Source: an uncultured Verrucomicrobiota bacterium
GTDB taxonomy: Bacteria; Verrucomicrobiota; Verrucomicrobiia; Limisphaerales; UBA9464
NCBI GenBank assembly: GCA_903842505.1
Contig: CAIMMI010000142.1
Location: 1-54,806 of the forward strand
Length of the DNA stretch: 54,806 nt
Direction of reading: 5' to 3'
Made by a program: the position numbers and the translations under genes. Below, in pieces: positions 1 through 54,806 of this stretch; position 1 is the stretch's first letter; each line of letters opens with the position of its first letter. The notes under the pieces are model-generated. The model saw only the letters and a program-made list of their open reading frames with translations. It was not told the DNA's origin and ran no database searches.

Positions 1-81
1 GAGTCGGTGCAGACGAATCGGACCCGGGTCTCTGTGCTGATCCACGTGGAAGCCGAGTCGGAGGCGTCGATTCCGAAATAG
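1..81 (+). CDS. C-terminal end of an unidentified protein (partial)
   Basis: The first 26 codons of the window are open in frame 1 and end at TAG 79-81, reading ESVQTNRTRVSV and so on to SIPK. The fragment is too short to assign to a family. The strong inverted repeat just downstream (105-137) fits a transcription end shared with the convergent gene that follows, which supports this being a real gene end. The reading frame is inferred only from the absence of stops. Confidence 0.4.
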   Translation, partial: ESVQTNRTRVSVLIHVEAESEASIPK

Positions 82-103
82 GTGAAGGGACGTTCTGGAA
101 AGC

Positions 104-138
104 AAAAGGGCCGTCGGCAGGATGGCGACGGCCCTTTC
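104..138. terminator. Bidirectional terminator-like hairpin
   Basis: AAAGGGCCGTCG (105-116) and CGACGGCCCTTT (126-137) are a perfect 12-bp inverted repeat around a 9-base loop, with an extra A run at 104 that gives a T run on the minus strand. It lies between two converging genes, so it probably ends transcription from both sides. Confidence 0.65.
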
Positions 139-174
139 TGCGTGGGTGCCCTCCGAGGGCATTCGAGAGGGGGC

Positions 175-606
175 TTACTGTCCGGCGGTCTGTCCGGGGG
201 CGCCCGCCTGCTGCTGGACCTGGAATACAGGGATCGCGTAGCGGAGCTTCATGACGTCATCGACGAGGACCTCGACCCAGTAGGGTCCGGGTTCCTTGAA
301 GGTGAGGTTCTGGATGCCGACGACGGTCGTGGCAGAGAAAACGGGATCGTTCAGTTGGAACTTCGACTCGGACTTCGTCAGCACGGTGCTGGAGTCTGAG
401 CTGAGCACGCGGACGGCCTGGGTGAAGGATCCCTTGCCGGCGGTCCAGCGATTGACGATGAGCAACTGCTGGGCGGTGATGGGGAACTGGGGAGACATGA
501 CCTGGCTGAGGACACCCAGCAGGATCAGGTTGCCATTGGCTTCCTGGCGGAGGTTGTCGCAAACAAGCGAGCTCTGAAGATCAGGGAGAATGCGATTCGG
601 CGTCAT
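175..606 (-). CDS. DUF6941-like small protein
   Basis: A 143-residue protein beginning MTPNRILPDLQSS. The segment CDNLRQEANGNLILLGVLSQ resembles the conserved start of the DUF6941 family, small proteins of unknown function whose N-terminus reads roughly C-D-D-x-R-x-E-x-x-G-K-x-x-L-x-G. Beta-rich segments follow, and the C-terminal tail is rich in Q, A and G. No signal peptide is visible with the chosen start. A longer reading from 675 adds 23 proline-rich residues and is less likely. The gene is single, ends at the hairpin at 105-137, and its upstream side holds dispersed repeats. The family assignment is from memory of the motif; the function is unknown. Confidence 0.65.
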   Translation of the reverse strand: MTPNRILPDLQSSLVCDNLRQEANGNLILLGVLSQVMSPQFPITAQQLLIVNRWTAGKGSFTQAVRVLSSDSSTVLTKSESKFQLNDPVFSATTVVGIQNLTFKEPGPYWVEVLVDDVMKLRYAIPVFQVQQQAGAPGQTAGQ

Positions 607-948
607 TGCTGGGCTCAGCAAAACAGGCGCACGGGGTGGGGTCAAGGCGGGGGACGGGTTTTGGGGGAGATTCAAGTTTCAAGGCCGGCAGTTTCAAGTT
701 GGGGGGCCGCATCTTGAAACGGCCCCGAGGAGGGGTGGGGCGGGTGTCCTCACGAGCCGCTCAGGAGTCCCAAGTTTCAAGATTCAAGGCCAGTGCTTGA
801 AACTTGAATCTGAAAACTTGCGACTTCAGCACCGGCTCGACGGAGTCTCGCCCCACCCGTCTTTAGGCAGGAGGTCGGGTGCGGCGACCGAATCTCGGCT
901 GAACAACGGCGGCTTGCGATGCGTCAGGAGTCGCCACACGTTTCACGC
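607..948. other. Intergenic spacer filled with dispersed repeats
   Basis: No gene is supported here. The spacer carries copy A of the CAAGTTTCAAG repeat family (about 670-860, annotated separately) and short fragments of the same words near 672-718. Open frames across it are low-complexity shadows of the repeat. Confidence 0.6.
734..856. repeat. Dispersed repeat family 1, copy A (modules X and Y)
   Basis: Module X (734-762, containing GTGTCCTCACGAGCCGC) is followed by module Y (764-856). Module Y holds an 11-bp perfect inverted repeat, CAAGTTTCAAG (771-781) and CTTGAAACTTG (796-806), and ends GGAGTCTCGCCCCAC. The reverse complement of Y matches 31754-31854 almost base for base apart from an 8-base insertion. 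Partial copies lie at 1603-1658, 26782-26977 and 41902-41944. Confidence 0.85.
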
Positions 949-1584
949 ATGAAGACATTCTGGGGATCCCTTCTGATGTTCGCGGTGGTTGGATGGGTGC
1001 AGGCGGCGCCGATGTACGAGGAGAACTTCACGCGGGTGGAGGGAGAGACGGTTCCGGATGCGATCATGGTGCTGGACGGTCAATTCGCGGTGAAGGGGAC
1101 GGGCCCGGACCGCTGTCTGGAATTGCCGGGGTCGCCGCTGGAATCCTTTGGCGTGCTTTTTGGAAAGGCGGCGGCGGCCAGCGGCAACCGTGAGGTCGAA
1201 GCACGAATCTACGCGACCAAGACAGGGCGCAAGTTTCCGACCTTTGCCGCGGGTTTGAGTGGGGTGAACGGCTACAAGGTGCGGATCTCCCCGGCGAAGA
1301 ATGCGGTCGAGTTGGTGTTGGGGGATGCGCTGGAGGTGAAGGCCTCGGCGCCCTTTGTGTGGAAGAGCGGGGAATGGACGCACCTGAAGCTGCGTTCGGT
1401 GTTGGTCGGTACCGGTGTGCAGGTGCAGGGCAAGGCCTGGCAAGGCGCGGACGAACCGAAGGATTGGACGTTGAAGTTCGAGGCCACGGAGCTGCCGTCT
1501 CCGGGGATGGCCGGGGTTTGGGGGATGCCTTTCAGCGGTACGCCCATCCGGTTCGATGACTTCAAGGTCACTGAGGTGAAGTAG
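949..1584 (+). CDS. Secreted LamG/DUF1080-like protein
   Basis: A 211-residue protein starting MKTFWGSLLMFAVVGWVQAA, a clear Sec signal peptide that fixes the start at 949 rather than the ATG at 919. The mature part reads like a concanavalin A-type jelly roll: a YEENFTRVEG opening, alternating strands, a WKSGEWTHLKLRS segment and a final FDDFKV strand. These are typical of the small LamG or DUF1080-like carbohydrate-binding domains common in Verrucomicrobia. No catalytic residues can be assigned. It probably acts in the periplasm or outside the cell. It is followed by a repeat-bearing spacer and the CotH gene on the same strand. Confidence 0.65.
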   Translation: MKTFWGSLLMFAVVGWVQAAPMYEENFTRVEGETVPDAIMVLDGQFAVKGTGPDRCLELPGSPLESFGVLFGKAAAASGNREVEARIYATKTGRKFPTFAAGLSGVNGYKVRISPAKNAVELVLGDALEVKASAPFVWKSGEWTHLKLRSVLVGTGVQVQGKAWQGADEPKDWTLKFEATELPSPGMAGVWGMPFSGTPIRFDDFKVTEVK

Positions 1585-1602
1585 GGCGGCGAAGTGGGGA
1601 GA

Positions 1603-1658
1603 TTTTAGTTTTCAAGTTTCAAGGACTTGAAATTTGGACCTTCAGACTTGGAGCTCTC
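1603..1658. repeat. Dispersed repeat family 1, partial copy D
   Basis: TTTTCAAGTTTCAAGGACTT and the following CTTCAGACTTGGAG repeat the core words of family 1 in the spacer between the LamG-like gene and the CotH gene. A TTG codon inside this repeat would extend the CotH reading frame upstream, but it is unlikely to be used. Confidence 0.6.
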
Positions 1659-1732
1659 CCACGCCATGTGTCGACGGTGTGCCGGATCTGCGTCAGCATC
1701 CTGGCGTGGAATCGTCTGAATTGGTCCCTCCC

Positions 1733-3409
1733 ATGCTGGAGCCGAAGCCGCGTCGCCCGCTGTGGCGGCGGCTCCTGAAATGGTTCCTCTGGCTGGTCGG
1801 ATCCCTGTTCGGGTTGTTGCTGGTGCTGGCGGTCGTCGGTTGGTGGATGTGGGGATCGGGTCGGATCATGAAGTGGATGATGATCCGCGGGGCGAACGAC
1901 ACGGAGGCGACGGCACCGAGCGAGCGTCCATGGCCTCCGACTGGAACACCGCCTGGAGTCCAACCGGTCGATCCGTGGCCCGGGCCGCGTGAACGCTTGA
2001 ACGGCGTCGGTTCCGCCGCCGGGTTCTATCGCGGGACCAATATCTGGGAGGTGGAACTCACGTTCAGCGGGGACGAGTGGGAGGAGTTGCAGCCGAAAGC
2101 GAACCCGCCCGGTGTGAATTTTGCGGATCCACCGACCAAGTTTCCCCTGAGGAATCCCGCTGCCGCCCGGAGCGGACTGGCTGGCGTGTTGGGGCTGAGC
2201 CAGCCGTGGTCGACGGCCCGCGTGGTGGTCGGGGGGCAGGAGTTCACCAACGTTTCGGTTCGGTTGAAGGGCAATGGAACGTTTGTCGGGTCGCTGGCGA
2301 CGTACAAGCGGCCCTTCAAGGTCGACTTTGGACGCAAGGCCAACGGCCGCCGGATCGCCGGGTTCCAGGTTCTCAACCTCAACAATCTGATCGCCGATTT
2401 TTCCGGGGTGAGCGATGCGATGGGGTACGGGTTCTATCGTCGGGCCGGTGTGCCGGCGCCGCGGACGGCGTTTGGTCGGTTCCTGCTGGGGGTGGAGGGG
2501 AAGTTTGCGCGGCGTCCGCTGGGTCTTTACGCGCTGGTGGAGAACCTGGATGACGGGTGGGCGCGCGAGGTGTTTGGTGGGCGGGAGGTAGTCCTGTTCA
2601 AGCCTGTGACCTACGAACTCTTCGCGGATCTCGGTACGAACTGGTCGGCGTACGAGGGGATCTACGATCCCAAGAACCCGGTGACCGTGGCGCACCAGTC
2701 CCGGGTGATGGAGACGGCGCGGTTCGTGAGTCGAACGAGCGACACTGAATTCAATGCCCGCGTCGGTGAATTCTTTGATCTGCCGGAGGTGGCGCGATTC
2801 GTCGCAGTGACATCGCTGCTGAGCAGTTATGACGGTTTTCTGAGCAATGGTCAGAACTTCGTGATGTACCTCGACGCGGCCTCGGGTCGATTCGGGTTCA
2901 TCCCGTGGGATCTGGACCAGGCGTGGGGGTCGTTTCCGTTGATCGGTACGCGGCGCGAGCGGGAGACTGCGAGCATCCGGCGTCCCTGGGTGGCGGACCA
3001 TCGATTGCTCGAACGCCTTTTCGCCGCAGCGACCTTCCGGGAGCTTTACCTGCGCGAGTACGAACGGATCTTCCGCGAACAGTTCGATGTCGGCCGGTTG
3101 ACTGCCGAGGCCGGGTCGCTGGCTGCCTTGATCCGTCCGACGGTTCAGGAGGAGAGCGATTATCGGGTGGGCCGGTTCGACCGGATCCATGAGGCAGCGT
3201 GGCCGGAGGACGAGCCCGAACCGAATGTCTCGGATCCCTTCCGTCCGGTGCATCGGCTCCAGCGGTTCCTGATCCGGCGGGCGGAATCGGTGGAGGCACA
3301 ATTGGCGGGACGGGACCCGGGACACGAGTTCCTGACCCGACAAAGCCTCCTGCAACAGCCGCCGCCGCCGAATCCGGGGTCGAACTCCGCGGCGGGCGGG
3401 AAGCGGTAA
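1733..3409 (+). CDS. CotH kinase family protein, membrane-anchored
   Basis: A 558-residue protein. The N-terminus is MLEPKPRRPLWRRLLKW followed by a strong hydrophobic segment (about residues 16-40), so it is anchored with the catalytic part outside the cytoplasm. The body shows CotH-family features: the opening beta strands (WEVELTFSGDEW), RLKGNGTF, TYKRPFKVDFG, YALVENLDD, and the family hallmark FIPWDLDQAWG at about residues 388-398. CotH proteins are atypical kinases that phosphorylate spore-coat or cell-surface proteins; outside Firmicutes they are common in bacteria with large surface proteins. ATG 1733 was chosen because the frame upstream runs through a dispersed repeat. Its 3' end faces that of the phosphohexomutase 37 bases away. 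The substrate is unknown. Confidence 0.8.
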   Translation: MLEPKPRRPLWRRLLKWFLWLVGSLFGLLLVLAVVGWWMWGSGRIMKWMMIRGANDTEATAPSERPWPPTGTPPGVQPVDPWPGPRERLNGVGSAAGFYRGTNIWEVELTFSGDEWEELQPKANPPGVNFADPPTKFPLRNPAAARSGLAGVLGLSQPWSTARVVVGGQEFTNVSVRLKGNGTFVGSLATYKRPFKVDFGRKANGRRIAGFQVLNLNNLIADFSGVSDAMGYGFYRRAGVPAPRTAFGRFLLGVEGKFARRPLGLYALVENLDDGWAREVFGGREVVLFKPVTYELFADLGTNWSAYEGIYDPKNPVTVAHQSRVMETARFVSRTSDTEFNARVGEFFDLPEVARFVAVTSLLSSYDGFLSNGQNFVMYLDAASGRFGFIPWDLDQAWGSFPLIGTRRERETASIRRPWVADHRLLERLFAAATFRELYLREYERIFREQFDVGRLTAEAGSLAALIRPTVQEESDYRVGRFDRIHEAAWPEDEPEPNVSDPFRPVHRLQRFLIRRAESVEAQLAGRDPGHEFLTRQSLLQQPPPPNPGSNSAAGGKR

Positions 3410-3446
3410 CGTTGCGTCACCGTGCCGGTGCCGCGCGGCGCCAGGT

Positions 3447-4865
3447 TCACACCTGCCTGGTCAGTTGGACGCCGAGCTTGAGCAGGGCCTGGGCGTCGGC
3501 ATCCGAGCGGGCCTCGGCGTAGATGCGGAGGATGGGTTCGGTGCCGGAGCCGCGGAGCATGAGCCAGGTGCCGTCCTCTGCGACAAACTTCACGCCATCG
3601 AAGGACTTCACTTCCTTCACGGGCGACTTGAGCAGCTTGGCTGGGCCCTTGTTCTTGCAGTGCTCCATCAGGGCGGAGCGCTTCTCGAGCGGGAAATGCG
3701 TGTCGATGCGTGCGTATCGGTGCGGGCCGTATTCATTCTCGAGGTTGGCGAGGAGTTTGGTGAGGGGCTTCTTCTCGGTGGCGAGCAGTTCCAGAAGCAC
3801 CAGGCCGGCCGCGATGCCATCCCGCTCGGGGATGTGACCCGGGAACCCGATGCCGCCGCTCTCCTCGAATCCGAGCAGGACACCGCCCTGGATCATCTCG
3901 GCGGCGATGTACTTGAAGCCAACGCCGGTCTCGACCAGTTCGAGACCATATCGCGCGCACATCTTATCGACCATCGAGGTCGTGGTGAGCGCCTTGACGA
4001 CGCGGCCGGTCTGCTTGCGGTTGACGATGTAGTGCTGGAGCAGCAGGCAGATGATCTGGTGGGTCGAGAGCGCGTTGCCGCGACCGTCCATGCCGCCGAC
4101 GCGATCGGCATCGCCGTCGGTGACGAGGCAAAGATCGTGGGGATGCTTGGCGAGGTAGGCGGCGGACTGGACGTAGTTCTTGGCGATGGGTTCCGGGTTG
4201 ATGCCGCCAAAGCCGGGGTTGTGTTCGCCGTTGAGCGTGGTGACCTGGCAGGTGGTCCCGGACAGAAGTTCGTCGAAGCATCCAGCACCCACGCCGTAGA
4301 GGGCTTCATGCGCGAAGCGCAGGCCCGATTTGGCGACGAGGTCGAAGTCGATGAGGCGCTTGATCGCCGCGTAGTGGGCGGGCCGGATGTCCTTCAGGAC
4401 GATCTTCTTTTCCTTTCGGGCCTTTTCGAAGGGGATCGACTGCACGGGCGACCGGTCGAGCAATCCCTCGACGGCCTGGCACATGGCAGGTTCCGCTGAA
4501 CCGCCGTACCAGGCCTTCAACTTGAATCCGTTGAAGGCGGGCGGATTGTGCGACGCCGTCAGCATCACGCCGCCGATGGCCTTCTGCTGCTTCACGGCGA
4601 ACGAGACGGACGGTGTGGGAGTCGGGGTCGTGGTCAGCGTGACGAGGAATCCATTGCCGGCCAGGATCTCTGCCACCCGCGAGGCGAACTGGTCGGAAAG
4701 GAATCGACGGTCGTACCCGACGACGACGCGGGGCGTGGTGCCGGCGACGGGATTGGCCTTCCAGAAGTCGGCAGTCGCCTGGGCGACGCGATCGACGTTG
4801 GCGAAGGTGAAATCTTCCGCAATGACGGCCCTCCAGCCGTCGGTACCGAACTTGATCGAAGCCAT
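3447..4865 (-). CDS. Phosphoglucomutase/phosphomannomutase family protein
   Basis: A 472-residue cytoplasmic phosphohexomutase that interconverts hexose 1- and 6-phosphates through a phosphoserine. All four signature loops are present: TASHNP with catalytic Ser105, the metal loop DGDADRVGG (residues 250-258), the sugar-binding GFEESGG (332-338), and the phosphate loop RGSGTEPILRIY near the C-terminus. The start is MASIKFGTDGWRAV, the usual opening of the family, which excludes 27 upstream residues. EESGG favours glucose or mannose phosphate over GlmM-type glucosamine phosphate, but specificity cannot be settled from sequence alone. It is transcribed divergently from the tRNA at 5055. Confidence 0.92.
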   Translation of the reverse strand: MASIKFGTDGWRAVIAEDFTFANVDRVAQATADFWKANPVAGTTPRVVVGYDRRFLSDQFASRVAEILAGNGFLVTLTTTPTPTPSVSFAVKQQKAIGGVMLTASHNPPAFNGFKLKAWYGGSAEPAMCQAVEGLLDRSPVQSIPFEKARKEKKIVLKDIRPAHYAAIKRLIDFDLVAKSGLRFAHEALYGVGAGCFDELLSGTTCQVTTLNGEHNPGFGGINPEPIAKNYVQSAAYLAKHPHDLCLVTDGDADRVGGMDGRGNALSTHQIICLLLQHYIVNRKQTGRVVKALTTTSMVDKMCARYGLELVETGVGFKYIAAEMIQGGVLLGFEESGGIGFPGHIPERDGIAAGLVLLELLATEKKPLTKLLANLENEYGPHRYARIDTHFPLEKRSALMEHCKNKGPAKLLKSPVKEVKSFDGVKFVAEDGTWLMLRGSGTEPILRIYAEARSDADAQALLKLGVQLTRQV

Positions 4866-5054
4866 AGGCGATAGTTTGATCGGGCAATGAAAACGGCTGA
4901 AGGCGGGTGAAGCCAGAAAAGAACTTGCCCGATGGGTGGTCTCCACTTAATTCTCGCCCGCCTTCGCACCGCTGCGAGGGCGTTTTTGCCGAAAGGTCCG
5001 TGGTTTGCGCCACGGGTGCCGGTCCGGCAAGACAGTCGACAGGACGGTTTCGGT

Positions 5055-5129
5055 GCCAGGGTAGCTCAGCGGTAGAGCAGGGGACTCATAAGCCCTTGGT
5101 CGGGAGTTCGATTCTCCCCTCTGGCACCA
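5055..5129 (+). tRNA. tRNA with CAT anticodon (elongator Met or Ile2)
   Basis: A complete cloverleaf with encoded CCA: acceptor GCCAGGG pairs with CTCTGGC, D arm GCTC-AGCGGTA-GAGC, anticodon loop CTCATAA, T arm GGGAG-TTCGATT-CTCCC, discriminator A then CCA. The first base pair is G-C, so it is not a formylated initiator. The CAT anticodon is read as Met, or as Ile AUA if lysidine-modified; the A/G pair at the bottom of the anticodon stem occurs in some Ile2 tRNAs, so the identity is left open. An OLD-family gene lies 178 bases downstream. Confidence 0.9.
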
Positions 5130-5307
5130 ATTTTCTTCCGGATCTCACAAGCCAACACGAGCCCATCGCGGGCAACGTCATGAGGTGGCGTGGGCGTGCC
5201 GCGCTGATTGGGCATTGTGAAGGAGGGGTGGAGGAGGCGGCGTTGGCTCGGATTAGCCGCGTTGGCCTGGGCTCAGCAGACTGCCAAGGCCGAGGGCTTT
5301 CGTGAGA

Positions 5308-7086
5308 TCATGCCGAAGGCGATCGGCTCAAGAGATCGGCGATGGCGTCGAGCTTGTTGCGCACTTCAGGCTCCAGGTCGGATCCGTCGCAGCTCGCGAT
5401 CAGGTCGTGAAGGCTACCTTTGCGATGGAGCATGGGAGTAGCTGTGGCATGGGCGAGGCGGCGGAAAAACTCCTCCGCAAATGAGCTGAGCTTTCTACGT
5501 TCCGTCTGCGCCCGCCATAGGGTGCGACGCATTGATCCGTCCGCACGCTGATAGTTGCTCAGGTCCTCCGCGGAACCGGCGAATACCTGCTCCAACAGCA
5601 GATTTTGGAGCACCTCCTCAGTCCGGTTGGCGAACAATTCCATGTCTCCCAACCCCTTTCTCGCCTCGGCCAACAGTAGTTCGGGAGTGATGAAGTAGTT
5701 CTCGGCCTCGTAGCGGCGCCAGAAGAGCCTTTTGAGGTCGCCGGCAAGGCTGTCAGATCGGTTCCGCGCGTCGTTGTCCTGGATCGCCAGACCACGGAGG
5801 GAGGGGAGCAAGCGTCGAAGCGCGTTGAAATGCTCCTCCGGCCTCAACCCGTATCCGCCTTCCACGCGTTCAAGTTCCGCCTCGGCGGGACGCTGGGCAT
5901 CGGGGTAGCTGTCCTGAAGGTAGTAGACATTCAGTTGGGCACCATCCTCCAAAAGCTCGGCGGCGGGATGGTGGAGCTTGCGGGCGAAGGCGAGGAGCAT
6001 GTCGACATCCGTGCTGCCTTCTACGTAGAGGACGTGGCCTGTTTCCCGTGCCCGGACGTAGTGCTCGGCACCATAGTGCTTCAGGGCATTCCGAACATCG
6101 GCCTGCCTCGCCAGATTCTCGGTTTTTCCCTCGAGTATCAGGGTCAGGTTGGTGTCGAGAGCCTCGCCCAACACGACCTCGGAATGGGTAACAATGACGA
6201 CCTGGCACCGGTTCCGGCGGCCGAGGTCGCGGAGGAGGGTGAATACTTGCTGCTGCCGGAGGATTTCCAAATGGGCATCAGGTTCGTCAATGAGCAGGAC
6301 ACTGTTCTTGTGGAGGAATAGGTGGGCGAAGATCAGCAGCATTTGCTGAAAGCCCCTGCCTGAAAGGCTTAGGTCCATGGCGCCGGTTACCCCGGGCTGG
6401 GTGTAAGACAGATCCACAGCCCCTTTTTCGTTTTCGACCGGCTCGCCCAGGTCCACGTGGAAAAGCCTCCGCATAAGGCTGGCGACCTCCTCCCAATCCT
6501 CGGGCGCCTTTTGATGGATCTGCAGGCAGATGTTCCGGAGGACCTCAGCCGTGCTTCCGCGTCCCATCAGGTAGTCGATTCGCTTCGGCAGGATGATTGC
6601 CTCGTCGGCCGAGATCCCGGACATGGGATAAAGCAGGGAGACGTCGAGTGCTGCGGCCTGTTTCAAGACCTCCTCATTCTGGAGCGTTTCAAGGGCTGGC
6701 TCACAATACACCAACTCGTCGCTGTGATGGTGCCGGAACAACATCGTCACTGGGATGGGCTGGCCGCCGACGTCGATGCCAACCGTGATGGTGATCTCGC
6801 GATTGGTGGTGCGGAGTTTGTTCCAGAAGAACCGGGTCCTAGGCACCGGTACTGCGAGGATGTTCAGTCGATTGAGCGCCTTGCCGGTGCGGGTCTTCGC
6901 CTTCGAGTTCTCAGCCTCGGATTTCCATGTCCGAAGCCCGATGGACCAGAGGGCGAGCGCCTGAAGAACACTGGTCTTGCCGCAGTTGTTCGGTCCGATG
7001 AGCACGGCGGGGTGGTCGAGCTCGATGCGCTGGGCCTCGCCGTAGCGCTTGAAGTTTGCGAGTTCAACGTAGTGCAGGTGCTTCAT
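5308..7086 (-). CDS. OLD-family ATPase with TOPRIM nuclease domain
   Basis: A 592-residue protein. The N-terminal ABC/SMC-type ATPase has Walker A GPNNCGKTS (31-39), signature LSGRGFQQ (241-248), Walker B VLLIDEPDAH (263-272) and switch histidine H301. The C-terminal half carries TOPRIM residues: Glu356 in YVEGSTD and the acidic pair in AIQDNDARN (Asp437, Asp439). This is the layout of OLD-type (overcoming lysogenization defect) ATP-dependent endonucleases, several of which act in phage or plasmid defence. No UvrD-like (GajB) or PARIS partner is adjacent, so it would be a stand-alone class 1 type. It lies between a tRNA gene and a spacer of REP-like palindromes, a setting typical of acquired genes. 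No recombinase is seen. Confidence 0.85.
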   Translation of the reverse strand: MKHLHYVELANFKRYGEAQRIELDHPAVLIGPNNCGKTSVLQALALWSIGLRTWKSEAENSKAKTRTGKALNRLNILAVPVPRTRFFWNKLRTTNREITITVGIDVGGQPIPVTMLFRHHHSDELVYCEPALETLQNEEVLKQAAALDVSLLYPMSGISADEAIILPKRIDYLMGRGSTAEVLRNICLQIHQKAPEDWEEVASLMRRLFHVDLGEPVENEKGAVDLSYTQPGVTGAMDLSLSGRGFQQMLLIFAHLFLHKNSVLLIDEPDAHLEILRQQQVFTLLRDLGRRNRCQVVIVTHSEVVLGEALDTNLTLILEGKTENLARQADVRNALKHYGAEHYVRARETGHVLYVEGSTDVDMLLAFARKLHHPAAELLEDGAQLNVYYLQDSYPDAQRPAEAELERVEGGYGLRPEEHFNALRRLLPSLRGLAIQDNDARNRSDSLAGDLKRLFWRRYEAENYFITPELLLAEARKGLGDMELFANRTEEVLQNLLLEQVFAGSAEDLSNYQRADGSMRRTLWRAQTERRKLSSFAEEFFRRLAHATATPMLHRKGSLHDLIASCDGSDLEPEVRNKLDAIADLLSRSPSA

Positions 7087-7508
7087 GGCGGCTGGGAGAG
7101 GCTAGGCGTTCCGTACCTAGCGTCACGCCTCGGTTTTGACGGCGAGCTTCGGCCTTTGGCCGGCTCGGCTTCAGAAGGTGGTCCACGGTCAACGATTGGT
7201 CTCGGTCCAAGGGCCAACGAGCCTTGGGAGAAGCGACAGAACCGCTGGATGCATATCCGCTCACCAACTCTGGCGCCCCGCTGGGGCTTGTTCCATAGGG
7301 GCTGGGAAGCCCGGGCTGACGCCCGGGCCTACCTTCTGCCGCGCCTCCGGCGCTCAAGCACGAATCCGGTCGTGACCAACCGCGCGAAGGTTCCTCGGTG
7401 CGCGAGGATCAACGACGGGCGTTCTCCGTTTCCAACGCGCCTCCGGGTGAGCCCTTGTGTTCGATCCATCGGTTGCCTCGTGGCAGTGGGGGTGGCCTGC
7501 CGACTGGG
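7087..7508. other. Intergenic spacer with REP-like palindromes
   Basis: No gene is supported. The spacer separates the OLD-family gene (starting at 7086) from the 3' end of the DUF4832 gene, both on the minus strand. It contains the REP-like palindromes at 7275-7328; nothing else is recognisable. Confidence 0.6.
7275..7328. repeat. REP-like palindrome pair (family 2)
   Basis: GCCCC-GCT-GGGGC (7275-7287) is followed by GCCCGGGC-TGAC-GCCCGGGC (7309-7328). The same two hairpin types occur together at 51970-52049, so this is a dispersed intergenic repeat rather than a single terminator. Confidence 0.7.
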
Positions 7509-8897
7509 TCAGGGCAAGGAGATCTCGCCCAGCCATATCCAGTCGAGGGTGGGGTCCTGCGTGGCGTTGGCGAAACGGAGAGGTTTGCCGTTGGGCAGCG
7601 GGTTGGGGATCCGCAGGGCTAGGCGCCACGTGCCTGCCCGGACGCCTTCGAGGTTGAGGCGGTCGATCCAGACCGCGGGAGGTTCGCCCGGGAGTATTCC
7701 CCGGAGCTTGCCGGTTCCAGCAAAGGTCCGGATAGGCCGAGTCCCATCGAAGAGGGCGTACTCGGATTTCCAGTCGTAGTAGAACGGCGCGACGCCGCGG
7801 TTTTCGATTTCGAGTTTGACCTCGACCTGTTGCCCGGTGACGGGGCTGAGGGTGATGGCGCGGGCGTGGAACTCGTATCCCATGCGCCGGACGGCGTTCG
7901 TGGCGTTGGCGAGGCGGTCGCGCGATTGCTCCTTGCGGAACAGGCCGCTGTCCATGAGCCAGGAGGCGTGGGTGGCTTCGACGCAGGTTTGAAAATCCTG
8001 GATGCGGTCGTCGCCGGGGATCGGGTCGAAGACGCGGCCCCACGCCTCGGGTCGGATTTCGCCGCCGATGGGCTGGGTCTTCCATTTGGCGAGGGCTGCG
8101 GGACCAGAGGCCTTCAGCACCGACATGTAGAACCAGCTGTCGGCCTTGCGGCCGGTGTCGAGGGTAGCCCAGGCGAAGGAGTCGTCGTGGTAACCGAAGG
8201 GGCGATCGGCGTTGGGCTCCTGGCGTCGGTTACCTTCGCCGGCGGGATAGCGCAGGAGCACGGGCGTGGTGCGGAAGGCGGCCTCGTAGGCGTCCATCAC
8301 CTCGCGCTGGACCTCGCGGCTGGCGAACAGGTCGTTGCGGGGATACGTATGCCATTCGCCCCAGGTGCCGAGCAGGCCGGCGGTGATGAAGCCGATGCGC
8401 GGGTCGCCGTCGTATTTGCGGCCCAGGACGGCGATGAAGTTGCGGAGGGATTTCCGGAGGTTTGGGTCCTCGTAGTCCGGAGTTTCAACGAGCGAGGGCG
8501 GCAAGGGCTGGGTATTGGAGTTGGTGTAGGTGTGGACCTTCAGGCCGTCACGGAGAAGGAAGGTGGGGATGACTTCCTTGCGGTTCGGATACTCGAGGAA
8601 AATGCGGAACACGGCCTGATGGCCGCGGTTGGCGATGTCATTGAGAAGCTTCTCCAGAGGGGTCCAGTCGAAGTCGTTGTAGCCCTTCACGAGCGCGGAG
8701 TAAGGGAGGTAGTTGAACTCCATGCTGTGGGGGAATCGGCTGCGGACGTCCGCCTGATACGGAACGAGGCCCTTCAGCGGATTGTCGACCGGTGCGGGGG
8801 CGTGGTCGAGGAGACGACGTGCTGGGACCGCGGCCTTGACGAGGTTGAGCGTCGCAATGAGCCCGAGCAGAAGCGTGAATGACCGAGCAGGGTGCAT
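7509..8897 (-). CDS. Secreted DUF4832-type glycosidase-like protein
   Basis: A 462-residue protein with signal peptide MHPARSFTLLLGLIATLNLVKA. After it comes APVDNPLKGLVPYQ, the opening seen in DUF4874/DUF4832 proteins, then a barrel-like region with FRIFLEYPNR, RIGFITAGLLGTWGEWHTY (a likely active-site strand with Glu), FGYHDDSF and PIGGEIRPE. The last 120 residues form a beta-sandwich (GQQVEVKLEIENRG, GTWRLALRIPNPLP) matching the DUF4832 C-terminal domain. The family is thought to act on polysaccharides, but I know of no established reaction. The start codon is at 8897, divergent from lnt across a 324-base spacer. Confidence 0.78.
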   Translation of the reverse strand: MHPARSFTLLLGLIATLNLVKAAVPARRLLDHAPAPVDNPLKGLVPYQADVRSRFPHSMEFNYLPYSALVKGYNDFDWTPLEKLLNDIANRGHQAVFRIFLEYPNRKEVIPTFLLRDGLKVHTYTNSNTQPLPPSLVETPDYEDPNLRKSLRNFIAVLGRKYDGDPRIGFITAGLLGTWGEWHTYPRNDLFASREVQREVMDAYEAAFRTTPVLLRYPAGEGNRRQEPNADRPFGYHDDSFAWATLDTGRKADSWFYMSVLKASGPAALAKWKTQPIGGEIRPEAWGRVFDPIPGDDRIQDFQTCVEATHASWLMDSGLFRKEQSRDRLANATNAVRRMGYEFHARAITLSPVTGQQVEVKLEIENRGVAPFYYDWKSEYALFDGTRPIRTFAGTGKLRGILPGEPPAVWIDRLNLEGVRAGTWRLALRIPNPLPNGKPLRFANATQDPTLDWIWLGEISLP

Positions 8898-9221
8898 GCG
8901 GATTTTTTCTGGACGAATTGCGGCGGTTGAACGGGGAACTGTGGCGCCGGTTTGCCGTAACCCCGTGCCGGAATCCTATGCCGATCAGGAAGCAACGACG
9001 AGGCGTTCGTTGGTCATGGATTGGACGAGGAAATTGCCGCCTGCGTCTATCGGAGGAGCGGCCAGTCGGGTTGCCCTCGATCGGGTCTTCCAGCTTCTCG
9101 TTCAGGTGGACGGATTTCTGGCCTGAAGGCATGATTTCGGGGGTCTCGGTTTGGTGCTCGCGAGGCACCCTGTCGAGTGGATGGGAGGCCAGGTCTGGGT
9201 GAAAGATTTTCCTTTTTCGTG
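8898..9221. other. Divergent spacer between the DUF4832 gene and lnt
   Basis: No gene, repeat or clear promoter can be supported. Open frames here are short and lack family features. The spacer must hold the outward promoters of the two divergent genes. Confidence 0.4.
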
Positions 9222-10928
9222 ATGTTCTCCGTGATTCGAACGATGCGCGCCGGGCGGTGGTGGAATTCCGAGACGCGCCGCTACCCGGCTGCGGCAGCGG
9301 TCGGGCTGATGTGGGCGCTGGCCTACCCGACGCCGGGTGTCGCAGGCCTGGCCTGGGTGGCTCCCGGGATGTTGCTGCTGTCCGGGTTGGGATTGGGTGG
9401 GGCGTCCGCATTTCGGGTCGGGTACGTGGCCGGACTGGTGCAGGCGATGGTTTCGTTGCGTTGGTTGCTGGAGATTCCGCATGCGGCCGGTGCGGTCGCG
9501 GGTTGGCTGGCGATGTGTGCGTGGTGCGCCGTGTTTCCTGCGGCGTGGCTGGCCCTGGCACGCGGTGTGGTCGACGCGCGCGCCACAGGCGATGGATCCG
9601 GGCCCCAGGCTGGACACGGCCCCTGGCGGGTTTGCGTGGAACGGTACGCGGCGACTCCATGGGTTCGTCGGGCGCTGGTCCCGGTGGCTGTGGCTGCGCT
9701 TTGGGTGGGATTCGAGATGCTGCGCGGGCGGTTGTTGGGGGGATTTCCGTGGAATTTCCTTGGGGCGTCGCAATGGCGACAGGTTCCGTTGCTCCAGATG
9801 GCCCGGGTGACCGGCGTGTATGGGGTTTCGTTCCTGGTCTGCTGGACCAGCGTGGCCTTCATGATGGCCAGCGTCCTGGTCGGGTTGAGACCCCAGAATC
9901 GCTGGATGTGGCTGGCCGAGGGCCGGGTTCCGTTGTTCGTGTTGCTGACCTGCCTGGGAACCGGATTCTACCGCATCATCCAGCAGCGTCGGGACGAGGT
10001 TCAACGACCGCCCCGCCAGATCCGGTTGGCCCTCATCCAGCCCGCCATCCCCCAGACCCTGTTGTGGGATCCGTCCGAGCGGGATCGATCCTTCGCTACG
10101 GCACGGCGCCTGACGGAATCTGCCCTCTCGGCCGGGGCCGACCTCCTGGTCTGGCCGGAGGGGGATTTTGGCCTCGATCAGAAGCATTTCCGTGAAGTTT
10201 CGGACCGTGTGGCGCTGGGGCGCATTCCGTGGGTGTTCAGCGCGACCGATACGCAGGAAGTGGACGGGAAGGAGATTGCGTTCAATGCCGCCTTTGCCAC
10301 CGGGCCTGACGGTCGCATCGCGAGGACTTACCGGAAACGTCGGTTGGTGCCGTTTGGGGAATACGTGCCGCTGGCCGGATGGTTGCCATTCCTGCGGCAC
10401 CTGACGCCGATCGGAGAGGGGTTCGGCGCGGGGACGGTACCCCGGGTGTTTGCGCTGGAGACGCCCGGTGGATTGGCTCTGGCGGCCCCGGTGATCTGCT
10501 TCGAGGACATCTTTCCCCACGGCATCCGGGACCATGCCGGTCCCGGCGCGGACTTCCTGCTCGAATTGACGAACGATGGCTGGTTCGGCCGGAGCGGAGC
10601 GCAGTGGCAACACCTGGCCAACGTCGTTTTCCGAGCCGTCGAAAATGACATCCCCATCGTCCGCTGCTCCAACAACGGCGTGACGTGCTGGATCGATTCC
10701 GATGGCGTGGTGCGCGAGGTCCTCGGTCAGGGCGATCGGGTCTATCAGGAAGGCTTCCTGACGGTCGGCGTTCCGGTGGGCACCGGGCGAAGTGGCAGGA
10801 CGTGGTACCGCCAGAACGGCGATGTATTCGGCTGGGTTTGTATCGGCTATGGAGGACTTGCGGCGATGACCGTATGGCGGCACCGACGGGGCAGGGGATC
10901 CGGTCCCGGCACCCCGATTGCCCCCTGA
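9222..10928 (+). CDS. lnt: Apolipoprotein N-acyltransferase
   Basis: Lnt N-acylates the N-terminal cysteine of diacylated lipoproteins in the inner membrane, the last step of lipoprotein maturation. The protein is 568 residues from the ATG at 9222. The N-terminal half has about six to seven membrane segments. The C-terminal nitrilase-type domain has the full triad: Glu313 in WPEGDFG, Lys372 in YRKRRLVPFGEYVP and Cys426 in VICFEDIF. The family motif NDGWF is also present. Alternative starts are ATG 9243 and GTG 9177; the N-terminus before the first membrane segment is short either way. The presence of Lnt implies a diderm envelope, in line with the mla genes in this window. Confidence 0.93.
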   Translation: MFSVIRTMRAGRWWNSETRRYPAAAAVGLMWALAYPTPGVAGLAWVAPGMLLLSGLGLGGASAFRVGYVAGLVQAMVSLRWLLEIPHAAGAVAGWLAMCAWCAVFPAAWLALARGVVDARATGDGSGPQAGHGPWRVCVERYAATPWVRRALVPVAVAALWVGFEMLRGRLLGGFPWNFLGASQWRQVPLLQMARVTGVYGVSFLVCWTSVAFMMASVLVGLRPQNRWMWLAEGRVPLFVLLTCLGTGFYRIIQQRRDEVQRPPRQIRLALIQPAIPQTLLWDPSERDRSFATARRLTESALSAGADLLVWPEGDFGLDQKHFREVSDRVALGRIPWVFSATDTQEVDGKEIAFNAAFATGPDGRIARTYRKRRLVPFGEYVPLAGWLPFLRHLTPIGEGFGAGTVPRVFALETPGGLALAAPVICFEDIFPHGIRDHAGPGADFLLELTNDGWFGRSGAQWQHLANVVFRAVENDIPIVRCSNNGVTCWIDSDGVVREVLGQGDRVYQEGFLTVGVPVGTGRSGRTWYRQNGDVFGWVCIGYGGLAAMTVWRHRRGRGSGPGTPIAP

Positions 10929-11047
10929 TCCAAGCGTCTGAAGCTCCGTTTCAGACCATTCATCGCCGAATTCGTCCGTGTGGCGGTTCGGACCTTGCCT
11001 CTGTTTCATCCGGTCCCGTAGGTTGGCCGGACGTAACTGGAGTCTGC

Positions 11048-11920
11048 ATGAAGGTCTGGATTGATGGTCAACTGGTAGATGAATCGGAAGCCAAGGTCAG
11101 CGTGTTCGATCACGGTCTGCTCTATGGCGATGGCGTTTTCGAAGGGATCCGGATGTATCACAACCGGATCTTCAAGCTGCGCGAGCACATCGAGCGGCTT
11201 TATTGGTCGGCAAAGGCGATCCTCCTCGAGGTCCCGATGACGCCGGAGGAACTCACGCGTGCCTGCGTTGAGACCTGCAAGGCGAATGGACTCCGGGATG
11301 GCTACATCCGCCTGATCGTCACCCGCGGCAAGGGGACGCTCGGCCTGGATCCCCGCCGTTGCCCGAAGCCCTCGGTCATCATCATCGCGGCAACCATCCA
11401 GTTGTACCCGGAGAAGTACTACCAGGAGGGGTTGACGATCGTGACTGTTCCGACCACCCGCAATCTGGTCAACTCGGTCAATCCGGCGATCAAGTCCCTC
11501 AACTACCTGAACAACATCCTCGCCCGCATCGAGGCGAACAACGCCGGAGTCGAGGAGGCCATCCTGCTGAACACCGACGGATTCGTGGCCGAGTGCACCG
11601 GAGACAACGTCTTCATCGTCCACAAGGGTCGCCTGCTTACCCCGCCGCTCAGCGCGGGTGCGCTCTACGGGATCACCCGTGGAACCGTTCTGGACGCCGC
11701 CCGGGATCTCGGGATCCCCACCGGTGAGCCTCAGTTGACCCGGTACGACGTCTACATCGCCGACGAAATGTTCCTGACCGGGACCGCGGCGGAGATGGTG
11801 CCGGTGGTGAAGGTGGACGGCCGGGTAATCGGGGATGGCAAGCCAGGACCGGTGACGCTCCGGTTGCTTCAGGCCTTTCGCGAACGGACCAAGACAGACG
11901 GGGAAATCATCTTCGCCTGA
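11048..11920 (+). CDS. ilvE: Branched-chain amino acid aminotransferase
   Basis: A 290-residue class IV PLP aminotransferase, interconverting Val, Leu and Ile with their 2-oxoacids. It opens MKVWIDGQLVDESEAKVSVF with the family motif DHGLLYGDGVFEGIR. Lys149 in NPAIKSLNYLNN is the PLP lysine. The cofactor-binding NTDGFVAECTGDNVF and the late TGTAAEMVPV are also present. D-amino-acid and aminodeoxychorismate relatives share the fold, but GDGVFEGIR together with KSLNYLNN fits IlvE best. The ATG at 11048 gives the standard length; the open frame further upstream overlaps lnt and is not used. Its 2-oxoacid products are the kind of substrate expected for the E1 fusion at 38412-41879 (inference). 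Confidence 0.92.
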   Translation: MKVWIDGQLVDESEAKVSVFDHGLLYGDGVFEGIRMYHNRIFKLREHIERLYWSAKAILLEVPMTPEELTRACVETCKANGLRDGYIRLIVTRGKGTLGLDPRRCPKPSVIIIAATIQLYPEKYYQEGLTIVTVPTTRNLVNSVNPAIKSLNYLNNILARIEANNAGVEEAILLNTDGFVAECTGDNVFIVHKGRLLTPPLSAGALYGITRGTVLDAARDLGIPTGEPQLTRYDVYIADEMFLTGTAAEMVPVVKVDGRVIGDGKPGPVTLRLLQAFRERTKTDGEIIFA

Positions 11921-12041
11921 TCCGATGGCTGGCACCGATCGAACGGCGGTGGACCTGGGCGGGGACTTGGGTTGCACTGCCATTCGGCGGGGCGCCGTCG
12001 ACCGGTCGGCGCGGGGGACGCGCTGGATTCAGGGCCGTTCC

Positions 12042-12070
12042 TTGACTTGTCCCCAGGGTGCGTCGATATA
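12042..12070 (+). promoter_or_regulatory. Putative sigma70-type promoter of mcsA
   Basis: TTGACT (12042-12047), a 17-base spacer and GATATA (12065-12070). The expected transcription start is only about 7 bases before the mcsA ATG at 12084, so the mRNA would be nearly leaderless. No Shine-Dalgarno sequence is visible. Confidence 0.45.
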
Positions 12071-12083
12071 GCGTAACACGAAT

Positions 12084-12581
12084 ATGGTGTGTCAGCTCTG
12101 CAAGCAGAAGGAGGCAACAGTCCACCTGACCCAGATCGTGGAGGACGAGATGAAGAAACTCGACCTCTGCGAGGCCTGCGCCAAGCAGAAGGGGGTGACT
12201 GATCCGACAGGATTCTCCCTGGCGGAGCTTTTGCTGGGTGCTGCCGGAGACGCGCCGGCAGCGGACCCGGCATCCTCCAGCGTCAGTGACGCCAAATGCA
12301 CGCGCTGCGGCCTTACCCAGGCGGAGTTCAAGAAGAACGGGCGGATGGGATGCTCGGAGTGCTATACGGCATTCGCTGATTCCCTCGAAGTCGTGCTGAA
12401 GGGCATGCACAAGGGGACTCGTCACCGGGGCAAGGTTCCCGTCGGTCTCCGCCGCGCCGCTGATCAGCAGGCTACTCTGGAAAAGCTGTCCACCCAGCTT
12501 CAGGGCGCCATCGCCGCCGAGGATTTTGAACAGGCCGCCCGGTTGCGCGATGAAATCAAGGCGGTCAAGGCCGCAGCCTGA
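12084..12581 (+). CDS. mcsA: McsA, activator of the protein arginine kinase
   Basis: A 165-residue zinc-binding adaptor. Two paired CxxC clusters are visible: CQLC and CEAC near residues 3 and 32, and CTRC and CSEC near residues 73 and 92. The C-terminus is a UVR coiled hairpin, LEKLSTQLQGAIAAEDFEQA. This is the McsA architecture, in which the UVR part contacts ClpC and the zinc part activates McsB. It is the first gene of mcsA-mcsB-clpC. In Bacillus this operon begins with the repressor gene ctsR; here the preceding gene is ilvE and no ctsR is present. Confidence 0.9.
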   Translation: MVCQLCKQKEATVHLTQIVEDEMKKLDLCEACAKQKGVTDPTGFSLAELLLGAAGDAPAADPASSSVSDAKCTRCGLTQAEFKKNGRMGCSECYTAFADSLEVVLKGMHKGTRHRGKVPVGLRRAADQQATLEKLSTQLQGAIAAEDFEQAARLRDEIKAVKAAA

Positions 12582-12592
12582 ACGGGAACCCC

Positions 12593-13714
12593 ATGATGAA
12601 CCTGCTCGACTTCCTGACTCCGTCCGCCGAGGTCTGCCGCCGCACGGGCCCCCATGACAAGATCGTCTTCTCGAGTCGCGTCCGGCTCGCACGCAATCTT
12701 CCCGGCGTCTCCTTCCCGGGGCATGGAAAGAAAGCCGACCGTGTCCGCGCCTACGAACAGTTGATGCCCGCCGTCCAGTCGGTCCCTGAAATGGCTGGGG
12801 GATTGGCGGAATCGATGGAGCGGCTGACGCCCTCGGACAAGCAGTTGCTGGTCGAGCGACACCTGATCAGTCGCGAACACGCCGCGAAAGGGGCCGGTAG
12901 CGGGTTCATCCTCAATCGGGAGGAATCGTTCTGTGTCATGGTCAATGAGGAGGATCATCTCCGCATGCAGGCCCTGCGCCCGGGACTGCAACTGCGTGAG
13001 GCATGGGTGGCCATTGATGCCCTCGATACCGCTCTTCAGGAACGACTCGAGTTCGCGTTCTCGTCGCAATACGGCTACCTCACCGCGTGCCCGACCAACC
13101 TCGGCACCGGTATTCGTGTCAGTGCCATGCTGCATCTGCCGGGCCTCGTCCTCTCCGAACAGGTCAGCCAGATCATTCAGGCGGTGAGCAAGCTGGGCCT
13201 GGCCGTCCGCGGGTTGTACGGAGAAGGTACCGAGGCGCTCGGCAACATCTTCCAGGTCTCGAACCAGATGACCCTGGGCGAATCCGAAAGCGAGATCGTT
13301 GAAAGGATCAACAAGGTCCTCCAACAGGTGATTGAACACGAGGAGAACGCTCGAACCTCGCTGCTCGAAAAGAAGTCCCGGGTCGTGTTCAACCACGTGG
13401 GCCGTGCCTTCGGGATCCTGTCCCATGCCCACACGATCTCTTCGAAGGAGACCATGAACCTGCTCAGCCTGCTGAGATTGGGCGTGGACATCGGGTTGTT
13501 TCCGGCCACTTCGAGGGCGTTCGTCGACGAACTGCTGCTGCTGACCCAGCCATCCCACCTTCAGGCGCTCTACACCAAACGCGAGAAGCTCAGTGCCGAG
13601 GAACGGGATATCCTCCGGGCCGACGTGCTGCGCGACCGTCTGCGGGGGCTGGATCGCCCGGATCACAGCAGCCTGGGCTCGGGTTCCGCTGGAACGCCGG
13701 CTCCGGAGTCCTGA
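12593..13714 (+). CDS. mcsB: McsB, protein arginine kinase
   Basis: A 373-residue guanidino-kinase-fold enzyme that phosphorylates arginines of damaged proteins, marking them for ClpC-ClpP. Key motifs are kept: the ATP-binding IVFSSRVRLARNL (25-37), the acidic NEEDH (118-122), the catalytic cysteine loop YLTACPTN (Cys166), RGLYGEG and QVSNQMTLG. The C-terminal ERDILRADVLRDRL corresponds to the phosphoarginine-sensing RDxxRA motif of the Bacillus enzyme. Length and order match the Firmicutes protein throughout. It starts 11 bases after mcsA and is surely co-transcribed with it. Confidence 0.95.
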   Translation: MMNLLDFLTPSAEVCRRTGPHDKIVFSSRVRLARNLPGVSFPGHGKKADRVRAYEQLMPAVQSVPEMAGGLAESMERLTPSDKQLLVERHLISREHAAKGAGSGFILNREESFCVMVNEEDHLRMQALRPGLQLREAWVAIDALDTALQERLEFAFSSQYGYLTACPTNLGTGIRVSAMLHLPGLVLSEQVSQIIQAVSKLGLAVRGLYGEGTEALGNIFQVSNQMTLGESESEIVERINKVLQQVIEHEENARTSLLEKKSRVVFNHVGRAFGILSHAHTISSKETMNLLSLLRLGVDIGLFPATSRAFVDELLLLTQPSHLQALYTKREKLSAEERDILRADVLRDRLRGLDRPDHSSLGSGSAGTPAPES

Positions 13715-13822
13715 GTTCCATGCCTGCATCCTGGAGCATCGGGGATGCCCCAGTCGGAGTCATTCCGGGGAAATCTTTTCATCAGTGGCCCGGAAATGCC
13801 CATAAGTTGGCGTTAAAGTATT

Positions 13823-13870
13823 TTGACGTAGAAATGACTGGTGGCCACATTGGCCCTACCAAACGTGGCC
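13823..13870 (+). promoter_or_regulatory. Putative clpC promoter with overlapping dyad operator
   Basis: TTGACG (13823-13828), 17 bases, CACATT (13846-13851) forms a weak promoter. Across the -10 lies an interrupted dyad, GGCCACATTGG (13843-13853) and CAAACGTGGCC (13860-13870), 9 of 11 positions symmetric with a 6-base spacer. The position suggests a repressor site. It is unlike the direct-repeat CtsR box and unlike the CIRCE element. Confidence 0.35.
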
Positions 13871-13895
13871 CGGTGGTTGCGTAAGGCCCATTCCC

Positions 13896-16427
13896 ATGAG
13901 CGAAGAGAATCTCAACAGTTTCACTCCGCGTGCCCAGCAAGTCTTGGCGCTGGCGCGGAAGGAAGCCGACCGCTTCAACCACAACTTTGTGGGCACGGAG
14001 CACCTCCTGCTCGGGCTGATCAAGCTCGGCCAGGGCGTCGCGGTGAACGTGCTCCAGAAGATGGGGCTCGACCTCGAGACCGTCCGGACGGAGGTCGAAA
14101 AGGAAGTCCGCACCGGAGCCGAGCAAAAGGTCACCGGCAACATCCCCTACACGCCGCGGGTCAAGAAGGTCCTGTCCCTCGCCGGCAAGGAGGCCAAGGC
14201 ACTCAATCACACCTACGTTGGCACCGAACACATCCTGCTCGGCCTGCTGCGCGAGGGGGATGGCGTGGCCGCCAAGGTGCTCAAGAATCTGGATGTCGAC
14301 ATTGAGCAGTGCCGTCAGGAGATCCTGAAGGAGCTCGATCCCCAGTACCCCCAGGGCGAAGGTTCCACTCCGGCCCCGTCAGATGAGCAACTCACCAACG
14401 AGGGCGAGACCGGCAAGGGCAAGGACGGCAAGGGCAAGGGCGACAATCGCACGCCAGCCCTCAAGGCCTTCGGCCGTGACCTGACGGAGTACGCCCGCAA
14501 GGGCGACATGGATCCCGTCATCGGACGGCAGTCCGAGATCGAGCGGGTCATCCAGATCCTCTGCCGTCGTACCAAGAACAACCCCGTCCTCCTCGGCGAG
14601 GCCGGCGTCGGCAAGACCGCCATCGTCGAGGGCTTGGCGATGGAAATCTCGAAGGGCGCCGTTCCCGAGATCCTCCAGAACAAGCGCATCGTGACGCTCG
14701 ACCTCGCGCTCATGGTCGCGGGCACCAAGTACCGAGGGCAGTTCGAGGAACGGATCAAGGCGGTCATGGACGAGATCCGCCGAGCCAAGAACATCATCCT
14801 TTTCATCGACGAGTTGCACACCATCGTCGGTGCCGGTTCCGCCGAAGGCACGATGGATGCCTCGAACATCTTCAAGCCCGCCCTCAGCCGCGGCGAGATG
14901 CAGATCATCGGTGCCACGACCCTTACCGAGTATCGCAAGTACATCGAGAAGGACTCCGCCCTCGAACGACGCTTCCAGACGGTCAAGGTGGAGCCTCCGT
15001 CCGTGGACGATGCCATCACGATCCTCAACGGGCTCAAGTCGAAGTACGAGGATCACCACAAGGCCGAGTTCAGCAACGAGGCCATCGAGGCCTGCGTCAA
15101 GCTCTCCGACCGCTACATCAGCTCCCGGTTCCTGCCGGACAAGGCGATCGACGTGATGGACGAGGCCGGCGCCCGTGCCCGCATCGGGGCCATGCAGCGT
15201 CCGCCGGACGTCAAGGACCTCGAGGCGGAGATCGAGAAGGTCAAGGTTCGCAAGGAACAAGCCATCAAGGATCAGGACTTCGAAGGCGCCGCCCAGCTGC
15301 GCGACCGCGAAAAGCAGTCGAAGGAGAAGCTCGAAAGGACGCTCGCCGAGTGGAAGCAGAACAAGGAGGAGCGTCGCGTCAGCGTCTCCGAGGATGACAT
15401 CCTCCAGGTGGTGGCCAAGTGGACGGGGATTCCCCTCAAGCGGATGGGGCAGACCGAGACCCAGAAGCTGCTCACCGTGGAGCTCGAACTCGGCAAGGTG
15501 GTCATCGGCCAGAAGGATGCCGTTACCGCCTTGGCCAAGGCGCTTCGGCGGGCCCGTACGGACCTCAAGGATCCCCGGCGTCCGATCGGTTGCTTCGCCC
15601 TTCTCGGGCCCACGGGTGTCGGCAAGACGCTTCTGGCCCGGACGTTGGCCGAACAGATGTTTGGCAGCTCCTCCGCTCTCGTGCAGCTCGACATGTCAGA
15701 GTACATGGAGAAGTTCACGGTTAGCCGGTTGGTGGGGTCGCCTCCGGGTTATGTGGGCTACGAAGAAGGCGGCCAGTTGACCGAGAAGGTCCGCCGCCAA
15801 CCGTACAGCGTGGTCCTGTTCGACGAGATCGAGAAGGCGCATCCGGACGTCATGAACATGCTCCTCCAGATTCTGGAGGAGGGAAAACTGACGGATTCGC
15901 TGGGCCGGACGGTGGACTTCCGCAACACGATCATCCTCCTGACCTCCAACGTGGGATCGGACGTGATCCGGAAGCAGGCGGTGATGGGTTTCGGCAAGCA
16001 GTCCGAAGATGCCGACCAGGAATTGCTGCGGGGCCGGATCCTGGATGAGGCTCGCAAGGCGTTCCGTCCGGAGTTCATCAACCGTCTGGACGACGTCATT
16101 GTCTTCCGGACTCTGGGCAAGCCGGAATTGGTTCAGATCCTGGAACTCGAGGTCGTGAAGGTCCTGGATCGGATCCGTCGCAGGGGCGTGAACATCGCGC
16201 TCGATGAGAAGGCCAAGGACTTCCTGATCGAGAAGGGTTACGACCCTCAATACGGTGCCCGGCCGATGCGTCGGTCGGTCGAACGTTACCTCGAGGACCC
16301 GCTTGCGGAAGAAATCCTCAAGGGCACGCTGGCCTCGGCCGGGGTGATCGAGGTTACCGCCGACAAGGAAAAGTTGGTCTTCATCCAGCCTGCGAAGACT
16401 TCCGAGGGGGCGACGATCGGTTCCTGA
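13896..16427 (+). CDS. clpC: ClpC-type AAA+ unfoldase
   Basis: An 843-residue Hsp100 protein that unfolds substrates, including arginine-phosphorylated ones, for ClpP. In order: two Clp-N repeats (residues about 5-145, opening [16 protein letters not shown]), a charged [10 protein letters not shown] linker, AAA-1 with Walker [11 protein letters not shown] near 235, a UVR/middle segment (about 440-485) typical of ClpC and absent from ClpA, AAA-2 with Walker [11 protein letters not shown] near 571, and the Clp D2-small domain. It follows mcsB by 181 bases with its own promoter-like region and ends at a hairpin. clpP is not in the window. Confidence 0.96.
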
Positions 16428-16453
16428 CGTTCCGATTGAGCGCGTCCCAGTTC

Positions 16454-16487
16454 AAACCGGTGAACGGATTGATGCCGTCACCGGTTT
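16454..16487 (+). terminator. Terminator-like hairpin after clpC
   Basis: AAACCGGTGAACGG (16454-16467) pairs with CCGTCACCGGTTT (16475-16487), giving 13 base pairs with a single bulged A and a 7-base loop. The tail GTTGATTCTG is only weakly T-rich, so it may be Rho-assisted or mainly protect the mRNA end. Confidence 0.55.
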
Positions 16488-16594
16488 GTTGATTCTGCAG
16501 GCGACGATGGCCCCGGAACCCGCTGCTTTGGGTCGGTAAGTTCGTCATTTTCGGAGTTTGAACCTGATGCCGTCCGGGACACTCTATCTGCGCG

Positions 16595-17374
16595 ATGCGT
16601 TCCATCCTTATTGATCGCATCCAGGGCTTGGTGACGGAGCTCGGCGAGATCCTGGTCTTGTGCCGGGAGACGGTGGTCTCCATCCGTTACCAGCGTCCCT
16701 CCTGGGGCGATTTCCTGGCACAGTTGTACCTGATCGGCGTCAAGAGCCAGACGGTGGTGGTCACCACGGGCGCGGCGACCGGCATGGTTCTTTGTGCCCA
16801 GACCTACTTTCAGTTCCACAAGGTGAAGATGGACACCGCCACCGGCGCGGTGGTTTCCGTCGGCATGTGCTCGGAACTCGGTCCCGTACTTGCCGGTCTC
16901 ATGCTTACAGGACGCGTGGGTGCGTCGATGGCGGCCGAACTCGGCACCATGAAGGTCACGGAGCAGATCGACGCGTTGCGGACTCTGGCAACCCACCCGG
17001 TCGATTATCTCGTGGTTCCGCGTGTCCTGGGGACCCTCGTGGCCGCGCCGCTCCTGACCATCGAGTCCGTCTTCGTCGGGATTGCGGCGAGTTACCTGGT
17101 CGGCGTCCACCTGCTCGGGATCGACGGCGCCTACTACCTCGCGAACATGCAACGGTTGACGGATCCTCCCGATGTGATCATGGGCTTGATCAAGGCGGTG
17201 ATCTTCGGGGCGATCATCTCGACAGTCAGTTGTTACAAGGGCCTCGGCTGCCGTGGCGGCGCCGAGGGGGTCGGTCGAGCCACGACGGAATCCGTCGTCA
17301 TGGCGAGCATCAGCATCCTCGTCGTGAACTTCTTCCTCACGCTCCTTCTCAACCGGATTTTCCTGACACTCTAG
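16595..17374 (+). CDS. mlaE: MlaE-type ABC transporter permease
   Basis: A 259-residue inner-membrane permease of the Mla/MCE phospholipid transport system. It shows five to six hydrophobic segments and the family core SVGMCSELGPVLAGLMLTGR followed by VGASMAAELGTMKVTEQIDA, the MlaE hallmark (ELGPVL, EQIDAL). It is the first gene of mlaE-mlaF-mlaD, with 10 bases to mlaF. A promoter-like TTGAAC at 16558 with an AT-richer stretch at 16581-16588 lies just before the ATG. In E. coli the order is mlaF-mlaE-mlaD; here the permease comes first. Confidence 0.93.
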   Translation: MRSILIDRIQGLVTELGEILVLCRETVVSIRYQRPSWGDFLAQLYLIGVKSQTVVVTTGAATGMVLCAQTYFQFHKVKMDTATGAVVSVGMCSELGPVLAGLMLTGRVGASMAAELGTMKVTEQIDALRTLATHPVDYLVVPRVLGTLVAAPLLTIESVFVGIAASYLVGVHLLGIDGAYYLANMQRLTDPPDVIMGLIKAVIFGAIISTVSCYKGLGCRGGAEGVGRATTESVVMASISILVVNFFLTLLLNRIFLTL

Positions 17375-17384
17375 ACGCCCCGCC

Positions 17385-18131
17385 ATGATCGAAGTCCGCG
17401 ATGTCCGAAAGAACTTTGGCACGCAGCAGGTGCTACGGGGTGCTTCGTTGCGCATCGAAAAGGGCGAAGCCGTCGTCATCATCGGTCGCTCCGGCGGAGG
17501 CAAAAGCATCCTCCTCAAGCATCTCATCGGACTGCTCCGGCCGGATTCGGGCAGTGTCCTGGTGGATGGGAAGGATCTCGCCTGCATGGACGAGCGGGAG
17601 TTGCTCGGGGTGCGGCGGCAGTTCGGCATGCTGTTCCAGATGGCCGCCCTGTTCGACTCGCTCGACGTCTTTGACAACGTGAGCTTCGTCCTGCGCCGGG
17701 AACGGAAACACACCGAGGCCGAGATCCGCGCCTTGGTCGCCGATGCGCTCGATCGGGTTGAACTCCCCGGTATCGAGAAGAAGAAACCGGCAGAACTTTC
17801 CGGCGGCATGCGCAAACGGGTGGGCCTCGCGAGGGCGATCGTCTACCGCCCGCGGATCGTCCTCTACGACGAGCCGACCACGGGCCTCGATCCCATCGCA
17901 GCGGATCGCATCGACCGTCTCATCCGCAGGGTCTGGGAGGAACTCAGCGTCACCAGTATTGCCGTAACCCATGACATGAAGAGTGCCCGTACGATCTCGA
18001 ACCGGATCCTCATGTTGCAGGAGGGTCAGATTTATGCGGACGGCCCGACTGACCAAATCCTGCAGTCGACGGATCCGATCGTGTACAACTTCGTCAACGG
18101 CATCGCCGCCCCGCGGGCGGAGGCCAACTGA
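17385..18131 (+). CDS. mlaF: MlaF-type ABC transporter ATP-binding protein
   Basis: A 248-residue ABC ATPase. Walker A is GRSGGGKS (a single serine in place of the usual S-T), the signature is LSGGMRKRVGLARAI, Walker B is IVLYDEPTTGLDP, and the switch histidine lies in AVTHDM. LSGGMRKR is typical of the MlaF/Ttg2A branch. It powers lipid transfer through MlaE with the MCE protein encoded next. It sits in an operon with 10 bases upstream and 3 bases to the next gene. Confidence 0.94.
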   Translation: MIEVRDVRKNFGTQQVLRGASLRIEKGEAVVIIGRSGGGKSILLKHLIGLLRPDSGSVLVDGKDLACMDERELLGVRRQFGMLFQMAALFDSLDVFDNVSFVLRRERKHTEAEIRALVADALDRVELPGIEKKKPAELSGGMRKRVGLARAIVYRPRIVLYDEPTTGLDPIAADRIDRLIRRVWEELSVTSIAVTHDMKSARTISNRILMLQEGQIYADGPTDQILQSTDPIVYNFVNGIAAPRAEAN

Positions 18132-18134
18132 ACC

Positions 18135-19109
18135 ATGGAAAACTCCAAGCAAGGTCTGAAGGTCGGAATCTTCGCGGTGGTGGCTCTGACAATCGCCGCC
18201 TTCCTGATCCTGAATTTCTCGAAGTCCTCCGGACCGTGGACGCCGCAGATCCATGTGACGGTCGAGTCTAGCGATGTGGGTGGATTGACGGCTGGGGCGA
18301 AGGTGGTGATGTCCGGGGTTCCGGTGGGGAGTGTCGAGTCATTGGCCCTGAGCGCTGATGGCCGCAAGGTGTTCATCCATTGCGCGATCCTGAAGAAGTT
18401 CCAGATCTACCGGGACGCGAAGGTGGAGATCCAGCAGAGCGGGTTCCTCGGAGATCTCTACGTATCGGTCACTCCGACCCGGAACGAGGGGGGCGTGGTT
18501 GAGGACGGAGCCAATCTGGAAGCCATTGCACCTTTCAACATGCTGGAGGCGGCCCGCAGTGCTGCCGGACTCCTACAACGGCTCGATGCCACGGCCAAAA
18601 AGCTCGATTCAGCTGTGACCCGGGTTGACCGGGTCCTCCTCGCGGAGGGAGCACTCCAGGATCTCACCAATGGCTTCGCCAATTTCAACCGGCTATCCGA
18701 ACGCGCCGACGCCGCGCTGGCCGATGTCCAGACACTCGTGCGGACCAATTCGCCTGCGGTCGGGGTCACGCTGTCCAACCTCAACGAGTTCGCGATCACG
18801 CTGCGTGGGACAGCGACCAATCTCAATGGAGTCGTGGATGCCAACAAGGTGACGATCCGAACCACGCTCGAGAATCTCGCCTTGGCCTCCGCCGATGTGA
18901 AGGGATTCACCGCGGAACTCCGATCCGGTCAGGGCCTCGTGAGTGCTGCGTTCAAGGACGAGAAGATGCGCGACCAGTTCCAGTCGATCGTCGGCAACTT
19001 CACCACGGTTTCGTCCAATCTCAGCCGGTTCGGCCTCCTCTGGAAGCCGAAGACCGTCGTGCCCTTGAACACCAATTCCACCTACTCGGGGCGCAGCCCG
19101 TTCCGCTGA
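18135..19109 (+). CDS. mlaD: MCE-domain lipid-binding protein
   Basis: A 324-residue periplasmic protein anchored by one N-terminal membrane segment (about residues 8-26: VGIFAVVALTIAAFLIL). The MCE domain follows (about 36-115): VTVESSDVGGLTAGAKVVMS, GVPVGSV, and SGFLGDLYVSVTP. The C-terminal 200 residues are helical and heptad-like, with repeated TxxNLN patterns (SNLNEFA, TNLNGVV). This part is longer than in E. coli MlaD (183 residues) and probably forms a longer tube or stalk. It is the third gene of the operon and probably bridges lipids across the periplasm. Confidence 0.88.
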   Translation: MENSKQGLKVGIFAVVALTIAAFLILNFSKSSGPWTPQIHVTVESSDVGGLTAGAKVVMSGVPVGSVESLALSADGRKVFIHCAILKKFQIYRDAKVEIQQSGFLGDLYVSVTPTRNEGGVVEDGANLEAIAPFNMLEAARSAAGLLQRLDATAKKLDSAVTRVDRVLLAEGALQDLTNGFANFNRLSERADAALADVQTLVRTNSPAVGVTLSNLNEFAITLRGTATNLNGVVDANKVTIRTTLENLALASADVKGFTAELRSGQGLVSAAFKDEKMRDQFQSIVGNFTTVSSNLSRFGLLWKPKTVVPLNTNSTYSGRSPFR

Positions 19110-19141
19110 TTCCGGCCCCCCCCGCCTGGGATCCCTCTCCG

Positions 19142-20521
19142 ATGAAGAAGATCGGTCCGCTCCTGCGCCGTCTCGCGGCGCAACTCCCGTCTGACGAGTT
19201 CCGCATGGCCGACGCGGATCTCATCAGCCATTCCGGTGACAAGTGGTTCGCCAGTGCGCGCCCCGATGCGGTGGTCCTGGCCCGTTCGACCGCCACGGTT
19301 TCTGCCGTGCTCGCATTCGCCAATCGGCACGGTATCCCCGTAACTCCCCGCGGCGCTGGCCACGGCTACGTAGGCGGATGCGTTCCCGTGCAGGGCGGAA
19401 TCGTCCTCTCAGTGGCCGGCATGCAGCAGATCCGCAACGTTTCCCGGCGGGACTTCGTTGCCGTGGTTGAACCCGGCGTCCTGACCGCCACGCTCCAGGC
19501 CACCGTGGAACGGAAGCGGCTCTACTATCCGCCGGACCCGGCCAGTCGCGCGGATTGCAGCATCGGCGGCAATATCGCCACCAATGCGGGCGGACCCCGC
19601 TGCCTGAAGTACGGCGTGACCCGCGATTACGTGCTCGGATTGGAGGTCGTCCTGGCGGACGGATCGGTGGTTCCACTCGGGGGACGTACCCACAAGAACA
19701 AGACCGGATTCGACCTGCATCGGTTGTTCGTCGGGAGCGAGGGGATGCTCGGCGTCGTGACGTCGGCGAACCTCAAGTTGCTTCCCCTCCCACCGTTCCG
19801 CGCCTGCCTGGGCGTCGGGTTCGACTCCATGGCCACCGCAATCCGCGCACTCGATGCCGTCTTTGCTTCCGGATTGCTGCCCTCGGCCCTCGAACTGGCC
19901 GACGCCTTTACCCTCGCCGCGGCGAGGAAACGAACGGGCTCGGAACGATTGGCTGGGTGCGACGCGCACATGATCGTGGAACTCGACGGGCAGGAGCGAT
20001 CCGTTCGATCGGAGTTGCGGGCCCTGCAGGCGATCCTGGCTGGTTTCAAGCCGTTGTTTGTTGACCGGGGATTCGGTCCGGCCGGCTGCGAAAAGCTTTG
20101 GCAGTTGCGCCGGCAGTTCAGCTACGCGTTGCGGGATACCGGGCTCACCAAGCTCAACGAGGATGTTGTGGTGCCCCGGGGTAGCCTGGCGAAGCTGTTC
20201 CGGCTCGCGGCGTCCCTGCAACGCAAGCACGGCATTCAGGTCGCGTGCTTCGGCCACGCCGGCGATGGGAACATCCATGTCAACCTGATGGTCGACTGGA
20301 AGGACGCCGGCCAACGCGAGCGGAGCGAAGTGGCACTCGACGAGTTGTTCACCGGGGTCCTCGCCTTGGGCGGGAGCATCACCGGCGAGCACGGCGTCGG
20401 ACTGGCCAAGAAGAAATGGTGGCCTCAGGCCGCACCGGGCCCGGTGGACGAGTTGCACCGTCGGGTGAAAGCCGCGCTGGATCCCAAGGGCATCCTCAAC
20501 CCGGGCAAGTTCCTGGGTTGA
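19142..20521 (+). CDS. GlcD-like FAD-binding oxidoreductase
   Basis: A 459-residue flavoprotein of the glycolate/D-lactate dehydrogenase group. The N-terminal PCMH-type FAD domain shows VTPRGAGHGYVGGCVPVQGG, SIGGNIATNAGG and VVLADGSVVPLGGR. The C-terminal cap domain has FGHAGDGNIHVNL and ITGEHGVGLAKK, the conserved histidines of this family, ending in ALDPKGILNPGKFLG. The expected role is oxidation of a 2-hydroxyacid to a 2-oxoacid with electrons passed to quinone; the exact substrate is unknown. It lies 32 bases after mlaD and may be read from the same transcript, although no functional link with lipid transport is known to me. It converges with the DUF1080 gene. Confidence 0.87.
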   Translation: MKKIGPLLRRLAAQLPSDEFRMADADLISHSGDKWFASARPDAVVLARSTATVSAVLAFANRHGIPVTPRGAGHGYVGGCVPVQGGIVLSVAGMQQIRNVSRRDFVAVVEPGVLTATLQATVERKRLYYPPDPASRADCSIGGNIATNAGGPRCLKYGVTRDYVLGLEVVLADGSVVPLGGRTHKNKTGFDLHRLFVGSEGMLGVVTSANLKLLPLPPFRACLGVGFDSMATAIRALDAVFASGLLPSALELADAFTLAAARKRTGSERLAGCDAHMIVELDGQERSVRSELRALQAILAGFKPLFVDRGFGPAGCEKLWQLRRQFSYALRDTGLTKLNEDVVVPRGSLAKLFRLAASLQRKHGIQVACFGHAGDGNIHVNLMVDWKDAGQRERSEVALDELFTGVLALGGSITGEHGVGLAKKKWWPQAAPGPVDELHRRVKAALDPKGILNPGKFLG

Positions 20522-20543
20522 GTCGGGTGCCCTCCATTGGGGC

Positions 20544-21686
20544 TCAGGGTTGGCCAAGGCGGGCGAATGGGCTCGCAATCGAAAGGTCCACCCCGGCGGG
20601 TTGAAGGCCCATGCGAACGGGACCCGGCGCAATCTCCAGCGACCCGGCGAGGGTCTGGTTCACCAAAACGTCAAAGCCCTTGGCCGTGCGCCGGAGTTCG
20701 ACCCGGTTCCAGTCCTTGCCCACTCCGACGGCGATCTCTGGCATCGGAAGGATCGCCCCACCCGAGGCCGCCTGGATAACCAGGGGCGGGATGCTCCGGG
20801 CTGGCTTTGCCGACCAACGCCAATCCAGGAACAGATGGCTCTCAGCCGCACTGAAGTCGGACCACAGGATCGCACTCGATGGAGCCGCGGCCGGACATCG
20901 CAGGTTCCAGTCGGAGGGCTTCCAGGCCAGCGTGGCATCCGGTGCCCCGCGCCAACCCCGAAGCGAGCGACCATCGTACAGGCTCTTCCAGGGCTCCGCC
21001 GCCGTTGCAGTGTCCGCGACGGACGCGCCCGATGAGGGCAGTTCCTGGATCCGGAGATTCCGCCAGTCCACGATGCCCCCTTCGGATTCGAGGGCGATGT
21101 AGCCCTTGCGCCAGGAACAGTCCGTACCACCCGATACCTCGGCCCCATTGACCGAAAGACGGATCACGCCGTTGGTGGCGACGATCCGATAATGATTCCA
21201 CTCGTTCGTGCCCTTGCTCCGGAATTCCTTGGGGAAGCTTCGATCCCCCTTGCTCGGGCTGAACGGCTTCATCCGGGAACCGTGGATCGGGAAGATGTCG
21301 CCGTGTGTCGTGAACCAGTCGGACTTGCCATAACCGTGGTCGAGCACCTGGACCTCAATCGCGCGGAGGAATGGCTGGCCGACCGCGGGGAGTGGCCCCG
21401 ACCAGATGAAAACGCCTGCGTTTCCCCCGGACTTCATGTGGCGCCACTCCAGTTCCGGGATGAAGTTTTCGAACTGCCGATCGGTCCGCAGGGCGCCGGT
21501 CGGGAGGCCGTCGCAGTGGATCATGCCGTCCTGGACCGTGAAGGTTTCGGGCGCGCAGTTCACATTCACCCAGCCCGCCAGATCCCGACCGTTGAACAGG
21601 GGCGAGAACGCGGGTTCATCGGCTGTGACGAAGGTTGGGAATGCGACCGTGGCCAGGAGGCAGACCCAGGGACGGAGGAAGTTCAT
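20544..21686 (-). CDS. Secreted protein with two DUF1080-like domains
   Basis: A 380-residue protein with signal peptide MNFLRPWVCLLATVAFPTFVTA, which sets the start at 21686. The first DUF1080 (3-keto-disaccharide hydrolase) domain spans about 25-210: FSPLFNGRDLAGWVNV, ELEWRHMKSGGNAGVFIWSG, EVQVLDHGYG, NEWNHYRIVATNG and GYIALESEGG. A shorter second half begins EPWKSLYDGRSLRGWRG and repeats the same opening, so the gene looks like a duplicated domain with a degenerate second copy. DUF1080 proteins act on disaccharides or bind sugars outside the cytoplasm. It is divergent from the PSD1 gene, and the pair is common in Planctomycetes and Verrucomicrobia. Confidence 0.86.
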   Translation of the reverse strand: MNFLRPWVCLLATVAFPTFVTADEPAFSPLFNGRDLAGWVNVNCAPETFTVQDGMIHCDGLPTGALRTDRQFENFIPELEWRHMKSGGNAGVFIWSGPLPAVGQPFLRAIEVQVLDHGYGKSDWFTTHGDIFPIHGSRMKPFSPSKGDRSFPKEFRSKGTNEWNHYRIVATNGVIRLSVNGAEVSGGTDCSWRKGYIALESEGGIVDWRNLRIQELPSSGASVADTATAAEPWKSLYDGRSLRGWRGAPDATLAWKPSDWNLRCPAAAPSSAILWSDFSAAESHLFLDWRWSAKPARSIPPLVIQAASGGAILPMPEIAVGVGKDWNRVELRRTAKGFDVLVNQTLAGSLEIAPGPVRMGLQPAGVDLSIASPFARLGQP

Positions 21687-21812
21687 GCGCGACCTTACGC
21701 CTCCGGCTCCGCTGATGGAAGACTCGGGGCTGTGGAAAGCCCGTGGACCGGACCCGTAATCCTGCCCCAGGGCCCGACCCATTCACTGCCTCTGGACTTT
21801 AGGGGGGCTGCG

Positions 21813-21852
21813 TTTGCATCCGGATGTCCCATATGCGACATGCGGATGCAAA
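21813..21852. promoter_or_regulatory. Long near-perfect hairpin in the divergent spacer
   Basis: TTTGCATCCGGATGTC (21813-21828) and GACATGCGGATGCAAA (21837-21852) are complementary at 15 of 16 positions, with an 8-base loop. It lies between the divergent DUF1080 and PSD1 genes, where it could be an operator for both, an mRNA structure in the PSD1 leader, or a lone repeat copy. Confidence 0.5.
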
Positions 21853-21928
21853 ATGGGCTGCCCTGGCAGGCTGCAACAAATTGGATGAATTGGCGGAGTT
21901 GCTGGGACATCCTGTTGGGGTCATTGCC

Positions 21929-24900
21929 ATGTGGATCCGCACCCCTTTCAGAATTGTTGCCGTCGTTGTGGTGGGACTGGCCCTGCCCGGGCCGTTGACC
22001 GGTGCGGGCGTCGACTTCGCGCGGGAGGTGCTGCCCATCCTGTCGGACAACTGTTTCCACTGCCACGGTCCGTCCGAGACGGGGCGCAAGGCCGGGCTGA
22101 GACTGGATCTGCGCGAGGGGGCGCTGCGGGTGAAGGACGGGAAGGCGACCCTCGTGCCCGGTAAGCCGGAATCCAGCGAGTTGGTGAAACGGATCCATGC
22201 GGACGACCCGGAAGTGGTGATGCCGCCTCCCGATTCGCATCGTTCGCTGACGGTGGCGCAGAAGGACCTGCTGAAGCGCTGGGTGGCCGAGGGAGCGGTG
22301 TGGGGCAAGCACTGGTCCTTCGAACCGGTTCGGGCGCGGCCGCTGCCCGCGGTGAAGGCTGGGGGTTGGGCGCGGAATGACCTGGATCGGTTCATCCTGG
22401 CGAGGATCGAGAGCGAAGGTTTGCAGCCCTCGCCCGAGGCACCCCTGGAAGCGTTGGCGCGGCGCGCCTCGCTGGACCTCGTCGGATTGCCTCCGACCGA
22501 GGAAGACCTGCGCCGGTTGGTATCGGATCCCGCTCCCACGGCGTACGAGGCGTATGTTGATCGCCTGCTGGCGTCGCCCGCCTACGGAGAGCGGATGGCG
22601 GCGGAGTGGTTGGACCTGGCCAGGTATGCGGATACGTACGGGTTCCAGTCGGACGTGGAGCGGGACCTGTCGCCATGGCGCGACTGGGTGGTCAAGGCCA
22701 TCAACTCCAACCTGGCTTACGACCAGTTCCTGACGTGGCAATTGGCTGGGGATCTCCTGCCGGGGGCGACGCAGGAGCAGCGACTCGCGACGGCGTATAG
22801 CCGGTTGCATCGGCAGACCAACGAAGGCGGCAGCATCGAGGAGGAGTGGCGGGCGGAGTACGTTTCCGACCGGGTCCACACCGTAGGCACGTCGATCCTC
22901 GGGTTGACGATGGAGTGCAGTCGATGTCACGACCACAAGTACGACCCCATCAGCCAGCGCGACTACTACTCGCTCTCGGCTTTCTTCAACAACATCGACG
23001 AGTCCGGGCTGTACTCGCACTTCACGGCAGCGACCCCGACCCCGACGATGTTCCTCTACAAGGAGGGGCAGGAGCAGGCGCATGGGGTCTTGAAGACGCA
23101 GGTTTCGGACGCGTGGACCCGGTATCGGAAGGTGCTCGCCGACGCGGCAGCGCCGTCAGGTGGGACGGTGGAACCGGTGATTCCGGCGCCGGTCGCGCGG
23201 TATTCGTTCGATGCCATGGAAGGGGGTAAGGTGGCCAATCTGGTCTCCACGAATGGTGCCGCCGAGGGAGCGTTGAAGCTGGTGGAGGGTGCCCGTGGGC
23301 AGGGGGTGGAGTTCAACGGGGATGACTCGGTGACCTGCAAGGGGGTTGGAAAGTTTGCGCGGACGGATCCGTTCACGATCGGATTGAGGATCCGTCCGGC
23401 GGAGTTGAAACCGAGGGCGGTCGTGCTGCATCGATCGGTGGCCTGGACCGATTCTGGCAGCCGGGGCTATGAGTTGGTTCTGGACGCCGGTCGGCCGTTC
23501 TTTGGATTGATCCATTTCTGGCCGGGCAACGCGATCGGGATCCGGGCGAAGAAGCCGTTGCCCTTGGATGCGTGGTCGCACGTGACGGTGACCTACGACG
23601 GATCGAGCCGAGCGGAGGGGGTGCGTTTGTATGTGGACGGACGGTTGGCCGAGAGCGAGGTCGTGCGCGACAACCTCTACAAGGATATCCGGCATCGGGG
23701 CGAATGGGGGGACTCGGATGGGAATGGCCTGTCGCTGACGTTGGGGGCTCGGTTTCGGGATAATGGATTCCGGCACGGTCGGGTCGACGACCTCGTGGTC
23801 CACGATGTGGAGTTGACTGCGGGCGAGGTGGCCCGGGTTGCTGGCCTGACGGGCGACTGGAGTGTTGGGGAGCGTCGGGCGTGGTTTGCGGCCCGATCGG
23901 ATCAATCGGTGAAAGCAGCCTTGGCCGAAGCCCGGCGGTTGTCGCGCGAGGAGGACACGATGGTCACCGGACTTCGCGAGATCATGACCATGCGGGACAT
24001 GGCGGTTCAGCGTCCGACGTTCGTTCTGGCGCGGGGAGCTTACGATGCACCGGGAGCGTCGGTCAGTCCGGGGACACCGGAGCGGATCCTGCCGTTCAAG
24101 GCGGAGTATCCGCGCAACCGGCTCGGGTTGGCACGCTGGATCACGGACGCGGACCATCCGCTGACGTCGAGGGTGGCGGTGAACCGCGCGTGGAAGCATC
24201 ACTTTGGTCGGGGGTTGGTTCCGACCGTGGAGGATTTCGGCATGCAGGGCAGGGCGCCGTCGCATCCCGAGTTGCTCGACTGGTTGGCCTACCGGTTCAT
24301 GAGTTCGGGCTGGGACCGAAAGGCGCTGCATCGACTGATCGCGACTTCAGCCACCTATCGTCAGGCGTCGGTGATCACGCCGACGCTGGCGCAGAAGGAT
24401 CCCGAGAACATCCTGCTGGCGCGTGGGCCGCGGCATCGGTTGTCGGCGGAGGTCGTTCGGGACCGGGCGCTGGTGGTGAGCGGGATGCTGGTGAGCCGGA
24501 TGGGAGGACGTTCGGTGAAGCCCTACCAACCCGCGGGCGTGTGGGAGGAGGCTGGCACGGGCAAGTCCTATACCCAGGACCACGGCGAGGCCCTGTACCG
24601 TCGAAGCCTCTATACCTTCTGGCGTCGAACGGCACCTCCGCCGTCGATGCTGACCTTTGATGCGCCCTCGCGGGAAGTCTGCACGGCCAAGCGCGAGGCG
24701 ACGGCGACTCCGATGCAGGCGTTGGTCCTGCTGAATGATCCGCAGTTCCTGGAAGCGGCGCGCGTGCTGGCCCAGCGCGCGTGGAAGGAGTCTGCCGATG
24801 ACGCGACGCGGCTCCGGGGAGTCTTCCGCAGGGTGATCGGCCGGGACGCAACGGCGCAGGAAGCGGCGGTGCTCCGGCGCCTGCTGGATGAACAGCGCGA

Positions 24901-25051
24901 GGGATTTCGGCAGCGACCCGAAGCAGCTTCGAAGTACGTCGCCATCGGCGAGTGGCCGCTCGACGAATCGGTGCCCCCGGCGGAACTCGCTGCAGCCACG
25001 GTGATGGTGTCGGCCCTGATGAACCACGACGAATTCGTGACCAAGCGATGA
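21929..25051 (+). CDS. PSD1 / Planctomycete cytochrome c protein with LamG domain
   Basis: A 1040-residue exported protein. Signal peptide MWIRTPFRIVAVVVVGLALP fixes the start at 21929. Next is the PSCyt1 haem-binding region with CFHCH (residues 42-46), then DUF1549/PSCyt2 (DLDRFILARIESEGL, AEWLDLARYADTYGFQSD, ECSRCHDHKYDPISQRDYY, a second CxxCH). A LamG domain occupies about 375-600 (PVARYSFDAMEGG, WSHVTVTYDG). The DUF1553/PSD1 domain follows (NRLGLARWITDADHPLTSRV, NRAWKHHFGRGLV, MQALVLLNDPQFLEAARVLA). The protein family is thought to work with the DUF1501 partner in periplasmic oxidative breakdown of complex substrates, but the reaction is not established. The stop overlaps the next start (ATGA). 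Confidence 0.92.
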   Translation: MWIRTPFRIVAVVVVGLALPGPLTGAGVDFAREVLPILSDNCFHCHGPSETGRKAGLRLDLREGALRVKDGKATLVPGKPESSELVKRIHADDPEVVMPPPDSHRSLTVAQKDLLKRWVAEGAVWGKHWSFEPVRARPLPAVKAGGWARNDLDRFILARIESEGLQPSPEAPLEALARRASLDLVGLPPTEEDLRRLVSDPAPTAYEAYVDRLLASPAYGERMAAEWLDLARYADTYGFQSDVERDLSPWRDWVVKAINSNLAYDQFLTWQLAGDLLPGATQEQRLATAYSRLHRQTNEGGSIEEEWRAEYVSDRVHTVGTSILGLTMECSRCHDHKYDPISQRDYYSLSAFFNNIDESGLYSHFTAATPTPTMFLYKEGQEQAHGVLKTQVSDAWTRYRKVLADAAAPSGGTVEPVIPAPVARYSFDAMEGGKVANLVSTNGAAEGALKLVEGARGQGVEFNGDDSVTCKGVGKFARTDPFTIGLRIRPAELKPRAVVLHRSVAWTDSGSRGYELVLDAGRPFFGLIHFWPGNAIGIRAKKPLPLDAWSHVTVTYDGSSRAEGVRLYVDGRLAESEVVRDNLYKDIRHRGEWGDSDGNGLSLTLGARFRDNGFRHGRVDDLVVHDVELTAGEVARVAGLTGDWSVGERRAWFAARSDQSVKAALAEARRLSREEDTMVTGLREIMTMRDMAVQRPTFVLARGAYDAPGASVSPGTPERILPFKAEYPRNRLGLARWITDADHPLTSRVAVNRAWKHHFGRGLVPTVEDFGMQGRAPSHPELLDWLAYRFMSSGWDRKALHRLIATSATYRQASVITPTLAQKDPENILLARGPRHRLSAEVVRDRALVVSGMLVSRMGGRSVKPYQPAGVWEEAGTGKSYTQDHGEALYRRSLYTFWRRTAPPPSMLTFDAPSREVCTAKREATATPMQALVLLNDPQFLEAARVLAQRAWKESADDATRLRGVFRRVIGRDATAQEAAVLRRLLDEQREGFRQRPEAASKYVAIGEWPLDESVPPAELAAATVMVSALMNHDEFVTKR

Positions 25052-26505
25052 ACACTCCCCTCTGCAGTGGTGCACTGCCGGCGCTGGGCCTCAGTCGGCG
25101 CCAGTTCCTCAATCGATTTGGCCTTGGCATGGGTGGTCTGGCGCTGGCCGACCTGATCCATCCGGGCCTTGCCCGTGCGGCGGATTCCGCTGACCTCGGC
25201 GTGCTGGGTGCGCCGCACCGGACGCCGAAGGCCAAGCGGGTGATCTACCTGTTCATGAGCGGGGGGCCGTCCCAGCTCGAGACGTGGGACTACAAGCCGC
25301 TTTTGAACGAGCGGCACGGCCAGGAGTTGCCGGACTCGGTGCGGATGGGGCAACGCCTGACGGGCATGTCGGGCAACCAGGCGTCCCTGCCGCTGGCAGG
25401 TTCGGCCTTCCGCTTCAGCCGGCATGGAAAGTCAGGGACGTGGGTCAGTGAAATCCTGCCGCATACGGCCAAGGTGGTGGACGATCTGTGCGTGGTGCGT
25501 TCGTACTTCACCGAGGCCATCAACCACGATCCGGCCATCACCTTCCTGCAGACCGGTTCTCAGGTTTCGGGCCGACCGAGTGTTGGTTCCTGGGTTCATT
25601 ACGGGCTCGGGACTGCCAACCAGAACCTGCCGTCCTTCGTTGTCCTGATCACGCGGGGCAAGGTGGATCAACCCCTTTACTCCCGGCTGTGGGGCAACGG
25701 ATTCCTCCCGGCACGTCATCAGGGCGTCCAGTTCCGCTCGGGGCGTGAACCGGTGCTGTACCTGAACAATCCTGAAGGCATCGATGACGCCGGGCGCCGC
25801 CGAATGCTGGATCGGTTGCGGGATCTCCACGACATCCAGCGGGAGCAGACCGGCGATGTCGAACTCGACGCGCGGATCGCGCAGTACGAGATGGCGTATC
25901 GGATGCAGTCGTCGGTCCCGGAAGTCACGGACCTGACCTCCGAGCCGAGGCATGTGCTGGACCTATACGGGCCCGATGTTTCCAAGCCGGGGACGTTTGC
26001 AGCGAACTGCCTGCTGGCACGACGCCTGGCGGAGCGTGGCGTGCGGTTCATCCAACTCTACCACCAGGGTTGGGATCAGCACGGGGGGTTGCCCGGCGGG
26101 ATCCGGCAGCAGTGCAAGGAGACGGATCATCCCTGTTACGGGTTGTTGACCGATCTCAAGCAGCGCGGCCTGCTCGACGACACGTTGGTGGTGTGGAATG
26201 GCGAGTTCGGTCGGACGAACTATTCCCAAGGCAAGCTGGGCAAGGACGACTACGGACGGGACCATCATCCCCGCTGTTTCTCGGGTTGGATGGCCGGTGC
26301 GGGTATCCGGGCGGGCACGACCTACGGGGCAACGGATGAGTTCGGATACAATGTGGCGGAGAACCCGGTCCACGTGCACGACCTGAACGCAACGATCATG
26401 CACCTGCTGGGGATCGACCATGAGCGGTTGACCTACCGCTACCAGGGGCGTGACTTCCGTTTGACGGACGTTCACGGATCGCTGGTCAAGGGCATCCTCT
26501 CCTGA
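25048..26505 (+). CDS. DUF1501 family protein (Tat-exported sulfatase-like fold)
   Basis: A 485-residue protein with a Tat-type leader, LSRRQFLNRFGLGMGGLALA, that fixes the ATG at 25048, which overlaps the PSD1 stop by 4 bases. The body has the DUF1501 signatures YLFMSGGPSQLETWDYKP, FTEAINHDPAITFLQTG, YHQGWDQHGG, WNGEFGRT and GRDHHPRCFSGWMAGAG. DUF1501 belongs to the alkaline-phosphatase/sulfatase fold group. It is almost always paired with PSD1 cytochromes as here, and tight coupling implies joint function in the periplasm. Substrate unknown. Confidence 0.92.
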   Translation: MNTPLCSGALPALGLSRRQFLNRFGLGMGGLALADLIHPGLARAADSADLGVLGAPHRTPKAKRVIYLFMSGGPSQLETWDYKPLLNERHGQELPDSVRMGQRLTGMSGNQASLPLAGSAFRFSRHGKSGTWVSEILPHTAKVVDDLCVVRSYFTEAINHDPAITFLQTGSQVSGRPSVGSWVHYGLGTANQNLPSFVVLITRGKVDQPLYSRLWGNGFLPARHQGVQFRSGREPVLYLNNPEGIDDAGRRRMLDRLRDLHDIQREQTGDVELDARIAQYEMAYRMQSSVPEVTDLTSEPRHVLDLYGPDVSKPGTFAANCLLARRLAERGVRFIQLYHQGWDQHGGLPGGIRQQCKETDHPCYGLLTDLKQRGLLDDTLVVWNGEFGRTNYSQGKLGKDDYGRDHHPRCFSGWMAGAGIRAGTTYGATDEFGYNVAENPVHVHDLNATIMHLLGIDHERLTYRYQGRDFRLTDVHGSLVKGILS

Positions 26506-26781
26506 GCCGGTTCCTGGGGCATTGTCCCGGCGGCTCTTCCGTGGCTGGAAATGCGGGGTTGGGCTCGAACGGAGCAACGATACCCGCCGGGTCTTTGAAC
26601 CACGCGTTACCGGATCCGGGCACACGGGACCTGGAACAGGCGTCATGGGCACAGGAACGGCCTGACTCATGCGCGTAGACTAAAGACCCAGCGGGGATAC
26701 GGGCATTGGGACATACGGAATCTTGAACACGCAAGCCTCGACTGGACCTTCAGGGAGATTCCCGGGACGGCTGCCGGCGCG

Positions 26782-26977
26782 GGTGGGGCGAGGCTCGGTC
26801 GAGCCGCGGAGGAGTTCCCGGACGCCAATACCCAGTTCCCCCGGGCAGGTGTGGAATCGAGTAACCCGGAAGTCCCCGGCTCAACGGCGTTGCCCCCTTG
26901 AGGGAGGGGTTCCCACTTGGAACTTCAGGCTTCAAACTTGCGACTTCGGCAACCGTTCGACGGAGTCTGGCGCCACC
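26782..26977. repeat. Dispersed repeat family 1, broken copy C
   Basis: GGTGGGGCGAGGCTCGGTCG (26782-26801) resembles the start of module Y, and 26930-26977 (AAACTTGCGACTTCGGCAAC, then CGACGGAGTCTGGCGCCACC) resembles its other end in the opposite orientation. The middle is unrelated, so this is a rearranged or decayed copy. Confidence 0.6.
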
Positions 26978-27042
26978 GCTCGCTGGGTGCTGCGTCAAGA
27001 GGGGCTGTTTTCGGGTGTTTGCGAGGCGTTCCGAGCCGTTCC

Positions 27043-27072
27043 TTGCCCTTGCGGGTTCAGATTTGGCATAAC
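27043..27072 (+). promoter_or_regulatory. Putative promoter of lysA
   Basis: TTGCCC (27043-27048) and GCATAA or CATAAC (27066-27072) are 17-18 bases apart. The predicted start lies within a few bases of the ATG at 27081, so the transcript would be nearly leaderless. Confidence 0.3.
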
Positions 27073-27080
27073 CTCGCCCG

Positions 27081-28379
27081 ATGCATTCGTTTCGTTACGT
27101 CGGGAAGGAACTTTTCTGTGAGGACGTCGCCATTTCGGCGCTGGTGAAGAAGCACGGCACGCCGCTGTACGTGTACTCCGATGCCACCTTGACCGACCAT
27201 TTCACGAAGCTGGACCAGGCGTTGGCGCCGGTTGACCACATGATCTGCTTCGCGATGAAGTCCAACTCCAACCTGGCCGTGATCCGCACCCTGGCGGGGT
27301 TGGGCAGTGGGTTCGACGTGGTGAGCGCCGGCGAGTTGGCCCGCACGATCGCGGCCGGTGGGGATCCCTCGAAGTGTGTCTTTGCGGGTGTGGGCAAAAC
27401 CGAGGAGGAGATCGCCTATGCCCTCAAGCAGGGCATCTACAGCCTCAACGTCGAGTCCGAGGCGGAGTTGCAGCGCATCTCGAAGGTGGCCGTCCGGTTG
27501 AAGAAGATCGCGCCGATCGCGATCCGGGTGAACCCGAACATCGATGCCCACACGCATGCCAAGATCACGACCGGCACCTACGAGAACAAGTTTGGCATCG
27601 CCTTCGAAGAGATCGAGAAGGTCTATGCCCGTGCGGCGAAGCTGCCGAACATCCGGTTGCGCGGCCTCCAGATGCACATCGGTTCCCAGTTGACCGACGT
27701 GGCTCCGTTCCGGAAGGCGGTCGAGAAGGTGGCCCCGCTCGTCGAGCGCCTCAGCCGAAAGCATGGCTTCGACTTCTTCAGCATCGGGGGCGGCATCGGC
27801 ATCGTCTACCAGGATGCCCTCGCCAGTGGTAACGCGGCCTGGTGGTCCGGGGCCAAGGCCAAGGGTATCCTGACCCCGGCCGCCTACGCCGCGGAGTTGG
27901 TGCCGCTGCTGCGACCGCTGGGACTCAAGATCCTGCTCGAGCCGGGCCGCTTCCTCACGGGCAACTCGGGGGCGCTGGTCACCCGCGTGGAGTACATCAA
28001 GCGCACGGGAAAGAAGAACTTCGTCATCGTGGACGCGGCCATGAACGACCTGATCCGGCCAGCCTTCTACGACAGCTACCACGAAATCGTTCCGCTGACC
28101 CGCAAGACGGGAGCGACGATCTCCTCCGATGTCGTTGGGCCGATCTGTGAGTCGGGCGACTATTTTGCCAAGGATCGTCCCCTGCCGAAGGTCGGCGAAG
28201 GGGATTACCTGGCGTTACTGAGCGCCGGGGCGTACGGATCCGTGATGGGCTCCAACTACAACTCGCGCGGGCTCGCGGCCGAGGTCCTGGTCAAGGGACG
28301 GAAGTCCGCGGTGGTCCGTCGCCGTCAGGAGTTGAGCGAGATCTGGGGCTTGGAATCGAAGGCCCCGTGGCAGAAGTAG
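27081..28379 (+). CDS. lysA: Diaminopimelate decarboxylase
   Basis: A 432-residue fold-III PLP enzyme converting meso-diaminopimelate to lysine. Lys60 in CFAMKSNSNLAV is the PLP lysine. HIGSQL, FFSIGGGIGI, LEPGRFLTGNSGALV, the substrate-binding GPICESGDYFAKDR with the essential cysteine across the dimer interface, and GAYGSVMGSNYNSR are all in place. The length is normal. Ornithine decarboxylase is excluded by CESGD in this context and by the N-terminal FRYVGKELFCEDV opening typical of LysA. It is followed by pyrH and frr on the same strand, each separated by about 60 bases. Confidence 0.95.
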   Translation: MHSFRYVGKELFCEDVAISALVKKHGTPLYVYSDATLTDHFTKLDQALAPVDHMICFAMKSNSNLAVIRTLAGLGSGFDVVSAGELARTIAAGGDPSKCVFAGVGKTEEEIAYALKQGIYSLNVESEAELQRISKVAVRLKKIAPIAIRVNPNIDAHTHAKITTGTYENKFGIAFEEIEKVYARAAKLPNIRLRGLQMHIGSQLTDVAPFRKAVEKVAPLVERLSRKHGFDFFSIGGGIGIVYQDALASGNAAWWSGAKAKGILTPAAYAAELVPLLRPLGLKILLEPGRFLTGNSGALVTRVEYIKRTGKKNFVIVDAAMNDLIRPAFYDSYHEIVPLTRKTGATISSDVVGPICESGDYFAKDRPLPKVGEGDYLALLSAGAYGSVMGSNYNSRGLAAEVLVKGRKSAVVRRRQELSEIWGLESKAPWQK

Positions 28380-28400
28380 GACTACTTTCCTGCGCTCACG

Positions 28401-28430
28401 TTGACGCCCATCCGCACGGGCTGGTATCAC
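28401..28430 (+). promoter_or_regulatory. Putative promoter of pyrH
   Basis: TTGACG (28401-28406), an 18-base spacer and TATCAC (28425-28430). The pyrH ATG is at 28441, about 10 bases after the -10 box, again giving a very short or absent leader. Confidence 0.4.
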
Positions 28431-28440
28431 CCTGCACACG

Positions 28441-29178
28441 ATGAAGTCGCGCACCTCGAAGTCCCCGGCACCGAAGTATCGTCGGATCCTCCTCAAGCTC
28501 AGCGGTGAGGCGCTGGGCGGCAAGGAGGGCAACGGAATTTCGCCGGAGTCGGTCCATGACATGGCCCGGCAGGTGGCGGAGGTTCGGGAGTTGGGGACCG
28601 AGGTGGTGGTGGTGGTGGGCGGCGGGAACATCTTCCGCGGCCTGCAGGGCAGTGAGCGGGGCATCGAGCGGGCCACGGGCGACTACATGGGCATGCTGGC
28701 GACGGTGATCAACGCCCTCGCGTTGCAGGACGCCCTCGAGAAGCAGGGCGTCCCGACCCGCGTGCAGAGCGCCATCACGATGGCCCAGGTCGCCGAGCCG
28801 TTCATCCGCCGCCGGGCCGTTCGACACCTCGAGAAGGGGCGCGTCGTCATCTTCGCCGCCGGTACTGGCAACCCGTACTTCTCCACGGACACCGCGGCCG
28901 CGCTCCGTGCAAATGAGATCGGAGCCGAAGTCATCCTCAAGGCCACGAAGGTCGACGGTGTCTACAACAAGGATCCGAAGAAGTACCCCGATGCCGTGCG
29001 GTACAAGCAGGTGTCCTACCGTGAGGCGTTGGAGAAGCAGTTGAAGGTCATGGATGCCGCGGCCTTCGCCCTCTGCATGGACAACAAGATGCCGATCGTC
29101 GTGTTCGACTTCTTCGCGGAGCACAACCTCCGCCGCGTCATTCTGGGCGAGAAGGTCGGTACGCTCGTTACCAACTGA
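28441..29178 (+). CDS. pyrH: UMP kinase
   Basis: A 245-residue amino-acid-kinase-fold enzyme phosphorylating UMP to UDP. Motifs: [82 protein letters not shown] and [20 protein letters not shown]. Every family signature is present and the length is usual. The N-terminus has a basic extension [11 protein letters not shown] before the core. frr follows, the usual bacterial neighbour; the normally adjacent tsf is not present here. Confidence 0.96.
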
Positions 29179-29238
29179 TTTCCGTCCGACGCCGTTTGTC
29201 CCATTGGTCCCCGTTTTCACGTTCAATCCCGTATTCCC

Positions 29239-29799
29239 ATGTCCATCGACGAAATCCTGCTGGAGACCGAAGAGAAGATGCTCAAGACCGAGGAGCATGT
29301 GGTCCACGAGTTCTCCGGTGTCCGCACCGGCAAGGCCTCGCCGAGCCTCATCGAGAATGTTCAGGTCGAAGCCTACGGCTCGCACATGCGCTTGAAGGAG
29401 CTCGCCACGATCTCCGTGCCCGAGCCCCGCATGCTCATGGTCCAACCCTTCGACCAGACGGTCATGAAGGCGGTCGAGAAGGCGATCCAGCAGTCCGGCC
29501 TGGGCCTCAATCCCGCGACGCAGGGTCGCTTCATCCGCGTGATCCTCCCGGATCTCTCGAACGAACGCCGTCAGGAGTTCGTGAAGCTCGTCAAGCGCAT
29601 GGCCGAGGAAGGCCGCGTCGCTGTCCGCAATGAACGCCGCCACGCCATCGAAGGCCTGAAGAAGCTGAAGGGCAGCGCCGGCGTCTCCGAGGACGACATC
29701 AAGGACGCCGAGACCGAGGCGCAGAAGCTCACCGACCAATACATCAAGAAGATCGACGACCACGTCGCCCACAAGGAGAAGGAAATCCTGACGGTCTGA
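29239..29799 (+). CDS. frr: Ribosome recycling factor
   Basis: A 186-residue factor that splits post-termination ribosomes with EF-G. It has the triple-helix pattern with VRTGKASPSLIENVQVEAYG, PFDQTVMKAVEKAIQQSGLG, RFIRVILPDLSNERRQEFVK and RVAVRNERRHAIEGLKKLKG, all standard RRF segments. Length and order after pyrH are canonical. Confidence 0.97.
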   Translation: MSIDEILLETEEKMLKTEEHVVHEFSGVRTGKASPSLIENVQVEAYGSHMRLKELATISVPEPRMLMVQPFDQTVMKAVEKAIQQSGLGLNPATQGRFIRVILPDLSNERRQEFVKLVKRMAEEGRVAVRNERRHAIEGLKKLKGSAGVSEDDIKDAETEAQKLTDQYIKKIDDHVAHKEKEILTV

Positions 29800-29959
29800 G
29801 CCGGGATCATGCCCGACCCGGTGGGGCTTGGCTCCGGTTGACTTGGGTCCGGGAACTCTTCCAGTGGTTCCTCGATGAGCAGGCTCCGGAGTCAGCCAGC
29901 GGTTGCACGGAGCGGAAATTCGAATTGGGCAGGGACGTCCCGGGCGTTAGGATGTCCGG

Positions 29960-31120
29960 GTGATTCGACGTGGTTGGGTTGCCCTGATGGGCCTGTTGAC
30001 GGCGATCTCGGTCTTTGGGGCCGAGAAGATCATCGATTTCACTTCGGTCCCTGAAGGTCAGGTGCCGCCGGGATGGAAGGCGATGCGGGTAGGCGGCGGA
30101 CGGGAAGGCGAGTGGAAGGTGAAGATGGTTGACGTCCCGCCGACGTTGAAGCCGCTCAGCGCAGCGGCACCGCAATTGGCCCGCCGGGCCGTTGTTGCTG
30201 CCGTGGGTGGAGATGCCACGGACGAGCGGTTCCCGCTGCTGGTCTACGATGAGGAACGCTTCGGCGATTTTACCGCGAGGGTACGGTTCCAGATCACCGG
30301 CGGCATCATCGAGCAGATGGCTGGCCTCGCCTTCCGGATCCAGGACAGCACGAACTTCTATGTCGTCCGGTTCAGCGCCCTGGGTTCCAACCTGCGCTTC
30401 TATAAGTTCGTCAATGGCGAGCGCTCGGCGCCGATCGGGCCCGACTTTCCAATCGCCAAGGGCGAATGGCACGAACTCTCGATCCAGTGCACCGGCAACC
30501 GCATCGAGGTGCGCGTCGACGGCAAGGAGGCGATGCCGATCCTGACCGACAATTCGCATCCAACGGGGAAGATTGGCTTCTTCACGAAGTCGGACTCGGA
30601 GGCGAACTTCATGGATTTCCGGTTGGACTACCGGCCGCTGGAGACCCTCGCCGTGACGTTGGTTCGGACCACGTTGGCGGATCAACCGCGGCTGATGGAC
30701 CTGCAGGTACTGGGGCGGTTGCCGGGATCGGAGAAGCTGCAGGTCATGGCGGCGAAGTCGGCGTCGGATGTCGGGCGTGCGGCGAGCGATACGGAGAACA
30801 AGGTGTGGGCGGAGAACCGACCGTACTACGCGCGGACCAAGGCGGCGGCGGTCGTGACGCAACCGCTCCACGATCGGAACGGCGATGTGCTGGGGGTGGT
30901 CCGGTTTGCCCTGAAGCCCTACGCCGGCCAGTTGGAGGCAGCGACCTTGGCGCGGGTGTTGCCGATCCTGAAGGACATGGAGATGCGGATCGGGGCTTCG
31001 AAGGACCTGATCGAATACGGGTCGGGTGGGTCAGGGCAGGGCGGGAGGTCGGGTTTTACCCCTGACGTTTCGTGGGCTTCGCGAAGTTGTCTGGCAAACC
31101 TGCTGCTGTCTCATCCCTGA
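29960..31120 (+). CDS. Secreted LamG-like protein with extra C-terminal domain
   Basis: A 386-residue protein read from GTG 29960, with a short signal peptide (IRRGWVALMGLLTAISVFGA). Residues about 20-230 form a LamG/DUF1080-like sandwich (GQVPPGWKAMRVGG, FTARVRFQITGG, LAFRIQDSTNFYVVRFSA, KGEWHELSIQCTG, KIGFFTKSDSEANFMDFRLD). Residues about 235-345 look different: AAKSASDVGRAASDTENKVW, a PLHDRNGDVLGVVRFAL strand pair, and a helix. They recall a small sensor-type (cache-like) fold, which is a guess. The last 30 residues (GSGGSGQGGRSG and onward) look like read-through. The stop overlaps the next ATG by one base (TGATG), so the two genes are translationally coupled. Confidence 0.65.
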   Translation: MIRRGWVALMGLLTAISVFGAEKIIDFTSVPEGQVPPGWKAMRVGGGREGEWKVKMVDVPPTLKPLSAAAPQLARRAVVAAVGGDATDERFPLLVYDEERFGDFTARVRFQITGGIIEQMAGLAFRIQDSTNFYVVRFSALGSNLRFYKFVNGERSAPIGPDFPIAKGEWHELSIQCTGNRIEVRVDGKEAMPILTDNSHPTGKIGFFTKSDSEANFMDFRLDYRPLETLAVTLVRTTLADQPRLMDLQVLGRLPGSEKLQVMAAKSASDVGRAASDTENKVWAENRPYYARTKAAAVVTQPLHDRNGDVLGVVRFALKPYAGQLEAATLARVLPILKDMEMRIGASKDLIEYGSGGSGQGGRSGFTPDVSWASRSCLANLLLSHP

Positions 31121-31668
31121 TGAGACTCGCCGTATTCCTGGAACGGGATGGGATCCTCAACCGCTATGTGACCGGGCGGGCCTCGCCCGGTGTCCCGATC
31201 CGACTGGAGCAGTTCCAGGTGATCGAGGAGACCCGGTCCTTGCTTCAGAGTCTGAAGGACGCGGGTTTCCTGCTGCTGGTGGCAACCGTTCAGCCGGCGG
31301 TTTCCCGGGGGGAACTTTCCCGGAACGAGTTGGACCTCATGCACCACGTCCTGAAGCACAAGCTGCCGGTGGACGACATCCTGTTGTGCTGCGCGGATGA
31401 CGCCTCGCACCCGTGCCACAAGCCGCAGCCCGGCCTGTTCATGGAAGCCGCGTTCAAGTGGGGGTTGGCCCTCGATCGGTGTTACGTGATCAGCGACAAA
31501 TGGCAGGACGCCAAGGCCGCCCAGGTCGCGGGGTGCACGTCGGTCATGATCGATTCTCCGTGGGTCGGGACCGATCACCACGACTTCGTGGTGCCCGATC
31601 TGGCAACCGCGGTGAAGAAGATCCTTTCGCTCACCGCGTCGTCGGTGCGTTGCGCCGCGGCCGGCTGA
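31120..31668 (+). CDS. HAD-IIIA (GmhB/HisB-N-like) protein with Glu in place of nucleophile Asp
   Basis: A 182-residue HAD-superfamily protein of the GmhB type (histidinol-phosphate or heptose-bisphosphate phosphatase relatives). Motif I reads VFLERDGILN (family VFLDRDGVIN): the nucleophilic aspartate is Glu8, while the general acid/base Asp10 is kept. Motif II Thr56 (VATVQP), motif III Lys101 (CHKPQPGLF) and motif IV SDKWQDAKAA (Asp126, Asp130) are present. The zinc-binding cysteine loop before HKP is only partly kept (CCADDASHPC). The start ATG 31120 overlaps the previous stop; ATG 31072 is possible. A 2-oxo-sugar function is unproven, and phosphatase activity may be reduced, altered or lost. 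Confidence 0.75.
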   Translation: MRLAVFLERDGILNRYVTGRASPGVPIRLEQFQVIEETRSLLQSLKDAGFLLLVATVQPAVSRGELSRNELDLMHHVLKHKLPVDDILLCCADDASHPCHKPQPGLFMEAAFKWGLALDRCYVISDKWQDAKAAQVAGCTSVMIDSPWVGTDHHDFVVPDLATAVKKILSLTASSVRCAAAG

Positions 31669-31708
31669 AGCCGCGGCGTTGTCCCGGTGCCAAACCTGGA
31701 ACTCCCAC

Positions 31709-31854
31709 GCGGCTCGTGAGGACACTCGCCCCACCGCCGAGCGGATGCGTGAGGTGGGGCGAGACTCCGTCGAGCCGTTGCTCAAAGTCGCAAGTTTTCA
31801 GATTCAAGTTTCAAGCACTGGCCTTGAATCTTGAAACTTCAAACTTGGGACTCC
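31709..31854. repeat. Dispersed repeat family 1, copy B (modules X then Y)
   Basis: Module X (31709-31735, CGGCTCGTGAGGACACTCGC) precedes module Y (31754-31854, GTGGGGCGAGACTCCGTCGA to GGGACTCC). It matches copy A on the opposite strand, but in copy A module X lies on the other side of Y. Y here has 8 extra bases, a duplicated CAAACTTG-like word. The ends of X and Y (CGCCCCACC and GGTGGGGCG) are themselves complementary. Confidence 0.85.
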
Positions 31855-31861
31855 GCAACGG

Positions 31862-33238
31862 TCAGGGCGTGGCGGAATGGACGATGCGTCCGCCGACGAT
31901 CGTGTGCGTGGCGAGCCCGCGCATGGCCCAGCCATGGAAGGGATTGTTGCGGGACTTGCTGGCGGTATCCGCCCGGTTGCAGATCCAGGCACGATCCGGG
32001 TCGATGACCGTGACATCGGCGACGGCGCCGATGGCCAGGGTGCCACGGCCCTGGTCGAGTCGGAGCATGCGGGCCGGGTTGCAGGTGAGCTTGGCGAGCA
32101 TCGCCGGGAGCGCGAGTCGCTGCGTGTGGACGAGTTGCATCAGGGACAAGGTCAGCTCCACTTCGAGACCCACGATCCCGAAGGGCGCGGAGTCGAATTC
32201 GACCTCCTTTTCGGCCTCGGTATGCGGTGCGTGATCGCTGGCGATGATTTCGAGCGTGCCGTCGGCGAGTCCGTCGAGGAGTGCTTCGCGGTCCGCGGCG
32301 GACCGCAGCGGCGGGTTCATCTTCCAGTGGGTGTGATAGGCCGGCCACGTGGGCAGGGGAACGGAAGTGAACCAACGCTTGGCCAGTTCGCGGCCGTCGT
32401 CCTTCCAGAATTCCTCGCTGCCGGCGACGCTGGCGTCGGTGAGTACAAAATGATGAGGGCAGGCCTCACCGGAGATGGGAACACCGCGTTTGCGAGCCTC
32501 GCGGATCAGGCGGACCGACGCGGCGGAACTGAGGTGCTGGCAGTGGACGTGGGTGCCGGTCTGCTCGGCGAGGAGGATGTTGCGGGCGACGATCATTTCC
32601 TCGCCGACGGCAGGCCAACCGCGCAGGCCGAGGACACTGCTCCAATAGCCCTCGTGCATGACGCCGTCGGTGACCAGTCCGTAGTCCTGGCAATGGTCCA
32701 TGACCGGCAGGCCGAACTGGCGGGCGTATTCGAGCGCGCGCCGCATGAGGTCATTGTTCTGGATGCAGTGGCCGTCGTCGGTGAGGGCAACGACCCCGGC
32801 GCGGGCCAGGGATCCAATGGGGGCCAGTTCGTCACCGGCGATGCCCTTCGAGAGGGCGCCGGTGATCTCGACGCGGACGATGGCTTCCCGCGCCTTTTCC
32901 TGGATGAGTGCGACGGTGGAAGCGTTGTCGATCGACGGGGCCGTATTGGGCATGCACACCACGGTGGTGAAGCCGCCCCGCGCTGCGGCCCGGGCACCGC
33001 TGGCGATGTTTTCCTTAGCGGTCTGACCGGGTTCGCGGAGGTGGACGTGGAGGTCGATCAGGCCGGGAGAAACGACCCGGCCGGAAACGTCGAGGCGTTC
33101 CACATCGGGCGGGGCCTGGAGGGCGGAATCCCGGCCAATGGCCGCGATCCGACCGTGGGCGAGGAGGACGTCAGTGATCTCATCCCGGCCGACCGAAGGA
33201 TCGATGACCCGGCCGCCGGTGAGCAGGAGGGCGCGCAT
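31862..33238 (-). CDS. pyrC: Dihydroorotase
   Basis: A 458-residue amidohydrolase closing carbamoyl-aspartate to dihydroorotate in pyrimidine synthesis. Metal ligands are seen in GLIDLHVHLREPGQ (His64, His66); other signatures are GGFTTVVCMPNT, the bridging-acid motif TDDGHCI, CQHLSS, GEACPHHF, NPPLRS and IASDHAPH. It is the long class-I form of about 430-460 residues, found as stand-alone PyrC in most bacteria. Allantoinase is similar, but the TDDG segment and REPG favour dihydroorotase. It is divergent from tRNA-Gly. Its stop abuts dispersed repeat copy B. Confidence 0.93.
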   Translation of the reverse strand: MRALLLTGGRVIDPSVGRDEITDVLLAHGRIAAIGRDSALQAPPDVERLDVSGRVVSPGLIDLHVHLREPGQTAKENIASGARAAARGGFTTVVCMPNTAPSIDNASTVALIQEKAREAIVRVEITGALSKGIAGDELAPIGSLARAGVVALTDDGHCIQNNDLMRRALEYARQFGLPVMDHCQDYGLVTDGVMHEGYWSSVLGLRGWPAVGEEMIVARNILLAEQTGTHVHCQHLSSAASVRLIREARKRGVPISGEACPHHFVLTDASVAGSEEFWKDDGRELAKRWFTSVPLPTWPAYHTHWKMNPPLRSAADREALLDGLADGTLEIIASDHAPHTEAEKEVEFDSAPFGIVGLEVELTLSLMQLVHTQRLALPAMLAKLTCNPARMLRLDQGRGTLAIGAVADVTVIDPDRAWICNRADTASKSRNNPFHGWAMRGLATHTIVGGRIVHSATP

Positions 33239-33264
33239 GTGTGATGAAAGTACCGGCCTCTGGA

Positions 33265-33293
33265 TTGACAGCGCAAGCGTCTCCCCTCAAAGT
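33265..33293 (+). promoter_or_regulatory. Promoter of tRNA-Gly
   Basis: A consensus TTGACA (33265-33270), a 17-base spacer and CAAAGT (33288-33293) lie 12 bases before the first base of the tRNA, the expected geometry for a sigma70-type tRNA promoter. Confidence 0.55.
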
Positions 33294-33305
33294 CGGCCCA
33301 ACAAA

Positions 33306-33379
33306 GCGGGTGTAGCTTAGTGGTAAAGCTCCAGCCTTCCAAGCTGGCTATGAGGGTTCGATTCCCTTCACCCGCTCCA
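33306..33379 (+). tRNA. tRNA-Gly (TCC anticodon)
   Basis: Acceptor GCGGGTG pairs with CACCCGC; D arm GCTT-AGTGGTA-AAGC; anticodon loop CTTCCAA with TCC; T arm GAGGG-TTCGATT-CCCTT; discriminator T and encoded CCA. A complete cloverleaf of 74 bases. Confidence 0.95.
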
Positions 33380-33464
33380 CTTCTCTTTCAAGCAGACGGG
33401 TGATGGGTCCAGGTCAGGGCTGAAGGGGATGCTGACCGGATCACTCGCGCAACACGGGGATCCA

Positions 33465-34139
33465 ATGACCAAGAAGGCTCTTTTCGTTCTGTCCGGTTCT
33501 GCCATTCCAGCATCCATGCAGGCCTCGGTCCTGATTCTGGAGCCGAACCTCACGATCTCCCTGGCTACCGATTTCATCGGTTTCAATCCGGAGACCCAGA
33601 CCGCCTCGGTGGGCACTTACCCGGCCGGCAATTCGTTCGGACTCTCTTACTCGTCCAGTTCGACCTCCAAGCCGACGGTCGTCGTCGCGCCGGGTTCGGT
33701 CGGAGAGATTTCTTACTACACGACGCCCATCCAGCCTCCGGGGTCCGGGACTGCCAACATGGCGGTCAACTTTTTGCCCCTGTCGGAGGTGGGGCCGGCG
33801 TCGTCCTGGTTGACGGCGGTGACAGCGGCCAATCTCGACAAGGCTGCCGTTGCCAGCCAATTCCCGGCCGGTACCCGCGGTTTTGTGGGGCTTCGCAGTG
33901 GGAAAGGGGCTGACTGGAACTACTCCTGGGCGGACGTCTCCTACAACCTGGACCTGTCCGTGACGTTGCATGGCTTCGGCTACGAGACCCAGCCCAACGT
34001 GGCCATCCAGACGGTCCCGGAGACTCGCCCGGGCATCGCCGTGGCGATGATCGCTGGTTCGCTCGTGGCGTGGCGCGCGCGGCAGTTGCATCGACGCAAC
34101 CGCAAGGTCGCCTCTTCCGAGCACCCCGTGGCGGCCTGA
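33465..34139 (+). CDS. PEP-CTERM-like secreted protein
   Basis: A 224-residue protein beginning MTKKALFVLSGSAIPASMQA, a weak export signal. The middle is beta-rich and rich in Ser, Thr and Gly, with no known enzyme motif. The C-terminus matches the tripartite exosortase-sorting pattern: VPET (184-187, in place of the usual VPEP), a hydrophobic helix GIAVAMIAGSLVAW, then a basic cluster RARQLHRRNRK. A further ten residues follow the basic end, which is atypical. If processed, it would be anchored or released at the surface. The downstream gene starts 10 bases later on the same strand. The sorting call rests only on this C-terminal pattern. Confidence 0.6.
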   Translation: MTKKALFVLSGSAIPASMQASVLILEPNLTISLATDFIGFNPETQTASVGTYPAGNSFGLSYSSSSTSKPTVVVAPGSVGEISYYTTPIQPPGSGTANMAVNFLPLSEVGPASSWLTAVTAANLDKAAVASQFPAGTRGFVGLRSGKGADWNYSWADVSYNLDLSVTLHGFGYETQPNVAIQTVPETRPGIAVAMIAGSLVAWRARQLHRRNRKVASSEHPVAA

Positions 34140-34148
34140 CCTGCGTGC

Positions 34149-36788
34149 GTGTCGCGCCTGCTGGTCATTGCGTGCGATGCCCTGGAACTGCGTTTCCCGC
34201 AGGATAAGTCGGGCCCAAGTTCGGTCCCGACGCTGGATCGGTTGATCCAGGTCGGAACTTCAGGGACCTGCCTGCATCGCGGTCCTGCATTGCCTGATCC
34301 GCTCTGGGGCTGTCTTGCCTTGGGTGATCCCGAAGGGCCCTTGGTCCTCCCCGCGGTCGGGAGGCAAGGCCGGGATGGAAGCTGGCGACCTGCGCTGTCT
34401 TCGGATTGGAGGACGACTCCGCCGTGGGGCGATGCCGGTCGAGGAGATCGTCGATACCTGCTCGTCGATTGGCCCGGCACGCATCCGATCTCGCGCTGGG
34501 GTGAAAACACCCGCGGAGTTTCCGATCTCTGGTTTCGGGATCCGACCCGGATGGACGGGGTGGCGCTTCCGGATGGAGGGGCGGGTGAACTCGCGTGTCT
34601 GCGGGTGCCGTCGGGTTCGCTGGAACCCGGGATCCTGCGGTTGTTGCTGCCGGACCTGACGGAAGCCGAGTGCGTCGCTGATGTCCGCACGGCCCAACTC
34701 GAACAGGCCGTATGCCGGATGTACTCCGTTCTGAACGTTGCCGTGTGCCTTCTGGAATCCGAGCCGTGGGACGAAGCGTGGATCCGGATGCCCTTCCTGG
34801 CCGAGGTATCGAGGCTCTTCGGCGCCTGCAGCACTCTCCATGGGCTTTCCGTTGGGACTGAACTTCGGCGTCGGTACGGCAGCGTCCTGGCGAATGCCCA
34901 TCGCCTGCTCGATGGGGCGATCGCCCAGTGCGTCGAGGCGGTTGGAGCGGACGTGACGATGGGGATTTTCGGCGGTTGGCGATGGAGGCCTGGCGCCGCG
35001 GGAGCCGTCGGGCCATTGGGGGGATTGGCCCAGCGCGGCCCCGAGGGATGCGTGGTGCTTTCCGGTTCGGGTATCGCGCGCGGAATGCCGCTTCCGGCGT
35101 CGGCTGCCGCCTGCATGGCCACGCTCCGGGCTGCCAGTGGACAGGGCGACGCGCCCGGGCGTGTTGGGTACATCAGCCCGCCCGATGTGGAGGAGGCGAG
35201 AGACAGTACGACGGAATCGATACGGCTGGGGGCGCTGGAGACGTTGGTGTCGGAGGGCTTGCTCGGCCCGGGCGATGCGGATGGCGTGGTCGCAGTGGAG
35301 TTCCTGGAACGGTCAACGGACTGGTTTGACGCCCAGCGACGCGCCGAGTCCGGCGACCTGGAGGAGGCGTTGCCATCGCTGTTGGAGGCGTGGCGGATTT
35401 GTCCCGAGTTTACCCTGCCGACGGTGGCGCTCGGGAACGCCCTCATTCCTCAGGCGCGTCCGGATGTCCTCGCGCGCTTTGCCGACCTGCTCCTGGACGA
35501 TGGCCTTGGGTCGCCGATGCGCGCGCTTTGCGCGGCCCGATGGATGGTCGCAGCCGGGGACCCTGCGGCGGCCGAGCGGCTTCTGGCTGTCAGCGGCTTG
35601 TCCAACGAGGATCCGGCCTGCTGGAAGGTCCGGGCGGAGCTGCATCTGCACCGACGCGAGACGGCGCCGGCCTTCGCAATTTTTGGCGAATGGGTGCGGT
35701 CGCGGCCGACCGACGTCGACGGATGGGTCGGGTTGGCACGATGCTATGTTCTGGAGCATCGACTGGCCGATGCGCTGGCGGCGTTGGCTCACGCTCGGAC
35801 CCGGTGCCCGGACCATGGGGGACTTCGGGAATTGGAGGCCGGGTTGCGGGAAGCGCTGGCAGGCAATGGGGAAGTGCCAGGAATGGGTTGCCAACCGGCG
35901 TCCGTGGTCGGACCGGAGGTCTTCGCCCGGGCAGAAACGGCCGGGTTTGTCCGACCCGACCTCCGGCTTCGGCACCGATTCCGTCTCCTGCCAGGCGGAT
36001 GGCACGTTCCCGAGGATCGGGAAGCTCTCGCATGGCTCGAGGGAAATCCCGTGCGCCTCGCCGGATTTGCTTCATGGGAAGTTTCGCCGGAAGCCTGCCG
36101 GTTGCGATGGATGGTTCGGGCTCGTTGGCAGTCTTCGGGAATGGGGGCGGATCGGTTCCTTCGCACGGCCCTCGACGCCATTCGCGCCTCTACACCTTCG
36201 CTGCCCATCGTGGTGACGATGGACGGCAACCGTTCGCTGGACGACGCGCTGATCGGCGAAGGTTTCGAGTGCGCAGGCGCGGATCAGATGTGGGTCCTTG
36301 ACGACGTCCCGACCCGCCTGGCCGAGTTCAACGCACGTCAGGAAACCATGGCGAGGGCGACGTCTGTCTCGGTGGGTTGGAGTGTGCGGGATGCGGGCCT
36401 GCAGGACATTGACTGGTTGAAGGGATTGTTTTGTCGGCCCCGGCTTCTGGGCGAGGCCCAGGCTCGCGCGACGTTGGCAAATCCGGCGGGCCGGATCGTG
36501 CTGGTGGTCGAGCGGACAGGCATGCGGCAGGGAGCCGCCCTGCTGCGTCAGCACGGGACCGAGATGGTGCTCGAGGTCGAGAACGCGGATCTGACGAGCC
36601 TCCGCGACCGCGCGGGATTCAAGTTCGCCCTGTACCGGGAGATTGGCCGACGGATCATCGACTCGGGCGCCATGCGGCTCCGCCTGACGACGAACGCGGA
36701 CACGAACCGGCGAATCCCGAACTTCGTGGCGGGGATGCAGGCTCGGATGGAGGGCGAGTCGCGGGTGTTCCGGATGAAGGGGGCCTAG
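34149..36788 (+). CDS. Degenerate alkaline-phosphatase-fold protein fused to TPR and GNAT-like regions
   Basis: An 879-residue cytoplasmic protein (GTG start) with no signal peptide. Residues 1-345 follow the type I phosphodiesterase pattern: LLVIACDALE, VPTLDRLIQVGTSG, and later GPEGCVVLSGSGIARG. The catalytic residues are missing: the nucleophile position reads PALPDPLWG, and the metal motif normally SDHG reads IFGGW (273-277). Residues about 390-575 contain TPR-like helical pairs (AQRRAESGDLEEALPSLLEA, WVGLARCYVLEHRLADALAA). Residues 600-879 look like two tandem GNAT-like acyltransferase halves (PIVVTMDGNRSLDDALIGEG, then GRIVLVVERTGMRQGAALLR). The assignment of all three parts is by pattern and is uncertain in the last. 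The role is unknown; it may be a scaffold or a sugar/protein acetylation factor. Confidence 0.6.
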   Translation: MSRLLVIACDALELRFPQDKSGPSSVPTLDRLIQVGTSGTCLHRGPALPDPLWGCLALGDPEGPLVLPAVGRQGRDGSWRPALSSDWRTTPPWGDAGRGDRRYLLVDWPGTHPISRWGENTRGVSDLWFRDPTRMDGVALPDGGAGELACLRVPSGSLEPGILRLLLPDLTEAECVADVRTAQLEQAVCRMYSVLNVAVCLLESEPWDEAWIRMPFLAEVSRLFGACSTLHGLSVGTELRRRYGSVLANAHRLLDGAIAQCVEAVGADVTMGIFGGWRWRPGAAGAVGPLGGLAQRGPEGCVVLSGSGIARGMPLPASAAACMATLRAASGQGDAPGRVGYISPPDVEEARDSTTESIRLGALETLVSEGLLGPGDADGVVAVEFLERSTDWFDAQRRAESGDLEEALPSLLEAWRICPEFTLPTVALGNALIPQARPDVLARFADLLLDDGLGSPMRALCAARWMVAAGDPAAAERLLAVSGLSNEDPACWKVRAELHLHRRETAPAFAIFGEWVRSRPTDVDGWVGLARCYVLEHRLADALAALAHARTRCPDHGGLRELEAGLREALAGNGEVPGMGCQPASVVGPEVFARAETAGFVRPDLRLRHRFRLLPGGWHVPEDREALAWLEGNPVRLAGFASWEVSPEACRLRWMVRARWQSSGMGADRFLRTALDAIRASTPSLPIVVTMDGNRSLDDALIGEGFECAGADQMWVLDDVPTRLAEFNARQETMARATSVSVGWSVRDAGLQDIDWLKGLFCRPRLLGEAQARATLANPAGRIVLVVERTGMRQGAALLRQHGTEMVLEVENADLTSLRDRAGFKFALYREIGRRIIDSGAMRLRLTTNADTNRRIPNFVAGMQARMEGESRVFRMKGA

Positions 36789-36860
36789 GGCGCGTGGAGG
36801 GCGGACGCAGGGACGGAGGTCTTGGTGGGTGGGGATGGGTGCGCCCAAGCAACCTTCATT

Positions 36861-36940
36861 CCTTCGCTGCGTCGCGGCTTCGCGCGAAACACCTGCAATG
36901 CCGTGAAGAGTTCGCGCGAAGTCGCGAGGACGCGAAGGAG
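36861..36940. repeat. Dispersed inverted repeat family 3 (TTCGCGCGAA type)
   Basis: Arms 36861-36888 (CCTTCGCTGCGTCGCGGCTT, CGCGCGAA) and 36911-36940 (TTCGCGCGAAGTCGCGAGGA, CGCGAAGGAG) are imperfect inverted copies about 28-30 bases long around a 22-base loop. A second copy of the same element lies at 52181-52262. Confidence 0.75.
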
Positions 36941-37067
36941 AGGTTTGGCTTCAGGCGAGTCGAGGAGCACCCATTCCTTGCCCGGTCTTGAACGTGGGGC
37001 CGGAAGGCGTGACGCTGCTCCCTGTCCACCACCCGCACACGAATTCAACCACCCGGAATCGATTTCC

Positions 37068-38348
37068 ATGAACCTGCCCATTCAGAACCCGCTCCGTCGG
37101 GGGATCTCGCGTCGCGACTTCGTGAGTGTGTTGGGGGCGGCGACGGCGGCGACCTGGACTGGGTGTGCGGCGGGGCGAGGCGGGAATGGGGCGGGGGGCG
37201 GAAGGCTGTTTTTCACGTCGAATGGAAAGACCTGCCTGATCCACGCGGATGGGTCGGGCTTGCGGTCGCTCGAAGTCAGCGCGCCCGGGCAGGTGACCTG
37301 GCAGCCGTGCGGGTTTCTCGCCGATGGAAGGGTCCTGCTGCTGAGCATGGAGGCCCGACGGGACGGACCGGGTCGGCCGTTTGACGAGTATTACCATCAG
37401 ACCCCGACGCACGTCTGGGCCCACGATCTGGACCGGGGAACGCTGGAAGAGTTGGCGACGCGGGAGCGGGTGGCGCCGTTCCAGACTCCGCAACTGGTGC
37501 TGTCGGAGGGGCGGATCCTCATGCAGGTGATCCCGAAACGGCCGGGACACATCGTGAACATGCGGTTGGATGGCACGGACGCGCAGGAGTTCACGGGCAA
37601 TGACGAAGGGTTGCCCTACGGACTCAGTCTGAGTCCGGATGGTTCCCGGGTCGCGTTCCACCTCGCGGGGCCCAAGGGATATCAGATCTGGACCAGCGAC
37701 ACGCGCGGGCGGAACCGGGCCCTGGTGGCAGCGCATCCGGACTACCTGTTTTTTGGCCCGACCTGGTCGCCCGATGGACGGTGGCTGACCTATCAGGCCT
37801 GTCGGTTCCGGGAGGATCCTGGGCATGACTGGGCGGACCTGTGCGTCGGGCGTCCGGAGGGTGGGGAACATCGGATGCTGACGCAGGAGGGGGCCATGTG
37901 GTTCGGGGCGACCTACGGGGGTTCCGCCCGTCGCGGGGGTGGATCCAATGTCCCGGTCTGGACGCGGGATGGGAGGATCCTGTTTCCCCGGCGGATCCCG
38001 GGGTCGCGGGTTCCGTGGGAGTATCAGGCCCAGCGTCCCGATACGGATCATTTCAATCGGGAATTCCGCCCGGAACAGGCGCGGGGAGGCGTTTCGATCT
38101 GTCGGTTCGATCCGGCAACGGGTCGGTCGGAAGATCTGACCCTTCCCACCGAAGGCCTGTGGGATTTCCGGAGCGTCGAGTCGCCGGATGGACGCTGGAT
38201 CGCGTTTTGCCGGGCGGAAACGGGTGGTTCGCCGGGGCTTTGGGTGCAGTCGGCGAAAGGAGGCGAGGCGCGGTTGCTGACTCGAGGTCTGGGGGAAACC
38301 GGGGCGGATCATCCGCGGTGGTTGCCGGGGATGGCACGCCAATCTTGA
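37068..38348 (+). CDS. TolB-like beta-propeller protein, Tat-exported, possible lipoprotein
   Basis: A 426-residue protein. The leader carries a Tat-type SRRDFVSVLGAA followed by ATWTGC, which could be a lipobox cysteine; the start is ATG 37068. The rest consists of PD40/WD40-like blades recognised by repeats such as LSLSPDGSRVAFHLAG, PTWSPDGRWLTYQA, PVWTRDGRILFPR and SVESPDGRWIAFCRAE, the pattern of the TolB C-terminal propeller. This looks like a stand-alone sugar- or protein-binding propeller, not TolB itself, since no TolB N-terminal domain is present. It precedes the large E1 fusion on the same strand by 63 bases. Function unknown. Confidence 0.8.
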   Translation: MNLPIQNPLRRGISRRDFVSVLGAATAATWTGCAAGRGGNGAGGGRLFFTSNGKTCLIHADGSGLRSLEVSAPGQVTWQPCGFLADGRVLLLSMEARRDGPGRPFDEYYHQTPTHVWAHDLDRGTLEELATRERVAPFQTPQLVLSEGRILMQVIPKRPGHIVNMRLDGTDAQEFTGNDEGLPYGLSLSPDGSRVAFHLAGPKGYQIWTSDTRGRNRALVAAHPDYLFFGPTWSPDGRWLTYQACRFREDPGHDWADLCVGRPEGGEHRMLTQEGAMWFGATYGGSARRGGGSNVPVWTRDGRILFPRRIPGSRVPWEYQAQRPDTDHFNREFRPEQARGGVSICRFDPATGRSEDLTLPTEGLWDFRSVESPDGRWIAFCRAETGGSPGLWVQSAKGGEARLLTRGLGETGADHPRWLPGMARQS

Positions 38349-38411
38349 ACCGGCACCGGCCAAAACCCTGCTCGGGGTGCGCTCTGGTCAACGCGGGGGC
38401 ATCCGTCTAGC

Positions 38412-41400
38412 ATGCGACCCATGCAAGGGGTTCCAGCGACTGCCTCCAGCGGTCCGGCGCACGCCGCATCCGTGCTGGTTCGTACTGCCGTGGGCGAGGT
38501 TTCGTCGAACGGGGTCCTGGGTGGTTTCGATAGGGCCCGCGAACTGGGATTGTGGCGCACGATGGTCTTGGCCCGGTGGGTCGACCGGATGGAGATGGAA
38601 CTGGTCAACCGGGGCGAGGCCTTCTTCCACGTGGGGGGTGCCGGCCATGAGGCCTCGGCGGTGCTCGCGTTGCATCTGGAGCCGAGGGACTGGCTGCACC
38701 TGCATTACCGGGACAAGGCCCTCATGCTCGCCCGGGGCATCCGACCGGCGGAATTCTTCCACAGCCTTCTTTGCACGGCGGCATCGCACTCGGCGGGGCG
38801 GCAGATGAGCGCGCACCTCAGCGCCCCGGAACTCCACGTGATGAGCCTCGTCGGCCCCGTGGGCAACAACGCGCTCCAGGCGGTTGGTGTGGCTCAGGAA
38901 CTGGGGCGGGCGCCCGTGGAGGCGCCGTCGGGCCGCGCGGTGGTGGTCTGTGCGATGGGCGACGGCACGACCCAACAGGGGGAAGTGCTGGAGGCGATCA
39001 GCGAGGCGGTGCGGGGTTCGTTGCCGGTGCTGTTCCTGATCGAGGACAATGGTCTGGCCATTTCGACCCAGACCCGGGGACAGACCTTCTTCCAGCACGG
39101 GGACTCGTTGGCCCGGGAATTCCTGGGTGTGCCGATCGATGCCGTCGACGGGCGCGATGTTCCGGCCTGTGATCGACTCCTGGGACAGGTGGTGCGGAGG
39201 CTCCGCTCCGGGGGTGGTCCGGCAATCGTGGTGATGCGGGTGGAGCGCTTGACCCACCACACCAACGCCGACGACGAACGGGTGTACCGCACCGAGGAGG
39301 ATCTGCGCCGGGTTCGTGATTCAGCCGATCCTGTGCGGCGGTTGGGCCAGCATTTGGTCGAGCATGGCGTCAGCCAGACGGAGTTGGTCCGCATCGAGAA
39401 CGAGGTCGAGAAGGAAGTCCGCGCAGCGGCCGAAGAAGCCCTCGCGGCGCCCAACCCGGAAGTGAACCTCGACGCACGCGCCCCATGGACCGGGCCAGCC
39501 AGCCATCGGGGAAACACGCCCGAAGTCGCCGAACCCGTGACGATGCTCGCCGCGATGCGGTCGACCCTCCGTGACGCGCTCCGGTCGGATCCCAGGGTTA
39601 CGCTGTACGGCGAGGATATCGAGGATCCCAAGGGGGATGTGTTCGGGTTGACGCGTGGGTTGACCCGCGAGTTCGCGGGGCGCGTCCGCAATTCCGCGTT
39701 GTCCGAAAGCCTGATCGTCGGGACGAGCATCGGTCGGGCTCTGGCTGGCGGACGGCCCATCGCCTTCATCCAGTTCGCCGACTTCCTTCCCCTGTGCTTC
39801 AACCAGGTGGCCTCCGAACTCGGATCGATGTGGTGGCGATCGAACGGGGGTTGGCCCTGTCCGGTCCTGATCCTGGCGCCCTGCGGCGGGTATCGTCCCG
39901 GCCTGGGCCCCTTTCATGCGCAGTCGATGGAGGCGACGTTCGCCCACATTCCCGGTCTCGATGTCCTCATGCCTTCGACGGCCGAGGATGCCGCCGGGTT
40001 GCTGCGCGGCGCGTTGGCCGGCGGACGACCGACGCTTTTCCTCTATCCCAAGGTCCTCCTGAACGACGCCTCCGTGGCAGCCAGACGCGACCTCGCGGGC
40101 GACTGCATCGCGCCCGGGGAAGCCCGGGTGGTGACGGAGGGAACCGACGTAACCCTGTTGGCTTGGGGCGCGACTGTGGCGCTCTGTCGTCGCGCAGGAG
40201 ACCAGTTGGCAACGGCGGGCGTTTCGGCCGAAGTCATCGACCTGCGCAGCATCAGTCCGTGGGATCAGGCGACGGTCCTGGCGAGCGCCCGGAAGACGTC
40301 GCGGTTGGTGGTGGTCCATGAGGACGTTCAGGCAGGTGGCTTCGGGGCTGAGGTCGCGGCGACGGTGGCGGAGGCGCTCGGATCCGGCGTGACGGTTCGG
40401 CGCGTCGCCCGTGCCGATACGTATGTCCCGTGCAATTATCCGAACCAGTTGCAAGTCCTGCCGTCCGTCCGACGGATCGTCGAGACGGTCGGCGCCCTGT
40501 GCGGGATCGAGGTAACGGTCGAGACGCAGGCGCCCGTCGCGCGGGGCGGCGACTTCGTGTTGGAGGCCGTGGGTTCGAGTCCGGCGGACCAGAACGTTTC
40601 GGTGATCGAATGGAAGGTCCGGGAAGGCCAGCGCATCCAGGCGGGGGATCCACTCGCCGAATGCGAAGCGGACAAGGCGACCTTCGACCTGCGCGCCCCG
40701 GTGGGCGGGATGATCTCAGGACTCCTGGCGCCCGGCGAACGGGTGACCGTGGGAACCCCCATGGCCCGCATCGCGCGTGATGCGGCTTCGGGCGCGCCGG
40801 TCCGGCGGATTCCCGCCGAGCCTCGCCTGATCCTGAAGCGCCGGGAAGTGGCGGCGATGAACCGGGCGACGGCGTCGCGCGATGCCATCGCCCAGGCCGG
40901 TGCCGTTTCGCCCGTGGTCGGGTTGTTGGGGCTGAGCTTTGCGACGGGATCCCGCCTGGTTTCCAACGCCGAACTGATTCACCGGTTTCCCGGCCGAACG
41001 GCAGGGGACATCGTCCAGCGGACCGGCATCGAGTCGCGCTTCTATTGTGCCGAGGATGAGTCGGTGCTGGATCTGGCCGTCCGGGCATCCACGGCCGCGC
41101 TGGCGGCCGCCGGCCTGAGCCTCGTGGATCTGGATTCAATCCTGGTCAGCACCAGCACGCCCTTGTCCATCAGCCCGAGCCTTGCGTGCAGGCTTCATCA
41201 CGCTCTTTCCCAGTCGGGGCCAACCAAGGACCTGCCGGCACACGATCTCCTCGCGGCATGCAGCGGATGGCTCTACGCCCTGCAGTCGGCGTTCGACACC
41301 TGTCGCTTGCGGCCGGGTTCCCGCATCCTGGTGGTTACGGCCGAGGCGATGTCGCGTTTCCTCAACCCCGAGGACTTCGACACCGCGATCGTCTTCGGCG

Positions 41401-41879
41401 ATGCGGCTTCTGCAGTGATCGTCCAGGGAGGCGATGCGGCGGCGGCGTGTCCGATCCGCCTGCATCGGCCCCTGCTCAGCGCGCGGGGTGAGGATGGATC
41501 GATCCTGAACGTGGGACGGATGACGGGATCGAACTGCGCGCCGGTGGAGATGCATGGGGTGCGGGTCTTCCCGCTCGCCGTGCGCCAGATGAACGCGATG
41601 CTTCAGGAAGCCTGCGCGGAGGCGGATCTGGGAATCCAGGACCTCGACTGGATCGTCCCCCACCAGGCCAACGGCCGGATCATCGCAGCGGCCCAGCAAC
41701 GCTCGGGACTTCCCGCGGACCGGGTCATCAGCAACGTGGCGCGCTACGGCAATACCTCGTCGTCCAGCATCCCGATCGCCCTGGCCGAGATGCTCGCGGA
41801 CGGACGCCACGGTCGGGTCGGTCTCGCCGCGTTCGGGGGCGGGTTCACTTTCGGAGCTGCCGTCGCGGAGATGGGGTGA
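38412..41879 (+). CDS. Fusion of 2-oxoacid dehydrogenase E1-alpha, E1-beta, lipoyl domain and beta-ketoacyl-ACP synthase III
   Basis: One 1155-residue polypeptide with four parts. Residues about 40-345 are E1-alpha, with the thiamine diphosphate motif GDG (183-185) to EDNGLAIST (Asn213). Residues 375-705 are E1-beta (TLYGEDIEDPKG with Glu401, ALSESLIVGTSIGRALAGGR, FHAQSMEATFAHIPGL). Residues 714-790 are a lipoyl domain with ECEADKATFDL, Lys755 being the attachment site. Residues 835-1155 are KAS III (FabH-like) with triad Cys950 (AACSGW), His1084 (PHQANGR) and Asn1114 (GNTSSSSIP). No E2 acyltransferase (HxxxDG) or E3 domain is present. The equivalents of FabH Trp32 and Arg151, which hold the CoA adenine, are Asp866 and Phe989. 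I infer an enzyme that passes an acyl group from a 2-oxoacid through the lipoyl arm to prime fatty-acid or polyketide synthesis. ACP and elongation genes are not adjacent. The gene end overlaps the GH13 gene by 35 bases. Confidence 0.93.
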   Translation: MRPMQGVPATASSGPAHAASVLVRTAVGEVSSNGVLGGFDRARELGLWRTMVLARWVDRMEMELVNRGEAFFHVGGAGHEASAVLALHLEPRDWLHLHYRDKALMLARGIRPAEFFHSLLCTAASHSAGRQMSAHLSAPELHVMSLVGPVGNNALQAVGVAQELGRAPVEAPSGRAVVVCAMGDGTTQQGEVLEAISEAVRGSLPVLFLIEDNGLAISTQTRGQTFFQHGDSLAREFLGVPIDAVDGRDVPACDRLLGQVVRRLRSGGGPAIVVMRVERLTHHTNADDERVYRTEEDLRRVRDSADPVRRLGQHLVEHGVSQTELVRIENEVEKEVRAAAEEALAAPNPEVNLDARAPWTGPASHRGNTPEVAEPVTMLAAMRSTLRDALRSDPRVTLYGEDIEDPKGDVFGLTRGLTREFAGRVRNSALSESLIVGTSIGRALAGGRPIAFIQFADFLPLCFNQVASELGSMWWRSNGGWPCPVLILAPCGGYRPGLGPFHAQSMEATFAHIPGLDVLMPSTAEDAAGLLRGALAGGRPTLFLYPKVLLNDASVAARRDLAGDCIAPGEARVVTEGTDVTLLAWGATVALCRRAGDQLATAGVSAEVIDLRSISPWDQATVLASARKTSRLVVVHEDVQAGGFGAEVAATVAEALGSGVTVRRVARADTYVPCNYPNQLQVLPSVRRIVETVGALCGIEVTVETQAPVARGGDFVLEAVGSSPADQNVSVIEWKVREGQRIQAGDPLAECEADKATFDLRAPVGGMISGLLAPGERVTVGTPMARIARDAASGAPVRRIPAEPRLILKRREVAAMNRATASRDAIAQAGAVSPVVGLLGLSFATGSRLVSNAELIHRFPGRTAGDIVQRTGIESRFYCAEDESVLDLAVRASTAALAAAGLSLVDLDSILVSTSTPLSISPSLACRLHHALSQSGPTKDLPAHDLLAACSGWLYALQSAFDTCRLRPGSRILVVTAEAMSRFLNPEDFDTAIVFGDAASAVIVQGGDAAAACPIRLHRPLLSARGEDGSILNVGRMTGSNCAPVEMHGVRVFPLAVRQMNAMLQEACAEADLGIQDLDWIVPHQANGRIIAAAQQRSGLPADRVISNVARYGNTSSSSIPIALAEMLADGRHGRVGLAAFGGGFTFGAAVAEMG

Positions 41880-43770
41880 GCCTCACGGGGGATGGGGACG
41901 AAGTTTTCAGTTCCAAACTTGAATCTTGAAACCAGGGACTCCTCCGGGGTTCGAGGAAGAGGGCGGTGGCCGGGGGGATCGGCGAAAGGAGGATCGAATC
42001 GGCCTCCGCGAACACTTCGACGGGTTGAGCCGGGGCGAGGAGATTTGACCAGGACGAGCGGCTGGGTGGGTGACCGAGCATGGGGCGGATGCCGTCGGGA
42101 AGACGGATGCGGATGGGGGTGCTGGCGTGGCAACCGTGGAGGTTGACGACGGCCAGGATGGTGGCGCCGGAGATTGGGTCGTGACGGATCCAGGCGTAGA
42201 TCCAATGTCCGCTGGCGGGGTCGCCCGGGGTCCGGCCGAAGTCCGGGTTGTTGATGTTGGATGGGTTGAGCGGATGGAAGTTTCCGGATCTGAGGGCAGG
42301 GTGATCCAGCGCCGAGAGGAGTCGTTGGTAGCCCTTGCGAAGCCGGCGTTGTTCGGCATCCAATTGGCCGCCGTCAAACCGGTGACCGTTCACCCAGCGT
42401 GCGACCTGCGGCATCGAGCCGTAATCGAAGAGGCTCGTGCGGCCTGAACCCCCGCCGAAGCCCTCGGGATGTTCCGCCGGTTCAGCCACCTCTTGACCGC
42501 CGTAAACGAGGACGGGACCCGCGCCCGTCCCGAACTGGACGGCGGCGGAGGCGAGTCCGATCCGCGCGCCGTGTCCACCCCAGCCGCCGTGGTGGGCGAT
42601 GCGGACCTCATCGTGATTCTCCACGTAGCGGAGTGAATGCTGGAAGGCGGTCGGGTCGGAGAAGGAAGGGGTGAGGTCGTTGGCCCACTTGGGACCGTCC
42701 TGGATGTCCTTGAGGATCCGGTAGGCGGCGTGGTCGTAGACGGCGTCGAAACCTGCGGAGACCAGCGCTTCGAGCGTGCTGCCATCGCACACCTTGCTCG
42801 GGTCGTCGTCGTAGGCTTCGGCCACGAAGCAGGCGCCGGGGCGGCGTGTGCGGGCGCGGGAGACGGCCCAGGACCAGAATTCCGTCGGGATCCAATGCGC
42901 CATGTCGCAGCGGAATCCGTCGACGCCGAAGTCCTGCCAATGCGCCAGCACGGCGTCCATGCGCAGCCAGGTGTCGGGAACCGGATGGGTGGGATCCAAA
43001 GGCGTGGGGAAGTGCCGGGGTGCCTGCTGACCGAGGGTGAAGTCGAGACCGTAATTGAGCTTCACGGTCTCGTACCAGTCGTGGATGGAGGGCCTCGGCG
43101 AGGTGACGTTGTTGCCGGTCACACGGGCCTGGACCGACTCAGGGGCGAAGCTTCCGTCGCATCCACCGAGGACCTGGCAGGTGGAGCTGACTGCGACTCC
43201 GTCGCGGACGGTAGGGAGTTGGAGGGGACCCTGGCCGGGCAGATGGAAGAAGTGGTTCGAAGGGCTGAAGAAGCGGGTGATGTCGTCAGAAAGGCCGAGG
43301 TCGAGATCGGGTCGAACCACGCTTCGGTGCGAGCGGGCAACGTGGTTGGGAACGAAGTCGATGAGGACCCGGAGCCCGGCCGCGTGGATCCGTTCGACAA
43401 GTTCGCGGAACTCCTCGCGGCGGCGGGCGGGATCCGTGGCGTAGTCCGGACAAACGTCGAAGACGTCGCGGATGGCGTAGGGCGAGCCGGCGATTCCCTT
43501 GAGGAGATCGGGGTCATCGGCGGGCAGGCCGATATGGGAATGGTCAGTGCCGGTGGCCTGGCGTGGGACGCCGAGCAGCCAGAGGTGAGTGATGCCGAGG
43601 TTGCGCAGGGCCTGCAGGGCGAGCGGGGTCAGATCCTTGAAATGGCCCACGCCGTTTTCGGCGAGGGTGCCGTTTGGACGACGGGTTTCGCAAAGGTTGG
43701 TGAACTGGCGAAGATGCAGGAGATAGATGCGCGGACGCACCGGAGCATCGTGGGGGGAGTCGGCGGGCAA
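41845..43770 (-). CDS. GH13 alpha-amylase-family glycosidase
   Basis: A 641-residue glycoside hydrolase family 13 protein. Catalytic signatures: DFVPNH (138-143), GVDGFRCDMAHW with nucleophile Asp289, FVAEAY with acid/base Glu318, and VENHDE with Asp387. No signal peptide is visible, so a cytoplasmic role in glycogen, maltodextrin or trehalose-type turnover is likely; the subfamily is not determined. The last 33 residues (from PRRSPWFQDSSLELKTSS) are encoded by repeat family 1 and by sequence antisense to the preceding gene; the family domain ends before them (ALFLEP). Tail-to-tail overlap with the E1 fusion is 35 bases. Confidence 0.9.
   Translation of the reverse strand: MPADSPHDAPVRPRIYLLHLRQFTNLCETRRPNGTLAENGVGHFKDLTPLALQALRNLGITHLWLLGVPRQATGTDHSHIGLPADDPDLLKGIAGSPYAIRDVFDVCPDYATDPARRREEFRELVERIHAAGLRVLIDFVPNHVARSHRSVVRPDLDLGLSDDITRFFSPSNHFFHLPGQGPLQLPTVRDGVAVSSTCQVLGGCDGSFAPESVQARVTGNNVTSPRPSIHDWYETVKLNYGLDFTLGQQAPRHFPTPLDPTHPVPDTWLRMDAVLAHWQDFGVDGFRCDMAHWIPTEFWSWAVSRARTRRPGACFVAEAYDDDPSKVCDGSTLEALVSAGFDAVYDHAAYRILKDIQDGPKWANDLTPSFSDPTAFQHSLRYVENHDEVRIAHHGGWGGHGARIGLASAAVQFGTGAGPVLVYGGQEVAEPAEHPEGFGGGSGRTSLFDYGSMPQVARWVNGHRFDGGQLDAEQRRLRKGYQRLLSALDHPALRSGNFHPLNPSNINNPDFGRTPGDPASGHWIYAWIRHDPISGATILAVVNLHGCHASTPIRIRLPDGIRPMLGHPPSRSSWSNLLAPAQPVEVFAEADSILLSPIPPATALFLEPRRSPWFQDSSLELKTSSPSPVRLTPSPRRQLRK
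41902..41944. repeat. Dispersed repeat family 1, partial copy E inside the GH13 gene
   Basis: AAGTTTTCAGTTCCAAACTT, GAATCTTGAAACC and GGGACTCC repeat words of module Y. It lies within the last codons of the GH13 gene, where it supplies the tail WFQDSSLELKTSS. Confidence 0.65.
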
Positions 43771-43961
43771 CGGAAGCCCGGAGGACGCCTAGAGCCGGTG
43801 CTAGGTCGGGAGGGACTGTCGATCGGGCGATCGCCGGGGAAGACCCCATTTGAGCTGCGAGGCGAGAGACTAGGTTGAGAAGACCTGACGGGACTCGACA
43901 GTGAAACAACAACCTTCGCCAGTGGGTCCGACCGAAGCCACCGCAGGTGCGGTCCAGGAAT

Positions 43962-44663
43962 TCAGATGATGGTGATCTGCACGCTGCTCTCGATGATGCC
44001 CGCGCTGATGGCGTAGCGGGTGACGCCGGCGGTATCATGCAGGTCGAGTTTGCGCATGAGGTGTTCGCGGTGCTTCTCGACCGTCTTGATGCCGATGCCA
44101 AGATCGGAGGCGATTTCCTTGTTGGCCTTGCCCTCGGCGATCAGTTGCAGCGTCTCCATTTCGCGCGAGGTGAGATGGGCCGCCTTGCGGGCGGAGCCCC
44201 CCGTTCGGGGTCCCGTTTGCGGGTCCAGCTTTTGGCGACGGCGGGAGATCGAAGGGCTGAAGAAAGTCCGGCCTTGATCGACTTCGCGGATGGCTCGGCA
44301 CACATCGCTGGCCGAGGTCTGCTTGAGCAGGAAGCCCGCGGCGCCCGATTCCGTGGCGTTCTCCACGTAGGCATCGTCGCTGTGGGCGGAGAGGATGAGC
44401 ACGCGGCGGGAGGGAGAGGCGCGAAGGATCTGGCGGGTGGCCTCGAGACCGTTGAGGAGAGGCATGGCGATGTCCATGAGGACAACCGAGGGCTGCAGCG
44501 AGGCCGCCAACTCGACGGCCTGGCGACCATCCTGAGCCTCGCCCACGACCTGGAAATCGCCCTCCAGTTCGAGGATGCGACGAAAACCTTCGCGGACGAT
44601 GGCGTGGTCGTCGGCGATCAGGACGGTGATGCGGGGGGCAAACGTTCGGTTATCGGTTTTCAT
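43962..44663 (-). CDS. NarL/FixJ-type response regulator
   Basis: A 233-residue two-component regulator. The receiver domain has the acidic pair Asp18-Asp19, phosphorylation site Asp64 (VVLMDIAMPLLNG), Ser92 (LSAHS) and Lys114 (FLLKQ). The C-terminal LuxR-type helix-turn-helix reads HLTSREMETLQLIAEGKANK, EIASDLGIGIKTVEKHREHL. The start overlaps the kinase stop by 4 bases (ATGA), so the two are a coupled pair. Target genes are unknown. Confidence 0.94.
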   Translation of the reverse strand: MKTDNRTFAPRITVLIADDHAIVREGFRRILELEGDFQVVGEAQDGRQAVELAASLQPSVVLMDIAMPLLNGLEATRQILRASPSRRVLILSAHSDDAYVENATESGAAGFLLKQTSASDVCRAIREVDQGRTFFSPSISRRRQKLDPQTGPRTGGSARKAAHLTSREMETLQLIAEGKANKEIASDLGIGIKTVEKHREHLMRKLDLHDTAGVTRYAISAGIIESSVQITII

Positions 44664-46858
44664 GGCTTTGGAGTCTTGGTGGGAACTGGAGGAGGAAGGG
44701 GGATATGAGCTGAGATGGTCGTACCCACGCCCGGTTTGGAATCGATGTCCAATCGGCCGCCGACCATCTCCAAGCGCTCGCGCATTCCGATCAGGCCGAG
44801 GCGTCCGCCATGGGTGGCCTGAAGCATCTTGTTGACCCGGAAAGCCCGGCCATCGTCGGTCACCTGAAGGCTGACTCCGTCGTTCTCGGACCGGAGGACC
44901 ACATCGACGCCCGTGGCTCCGGCGTGCCGTGCCACATTGGTCAAGGCTTCCTGGGCCACTCGGAAAAGAACGGTCCGATGGGAAACACTGAGGAGATCCA
45001 CCTCCTTGCAGGCGGTCAGGCGGGTGCGGAGGCCGGTGCGGGAGGCGAAGCTCTTCATGTACGTAAGAAGTGCGGGAACCAGGCCGAGGTCATCGAGTAC
45101 GGAGGGGCGCAGTTCGCGTGCGAACTGGTGGACCGTCTCCACGGAACGCGCGACCAGCTCCTGAGTGGAAACGATGCTGCGTTGCAGTTCTTCGGGCCCG
45201 AGGCCGACCTGCGTTCCCAGGTTGCCCAACCGGAGACTGATCCCCGTGAGCATCTGGGCGATGACGTCATGCAGTTCCAGACTGATCAGGCGACGCTCCT
45301 CCTCCTGCGCCCGGAGCACCGAACGGGATAGATGCCGGAGTTGCAACTGCATCGCCTTGGCATCAGCGAGGAGCCGATCCTGCAGTTCGCGACTCTGATT
45401 GAGGGAGAATTCGACGGATTTTCGGCGGGTGACCTCGGCGGCCAGCTTGGTGTTGGCGGCGGCCAGAACCGCCACCCGTCGGCCGGCGGCCTCCAATCGA
45501 TTCCGCTCGGTGACATCGCTGAAGAAGCAGACCACACCCGGCTCGCCATCCGGAAGGGGCACGCGCTGGATCTGCCACTCGTAGGACTCCCGCTCGCCGG
45601 AATCCTGTCGCGTCCCCGTGAACTGCGACGATTGGTAGAACTCGCCAGTCCGGAGCGTCTTTCGAAAACGGGCAGCCAATTGCTCGGCGATCCGCGGCGG
45701 CCACACGGCACGGAGGACTTCGCCGAAATCACGACCAAGGAGCGGGTTCACGTTGCTGAACGCAGCGCAGGCGGGCGGATTGGCCTGCACCAACTGGAAG
45801 CGGGAGTTCACCACGTACATTCCCAGGGGAGCTTCCTCGACGAGTGAGGACAACAACGCCTGATTGCGATGGAGGATCTCCTCGGCCTCCTTGCGCTGGG
45901 TAATGTCGCGGATGTTGCACTGGATGACCGGGCGTCCTCCTTCCTGATAGATGTTCGCGACGACCTCCACCTCTTGATGTCGCCCATCCCGGTTGGCGAG
46001 CGGCAGGTCATCGTATCGGACCGCATGCTTGCGCTGGAGCTTCCTGAACATCTCCTGGCTCGCGGCCTCGTCCTGCAGCAGTCCGATCTCGTACAACTCC
46101 TTCCCGATCAGTTCCGCGCGGGGATATCCCAGCAAGCGCGTCATGAAGGGATTGGCGTCGGTGATCTTTCGGGTGACCGGATCCAGAAGGAGGACTCCGT
46201 CGTGCGCGGCCTCGAACAGTCGGCGATACCGGGTTTCCGAGGCTCGCAACTGGGCGTCCGACCGATGGTTTTCCGTGAGGTCCGTTACCGCCAACCACGA
46301 GCGGTTCGGGGTGCCACCGGCGGCGGGTTGGAGGACGCCGTGCAACCCCACCCACCGGACAGGGCCGTCCTCCGAGACCAGCGCCGCTTCGCAGAATTCC
46401 CGCGGGGATCCGGCAAAGACCCGTTCCAGGAAACCCCGGACGGCAGCCCGGTTGGCCGGCGCGAGAAGCGGCAACAGACTGCGCCTCTGAAGGCGGGAAC
46501 GTTCCAGACCGAAGAGTGCTGTACTCATCCGGTTCGCCGAAAGGATCGATCCCTTCTCGTTCACGGACAGGAATCCAACCGGCGCGAATTCGTAGAGGTC
46601 CACGGCGCTCGGCAGCGAAGGAGACTGCTTGCCGGTGGCGACGCTGAGACCCGTTTCCGTGGGTTTGGGCAGGGGTTGCTCGGTGATCGGTGTGGTTTGG
46701 TGGATTGCCAGTGCCGTCCCCGCCTCCGGGACCTTCTCCAGTTCGCCTCGGGACTGGACCTTGCGTCGGACCCGCTCAGGCGGCCGATCGTCTGTGGTGG
46801 CAGGAAGCGGTTCCCCCCCTTTGGCGGGCCTTCGGGCGCTGGCGGCTGGGCGTTTCAT
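44660..46858 (-). CDS. PAS-domain histidine kinase (HisKA_3 type)
   Basis: A 732-residue sensor kinase. After a disordered, proline- and charge-rich N-terminus (1-80), three PAS domains are seen: about 84-200, 208-325 (FEAAHDGVLLLDPVTRKITD) and 332-455 (VEEAPLGMYVVNSRFQLVQA). The HisKA_3 dimerisation helix has the phosphoacceptor His530 in ISLELHDVIAQML, and the HATPase has TNVARHAG (N box) and GLIGMRERLEMVGG (G2). No membrane segment is predicted, so it probably senses a cytoplasmic or membrane-borne signal. PAS ligands are unknown. Confidence 0.93.
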   Translation of the reverse strand: MKRPAASARRPAKGGEPLPATTDDRPPERVRRKVQSRGELEKVPEAGTALAIHQTTPITEQPLPKPTETGLSVATGKQSPSLPSAVDLYEFAPVGFLSVNEKGSILSANRMSTALFGLERSRLQRRSLLPLLAPANRAAVRGFLERVFAGSPREFCEAALVSEDGPVRWVGLHGVLQPAAGGTPNRSWLAVTDLTENHRSDAQLRASETRYRRLFEAAHDGVLLLDPVTRKITDANPFMTRLLGYPRAELIGKELYEIGLLQDEAASQEMFRKLQRKHAVRYDDLPLANRDGRHQEVEVVANIYQEGGRPVIQCNIRDITQRKEAEEILHRNQALLSSLVEEAPLGMYVVNSRFQLVQANPPACAAFSNVNPLLGRDFGEVLRAVWPPRIAEQLAARFRKTLRTGEFYQSSQFTGTRQDSGERESYEWQIQRVPLPDGEPGVVCFFSDVTERNRLEAAGRRVAVLAAANTKLAAEVTRRKSVEFSLNQSRELQDRLLADAKAMQLQLRHLSRSVLRAQEEERRLISLELHDVIAQMLTGISLRLGNLGTQVGLGPEELQRSIVSTQELVARSVETVHQFARELRPSVLDDLGLVPALLTYMKSFASRTGLRTRLTACKEVDLLSVSHRTVLFRVAQEALTNVARHAGATGVDVVLRSENDGVSLQVTDDGRAFRVNKMLQATHGGRLGLIGMRERLEMVGGRLDIDSKPGVGTTISAHIPLPPPVPTKTPKP

Positions 46859-47222
46859 CTCCAGCGAGGCTAGCGGTTCGACGGTGCCCGCCTGCCGAGG
46901 GTTCGGACTGGTATGCGCCGGGAGGGGGTGGCCTCCCTGGGTTGTTGGGCCCGCAGGTTCATGGGTTGACTATCCAGATTTCTGAGTTTCCCGACAATGG
47001 GGATAATACCTTAGTATAGTTATTTCTTGCGCCCGGCTGGATGACCGGGGAAGTGGGGCGGTGAAAACGGCGATCGACGCAACAGGGGTCAAACAAGGAC
47101 CGAACAAGGGCCAGACAACGGTCGAGCGGGGACCGGAGAGGGGACCGGAGCGGGGACGGGAAGCTGGGAAATCCAGAAGGCGGGAAACCGAACGGAGCGT
47201 TTCAGCAGAAGGTGCTGAAGGT
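46859..47222. other. Intergenic spacer with AT-rich island and GC-rich short repeats
   Basis: No gene is supported. An AT-rich stretch at 47001-47030 (GGATAATACCTTAGTATAGT) stands out in this GC-rich genome. Farther on, GGGGACCGGAG occurs twice near 47136-47159 within an oligo-repetitive GGGACC/GGGACG stretch. The kinase promoter probably lies here. Confidence 0.5.
46969..46997 (-). promoter_or_regulatory. Putative promoter of the kinase-regulator operon
   Basis: On the minus strand, TTGTCG (46992-46997), 17 bases, GATAGT (46969-46974). The start would be about 100 bases before the kinase ATG. The AT-rich palindromic island at 47001-47021 is just upstream of the -35 box and could bind a regulator. 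Confidence 0.35.
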
Positions 47223-47297
47223 TGGCTCCAGAGGTAGGACTTGAACCTACAACCACACGGTTAACAGCCGCGTGCTCTACCATTGAGCTACTCTGGA
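47223..47297 (-). tRNA. tRNA-Asn (GTT anticodon)
   Basis: Reading the minus strand: acceptor TCCAGAG pairs with CTCTGGA, D arm GCTC-AATGGTA-GAGC, anticodon loop CTGTTAA with GTT, T arm GTAGG-TTCAAGT-CCTAC, discriminator G and encoded CCA. A complete cloverleaf of 75 bases. Confidence 0.95.
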
Positions 47298-47313
47298 TCC
47301 GTAACGGGGGCGC

Positions 47314-47343
47314 AAAGTAGCGATGCCCCTTCGGATTGGTCAA
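47314..47343 (-). promoter_or_regulatory. Promoter of tRNA-Asn
   Basis: On the minus strand, TTGACC (47338-47343) and TACTTT (47314-47319) are 18 bases apart (CTACTT at 17), about 17 bases before the tRNA, as in the tRNA-Gly promoter. Confidence 0.5.
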
Positions 47344-47523
47344 CGGGTTTTCCCGAGAAAGTAGAAATTTTTCTCAGGCACGCATCCGGGCGGGGGTGGA
47401 CTTGAAATGGAAGGGTGTCAGTCCCGACTCGCTGTTCGCTGGGTCGAGGATGGATGCGAGCGTTTCTGGAGGGCTTCTTGCGCCGTGCTGTCCGCTTCTG
47501 CAGGGTGCGAATCACAGCAATCC

Positions 47524-50500
47524 ATGAACACGAGACGAAGTTGGACAAATCCAGTCGGGAAGGGGATGCAGCGACGGGGGACGGCTGTGTTCCTGATCCT
47601 CGCAGCGGTCTGGATGACCCTGAGGACGGCGGCGGCACCGCTGGATCCCCCGCGCCTGCGACCTGGCCTGGGAATCCTATTGAGCGGCGATGGCGCCACG
47701 AATCGTGTCCACACGCTGGAAAGTTCGCCGGACCTGCGGCAATGGCGTCCCGCGGCGGTGCTTCACCACGCCGGATGGGAGTTCACGGACGTGATGCAGG
47801 AGAACCCGGAGCGGTCCGGCTTCTTCCGGCTCCAGTCGAGGGCGATCGGACCGAACGATGACGGTCGGAATCACGTTCGGGTTCCAATGGACCCTTTTGC
47901 CAACGAGGATCCGGACTTGTTCTCCGGGGCGCCTGCGGTTCGGTGGATCAAGTTCGCGGTCGATCTCAATGAACCGGGGCGGATCTGGTTTCAGGACAGC
48001 CGGCGTTACGCGTTTCACTACGACTGGGCCCGGCTACGACTGGCTCCATTCCTCGGACTTACCCGGCAACAGTTCGACGCGGTGACGCTGCGGCGTCCCG
48101 GTCGGCGTGGAATCCTGGGCGCGGTATTGATCCCCGGGGACTCCCGTGTCCCCGAGTTTGGCGTGCAGTTGGTGGGGCAGGACGAGTTTACGCGTGAGGA
48201 GGTGGCCGAGGTGATGCGACGGGTGATTGCGTCGGTGCAAGCCCAGGAGGGAAGCCGGGGCTTCTACGTTCCCACCCAGGAGCAGTCCGCGATGGCCCAG
48301 CGCGAACAGACCTGGCTGGAAGGGCAGGGAATCCGGGTGACCGGCGCGGATCGGTGGCTGAGTGGGGACGCTGTCTACAGTGCAGGCTGGGCCTTTGGCC
48401 GGCTCGTTTACGTGCCGTCGGCCCGGATTGCTGCGGCGTATGCATCGGGTGACCTGCGTCCGAAAGACATCCTCCTGACGGACGTGGTTCCGGCGGAAGT
48501 CCCGTTCGTCGCTGGGATCCTCACGCTCACTCCAGCGACGCCGAACTCCCACGTGGCGATCCTTGCGAGGACCTATGGGGTGCCGTTCGGATGGTCAGCG
48601 GATGAAGCGCTGCGGCAGGCGATCGTGTCGTGGAATGGGCACGAGGTGATCGTCCGGATGGACGAGGGGCGGGGGTCGGTCTCGGTGCTGGATGCAACGG
48701 GTCAGTTCGATGCGGGGTTAAGGGCCGAGTTGGAGAGGCGGAAGACGGTCAAGCCCCTCCAACTGACTCCGAAGGTCCGGTTGGGGGCGTATTGGACCAA
48801 CACGACCCATCTCAAGCCCGCCGACGTGCGATTCGTCGGCGGGAAGGCTTCGAACTACGGATTGCTCCGGCGGATCTTGCCGACGAACTCCCAGCCGGCC
48901 ATCGGGATCACCTTCGACCTGTGGGACGACTTCATGCAGCAATCGGTCCCGGGCGGCCGAACGCTCCGGGAGGAGATCTCCGCGCGGTTGGGATTGGTGA
49001 CGTACCCCCCACCGGATGTAGCCGCCGTCACAGCCCAATTGGCATCGGTGCGGGATCTGATCCGGCGCACGGCCCGGTTCAGCCCGACGCAGCAGACCGC
49101 GATCATCGGGTTGTTGCAGGACTCCGGATTGCCCGTCGGGCGGAAACTTCGGTTCCGGAGTTCGACGAATGTCGAAGACAACGAGCAGTTCACCGGGGCA
49201 GGGCTCTACGACAGCTACAGCGGATGCCTGACGGATGACCTCGATGGGGATTCCGCGGGGCCCTCGGCGTGCGACCCGGCTGAGCCCGAGGAGCGCGGGG
49301 TTTTCCGAGCCATCCAACGGGTCTACGCGAGCTTCTATAATGACAACGCCTTCCTGGAACGTCGCCGCCTCGGCGTGGACGAATCGATCGTCGGAATGGC
49401 CATCCTCGTGCACGAATCGTTTCCGGATGAGGACGAGATGGCCAATGGCGTGACGACGTTGGACTGGGAAGCGGGCTTCGGTGGGGCACCTTCGACTTCC
49501 TGGCGCATGGTGACGCAGGTGGGGGCGGAGTCGGTGACCAATCCCGAGAGCACCGCGCGTCCGGAGGTCGTGGAGGGCTACCGCTACGGGAAAGACTATT
49601 CGGTGGCACTCCGGGAGTCCTCGGCCCGGGTGCCGCTGGGCGCCTCCGTCCTGACATGGGATTCGGAGTACCTCAGCTTCGGACGATTGTTCAACCGCGT
49701 GGCCGATGCCTATGCCCCATTGGCGGCCGGTCGGACCTCGTACAGTCTGGATTTCGAGTTCAAGAAGTCGGCCTCGAGGGGTTGGCAGATCAAGCAGGTG
49801 AGACCGCTACCGAAGCCTGCCACGTCCGGGACAGTCACTCCCGTGATGGTCGACCAAGTCGTCGATCTGTGCGTGTTGCAGGGCGAGTTTGGGGAAGTTT
49901 TCGGGATGCACCGCCTGAAGTCCAAGTGGCAGGTCTCCCTGAAGCCGGGATTGCTCACCGCCCCGAACCTCCAGGCGAGTATCGTGCGGTCTGCGACGGT
50001 GACCCTGAGCACCTCGGGCGGGGCCGTGACCTGGAGCAACGGACCTGCGCAGTGGCCTGGACAGGGATTCCGGCGGACGGCCGAGGGGACGCTGGACTGG
50101 CTCGAAACCGGAACCGGCGCCACGCGTCGTCGGATCGTGCTCGATACCGTCGTACCCACGTCCCTTTCCGCCGCTTCGATACCCATCCTGACGCCGGCGG
50201 ATCTGAACTATCGCCTGCAGGCGGAGTACGGCACCCCGCAGGTTTCGATCGACTGGACCGGGCCCACGACGACGACACTGGACCACGCGCAATTGGGACC
50301 CTGTGTTCCCGTGACGGCGTCGAGCCTCCCGCAGGAACGCCAAATCACGGTGGGCGGAAACATCCGGATCGTGACCCGGTTCTACTGGCCGGAGCCGCCC
50401 AAGGGCCCCTCGGCGGGATACACGGCGCCGTGCATCGGCTGGATCGGGACGACGATCACGGGGCTGACCACAGTCCCCGTCGAACTCCGAGCCGATGCCG

Positions 50501-50697
50501 CCCAGACGTACCATCCGTTCCACCACAATTTCTCGGAGGAATTCCTCTTCGAACCGGGGCTGGAGCCGGCGCTGAGCACGGCCCAGCGCGAGGAACTGAT
50601 GGCGAAGAACATCCGGCTGTTGCATGTCGACTGGGATCAGCAGACAGGGAGCCTTCGGGTGGTGGGACTGGACGGAAAAATGCGGACGGGGCCGTGA
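47524..50697 (+). CDS. Exported protein with PEP-utilising His-type and PEP/pyruvate-binding domains
   Basis: A 1057-residue protein from ATG 47524 with hydrophobic leader RGTAVFLILAAVWMTLRTAA; ATG 47566 just before it is an alternative start. A short ESSPDLRQWRPA...GFFRLQ block, common in secreted Verrucomicrobial proteins, follows. At residues about 315-380 comes a segment like the mobile phosphohistidine domain: TPNSHVAILARTYGVPFGW, His343 being the candidate phosphohistidine. From about 435 the PEP/pyruvate-binding ATP-grasp domain begins, with VGGKASNYGLLRR (Lys441) and RSSTNVEDNEQFTGAGLYDS (545-564). In cytoplasmic PEP synthase the ATP-grasp domain comes first. The last 240 residues are beta-rich with no match. 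The role is unknown. It converges with the phosphatase-like gene. Confidence 0.72.
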   Translation: MNTRRSWTNPVGKGMQRRGTAVFLILAAVWMTLRTAAAPLDPPRLRPGLGILLSGDGATNRVHTLESSPDLRQWRPAAVLHHAGWEFTDVMQENPERSGFFRLQSRAIGPNDDGRNHVRVPMDPFANEDPDLFSGAPAVRWIKFAVDLNEPGRIWFQDSRRYAFHYDWARLRLAPFLGLTRQQFDAVTLRRPGRRGILGAVLIPGDSRVPEFGVQLVGQDEFTREEVAEVMRRVIASVQAQEGSRGFYVPTQEQSAMAQREQTWLEGQGIRVTGADRWLSGDAVYSAGWAFGRLVYVPSARIAAAYASGDLRPKDILLTDVVPAEVPFVAGILTLTPATPNSHVAILARTYGVPFGWSADEALRQAIVSWNGHEVIVRMDEGRGSVSVLDATGQFDAGLRAELERRKTVKPLQLTPKVRLGAYWTNTTHLKPADVRFVGGKASNYGLLRRILPTNSQPAIGITFDLWDDFMQQSVPGGRTLREEISARLGLVTYPPPDVAAVTAQLASVRDLIRRTARFSPTQQTAIIGLLQDSGLPVGRKLRFRSSTNVEDNEQFTGAGLYDSYSGCLTDDLDGDSAGPSACDPAEPEERGVFRAIQRVYASFYNDNAFLERRRLGVDESIVGMAILVHESFPDEDEMANGVTTLDWEAGFGGAPSTSWRMVTQVGAESVTNPESTARPEVVEGYRYGKDYSVALRESSARVPLGASVLTWDSEYLSFGRLFNRVADAYAPLAAGRTSYSLDFEFKKSASRGWQIKQVRPLPKPATSGTVTPVMVDQVVDLCVLQGEFGEVFGMHRLKSKWQVSLKPGLLTAPNLQASIVRSATVTLSTSGGAVTWSNGPAQWPGQGFRRTAEGTLDWLETGTGATRRRIVLDTVVPTSLSAASIPILTPADLNYRLQAEYGTPQVSIDWTGPTTTTLDHAQLGPCVPVTASSLPQERQITVGGNIRIVTRFYWPEPPKGPSAGYTAPCIGWIGTTITGLTTVPVELRADAAQTYHPFHHNFSEEFLFEPGLEPALSTAQREELMAKNIRLLHVDWDQQTGSLRVVGLDGKMRTGP

Positions 50698-50713
50698 CGG
50701 CGGGGAACGGACG

Positions 50714-50750
50714 GGAGGCTGCGGACAGCGTCCGGACGTCCGCTGCTACG
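50714..50750. repeat. Repeat family 4, related copy
   Basis: GGAGGCTGCGGACAGCGTCC then GGACGTCCGCTGCTACG lies between two convergent genes. It shares GGAGGCTG and GACGTCnnCTGCTACG with the elements at 52490-52606. An internal GCGGAC and GTCCGC pair could form a stem, so it may also serve as the terminator for both genes. Confidence 0.45.
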
Positions 50751-50766
50751 ATGGGAGGTCAGGTTC

Positions 50767-51906
50767 TCAGGGGGCTCGGCCGAGGACGGCATCGATGGGG
50801 GGCGCGGACCTGGGTGAGACCTTCTGGAAATCCTGACCGACGAAGGCGGCGACGGTGGAGGCGATCTGGGCCTGGAGGACGAGCGGTGTGTTGGTGCGTT
50901 CGCCCAGGGCAGGGGTGTCGGGACCCATCACGGCGAACCACATGTAGGCCGAATCGGCGATTTCGCGTCCATGGCTCTTCCAGGCAATGGGGGCTGGCCC
51001 GCGGCCGTGGTCGACGGTGATGACGAAGGTCGTCTTGTTGCGGTACTGCGGGATGGACTGGCAGAGATCCCAGAGGCCGGCGACGGAGCGGTCGAATTCG
51101 ACTGCGGCGCGAAGGTAACGTTCGTAGGCGCCCTCGTGGGCCCAGTCGTCGGTCTCGCCGTAGGACACGTACAAGGCGCGAGGCTTCATCTCCTGGATGA
51201 CATGGCGGCCGGCGTAGGTAACGAAGGTGTCGAGGAGGACGCCATCCCAGACGGTACGGCCATGCTCGACCATCTCGTTGAGGGCCGCAGGCACCTTCAT
51301 GCGGACGGTGCCGGGCGGCACGTCAAACCCGGACCAGATCGGGATGCGGGATCGGGGTCCATTGAGGATCCAGGGGAGGACGTCCCAGTTCACCGCGGCG
51401 GCGACGCGCCCACGGAAGCGGGGTTGGGTATTGAGCCACTCGAAGACGTTGGTGTTCGAGTTGAGGTTCTTGTCGTTGCTGTTGATCGCGGGGTCGGGGA
51501 TGCCGGTGAGGAACTCGTTGTATCCGGGGTAGGAGAAATGGTGACCGTTGGCGACGCGGACGGAGGAGCCCTTGTCCCGATTGCCCCAGACCTGACCCTG
51601 CTTGGCGAGGGTGCCCCAGATGAAGGGGAAGAGGGCCTCACGGCGGGCTTCGGGAGTCTCGCGCCAGAACCGTTTCCGGATGGCGTTCGTGTTCGAGATG
51701 TTGCCGTAGACCTTGCTGATCATCGGCTCGTCCGCGCCCTGGAAGATCTCGTTCCAGCGGAGGCCATCGGTCGTGATCAGGACGACGTTCTCGGTCTTGA
51801 GCCGTGGAGCCTTGGCTGGCTCGGCGTGGGAAATGGCGGCCAGGCCAACGGAGGCCAGGAGACCGGAGAGAAGAGAGAATGCCCGCAAACGCATCATGGG
51901 CTTCAT
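50767..51906 (-). CDS. Exported alkaline-phosphatase-family protein
   Basis: A 379-residue protein with signal peptide MKPMMRLRAFSLLSGLLASV and an apparent cleavage near SHAEPA. Catalytic metal and nucleophile motifs are present: VVLITTDGLRW (metal Asp), FSYPGYNEFLTG (nucleophile Ser or Thr position), YGETDDWAHEG, TVDHGRG (Asp-His) and a late SHGRE histidine. It is therefore a likely active phosphodiesterase, phosphatase or sulfatase of the alkaline phosphatase superfamily. Its intact motifs contrast with the degenerate relative at 34149-36788. The substrate is unknown. The 3' end faces the PEP-binding gene. Confidence 0.82.
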   Translation of the reverse strand: MKPMMRLRAFSLLSGLLASVGLAAISHAEPAKAPRLKTENVVLITTDGLRWNEIFQGADEPMISKVYGNISNTNAIRKRFWRETPEARREALFPFIWGTLAKQGQVWGNRDKGSSVRVANGHHFSYPGYNEFLTGIPDPAINSNDKNLNSNTNVFEWLNTQPRFRGRVAAAVNWDVLPWILNGPRSRIPIWSGFDVPPGTVRMKVPAALNEMVEHGRTVWDGVLLDTFVTYAGRHVIQEMKPRALYVSYGETDDWAHEGAYERYLRAAVEFDRSVAGLWDLCQSIPQYRNKTTFVITVDHGRGPAPIAWKSHGREIADSAYMWFAVMGPDTPALGERTNTPLVLQAQIASTVAAFVGQDFQKVSPRSAPPIDAVLGRAP

Positions 51907-51969
51907 GGAAACGCCGGTCCCTCGGTTCGGCTAGGAAAAGTCCGGTGACAAATGGGGGATGTGGCGGCG

Positions 51970-52049
51970 GCCCCAACGGGGCAAACGGTGAAAGCCCGGG
52001 GTGAAACCCCGGGGACCGCGTGGAAGCGACAAAGAGCCCCGGACGGGGC
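51970..52049. repeat. REP-like palindromes (family 2), second cluster
   Basis: GCCCC-AAC-GGGGC (51970-51982), CCCGGGG-TGAAA-CCCCGGG (51995-52013) and GCCCC-GGAC-GGGGC (52036-52049) follow each other, the same hairpin types as at 7275-7328. Confidence 0.75.
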
Positions 52050-52180
52050 GGCAGAGGGGTGGGATGGGGATTGGCTCACGCGGAGCCGCGGAGGGGGACG
52101 GTTTCCCGCAGAGGCGCAGAGGCGCTGGGAAGACGGAACGTGGTTCCCGTCGCTGCCGTTGTTGTAAACCCAGCCGAGAT

Positions 52181-52262
52181 CCCTTCGCGCCCTCGCGGCT
52201 TCGCGCGAACCTCCCTTCGATTCCTGGGAAAGCTCGCACGAAGCCGCGAAGTCGCGAAGGAG
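52181..52262. repeat. Dispersed inverted repeat family 3, second copy
   Basis: CCCTTCGCGCCCTCGCGGCT, TCGCGCGAA (52181-52209) and TCGCACGAAGCCGCGAAGTC, GCGAAGGAG (52234-52262) are inverted partners around a 24-base loop, closely matching 36861-36940. Confidence 0.75.
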
Positions 52263-52489
52263 TTGGACGGGGTGGCAACGTCCTCGTTGCCGTGCCTCGT
52301 TTCCGCTTCGCGCGCCTCAGTCCATTTTACCCCATTCCTATAACTTCCTCTTGCATCGTACCCCCCCCCTCTGGTTCAAGATGGTCCTAGATATCCGGCC
52401 GGCTCTATACGTTCCGCACTTGGGGGTGAAGGGAGTCGGGGTGATGTCAGAGCGCCCAGCAATCATGAAGACTCCTGCCCTTTTCGTTC

Positions 52490-52606
52490 GTAGCAGACGA
52501 GGTAACGAGGCTGATGAATTTAGGGCTGGATTCAGCCTCCTGACGTCGTCTGCTACGCTCTGGGTCTTGGCTGGAGCGACGGGTAGCAGACGAGGTCACG
52601 AGGCTG
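52490..52606. repeat. Repeat family 4: three alternating copies of a 24-base element
   Basis: GTAGCAGACGAGGT-N-ACGAGGCTG occurs directly at 52490-52513 and 52583-52606 (one mismatch, A/C), with an inverted, slightly diverged copy at 52533-52556. Alternating orientation is the arrangement of REP/BIME elements. The cluster ends about 18 bases before the ATG of the next gene. Confidence 0.8.
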
Positions 52607-52623
52607 GTCCAGATGATAGTCCT

Positions 52624-54806
52624 ATGTCCCAAACCCACGATTCCCGGCGTCGCCTCGCTTGGACGCCCCATCGCTTCGTCCCGACTGTTATTGCCGCTGC
52701 CATTCTCTCCATGGCCTGCCTCGCCCAGGAGGTACGGCAGGCGCCCGATTCGGGTGCTCCCACCCAGGTCACCGTCACCGCCCGCGCAGCCAACCATCGG
52801 ATCCTCGAGACCGTCACCACCGAGCTCGCTGAAGACGGTTCCACGCGCTCCCGCACCAACTCCATCGTCGAGCTCGCCACGGGGCTGCACTACGTCGATG
52901 AGGCCGGAAAATGGGCCGAAAGCGTCGAATCCTTCGAACTCGTCCCCGGGGCCGCCCGCGCGTGGAAGGCGCAGCATCGGGTGACGCTGGCTCATAACCC
53001 GAACACCCCCGCCGCAGTCCAGCATCGCCTCCCGGATGGGCGTCTGCTCTCCAGTCATGTCCACGGCGTGGGATGGTATGACACGGCCACGGGCGAATCC
53101 GTCCTTCTGGCCGAGGTCACAGATTCCAAGGGCCTCCTCGTCGAGGACAACGTCATCGTCTATCCGGACGCCCTGCGCGGGGAGATCACCGCCGAACTGA
53201 GATATACCTTCACCAGGTCCTCCTTCGAACAGGACATCATCCTTCGCGACGCCCCGCCGCCGCCGGAAACCTATGGATTGTCGTCCAAGACCTCTCGGCT
53301 CGAAGTATGGACCGAATTCGATGAACCGCTCGAACCCGTGGTTCGCGATGAGAAGTCGGATCCGACCGCATCCGCCCAGCCGCGCAAGGATGTGGAACTG
53401 GACTTCGGTTCCATGCGCATCGGGACGGGCCGCTACTTCCGCTGGGGATCCGAGGACGAATCGCTGGGCCTGATGGTGAAGGAATGGATCCGGGAGCAGG
53501 ATGGACGCAGGTTCCTCGTCGAGGCGGTTGAGTACGGGCCGATTGCCGAATCATTGAAGGCCTTGCCGCCTCCGTCGGGAGGTGGAGCGGATGCTTCGAA
53601 GATCCGACGTGGCCGACGCGAGGGAATGCTCGCCGGCCTGCGGAAGGTGCGGCCGATCCGGCCGTCGGAGGGTGTCATGCAGCGTCTCGATCGGACGCGC
53701 GACACGGCGCTGGTGGAACGGTTGCAGCGCCCGGGTCTGGTTCTGGACTACGTCTCCCTCACCACCGGCACGGCGAATCACGTTTTCAAGAGCGACGTGA
53801 TGTACTGGGTCACCGGCAACGTGATCCTGACGGGCACGACGACGTTTGAGCCAGGAGCGGTCATCAAGTTCAGCACGGCGACCACAGCCCAGGTGGATGT
53901 GCAGGGGTCGGTGGCGTGGCTCGCCAGCCCCTTGCTTCCGGTGACCCTCACCGCCCGGGACGACTCCGGCTTCGGCGAAACGGCCCCGGGTCAGACGACC
54001 CCGTTGGTGCAGGCGGGCTATGCCGGATCAGGCCTGCGCTTCAACGGGCCCACGACCACGGTCTTGAACGGCTTGCGGGTCCGCAATCTGCGGCGCGGCC
54101 TGGAGTACGTCAGCGGCAGCGGCCACGTGGTTCGGCACGCGCAGTTTGTGGATGTAGGCGAGGCAATCCGCCTGACCTCGGGCACGACGGTCAACGTGCG
54201 CAACGCGTTGGTGGTGCGGGCATCGACCGGTGTGTTCGGCGGAACCGGAGCTTCCACCGCCGTGGTCGAACACCTGACGGTCAATGGGGCCGATCGCCTT
54301 GCGGTGTCGGGCGTGTTCACTTCGGCCGGCGCCTTGACCCTGCGTAACTGTCTGATCAACGCCCTGACGAACACCCCGCCGTTGTATACCGGTGGTTCGG
54401 ACAACGTGGTGTCCACTGCCAACACTGTGACCTTCGCTTCCCAGCGTGGTGGTGCCCATTACCTCCCCGCGGGCAGCGCCCACTTGGATGCGGGCACGGC
54501 GACGGTCGATTCCACCCTGACGACCGAACTCCGCGAGATGACGACGGAGCCGCCGCGCGAGTTGGTCGGCGAGATCGCGTTCAACACCACCCTCCGCCCA
54601 ATCGCCGCCGTCGACACGGGCATCCTGGACCGCGGCTACCACTACCCGCGCATCGACTACGCCGCGAGCGGCGTGAACCTAACCAACGCAGTGCTGACGC
54701 TCACCAACGGCGTGCGCCTGGCGACGTATGGCAGCGTGGGGATCAACCTGCGTTCCGGTGCCGTGGTGCGAAGTGGCGGCAGTCCCAACCGGATGAACTG
54801 GCTGAC
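52624..54806 (+). CDS. Start of a large secreted surface protein (partial, runs off the window)
   Basis: ATG 52624 opens a frame with no stop to the window end (727 codons, incomplete). A basic N-terminus (SRRRLAWTPHR) and hydrophobic VIAAAILSMACLAQE form a signal peptide. About 350 residues of beta-rich, non-repetitive sequence follow (YVDEAGKWAESVESF, YFRWGSEDESLGLMVKEW). From about 375 there are repeated short strands of the right-handed beta-helix type (GNVILTGTTTFEPGAVIKF, NGLRVRNLRRGLEYVSGSG, VNVRNALVVRAST, LTLRNCLINALTN). Proteins with this plan in related bacteria can be several thousand residues long, some with RHS repeats, but the remainder is not visible here. Function unknown; surface attachment or display is likely. 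Confidence 0.75.
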   Translation, partial: MSQTHDSRRRLAWTPHRFVPTVIAAAILSMACLAQEVRQAPDSGAPTQVTVTARAANHRILETVTTELAEDGSTRSRTNSIVELATGLHYVDEAGKWAESVESFELVPGAARAWKAQHRVTLAHNPNTPAAVQHRLPDGRLLSSHVHGVGWYDTATGESVLLAEVTDSKGLLVEDNVIVYPDALRGEITAELRYTFTRSSFEQDIILRDAPPPPETYGLSSKTSRLEVWTEFDEPLEPVVRDEKSDPTASAQPRKDVELDFGSMRIGTGRYFRWGSEDESLGLMVKEWIREQDGRRFLVEAVEYGPIAESLKALPPPSGGGADASKIRRGRREGMLAGLRKVRPIRPSEGVMQRLDRTRDTALVERLQRPGLVLDYVSLTTGTANHVFKSDVMYWVTGNVILTGTTTFEPGAVIKFSTATTAQVDVQGSVAWLASPLLPVTLTARDDSGFGETAPGQTTPLVQAGYAGSGLRFNGPTTTVLNGLRVRNLRRGLEYVSGSGHVVRHAQFVDVGEAIRLTSGTTVNVRNALVVRASTGVFGGTGASTAVVEHLTVNGADRLAVSGVFTSAGALTLRNCLINALTNTPPLYTGGSDNVVSTANTVTFASQRGGAHYLPAGSAHLDAGTATVDSTLTTELREMTTEPPRELVGEIAFNTTLRPIAAVDTGILDRGYHYPRIDYAASGVNLTNAVLTLTNGVRLATYGSVGINLRSGAVVRSGGSPNRMNWL

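Follow-up and report, generated by a model that had tools for sequence, protein, structure and literature searches.

In textbook bacterial branched-chain fatty-acid synthesis, a 2-oxoacid is converted to acyl-CoA, which is then used by FabH. One gene in the 54,806-nucleotide stretch of DNA analysed here (the window) raises the question of whether the acyl group can also reach a condensing enzyme directly, within a single protein chain. As the earlier note had claimed, the ORF list and a Pfam scan place four parts in one open frame:

38412..41879, + strand: whole gene, encoding the E1-alpha / E1-beta / lipoyl / KAS III protein (ORF list, ATG to TGA, 1155 aa; conserved over its full length in homologues)
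38556..39464, + strand: E1-alpha (E1_dh), residues 49-351 (Pfam; TPP motif G183-D184-G185...N213; His283 in the HHTNADD loop)
39537..40454, + strand: E1-beta, Transket_pyr 376-550 and Transketolase_C 569-681 (Pfam; Glu432, His502)
40596..40772, + strand: lipoyl domain (Biotin_lipoyl), residues 729-787 (Pfam; Lys755 codon 40674-40676)
40782..40916, + strand: linker from the lipoyl domain to KAS III, about residues 791-835, variable and poorly ordered (alignment; pLDDT <50 at 796-800 and 813-831)
40920..41873, + strand: KAS III (FabH-like), residues 837-1154 (Cys950 41259-41261, His1084 41661-41663, Asn1114 41751-41753; NCBIfam PRK09352)
41007..41009, + strand: Asp866, at the position of E. coli FabH Trp32, which stacks on the CoA adenine (alignment)
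41172..41174, + strand: Ser921, at the position of E. coli FabH Phe87 in the acyl pocket (alignment)
41376..41378, + strand: Phe989, at the position of E. coli FabH Arg151, on the other side of the CoA adenine (alignment)

All six Pfam domain matches exceed the curated cut-offs, those in the KAS III part being ACP_syn_III (945-1009) and ACP_syn_III_C (1068-1153). E1_dh, Transket_pyr and Transketolase_C occur together with the TPP motif, which places the front of the protein among alpha2beta2-type E1 enzymes. The protein resembles the branched-chain 2-oxoacid dehydrogenase complex (E1 alpha2beta2, E2, E3) in its E1-alpha and E1-beta domains, catalytic residues and lipoyl lysine, but it is one chain and has KAS III at the place of E2. 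The Pfam scan found neither an E2 catalytic domain nor an E3-binding domain in the chain, as the earlier note had said of E2. The last domain shares with FabH the KAS III fold, the Cys-His-Asn triad, Arg249 and a score above the NCBIfam PRK09352 cut-off (257.3 bits versus 249); it differs from FabH in being joined to its acyl supply, in the loss of the CoA-adenine residues and in falling below the TIGR00747 fabH cut-off (226.8 bits versus 292.1). The true translation start may lie slightly downstream of this ATG, because residues 1-37 have pLDDT <50 and homology begins only at about residue 40.

The earlier note had named a frameshift or assembly error as fatal to its proposal. Such an origin is ruled out, because different classes of Verrucomicrobiota share the fusion; 21 aligned homologues are 58-69% identical over nearly the full length and have no internal stops. 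Codon-position G+C gives no sign of a frame break, since every tenth of the gene shows the same pattern (77-86% at position 3). We identified the fusion in 24 of 58 near genomes (home genome counted), full-length in 35 of 387 genomes across the phylum, and in 47 of 288 genomes of another class, as well as in the single-contig genomes G473 and G678. Its presence is patchy (5/8 same-genus genomes and 22/34 same-genus or same-family genomes, many of them incomplete), and one genome that is 93% complete (G007) is without it. Lys755, Cys950, His1084 and Asn1114 sit exactly where the earlier note had put them and are invariant in all 46 aligned fusions, as are G183, N213 and H283 of E1-alpha and E432 and H502 of E1-beta; D184 is kept in 44 and G185 in 41. 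The gene seems to act alone, because across 26 loci, several of them on short contigs, no neighbouring gene recurs in more than 5. A secondary-metabolite cluster was rejected on these same counts.

The fused KAS III domains have lost contacts that are specific to CoA. In FabH, Trp32 and Arg151 are reported to stack on either side of the CoA adenine, which is also bonded to Thr28, and Arg36 and two Asn to hold the phosphopantetheine (PMC4606726). Equivalents of Trp32 and Arg151 are each present in 0 of 46 fused domains versus 29 of 30 separate KAS III, a set made up of the best-scoring locus of 29 genomes (carriers and non-carriers) and one further locus; weaker paralogues are not counted in it, and 18 of the 46 fusions come from genomes that it does not represent. 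The Thr28 equivalent is likewise lost in 46/46, while Asn247 and Arg249 are kept in 46/46 and Arg36 in 39/46 (lost in 7), so the CoA-only contacts are gone and much of the part common to ACP and CoA remains. The position of Asn274 is Asn in 46/46; that of Asn210 varies, and only 8/46 retain Lys214. The absence of Trp32 and Arg151 from every fused domain supports a handover without CoA, as the earlier note had inferred. As read from alignment, this loss is a proxy for acyl-CoA use and not proof against it; one separate KAS III (L119) also lacks both equivalents and may use CoA nevertheless.

A second difference lies in the acyl pocket, for which Phe87 of E. coli FabH is, we assume, the gate. 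This position is Ser or Thr in 46/46 fused domains, whereas the 30 separate ones have Phe (25), Leu (3), Met (1) or Val (1). Ser or Thr here is presumably what would be expected with a bulkier acyl group. Even-numbered iso fatty acids require an isobutyryl starter. The putative genome of Pontiella agarivorans (G443) has the fusion as its sole E1_dh match and a single E2, matched at a distance of 1.5 kb from the AceE match. The fatty acids reported for this species include i-C12:0, i-C14:0, i-C16:0, i-C18:0 and i-C20:0 (PMC10880615), so the profile of this one carrier points to isobutyryl as starter and 2-oxoisovalerate as its source. Kiritimatiella glycovorans is reported to contain 42% i-C14:0 (PMC7356697). 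A further E1_dh gene, of 822-853 aa, was identified in each of the carriers G728, G732, G473, G439, G421 and G624, and six further ones in the carrier G650.

We propose, with a probability of about 0.7, that the protein by itself primes the synthesis of branched fatty acids, most likely iso ones. After decarboxylating a 2-oxoacid, probably 2-oxoisovalerate, its E1 part would reductively acylate the lipoyl group predicted on Lys755. The swinging lipoyl arm would bring the acyl group to Cys950 of KAS III, replacing acyl-CoA, and KAS III would condense it with malonyl-ACP, forming the first 3-oxoacyl-ACP. Reoxidation of the dihydrolipoyl arm could then fall to the ordinary dihydrolipoyl dehydrogenase of the cell; two are encoded in the home genome. 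Lipoylation of Lys755 and direct passage of the acyl group to Cys950 are inferred, as are substrate and product; judged by the residue losses in KAS III, the acyl group is probably handed over without free acyl-CoA.

Alternatively, the E1-lipoyl part could work with a free E2, such as that of pyruvate dehydrogenase (PDH), to make ordinary branched acyl-CoA for a KAS III, whether attached or separate, so that the fusion merely co-locates enzymes. We consider this very unlikely. In its favour, most checked E1 catalytic positions are invariant, and at least one E2 was found in 30 of 31 genomes searched and in 29 of 29 in another search; one genome that is 90% complete (G024), however, has the fusion and no E2 match. 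Of the two E2 genes in the home genome, one passes the SucB models and is located with SucA and E3; the other lies beside E3 and has a PDH E2 model as its best match, below the cut-off. The homodimeric-type PDH E1 (AceE) is on another contig than this PDH-like E2, and the only E1_dh matches besides the fusion are SucA and a weak (33 bits) 670-aa frame. The PDH E2 could act in trans on the fusion, but the E2 genes of the home genome look like those of PDH and OGDH, and those of the home genome and of the putative P. agarivorans genome resemble or adjoin PDH/OGDH genes. No E2 gene is common to the fusion neighbourhoods (26 loci), and the CoA-adenine contacts are gone from every fused KAS III. 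Branched acyl-CoA could also arise by other routes, because separate KAS III genes coexist with the fusion in the carriers searched and POR_N matches (2-oxoacid:ferredoxin oxidoreductase type) occur in 17/17 genomes searched.

Two further readings keep the lipoyl arm in contact with KAS III. The domain could be an acyltransferase only, taking the acyl group off the lipoyl arm and handing it to ACP or another carrier with no condensation, in the manner of CerJ, ChlB3 or a naphthyridinomycin/dnacin-type loading KAS III; we find this distinctly unlikely, and from its residues less likely than a condensing role. The dnacin cluster contains, beside transketolase-like and ACP genes, a KAS III proposed to load acyl units, and naphthyridinomycin has homologues (PMC7570522). 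The relatives of the fusion's E1 in Streptomyces may also load ACPs, because they directly precede a lipoyl-E2-ACP-ketosynthase protein. However, the condensing set Cys-His-Asn of FabH is kept in 46/46 fused domains, while the triad of ChlB3 and CerJ, which we compared by description only, is reported as Cys-His-Asp (PMC9573744), and the 26 loci share neither an ACP gene nor a biosynthetic cluster beside the fusion. The other reading retains direct transfer but takes pyruvate or another 2-oxoacid as the main substrate, giving acetoacetyl-ACP or a special lipid starter instead of an iso acid. This is unlikely in our view, although substrate choice is something that sequence alone cannot reveal. 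The best solved E1-beta match is the Thermus 2-oxoacid dehydrogenase 1um9_B (1.4e-55), almost equalled by 1ik6_A (3.6e-55), which we take to be a Pyrobaculum-type PDH entry, and the NCBIfam E1 matches listed, PDH models among them, are all far below cut-offs. Against pyruvate stand the Ser/Thr at the Phe87 position and the even iso acids of P. agarivorans.

The proposed priming enzyme has relatives in which the same arm meets a different partner. Single-chain E1-lipoyl-E2 proteins in other Verrucomicrobiota families (14 of L040-L054) have the same E1-alpha/beta-lipoyl order in one frame, and measure 1012-1140 aa in 12 of 14 (two are longer, on a stop-to-stop reading). They differ in ending with an E2-type domain instead of KAS III, and their HxxxDG motif is HxxxNG in 14/14. 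On these domain assignments, the place after the lipoyl domain is occupied by E2 or by KAS III, depending on the family. In an E1 tree of 56 rows (17 of the 28 A2 rows plus 18 further fusions, 14 fusions with E2, 4 other E1 from Verrucomicrobiota and 3 from Streptomyces; the partial L033 and duplicate rows from one genome were omitted) the E1 parts of the KAS fusions form one group, separate from those of the E1-lipoyl-E2 proteins. A second tree was built from 31 separate proteins, among them E. coli FabH, and 18 of 28 fusions; like the first, it is a quick, midpoint-rooted tree without bootstrap.

Three Streptomyces plasmids (NZ_CP061282.1, NZ_CP108424.1 and NZ_CP109590.1) encode a fused E1-alpha/beta, 38-40% identical, before a lipoyl domain that precedes a condensing domain. 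This system differs in consisting of two proteins, the second being a megasynthase that begins with lipoyl-E2(HxxxNG)-ACP-ketosynthase and not KAS III. NapB/NapD/NapC/NapE and DinU/DinS/DinT/DinQ (naphthyridinomycin and dnacin) likewise combine a TPP enzyme, a carrier and KAS III as proposed carbon-unit loaders (PMC7570522, citing Peng 2012). There, however, the parts are separate proteins in antibiotic clusters and the hydroxyethyl unit comes from ketose phosphate; the fusion is a stand-alone gene with a probable amino-acid-derived oxoacid, and its loci lack the recurrent neighbours of a multi-gene C2 loader with its own ACP. On balance we favour, somewhat cautiously, a broader reading: the fusion would be a phylum-wide single-chain, CoA-free starter enzyme with a condensing enzyme replacing E2 on the lipoyl arm, and the E1-lipoyl-E2(HxxxNG) proteins and Streptomyces lipoyl-E2-ACP modules would belong with it to a larger class, so far unrecognised, of dehydrogenase-type acyl loaders that work without CoA.

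If the proposed mechanism is true, part of the phylum does without the acyl-CoA pool and leaves the choice of starter to a single protein, which would account for the even-numbered iso acids reported in some of these bacteria. It would also mean that a lipoyl arm can serve a condensing enzyme, not E2 alone, and would offer a simple genetic tool for making even-numbered iso acids. Among open-access papers, we found none whose title or abstract describes the four-part architecture or direct lipoyl-to-KAS transfer. A tblastn search of plasmids gave 1010 matching records, in none of which did one place cover 80% of the query. A contig scan with a single fusion protein returned one named locus only, in the Verrucomicrobiales MAG D8_MAG_00040.

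The fusion gene is a single uninterrupted reading frame of 1155 residues in the window.

38412-41879, + strand, E1-alpha/E1-beta/lipoyl/KAS III fusion

Pfam places E1_dh, Transket_pyr, Transketolase_C, Biotin_lipoyl, ACP_syn_III, and ACP_syn_III_C along it in that order, each above its cut-off, confirming the four-part architecture that the earlier note had read from the sequence; the positions given there for Lys755, Cys950, His1084, and Asn1114 are also correct. An AlphaFold model built with 28 input sequences has a mean pLDDT of 82.6 and a pTM of 0.68, with values below 50 at the N-terminus, in short loops, and in parts of the lipoyl-KAS III linker. Its top Foldseek match is the branched-chain E1-beta of Thermus (1um9_B), and E. 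coli FabH (1hn9, rmsd 2.0) ranks seventh.

The fusion is a real, widespread protein family. It occurs in 24 of the 58 near genomes, including the home genome (phylum Verrucomicrobiota; 5.2 Mb in 362 contigs, with the window in contig C142), although two of these copies are cut by contig ends. Class-wide, 72 genomes match; the fusion is full length in 15 of the 384 genomes, and in the other 57 the match ends at or before residue 840. Of 387 genomes from across the phylum, 37 match at E <= 1e-150, and in 35 of these the match spans nearly all of the protein; in another class, that of the carrier G473, the figure is 55 of 288 (47 nearly whole length, 8 partial). Five of eight same-genus genomes have the fusion. 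The other three (G001, G002, and G007) gave no match at E <= 1e-50, G007 being 93% complete and G002 just 66%, which points to patchy occurrence or loss within the genus. In quick trees, 35 fusions fall on one side of a branch for the E1 part, and the KAS III parts stand apart from 31 stand-alone KAS III (SH-aLRT 99% in both). This separation fits a single fusion event early within Verrucomicrobiota, which the trees leave undated.

Among 46 aligned fusions, G183, N213, H283, E432, H502, K755, C950, H1084, and N1114 are invariant; D184 (44), G185 (41), and especially H135 (only 29) are less conserved. Judging from its motif, H283 appears to be the counterpart of human BCKDH His291-alpha, and E1-beta alignments together with its motif suggest that H502 corresponds to His146-beta'. 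The title of entry 1ols presents both human residues as studied for reductive acylation.

In E. coli FabH, the CoA adenine stacks between Trp32 and Arg151 and is bonded by Thr28, and phosphopantetheine is contacted by Arg36 and two asparagines, as described in PMC4606726. At the Trp32 position the fusions have Asp, Glu, Lys, or Ala (Trp in 0/46), at the Arg151 position Phe, Tyr, Pro, Gln, or Ala (Arg in 0/46), and Thr28 is likewise absent from all 46. Trp32 and Arg151 are both present in 29 of 30 separate KAS III from 29 genomes of the class. Arg36 is retained in 39/46 fusions and Asn247 in 46/46, and the Asn210 position is variable. The fused KAS III has thus lost the adenine contacts but retains much of what would serve a pantetheine arm. 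Arg249, the ACP docking residue of FabH, is Arg in every fusion (46/46), and the position of Phe87, the acyl gate, is Ser or Thr in 46/46.

Other families of the class encode single frames with the same E1-lipoyl order, but theirs end in an E2-type domain where the fusion ends in KAS III; E2 thus takes the place of KAS III. PF00198 lies in the same frame as E1-lipoyl in all five such genomes searched (G071, G080, G088, G220, and G224), and Pfam verified the complete order on one protein. An E2-like C-terminal motif was found in 14 of 15 proteins from other Verrucomicrobiota families (L040-L054), and these 14 are single-chain E1-alpha/beta-lipoyl-E2 proteins; for the fifteenth (L046), the frame read holds E1 alone. 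The motif is HxxxNG in 14/14, whereas separate E2 genes, which a comparable pattern picked up at 15 of 16 loci, have HxxxDG. Fused E1-alpha/beta proteins of 38-40% identity also directly precede a megasynthase on three Streptomyces plasmids.

L131, 11968-17001, E1-alpha/beta and megasynthase
L132, 9908-14937, E1-alpha/beta and megasynthase
L133, 9968-14993, E1-alpha/beta and megasynthase

These megasynthases, annotated only as non-ribosomal peptide synthetases, start with lipoyl-E2-ACP-ketosynthase, and their E2 motif also carries Asn (FDHTVLNG or FDHTVFNG). Together with the E1, this looks like a dehydrogenase-type loading module. We infer that the general role of the E1-lipoyl branch is CoA-free delivery of acyl groups to pathways that run on carrier proteins, with an altered E2 making the handover in some lineages and KAS III doing so in that of the fusion. 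The earlier interpretation, in which the acyl group would pass from Lys755 to Cys950 without free acyl-CoA, is upheld and extended as a supported prediction. Each part of the fusion is already known; the arrangement and predicted overall reaction occur in none of the systems found, and among the open-access papers searched we found none describing this E1-lipoyl-KAS III protein.

Acyl groups could instead leave the fusion through an E2 in trans. Two E2 genes are present in the home genome. One passes SucB models and is grouped with SucA and E3; for the other, the best-scoring model is TIGR01348, for PDH E2 (452.6 bits versus a cut-off of 552.1).

L075, 10473-13307, contig C98, PDH-like E2 and adjoining E3 (AceE on C214)

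Given these types, neither appears plainly spare for the fusion, and the PDH-like E2 could act on it. Besides the fusion, the E1_dh matches of the home genome are SucA and a weak one (33 bits) on a 670-aa frame. No E2 match was found in G024, a 90% complete carrier. In G443, taken as Pontiella agarivorans, E1_dh matches nothing but the fusion (E <= 1e-10), and there is a single E2 match, 1.5 kb away from the AceE match.

Even-numbered iso acids are built on an isobutyryl starter, which 2-oxoisovalerate would be expected to give. PMC10880615 lists C18:0, i-C12:0, i-C18:0, and i-C14:0 as major acids of P. agarivorans, with C16:0, i-C16:0, C20:0, and i-C20:0 as others. For two further species of Pontiella, the major acids given in PMC7356697 include i-C12:0, i-C14:0, and i-C18:0. 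Two genomes of the genus of G443 (G728 and G732), tentatively linked to those species, each have the fusion plus a second E1_dh gene. Counting against the fusion as the source of iso acids, POR_N matches occur in 17/17 genomes searched, so the isobutyryl-CoA used by an ordinary FabH could come from an oxidoreductase of this type.

No neighbour recurs in more than 5 of 26 fusion loci compared by blastp (frames of at least 70 aa; several loci are short contigs), and the best-shared neighbour sets come mostly from one genus. In the window, the fusion is flanked by the gene for a beta-propeller-repeat protein on one side and by a convergent amylase-like gene on the other. This context suits a stand-alone enzyme of primary metabolism.

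Elsewhere in the window, 47407-50697 encodes a protein of 1096 aa that has a PPDK_N domain and matches PEP-utilizers weakly, below the cut-off.
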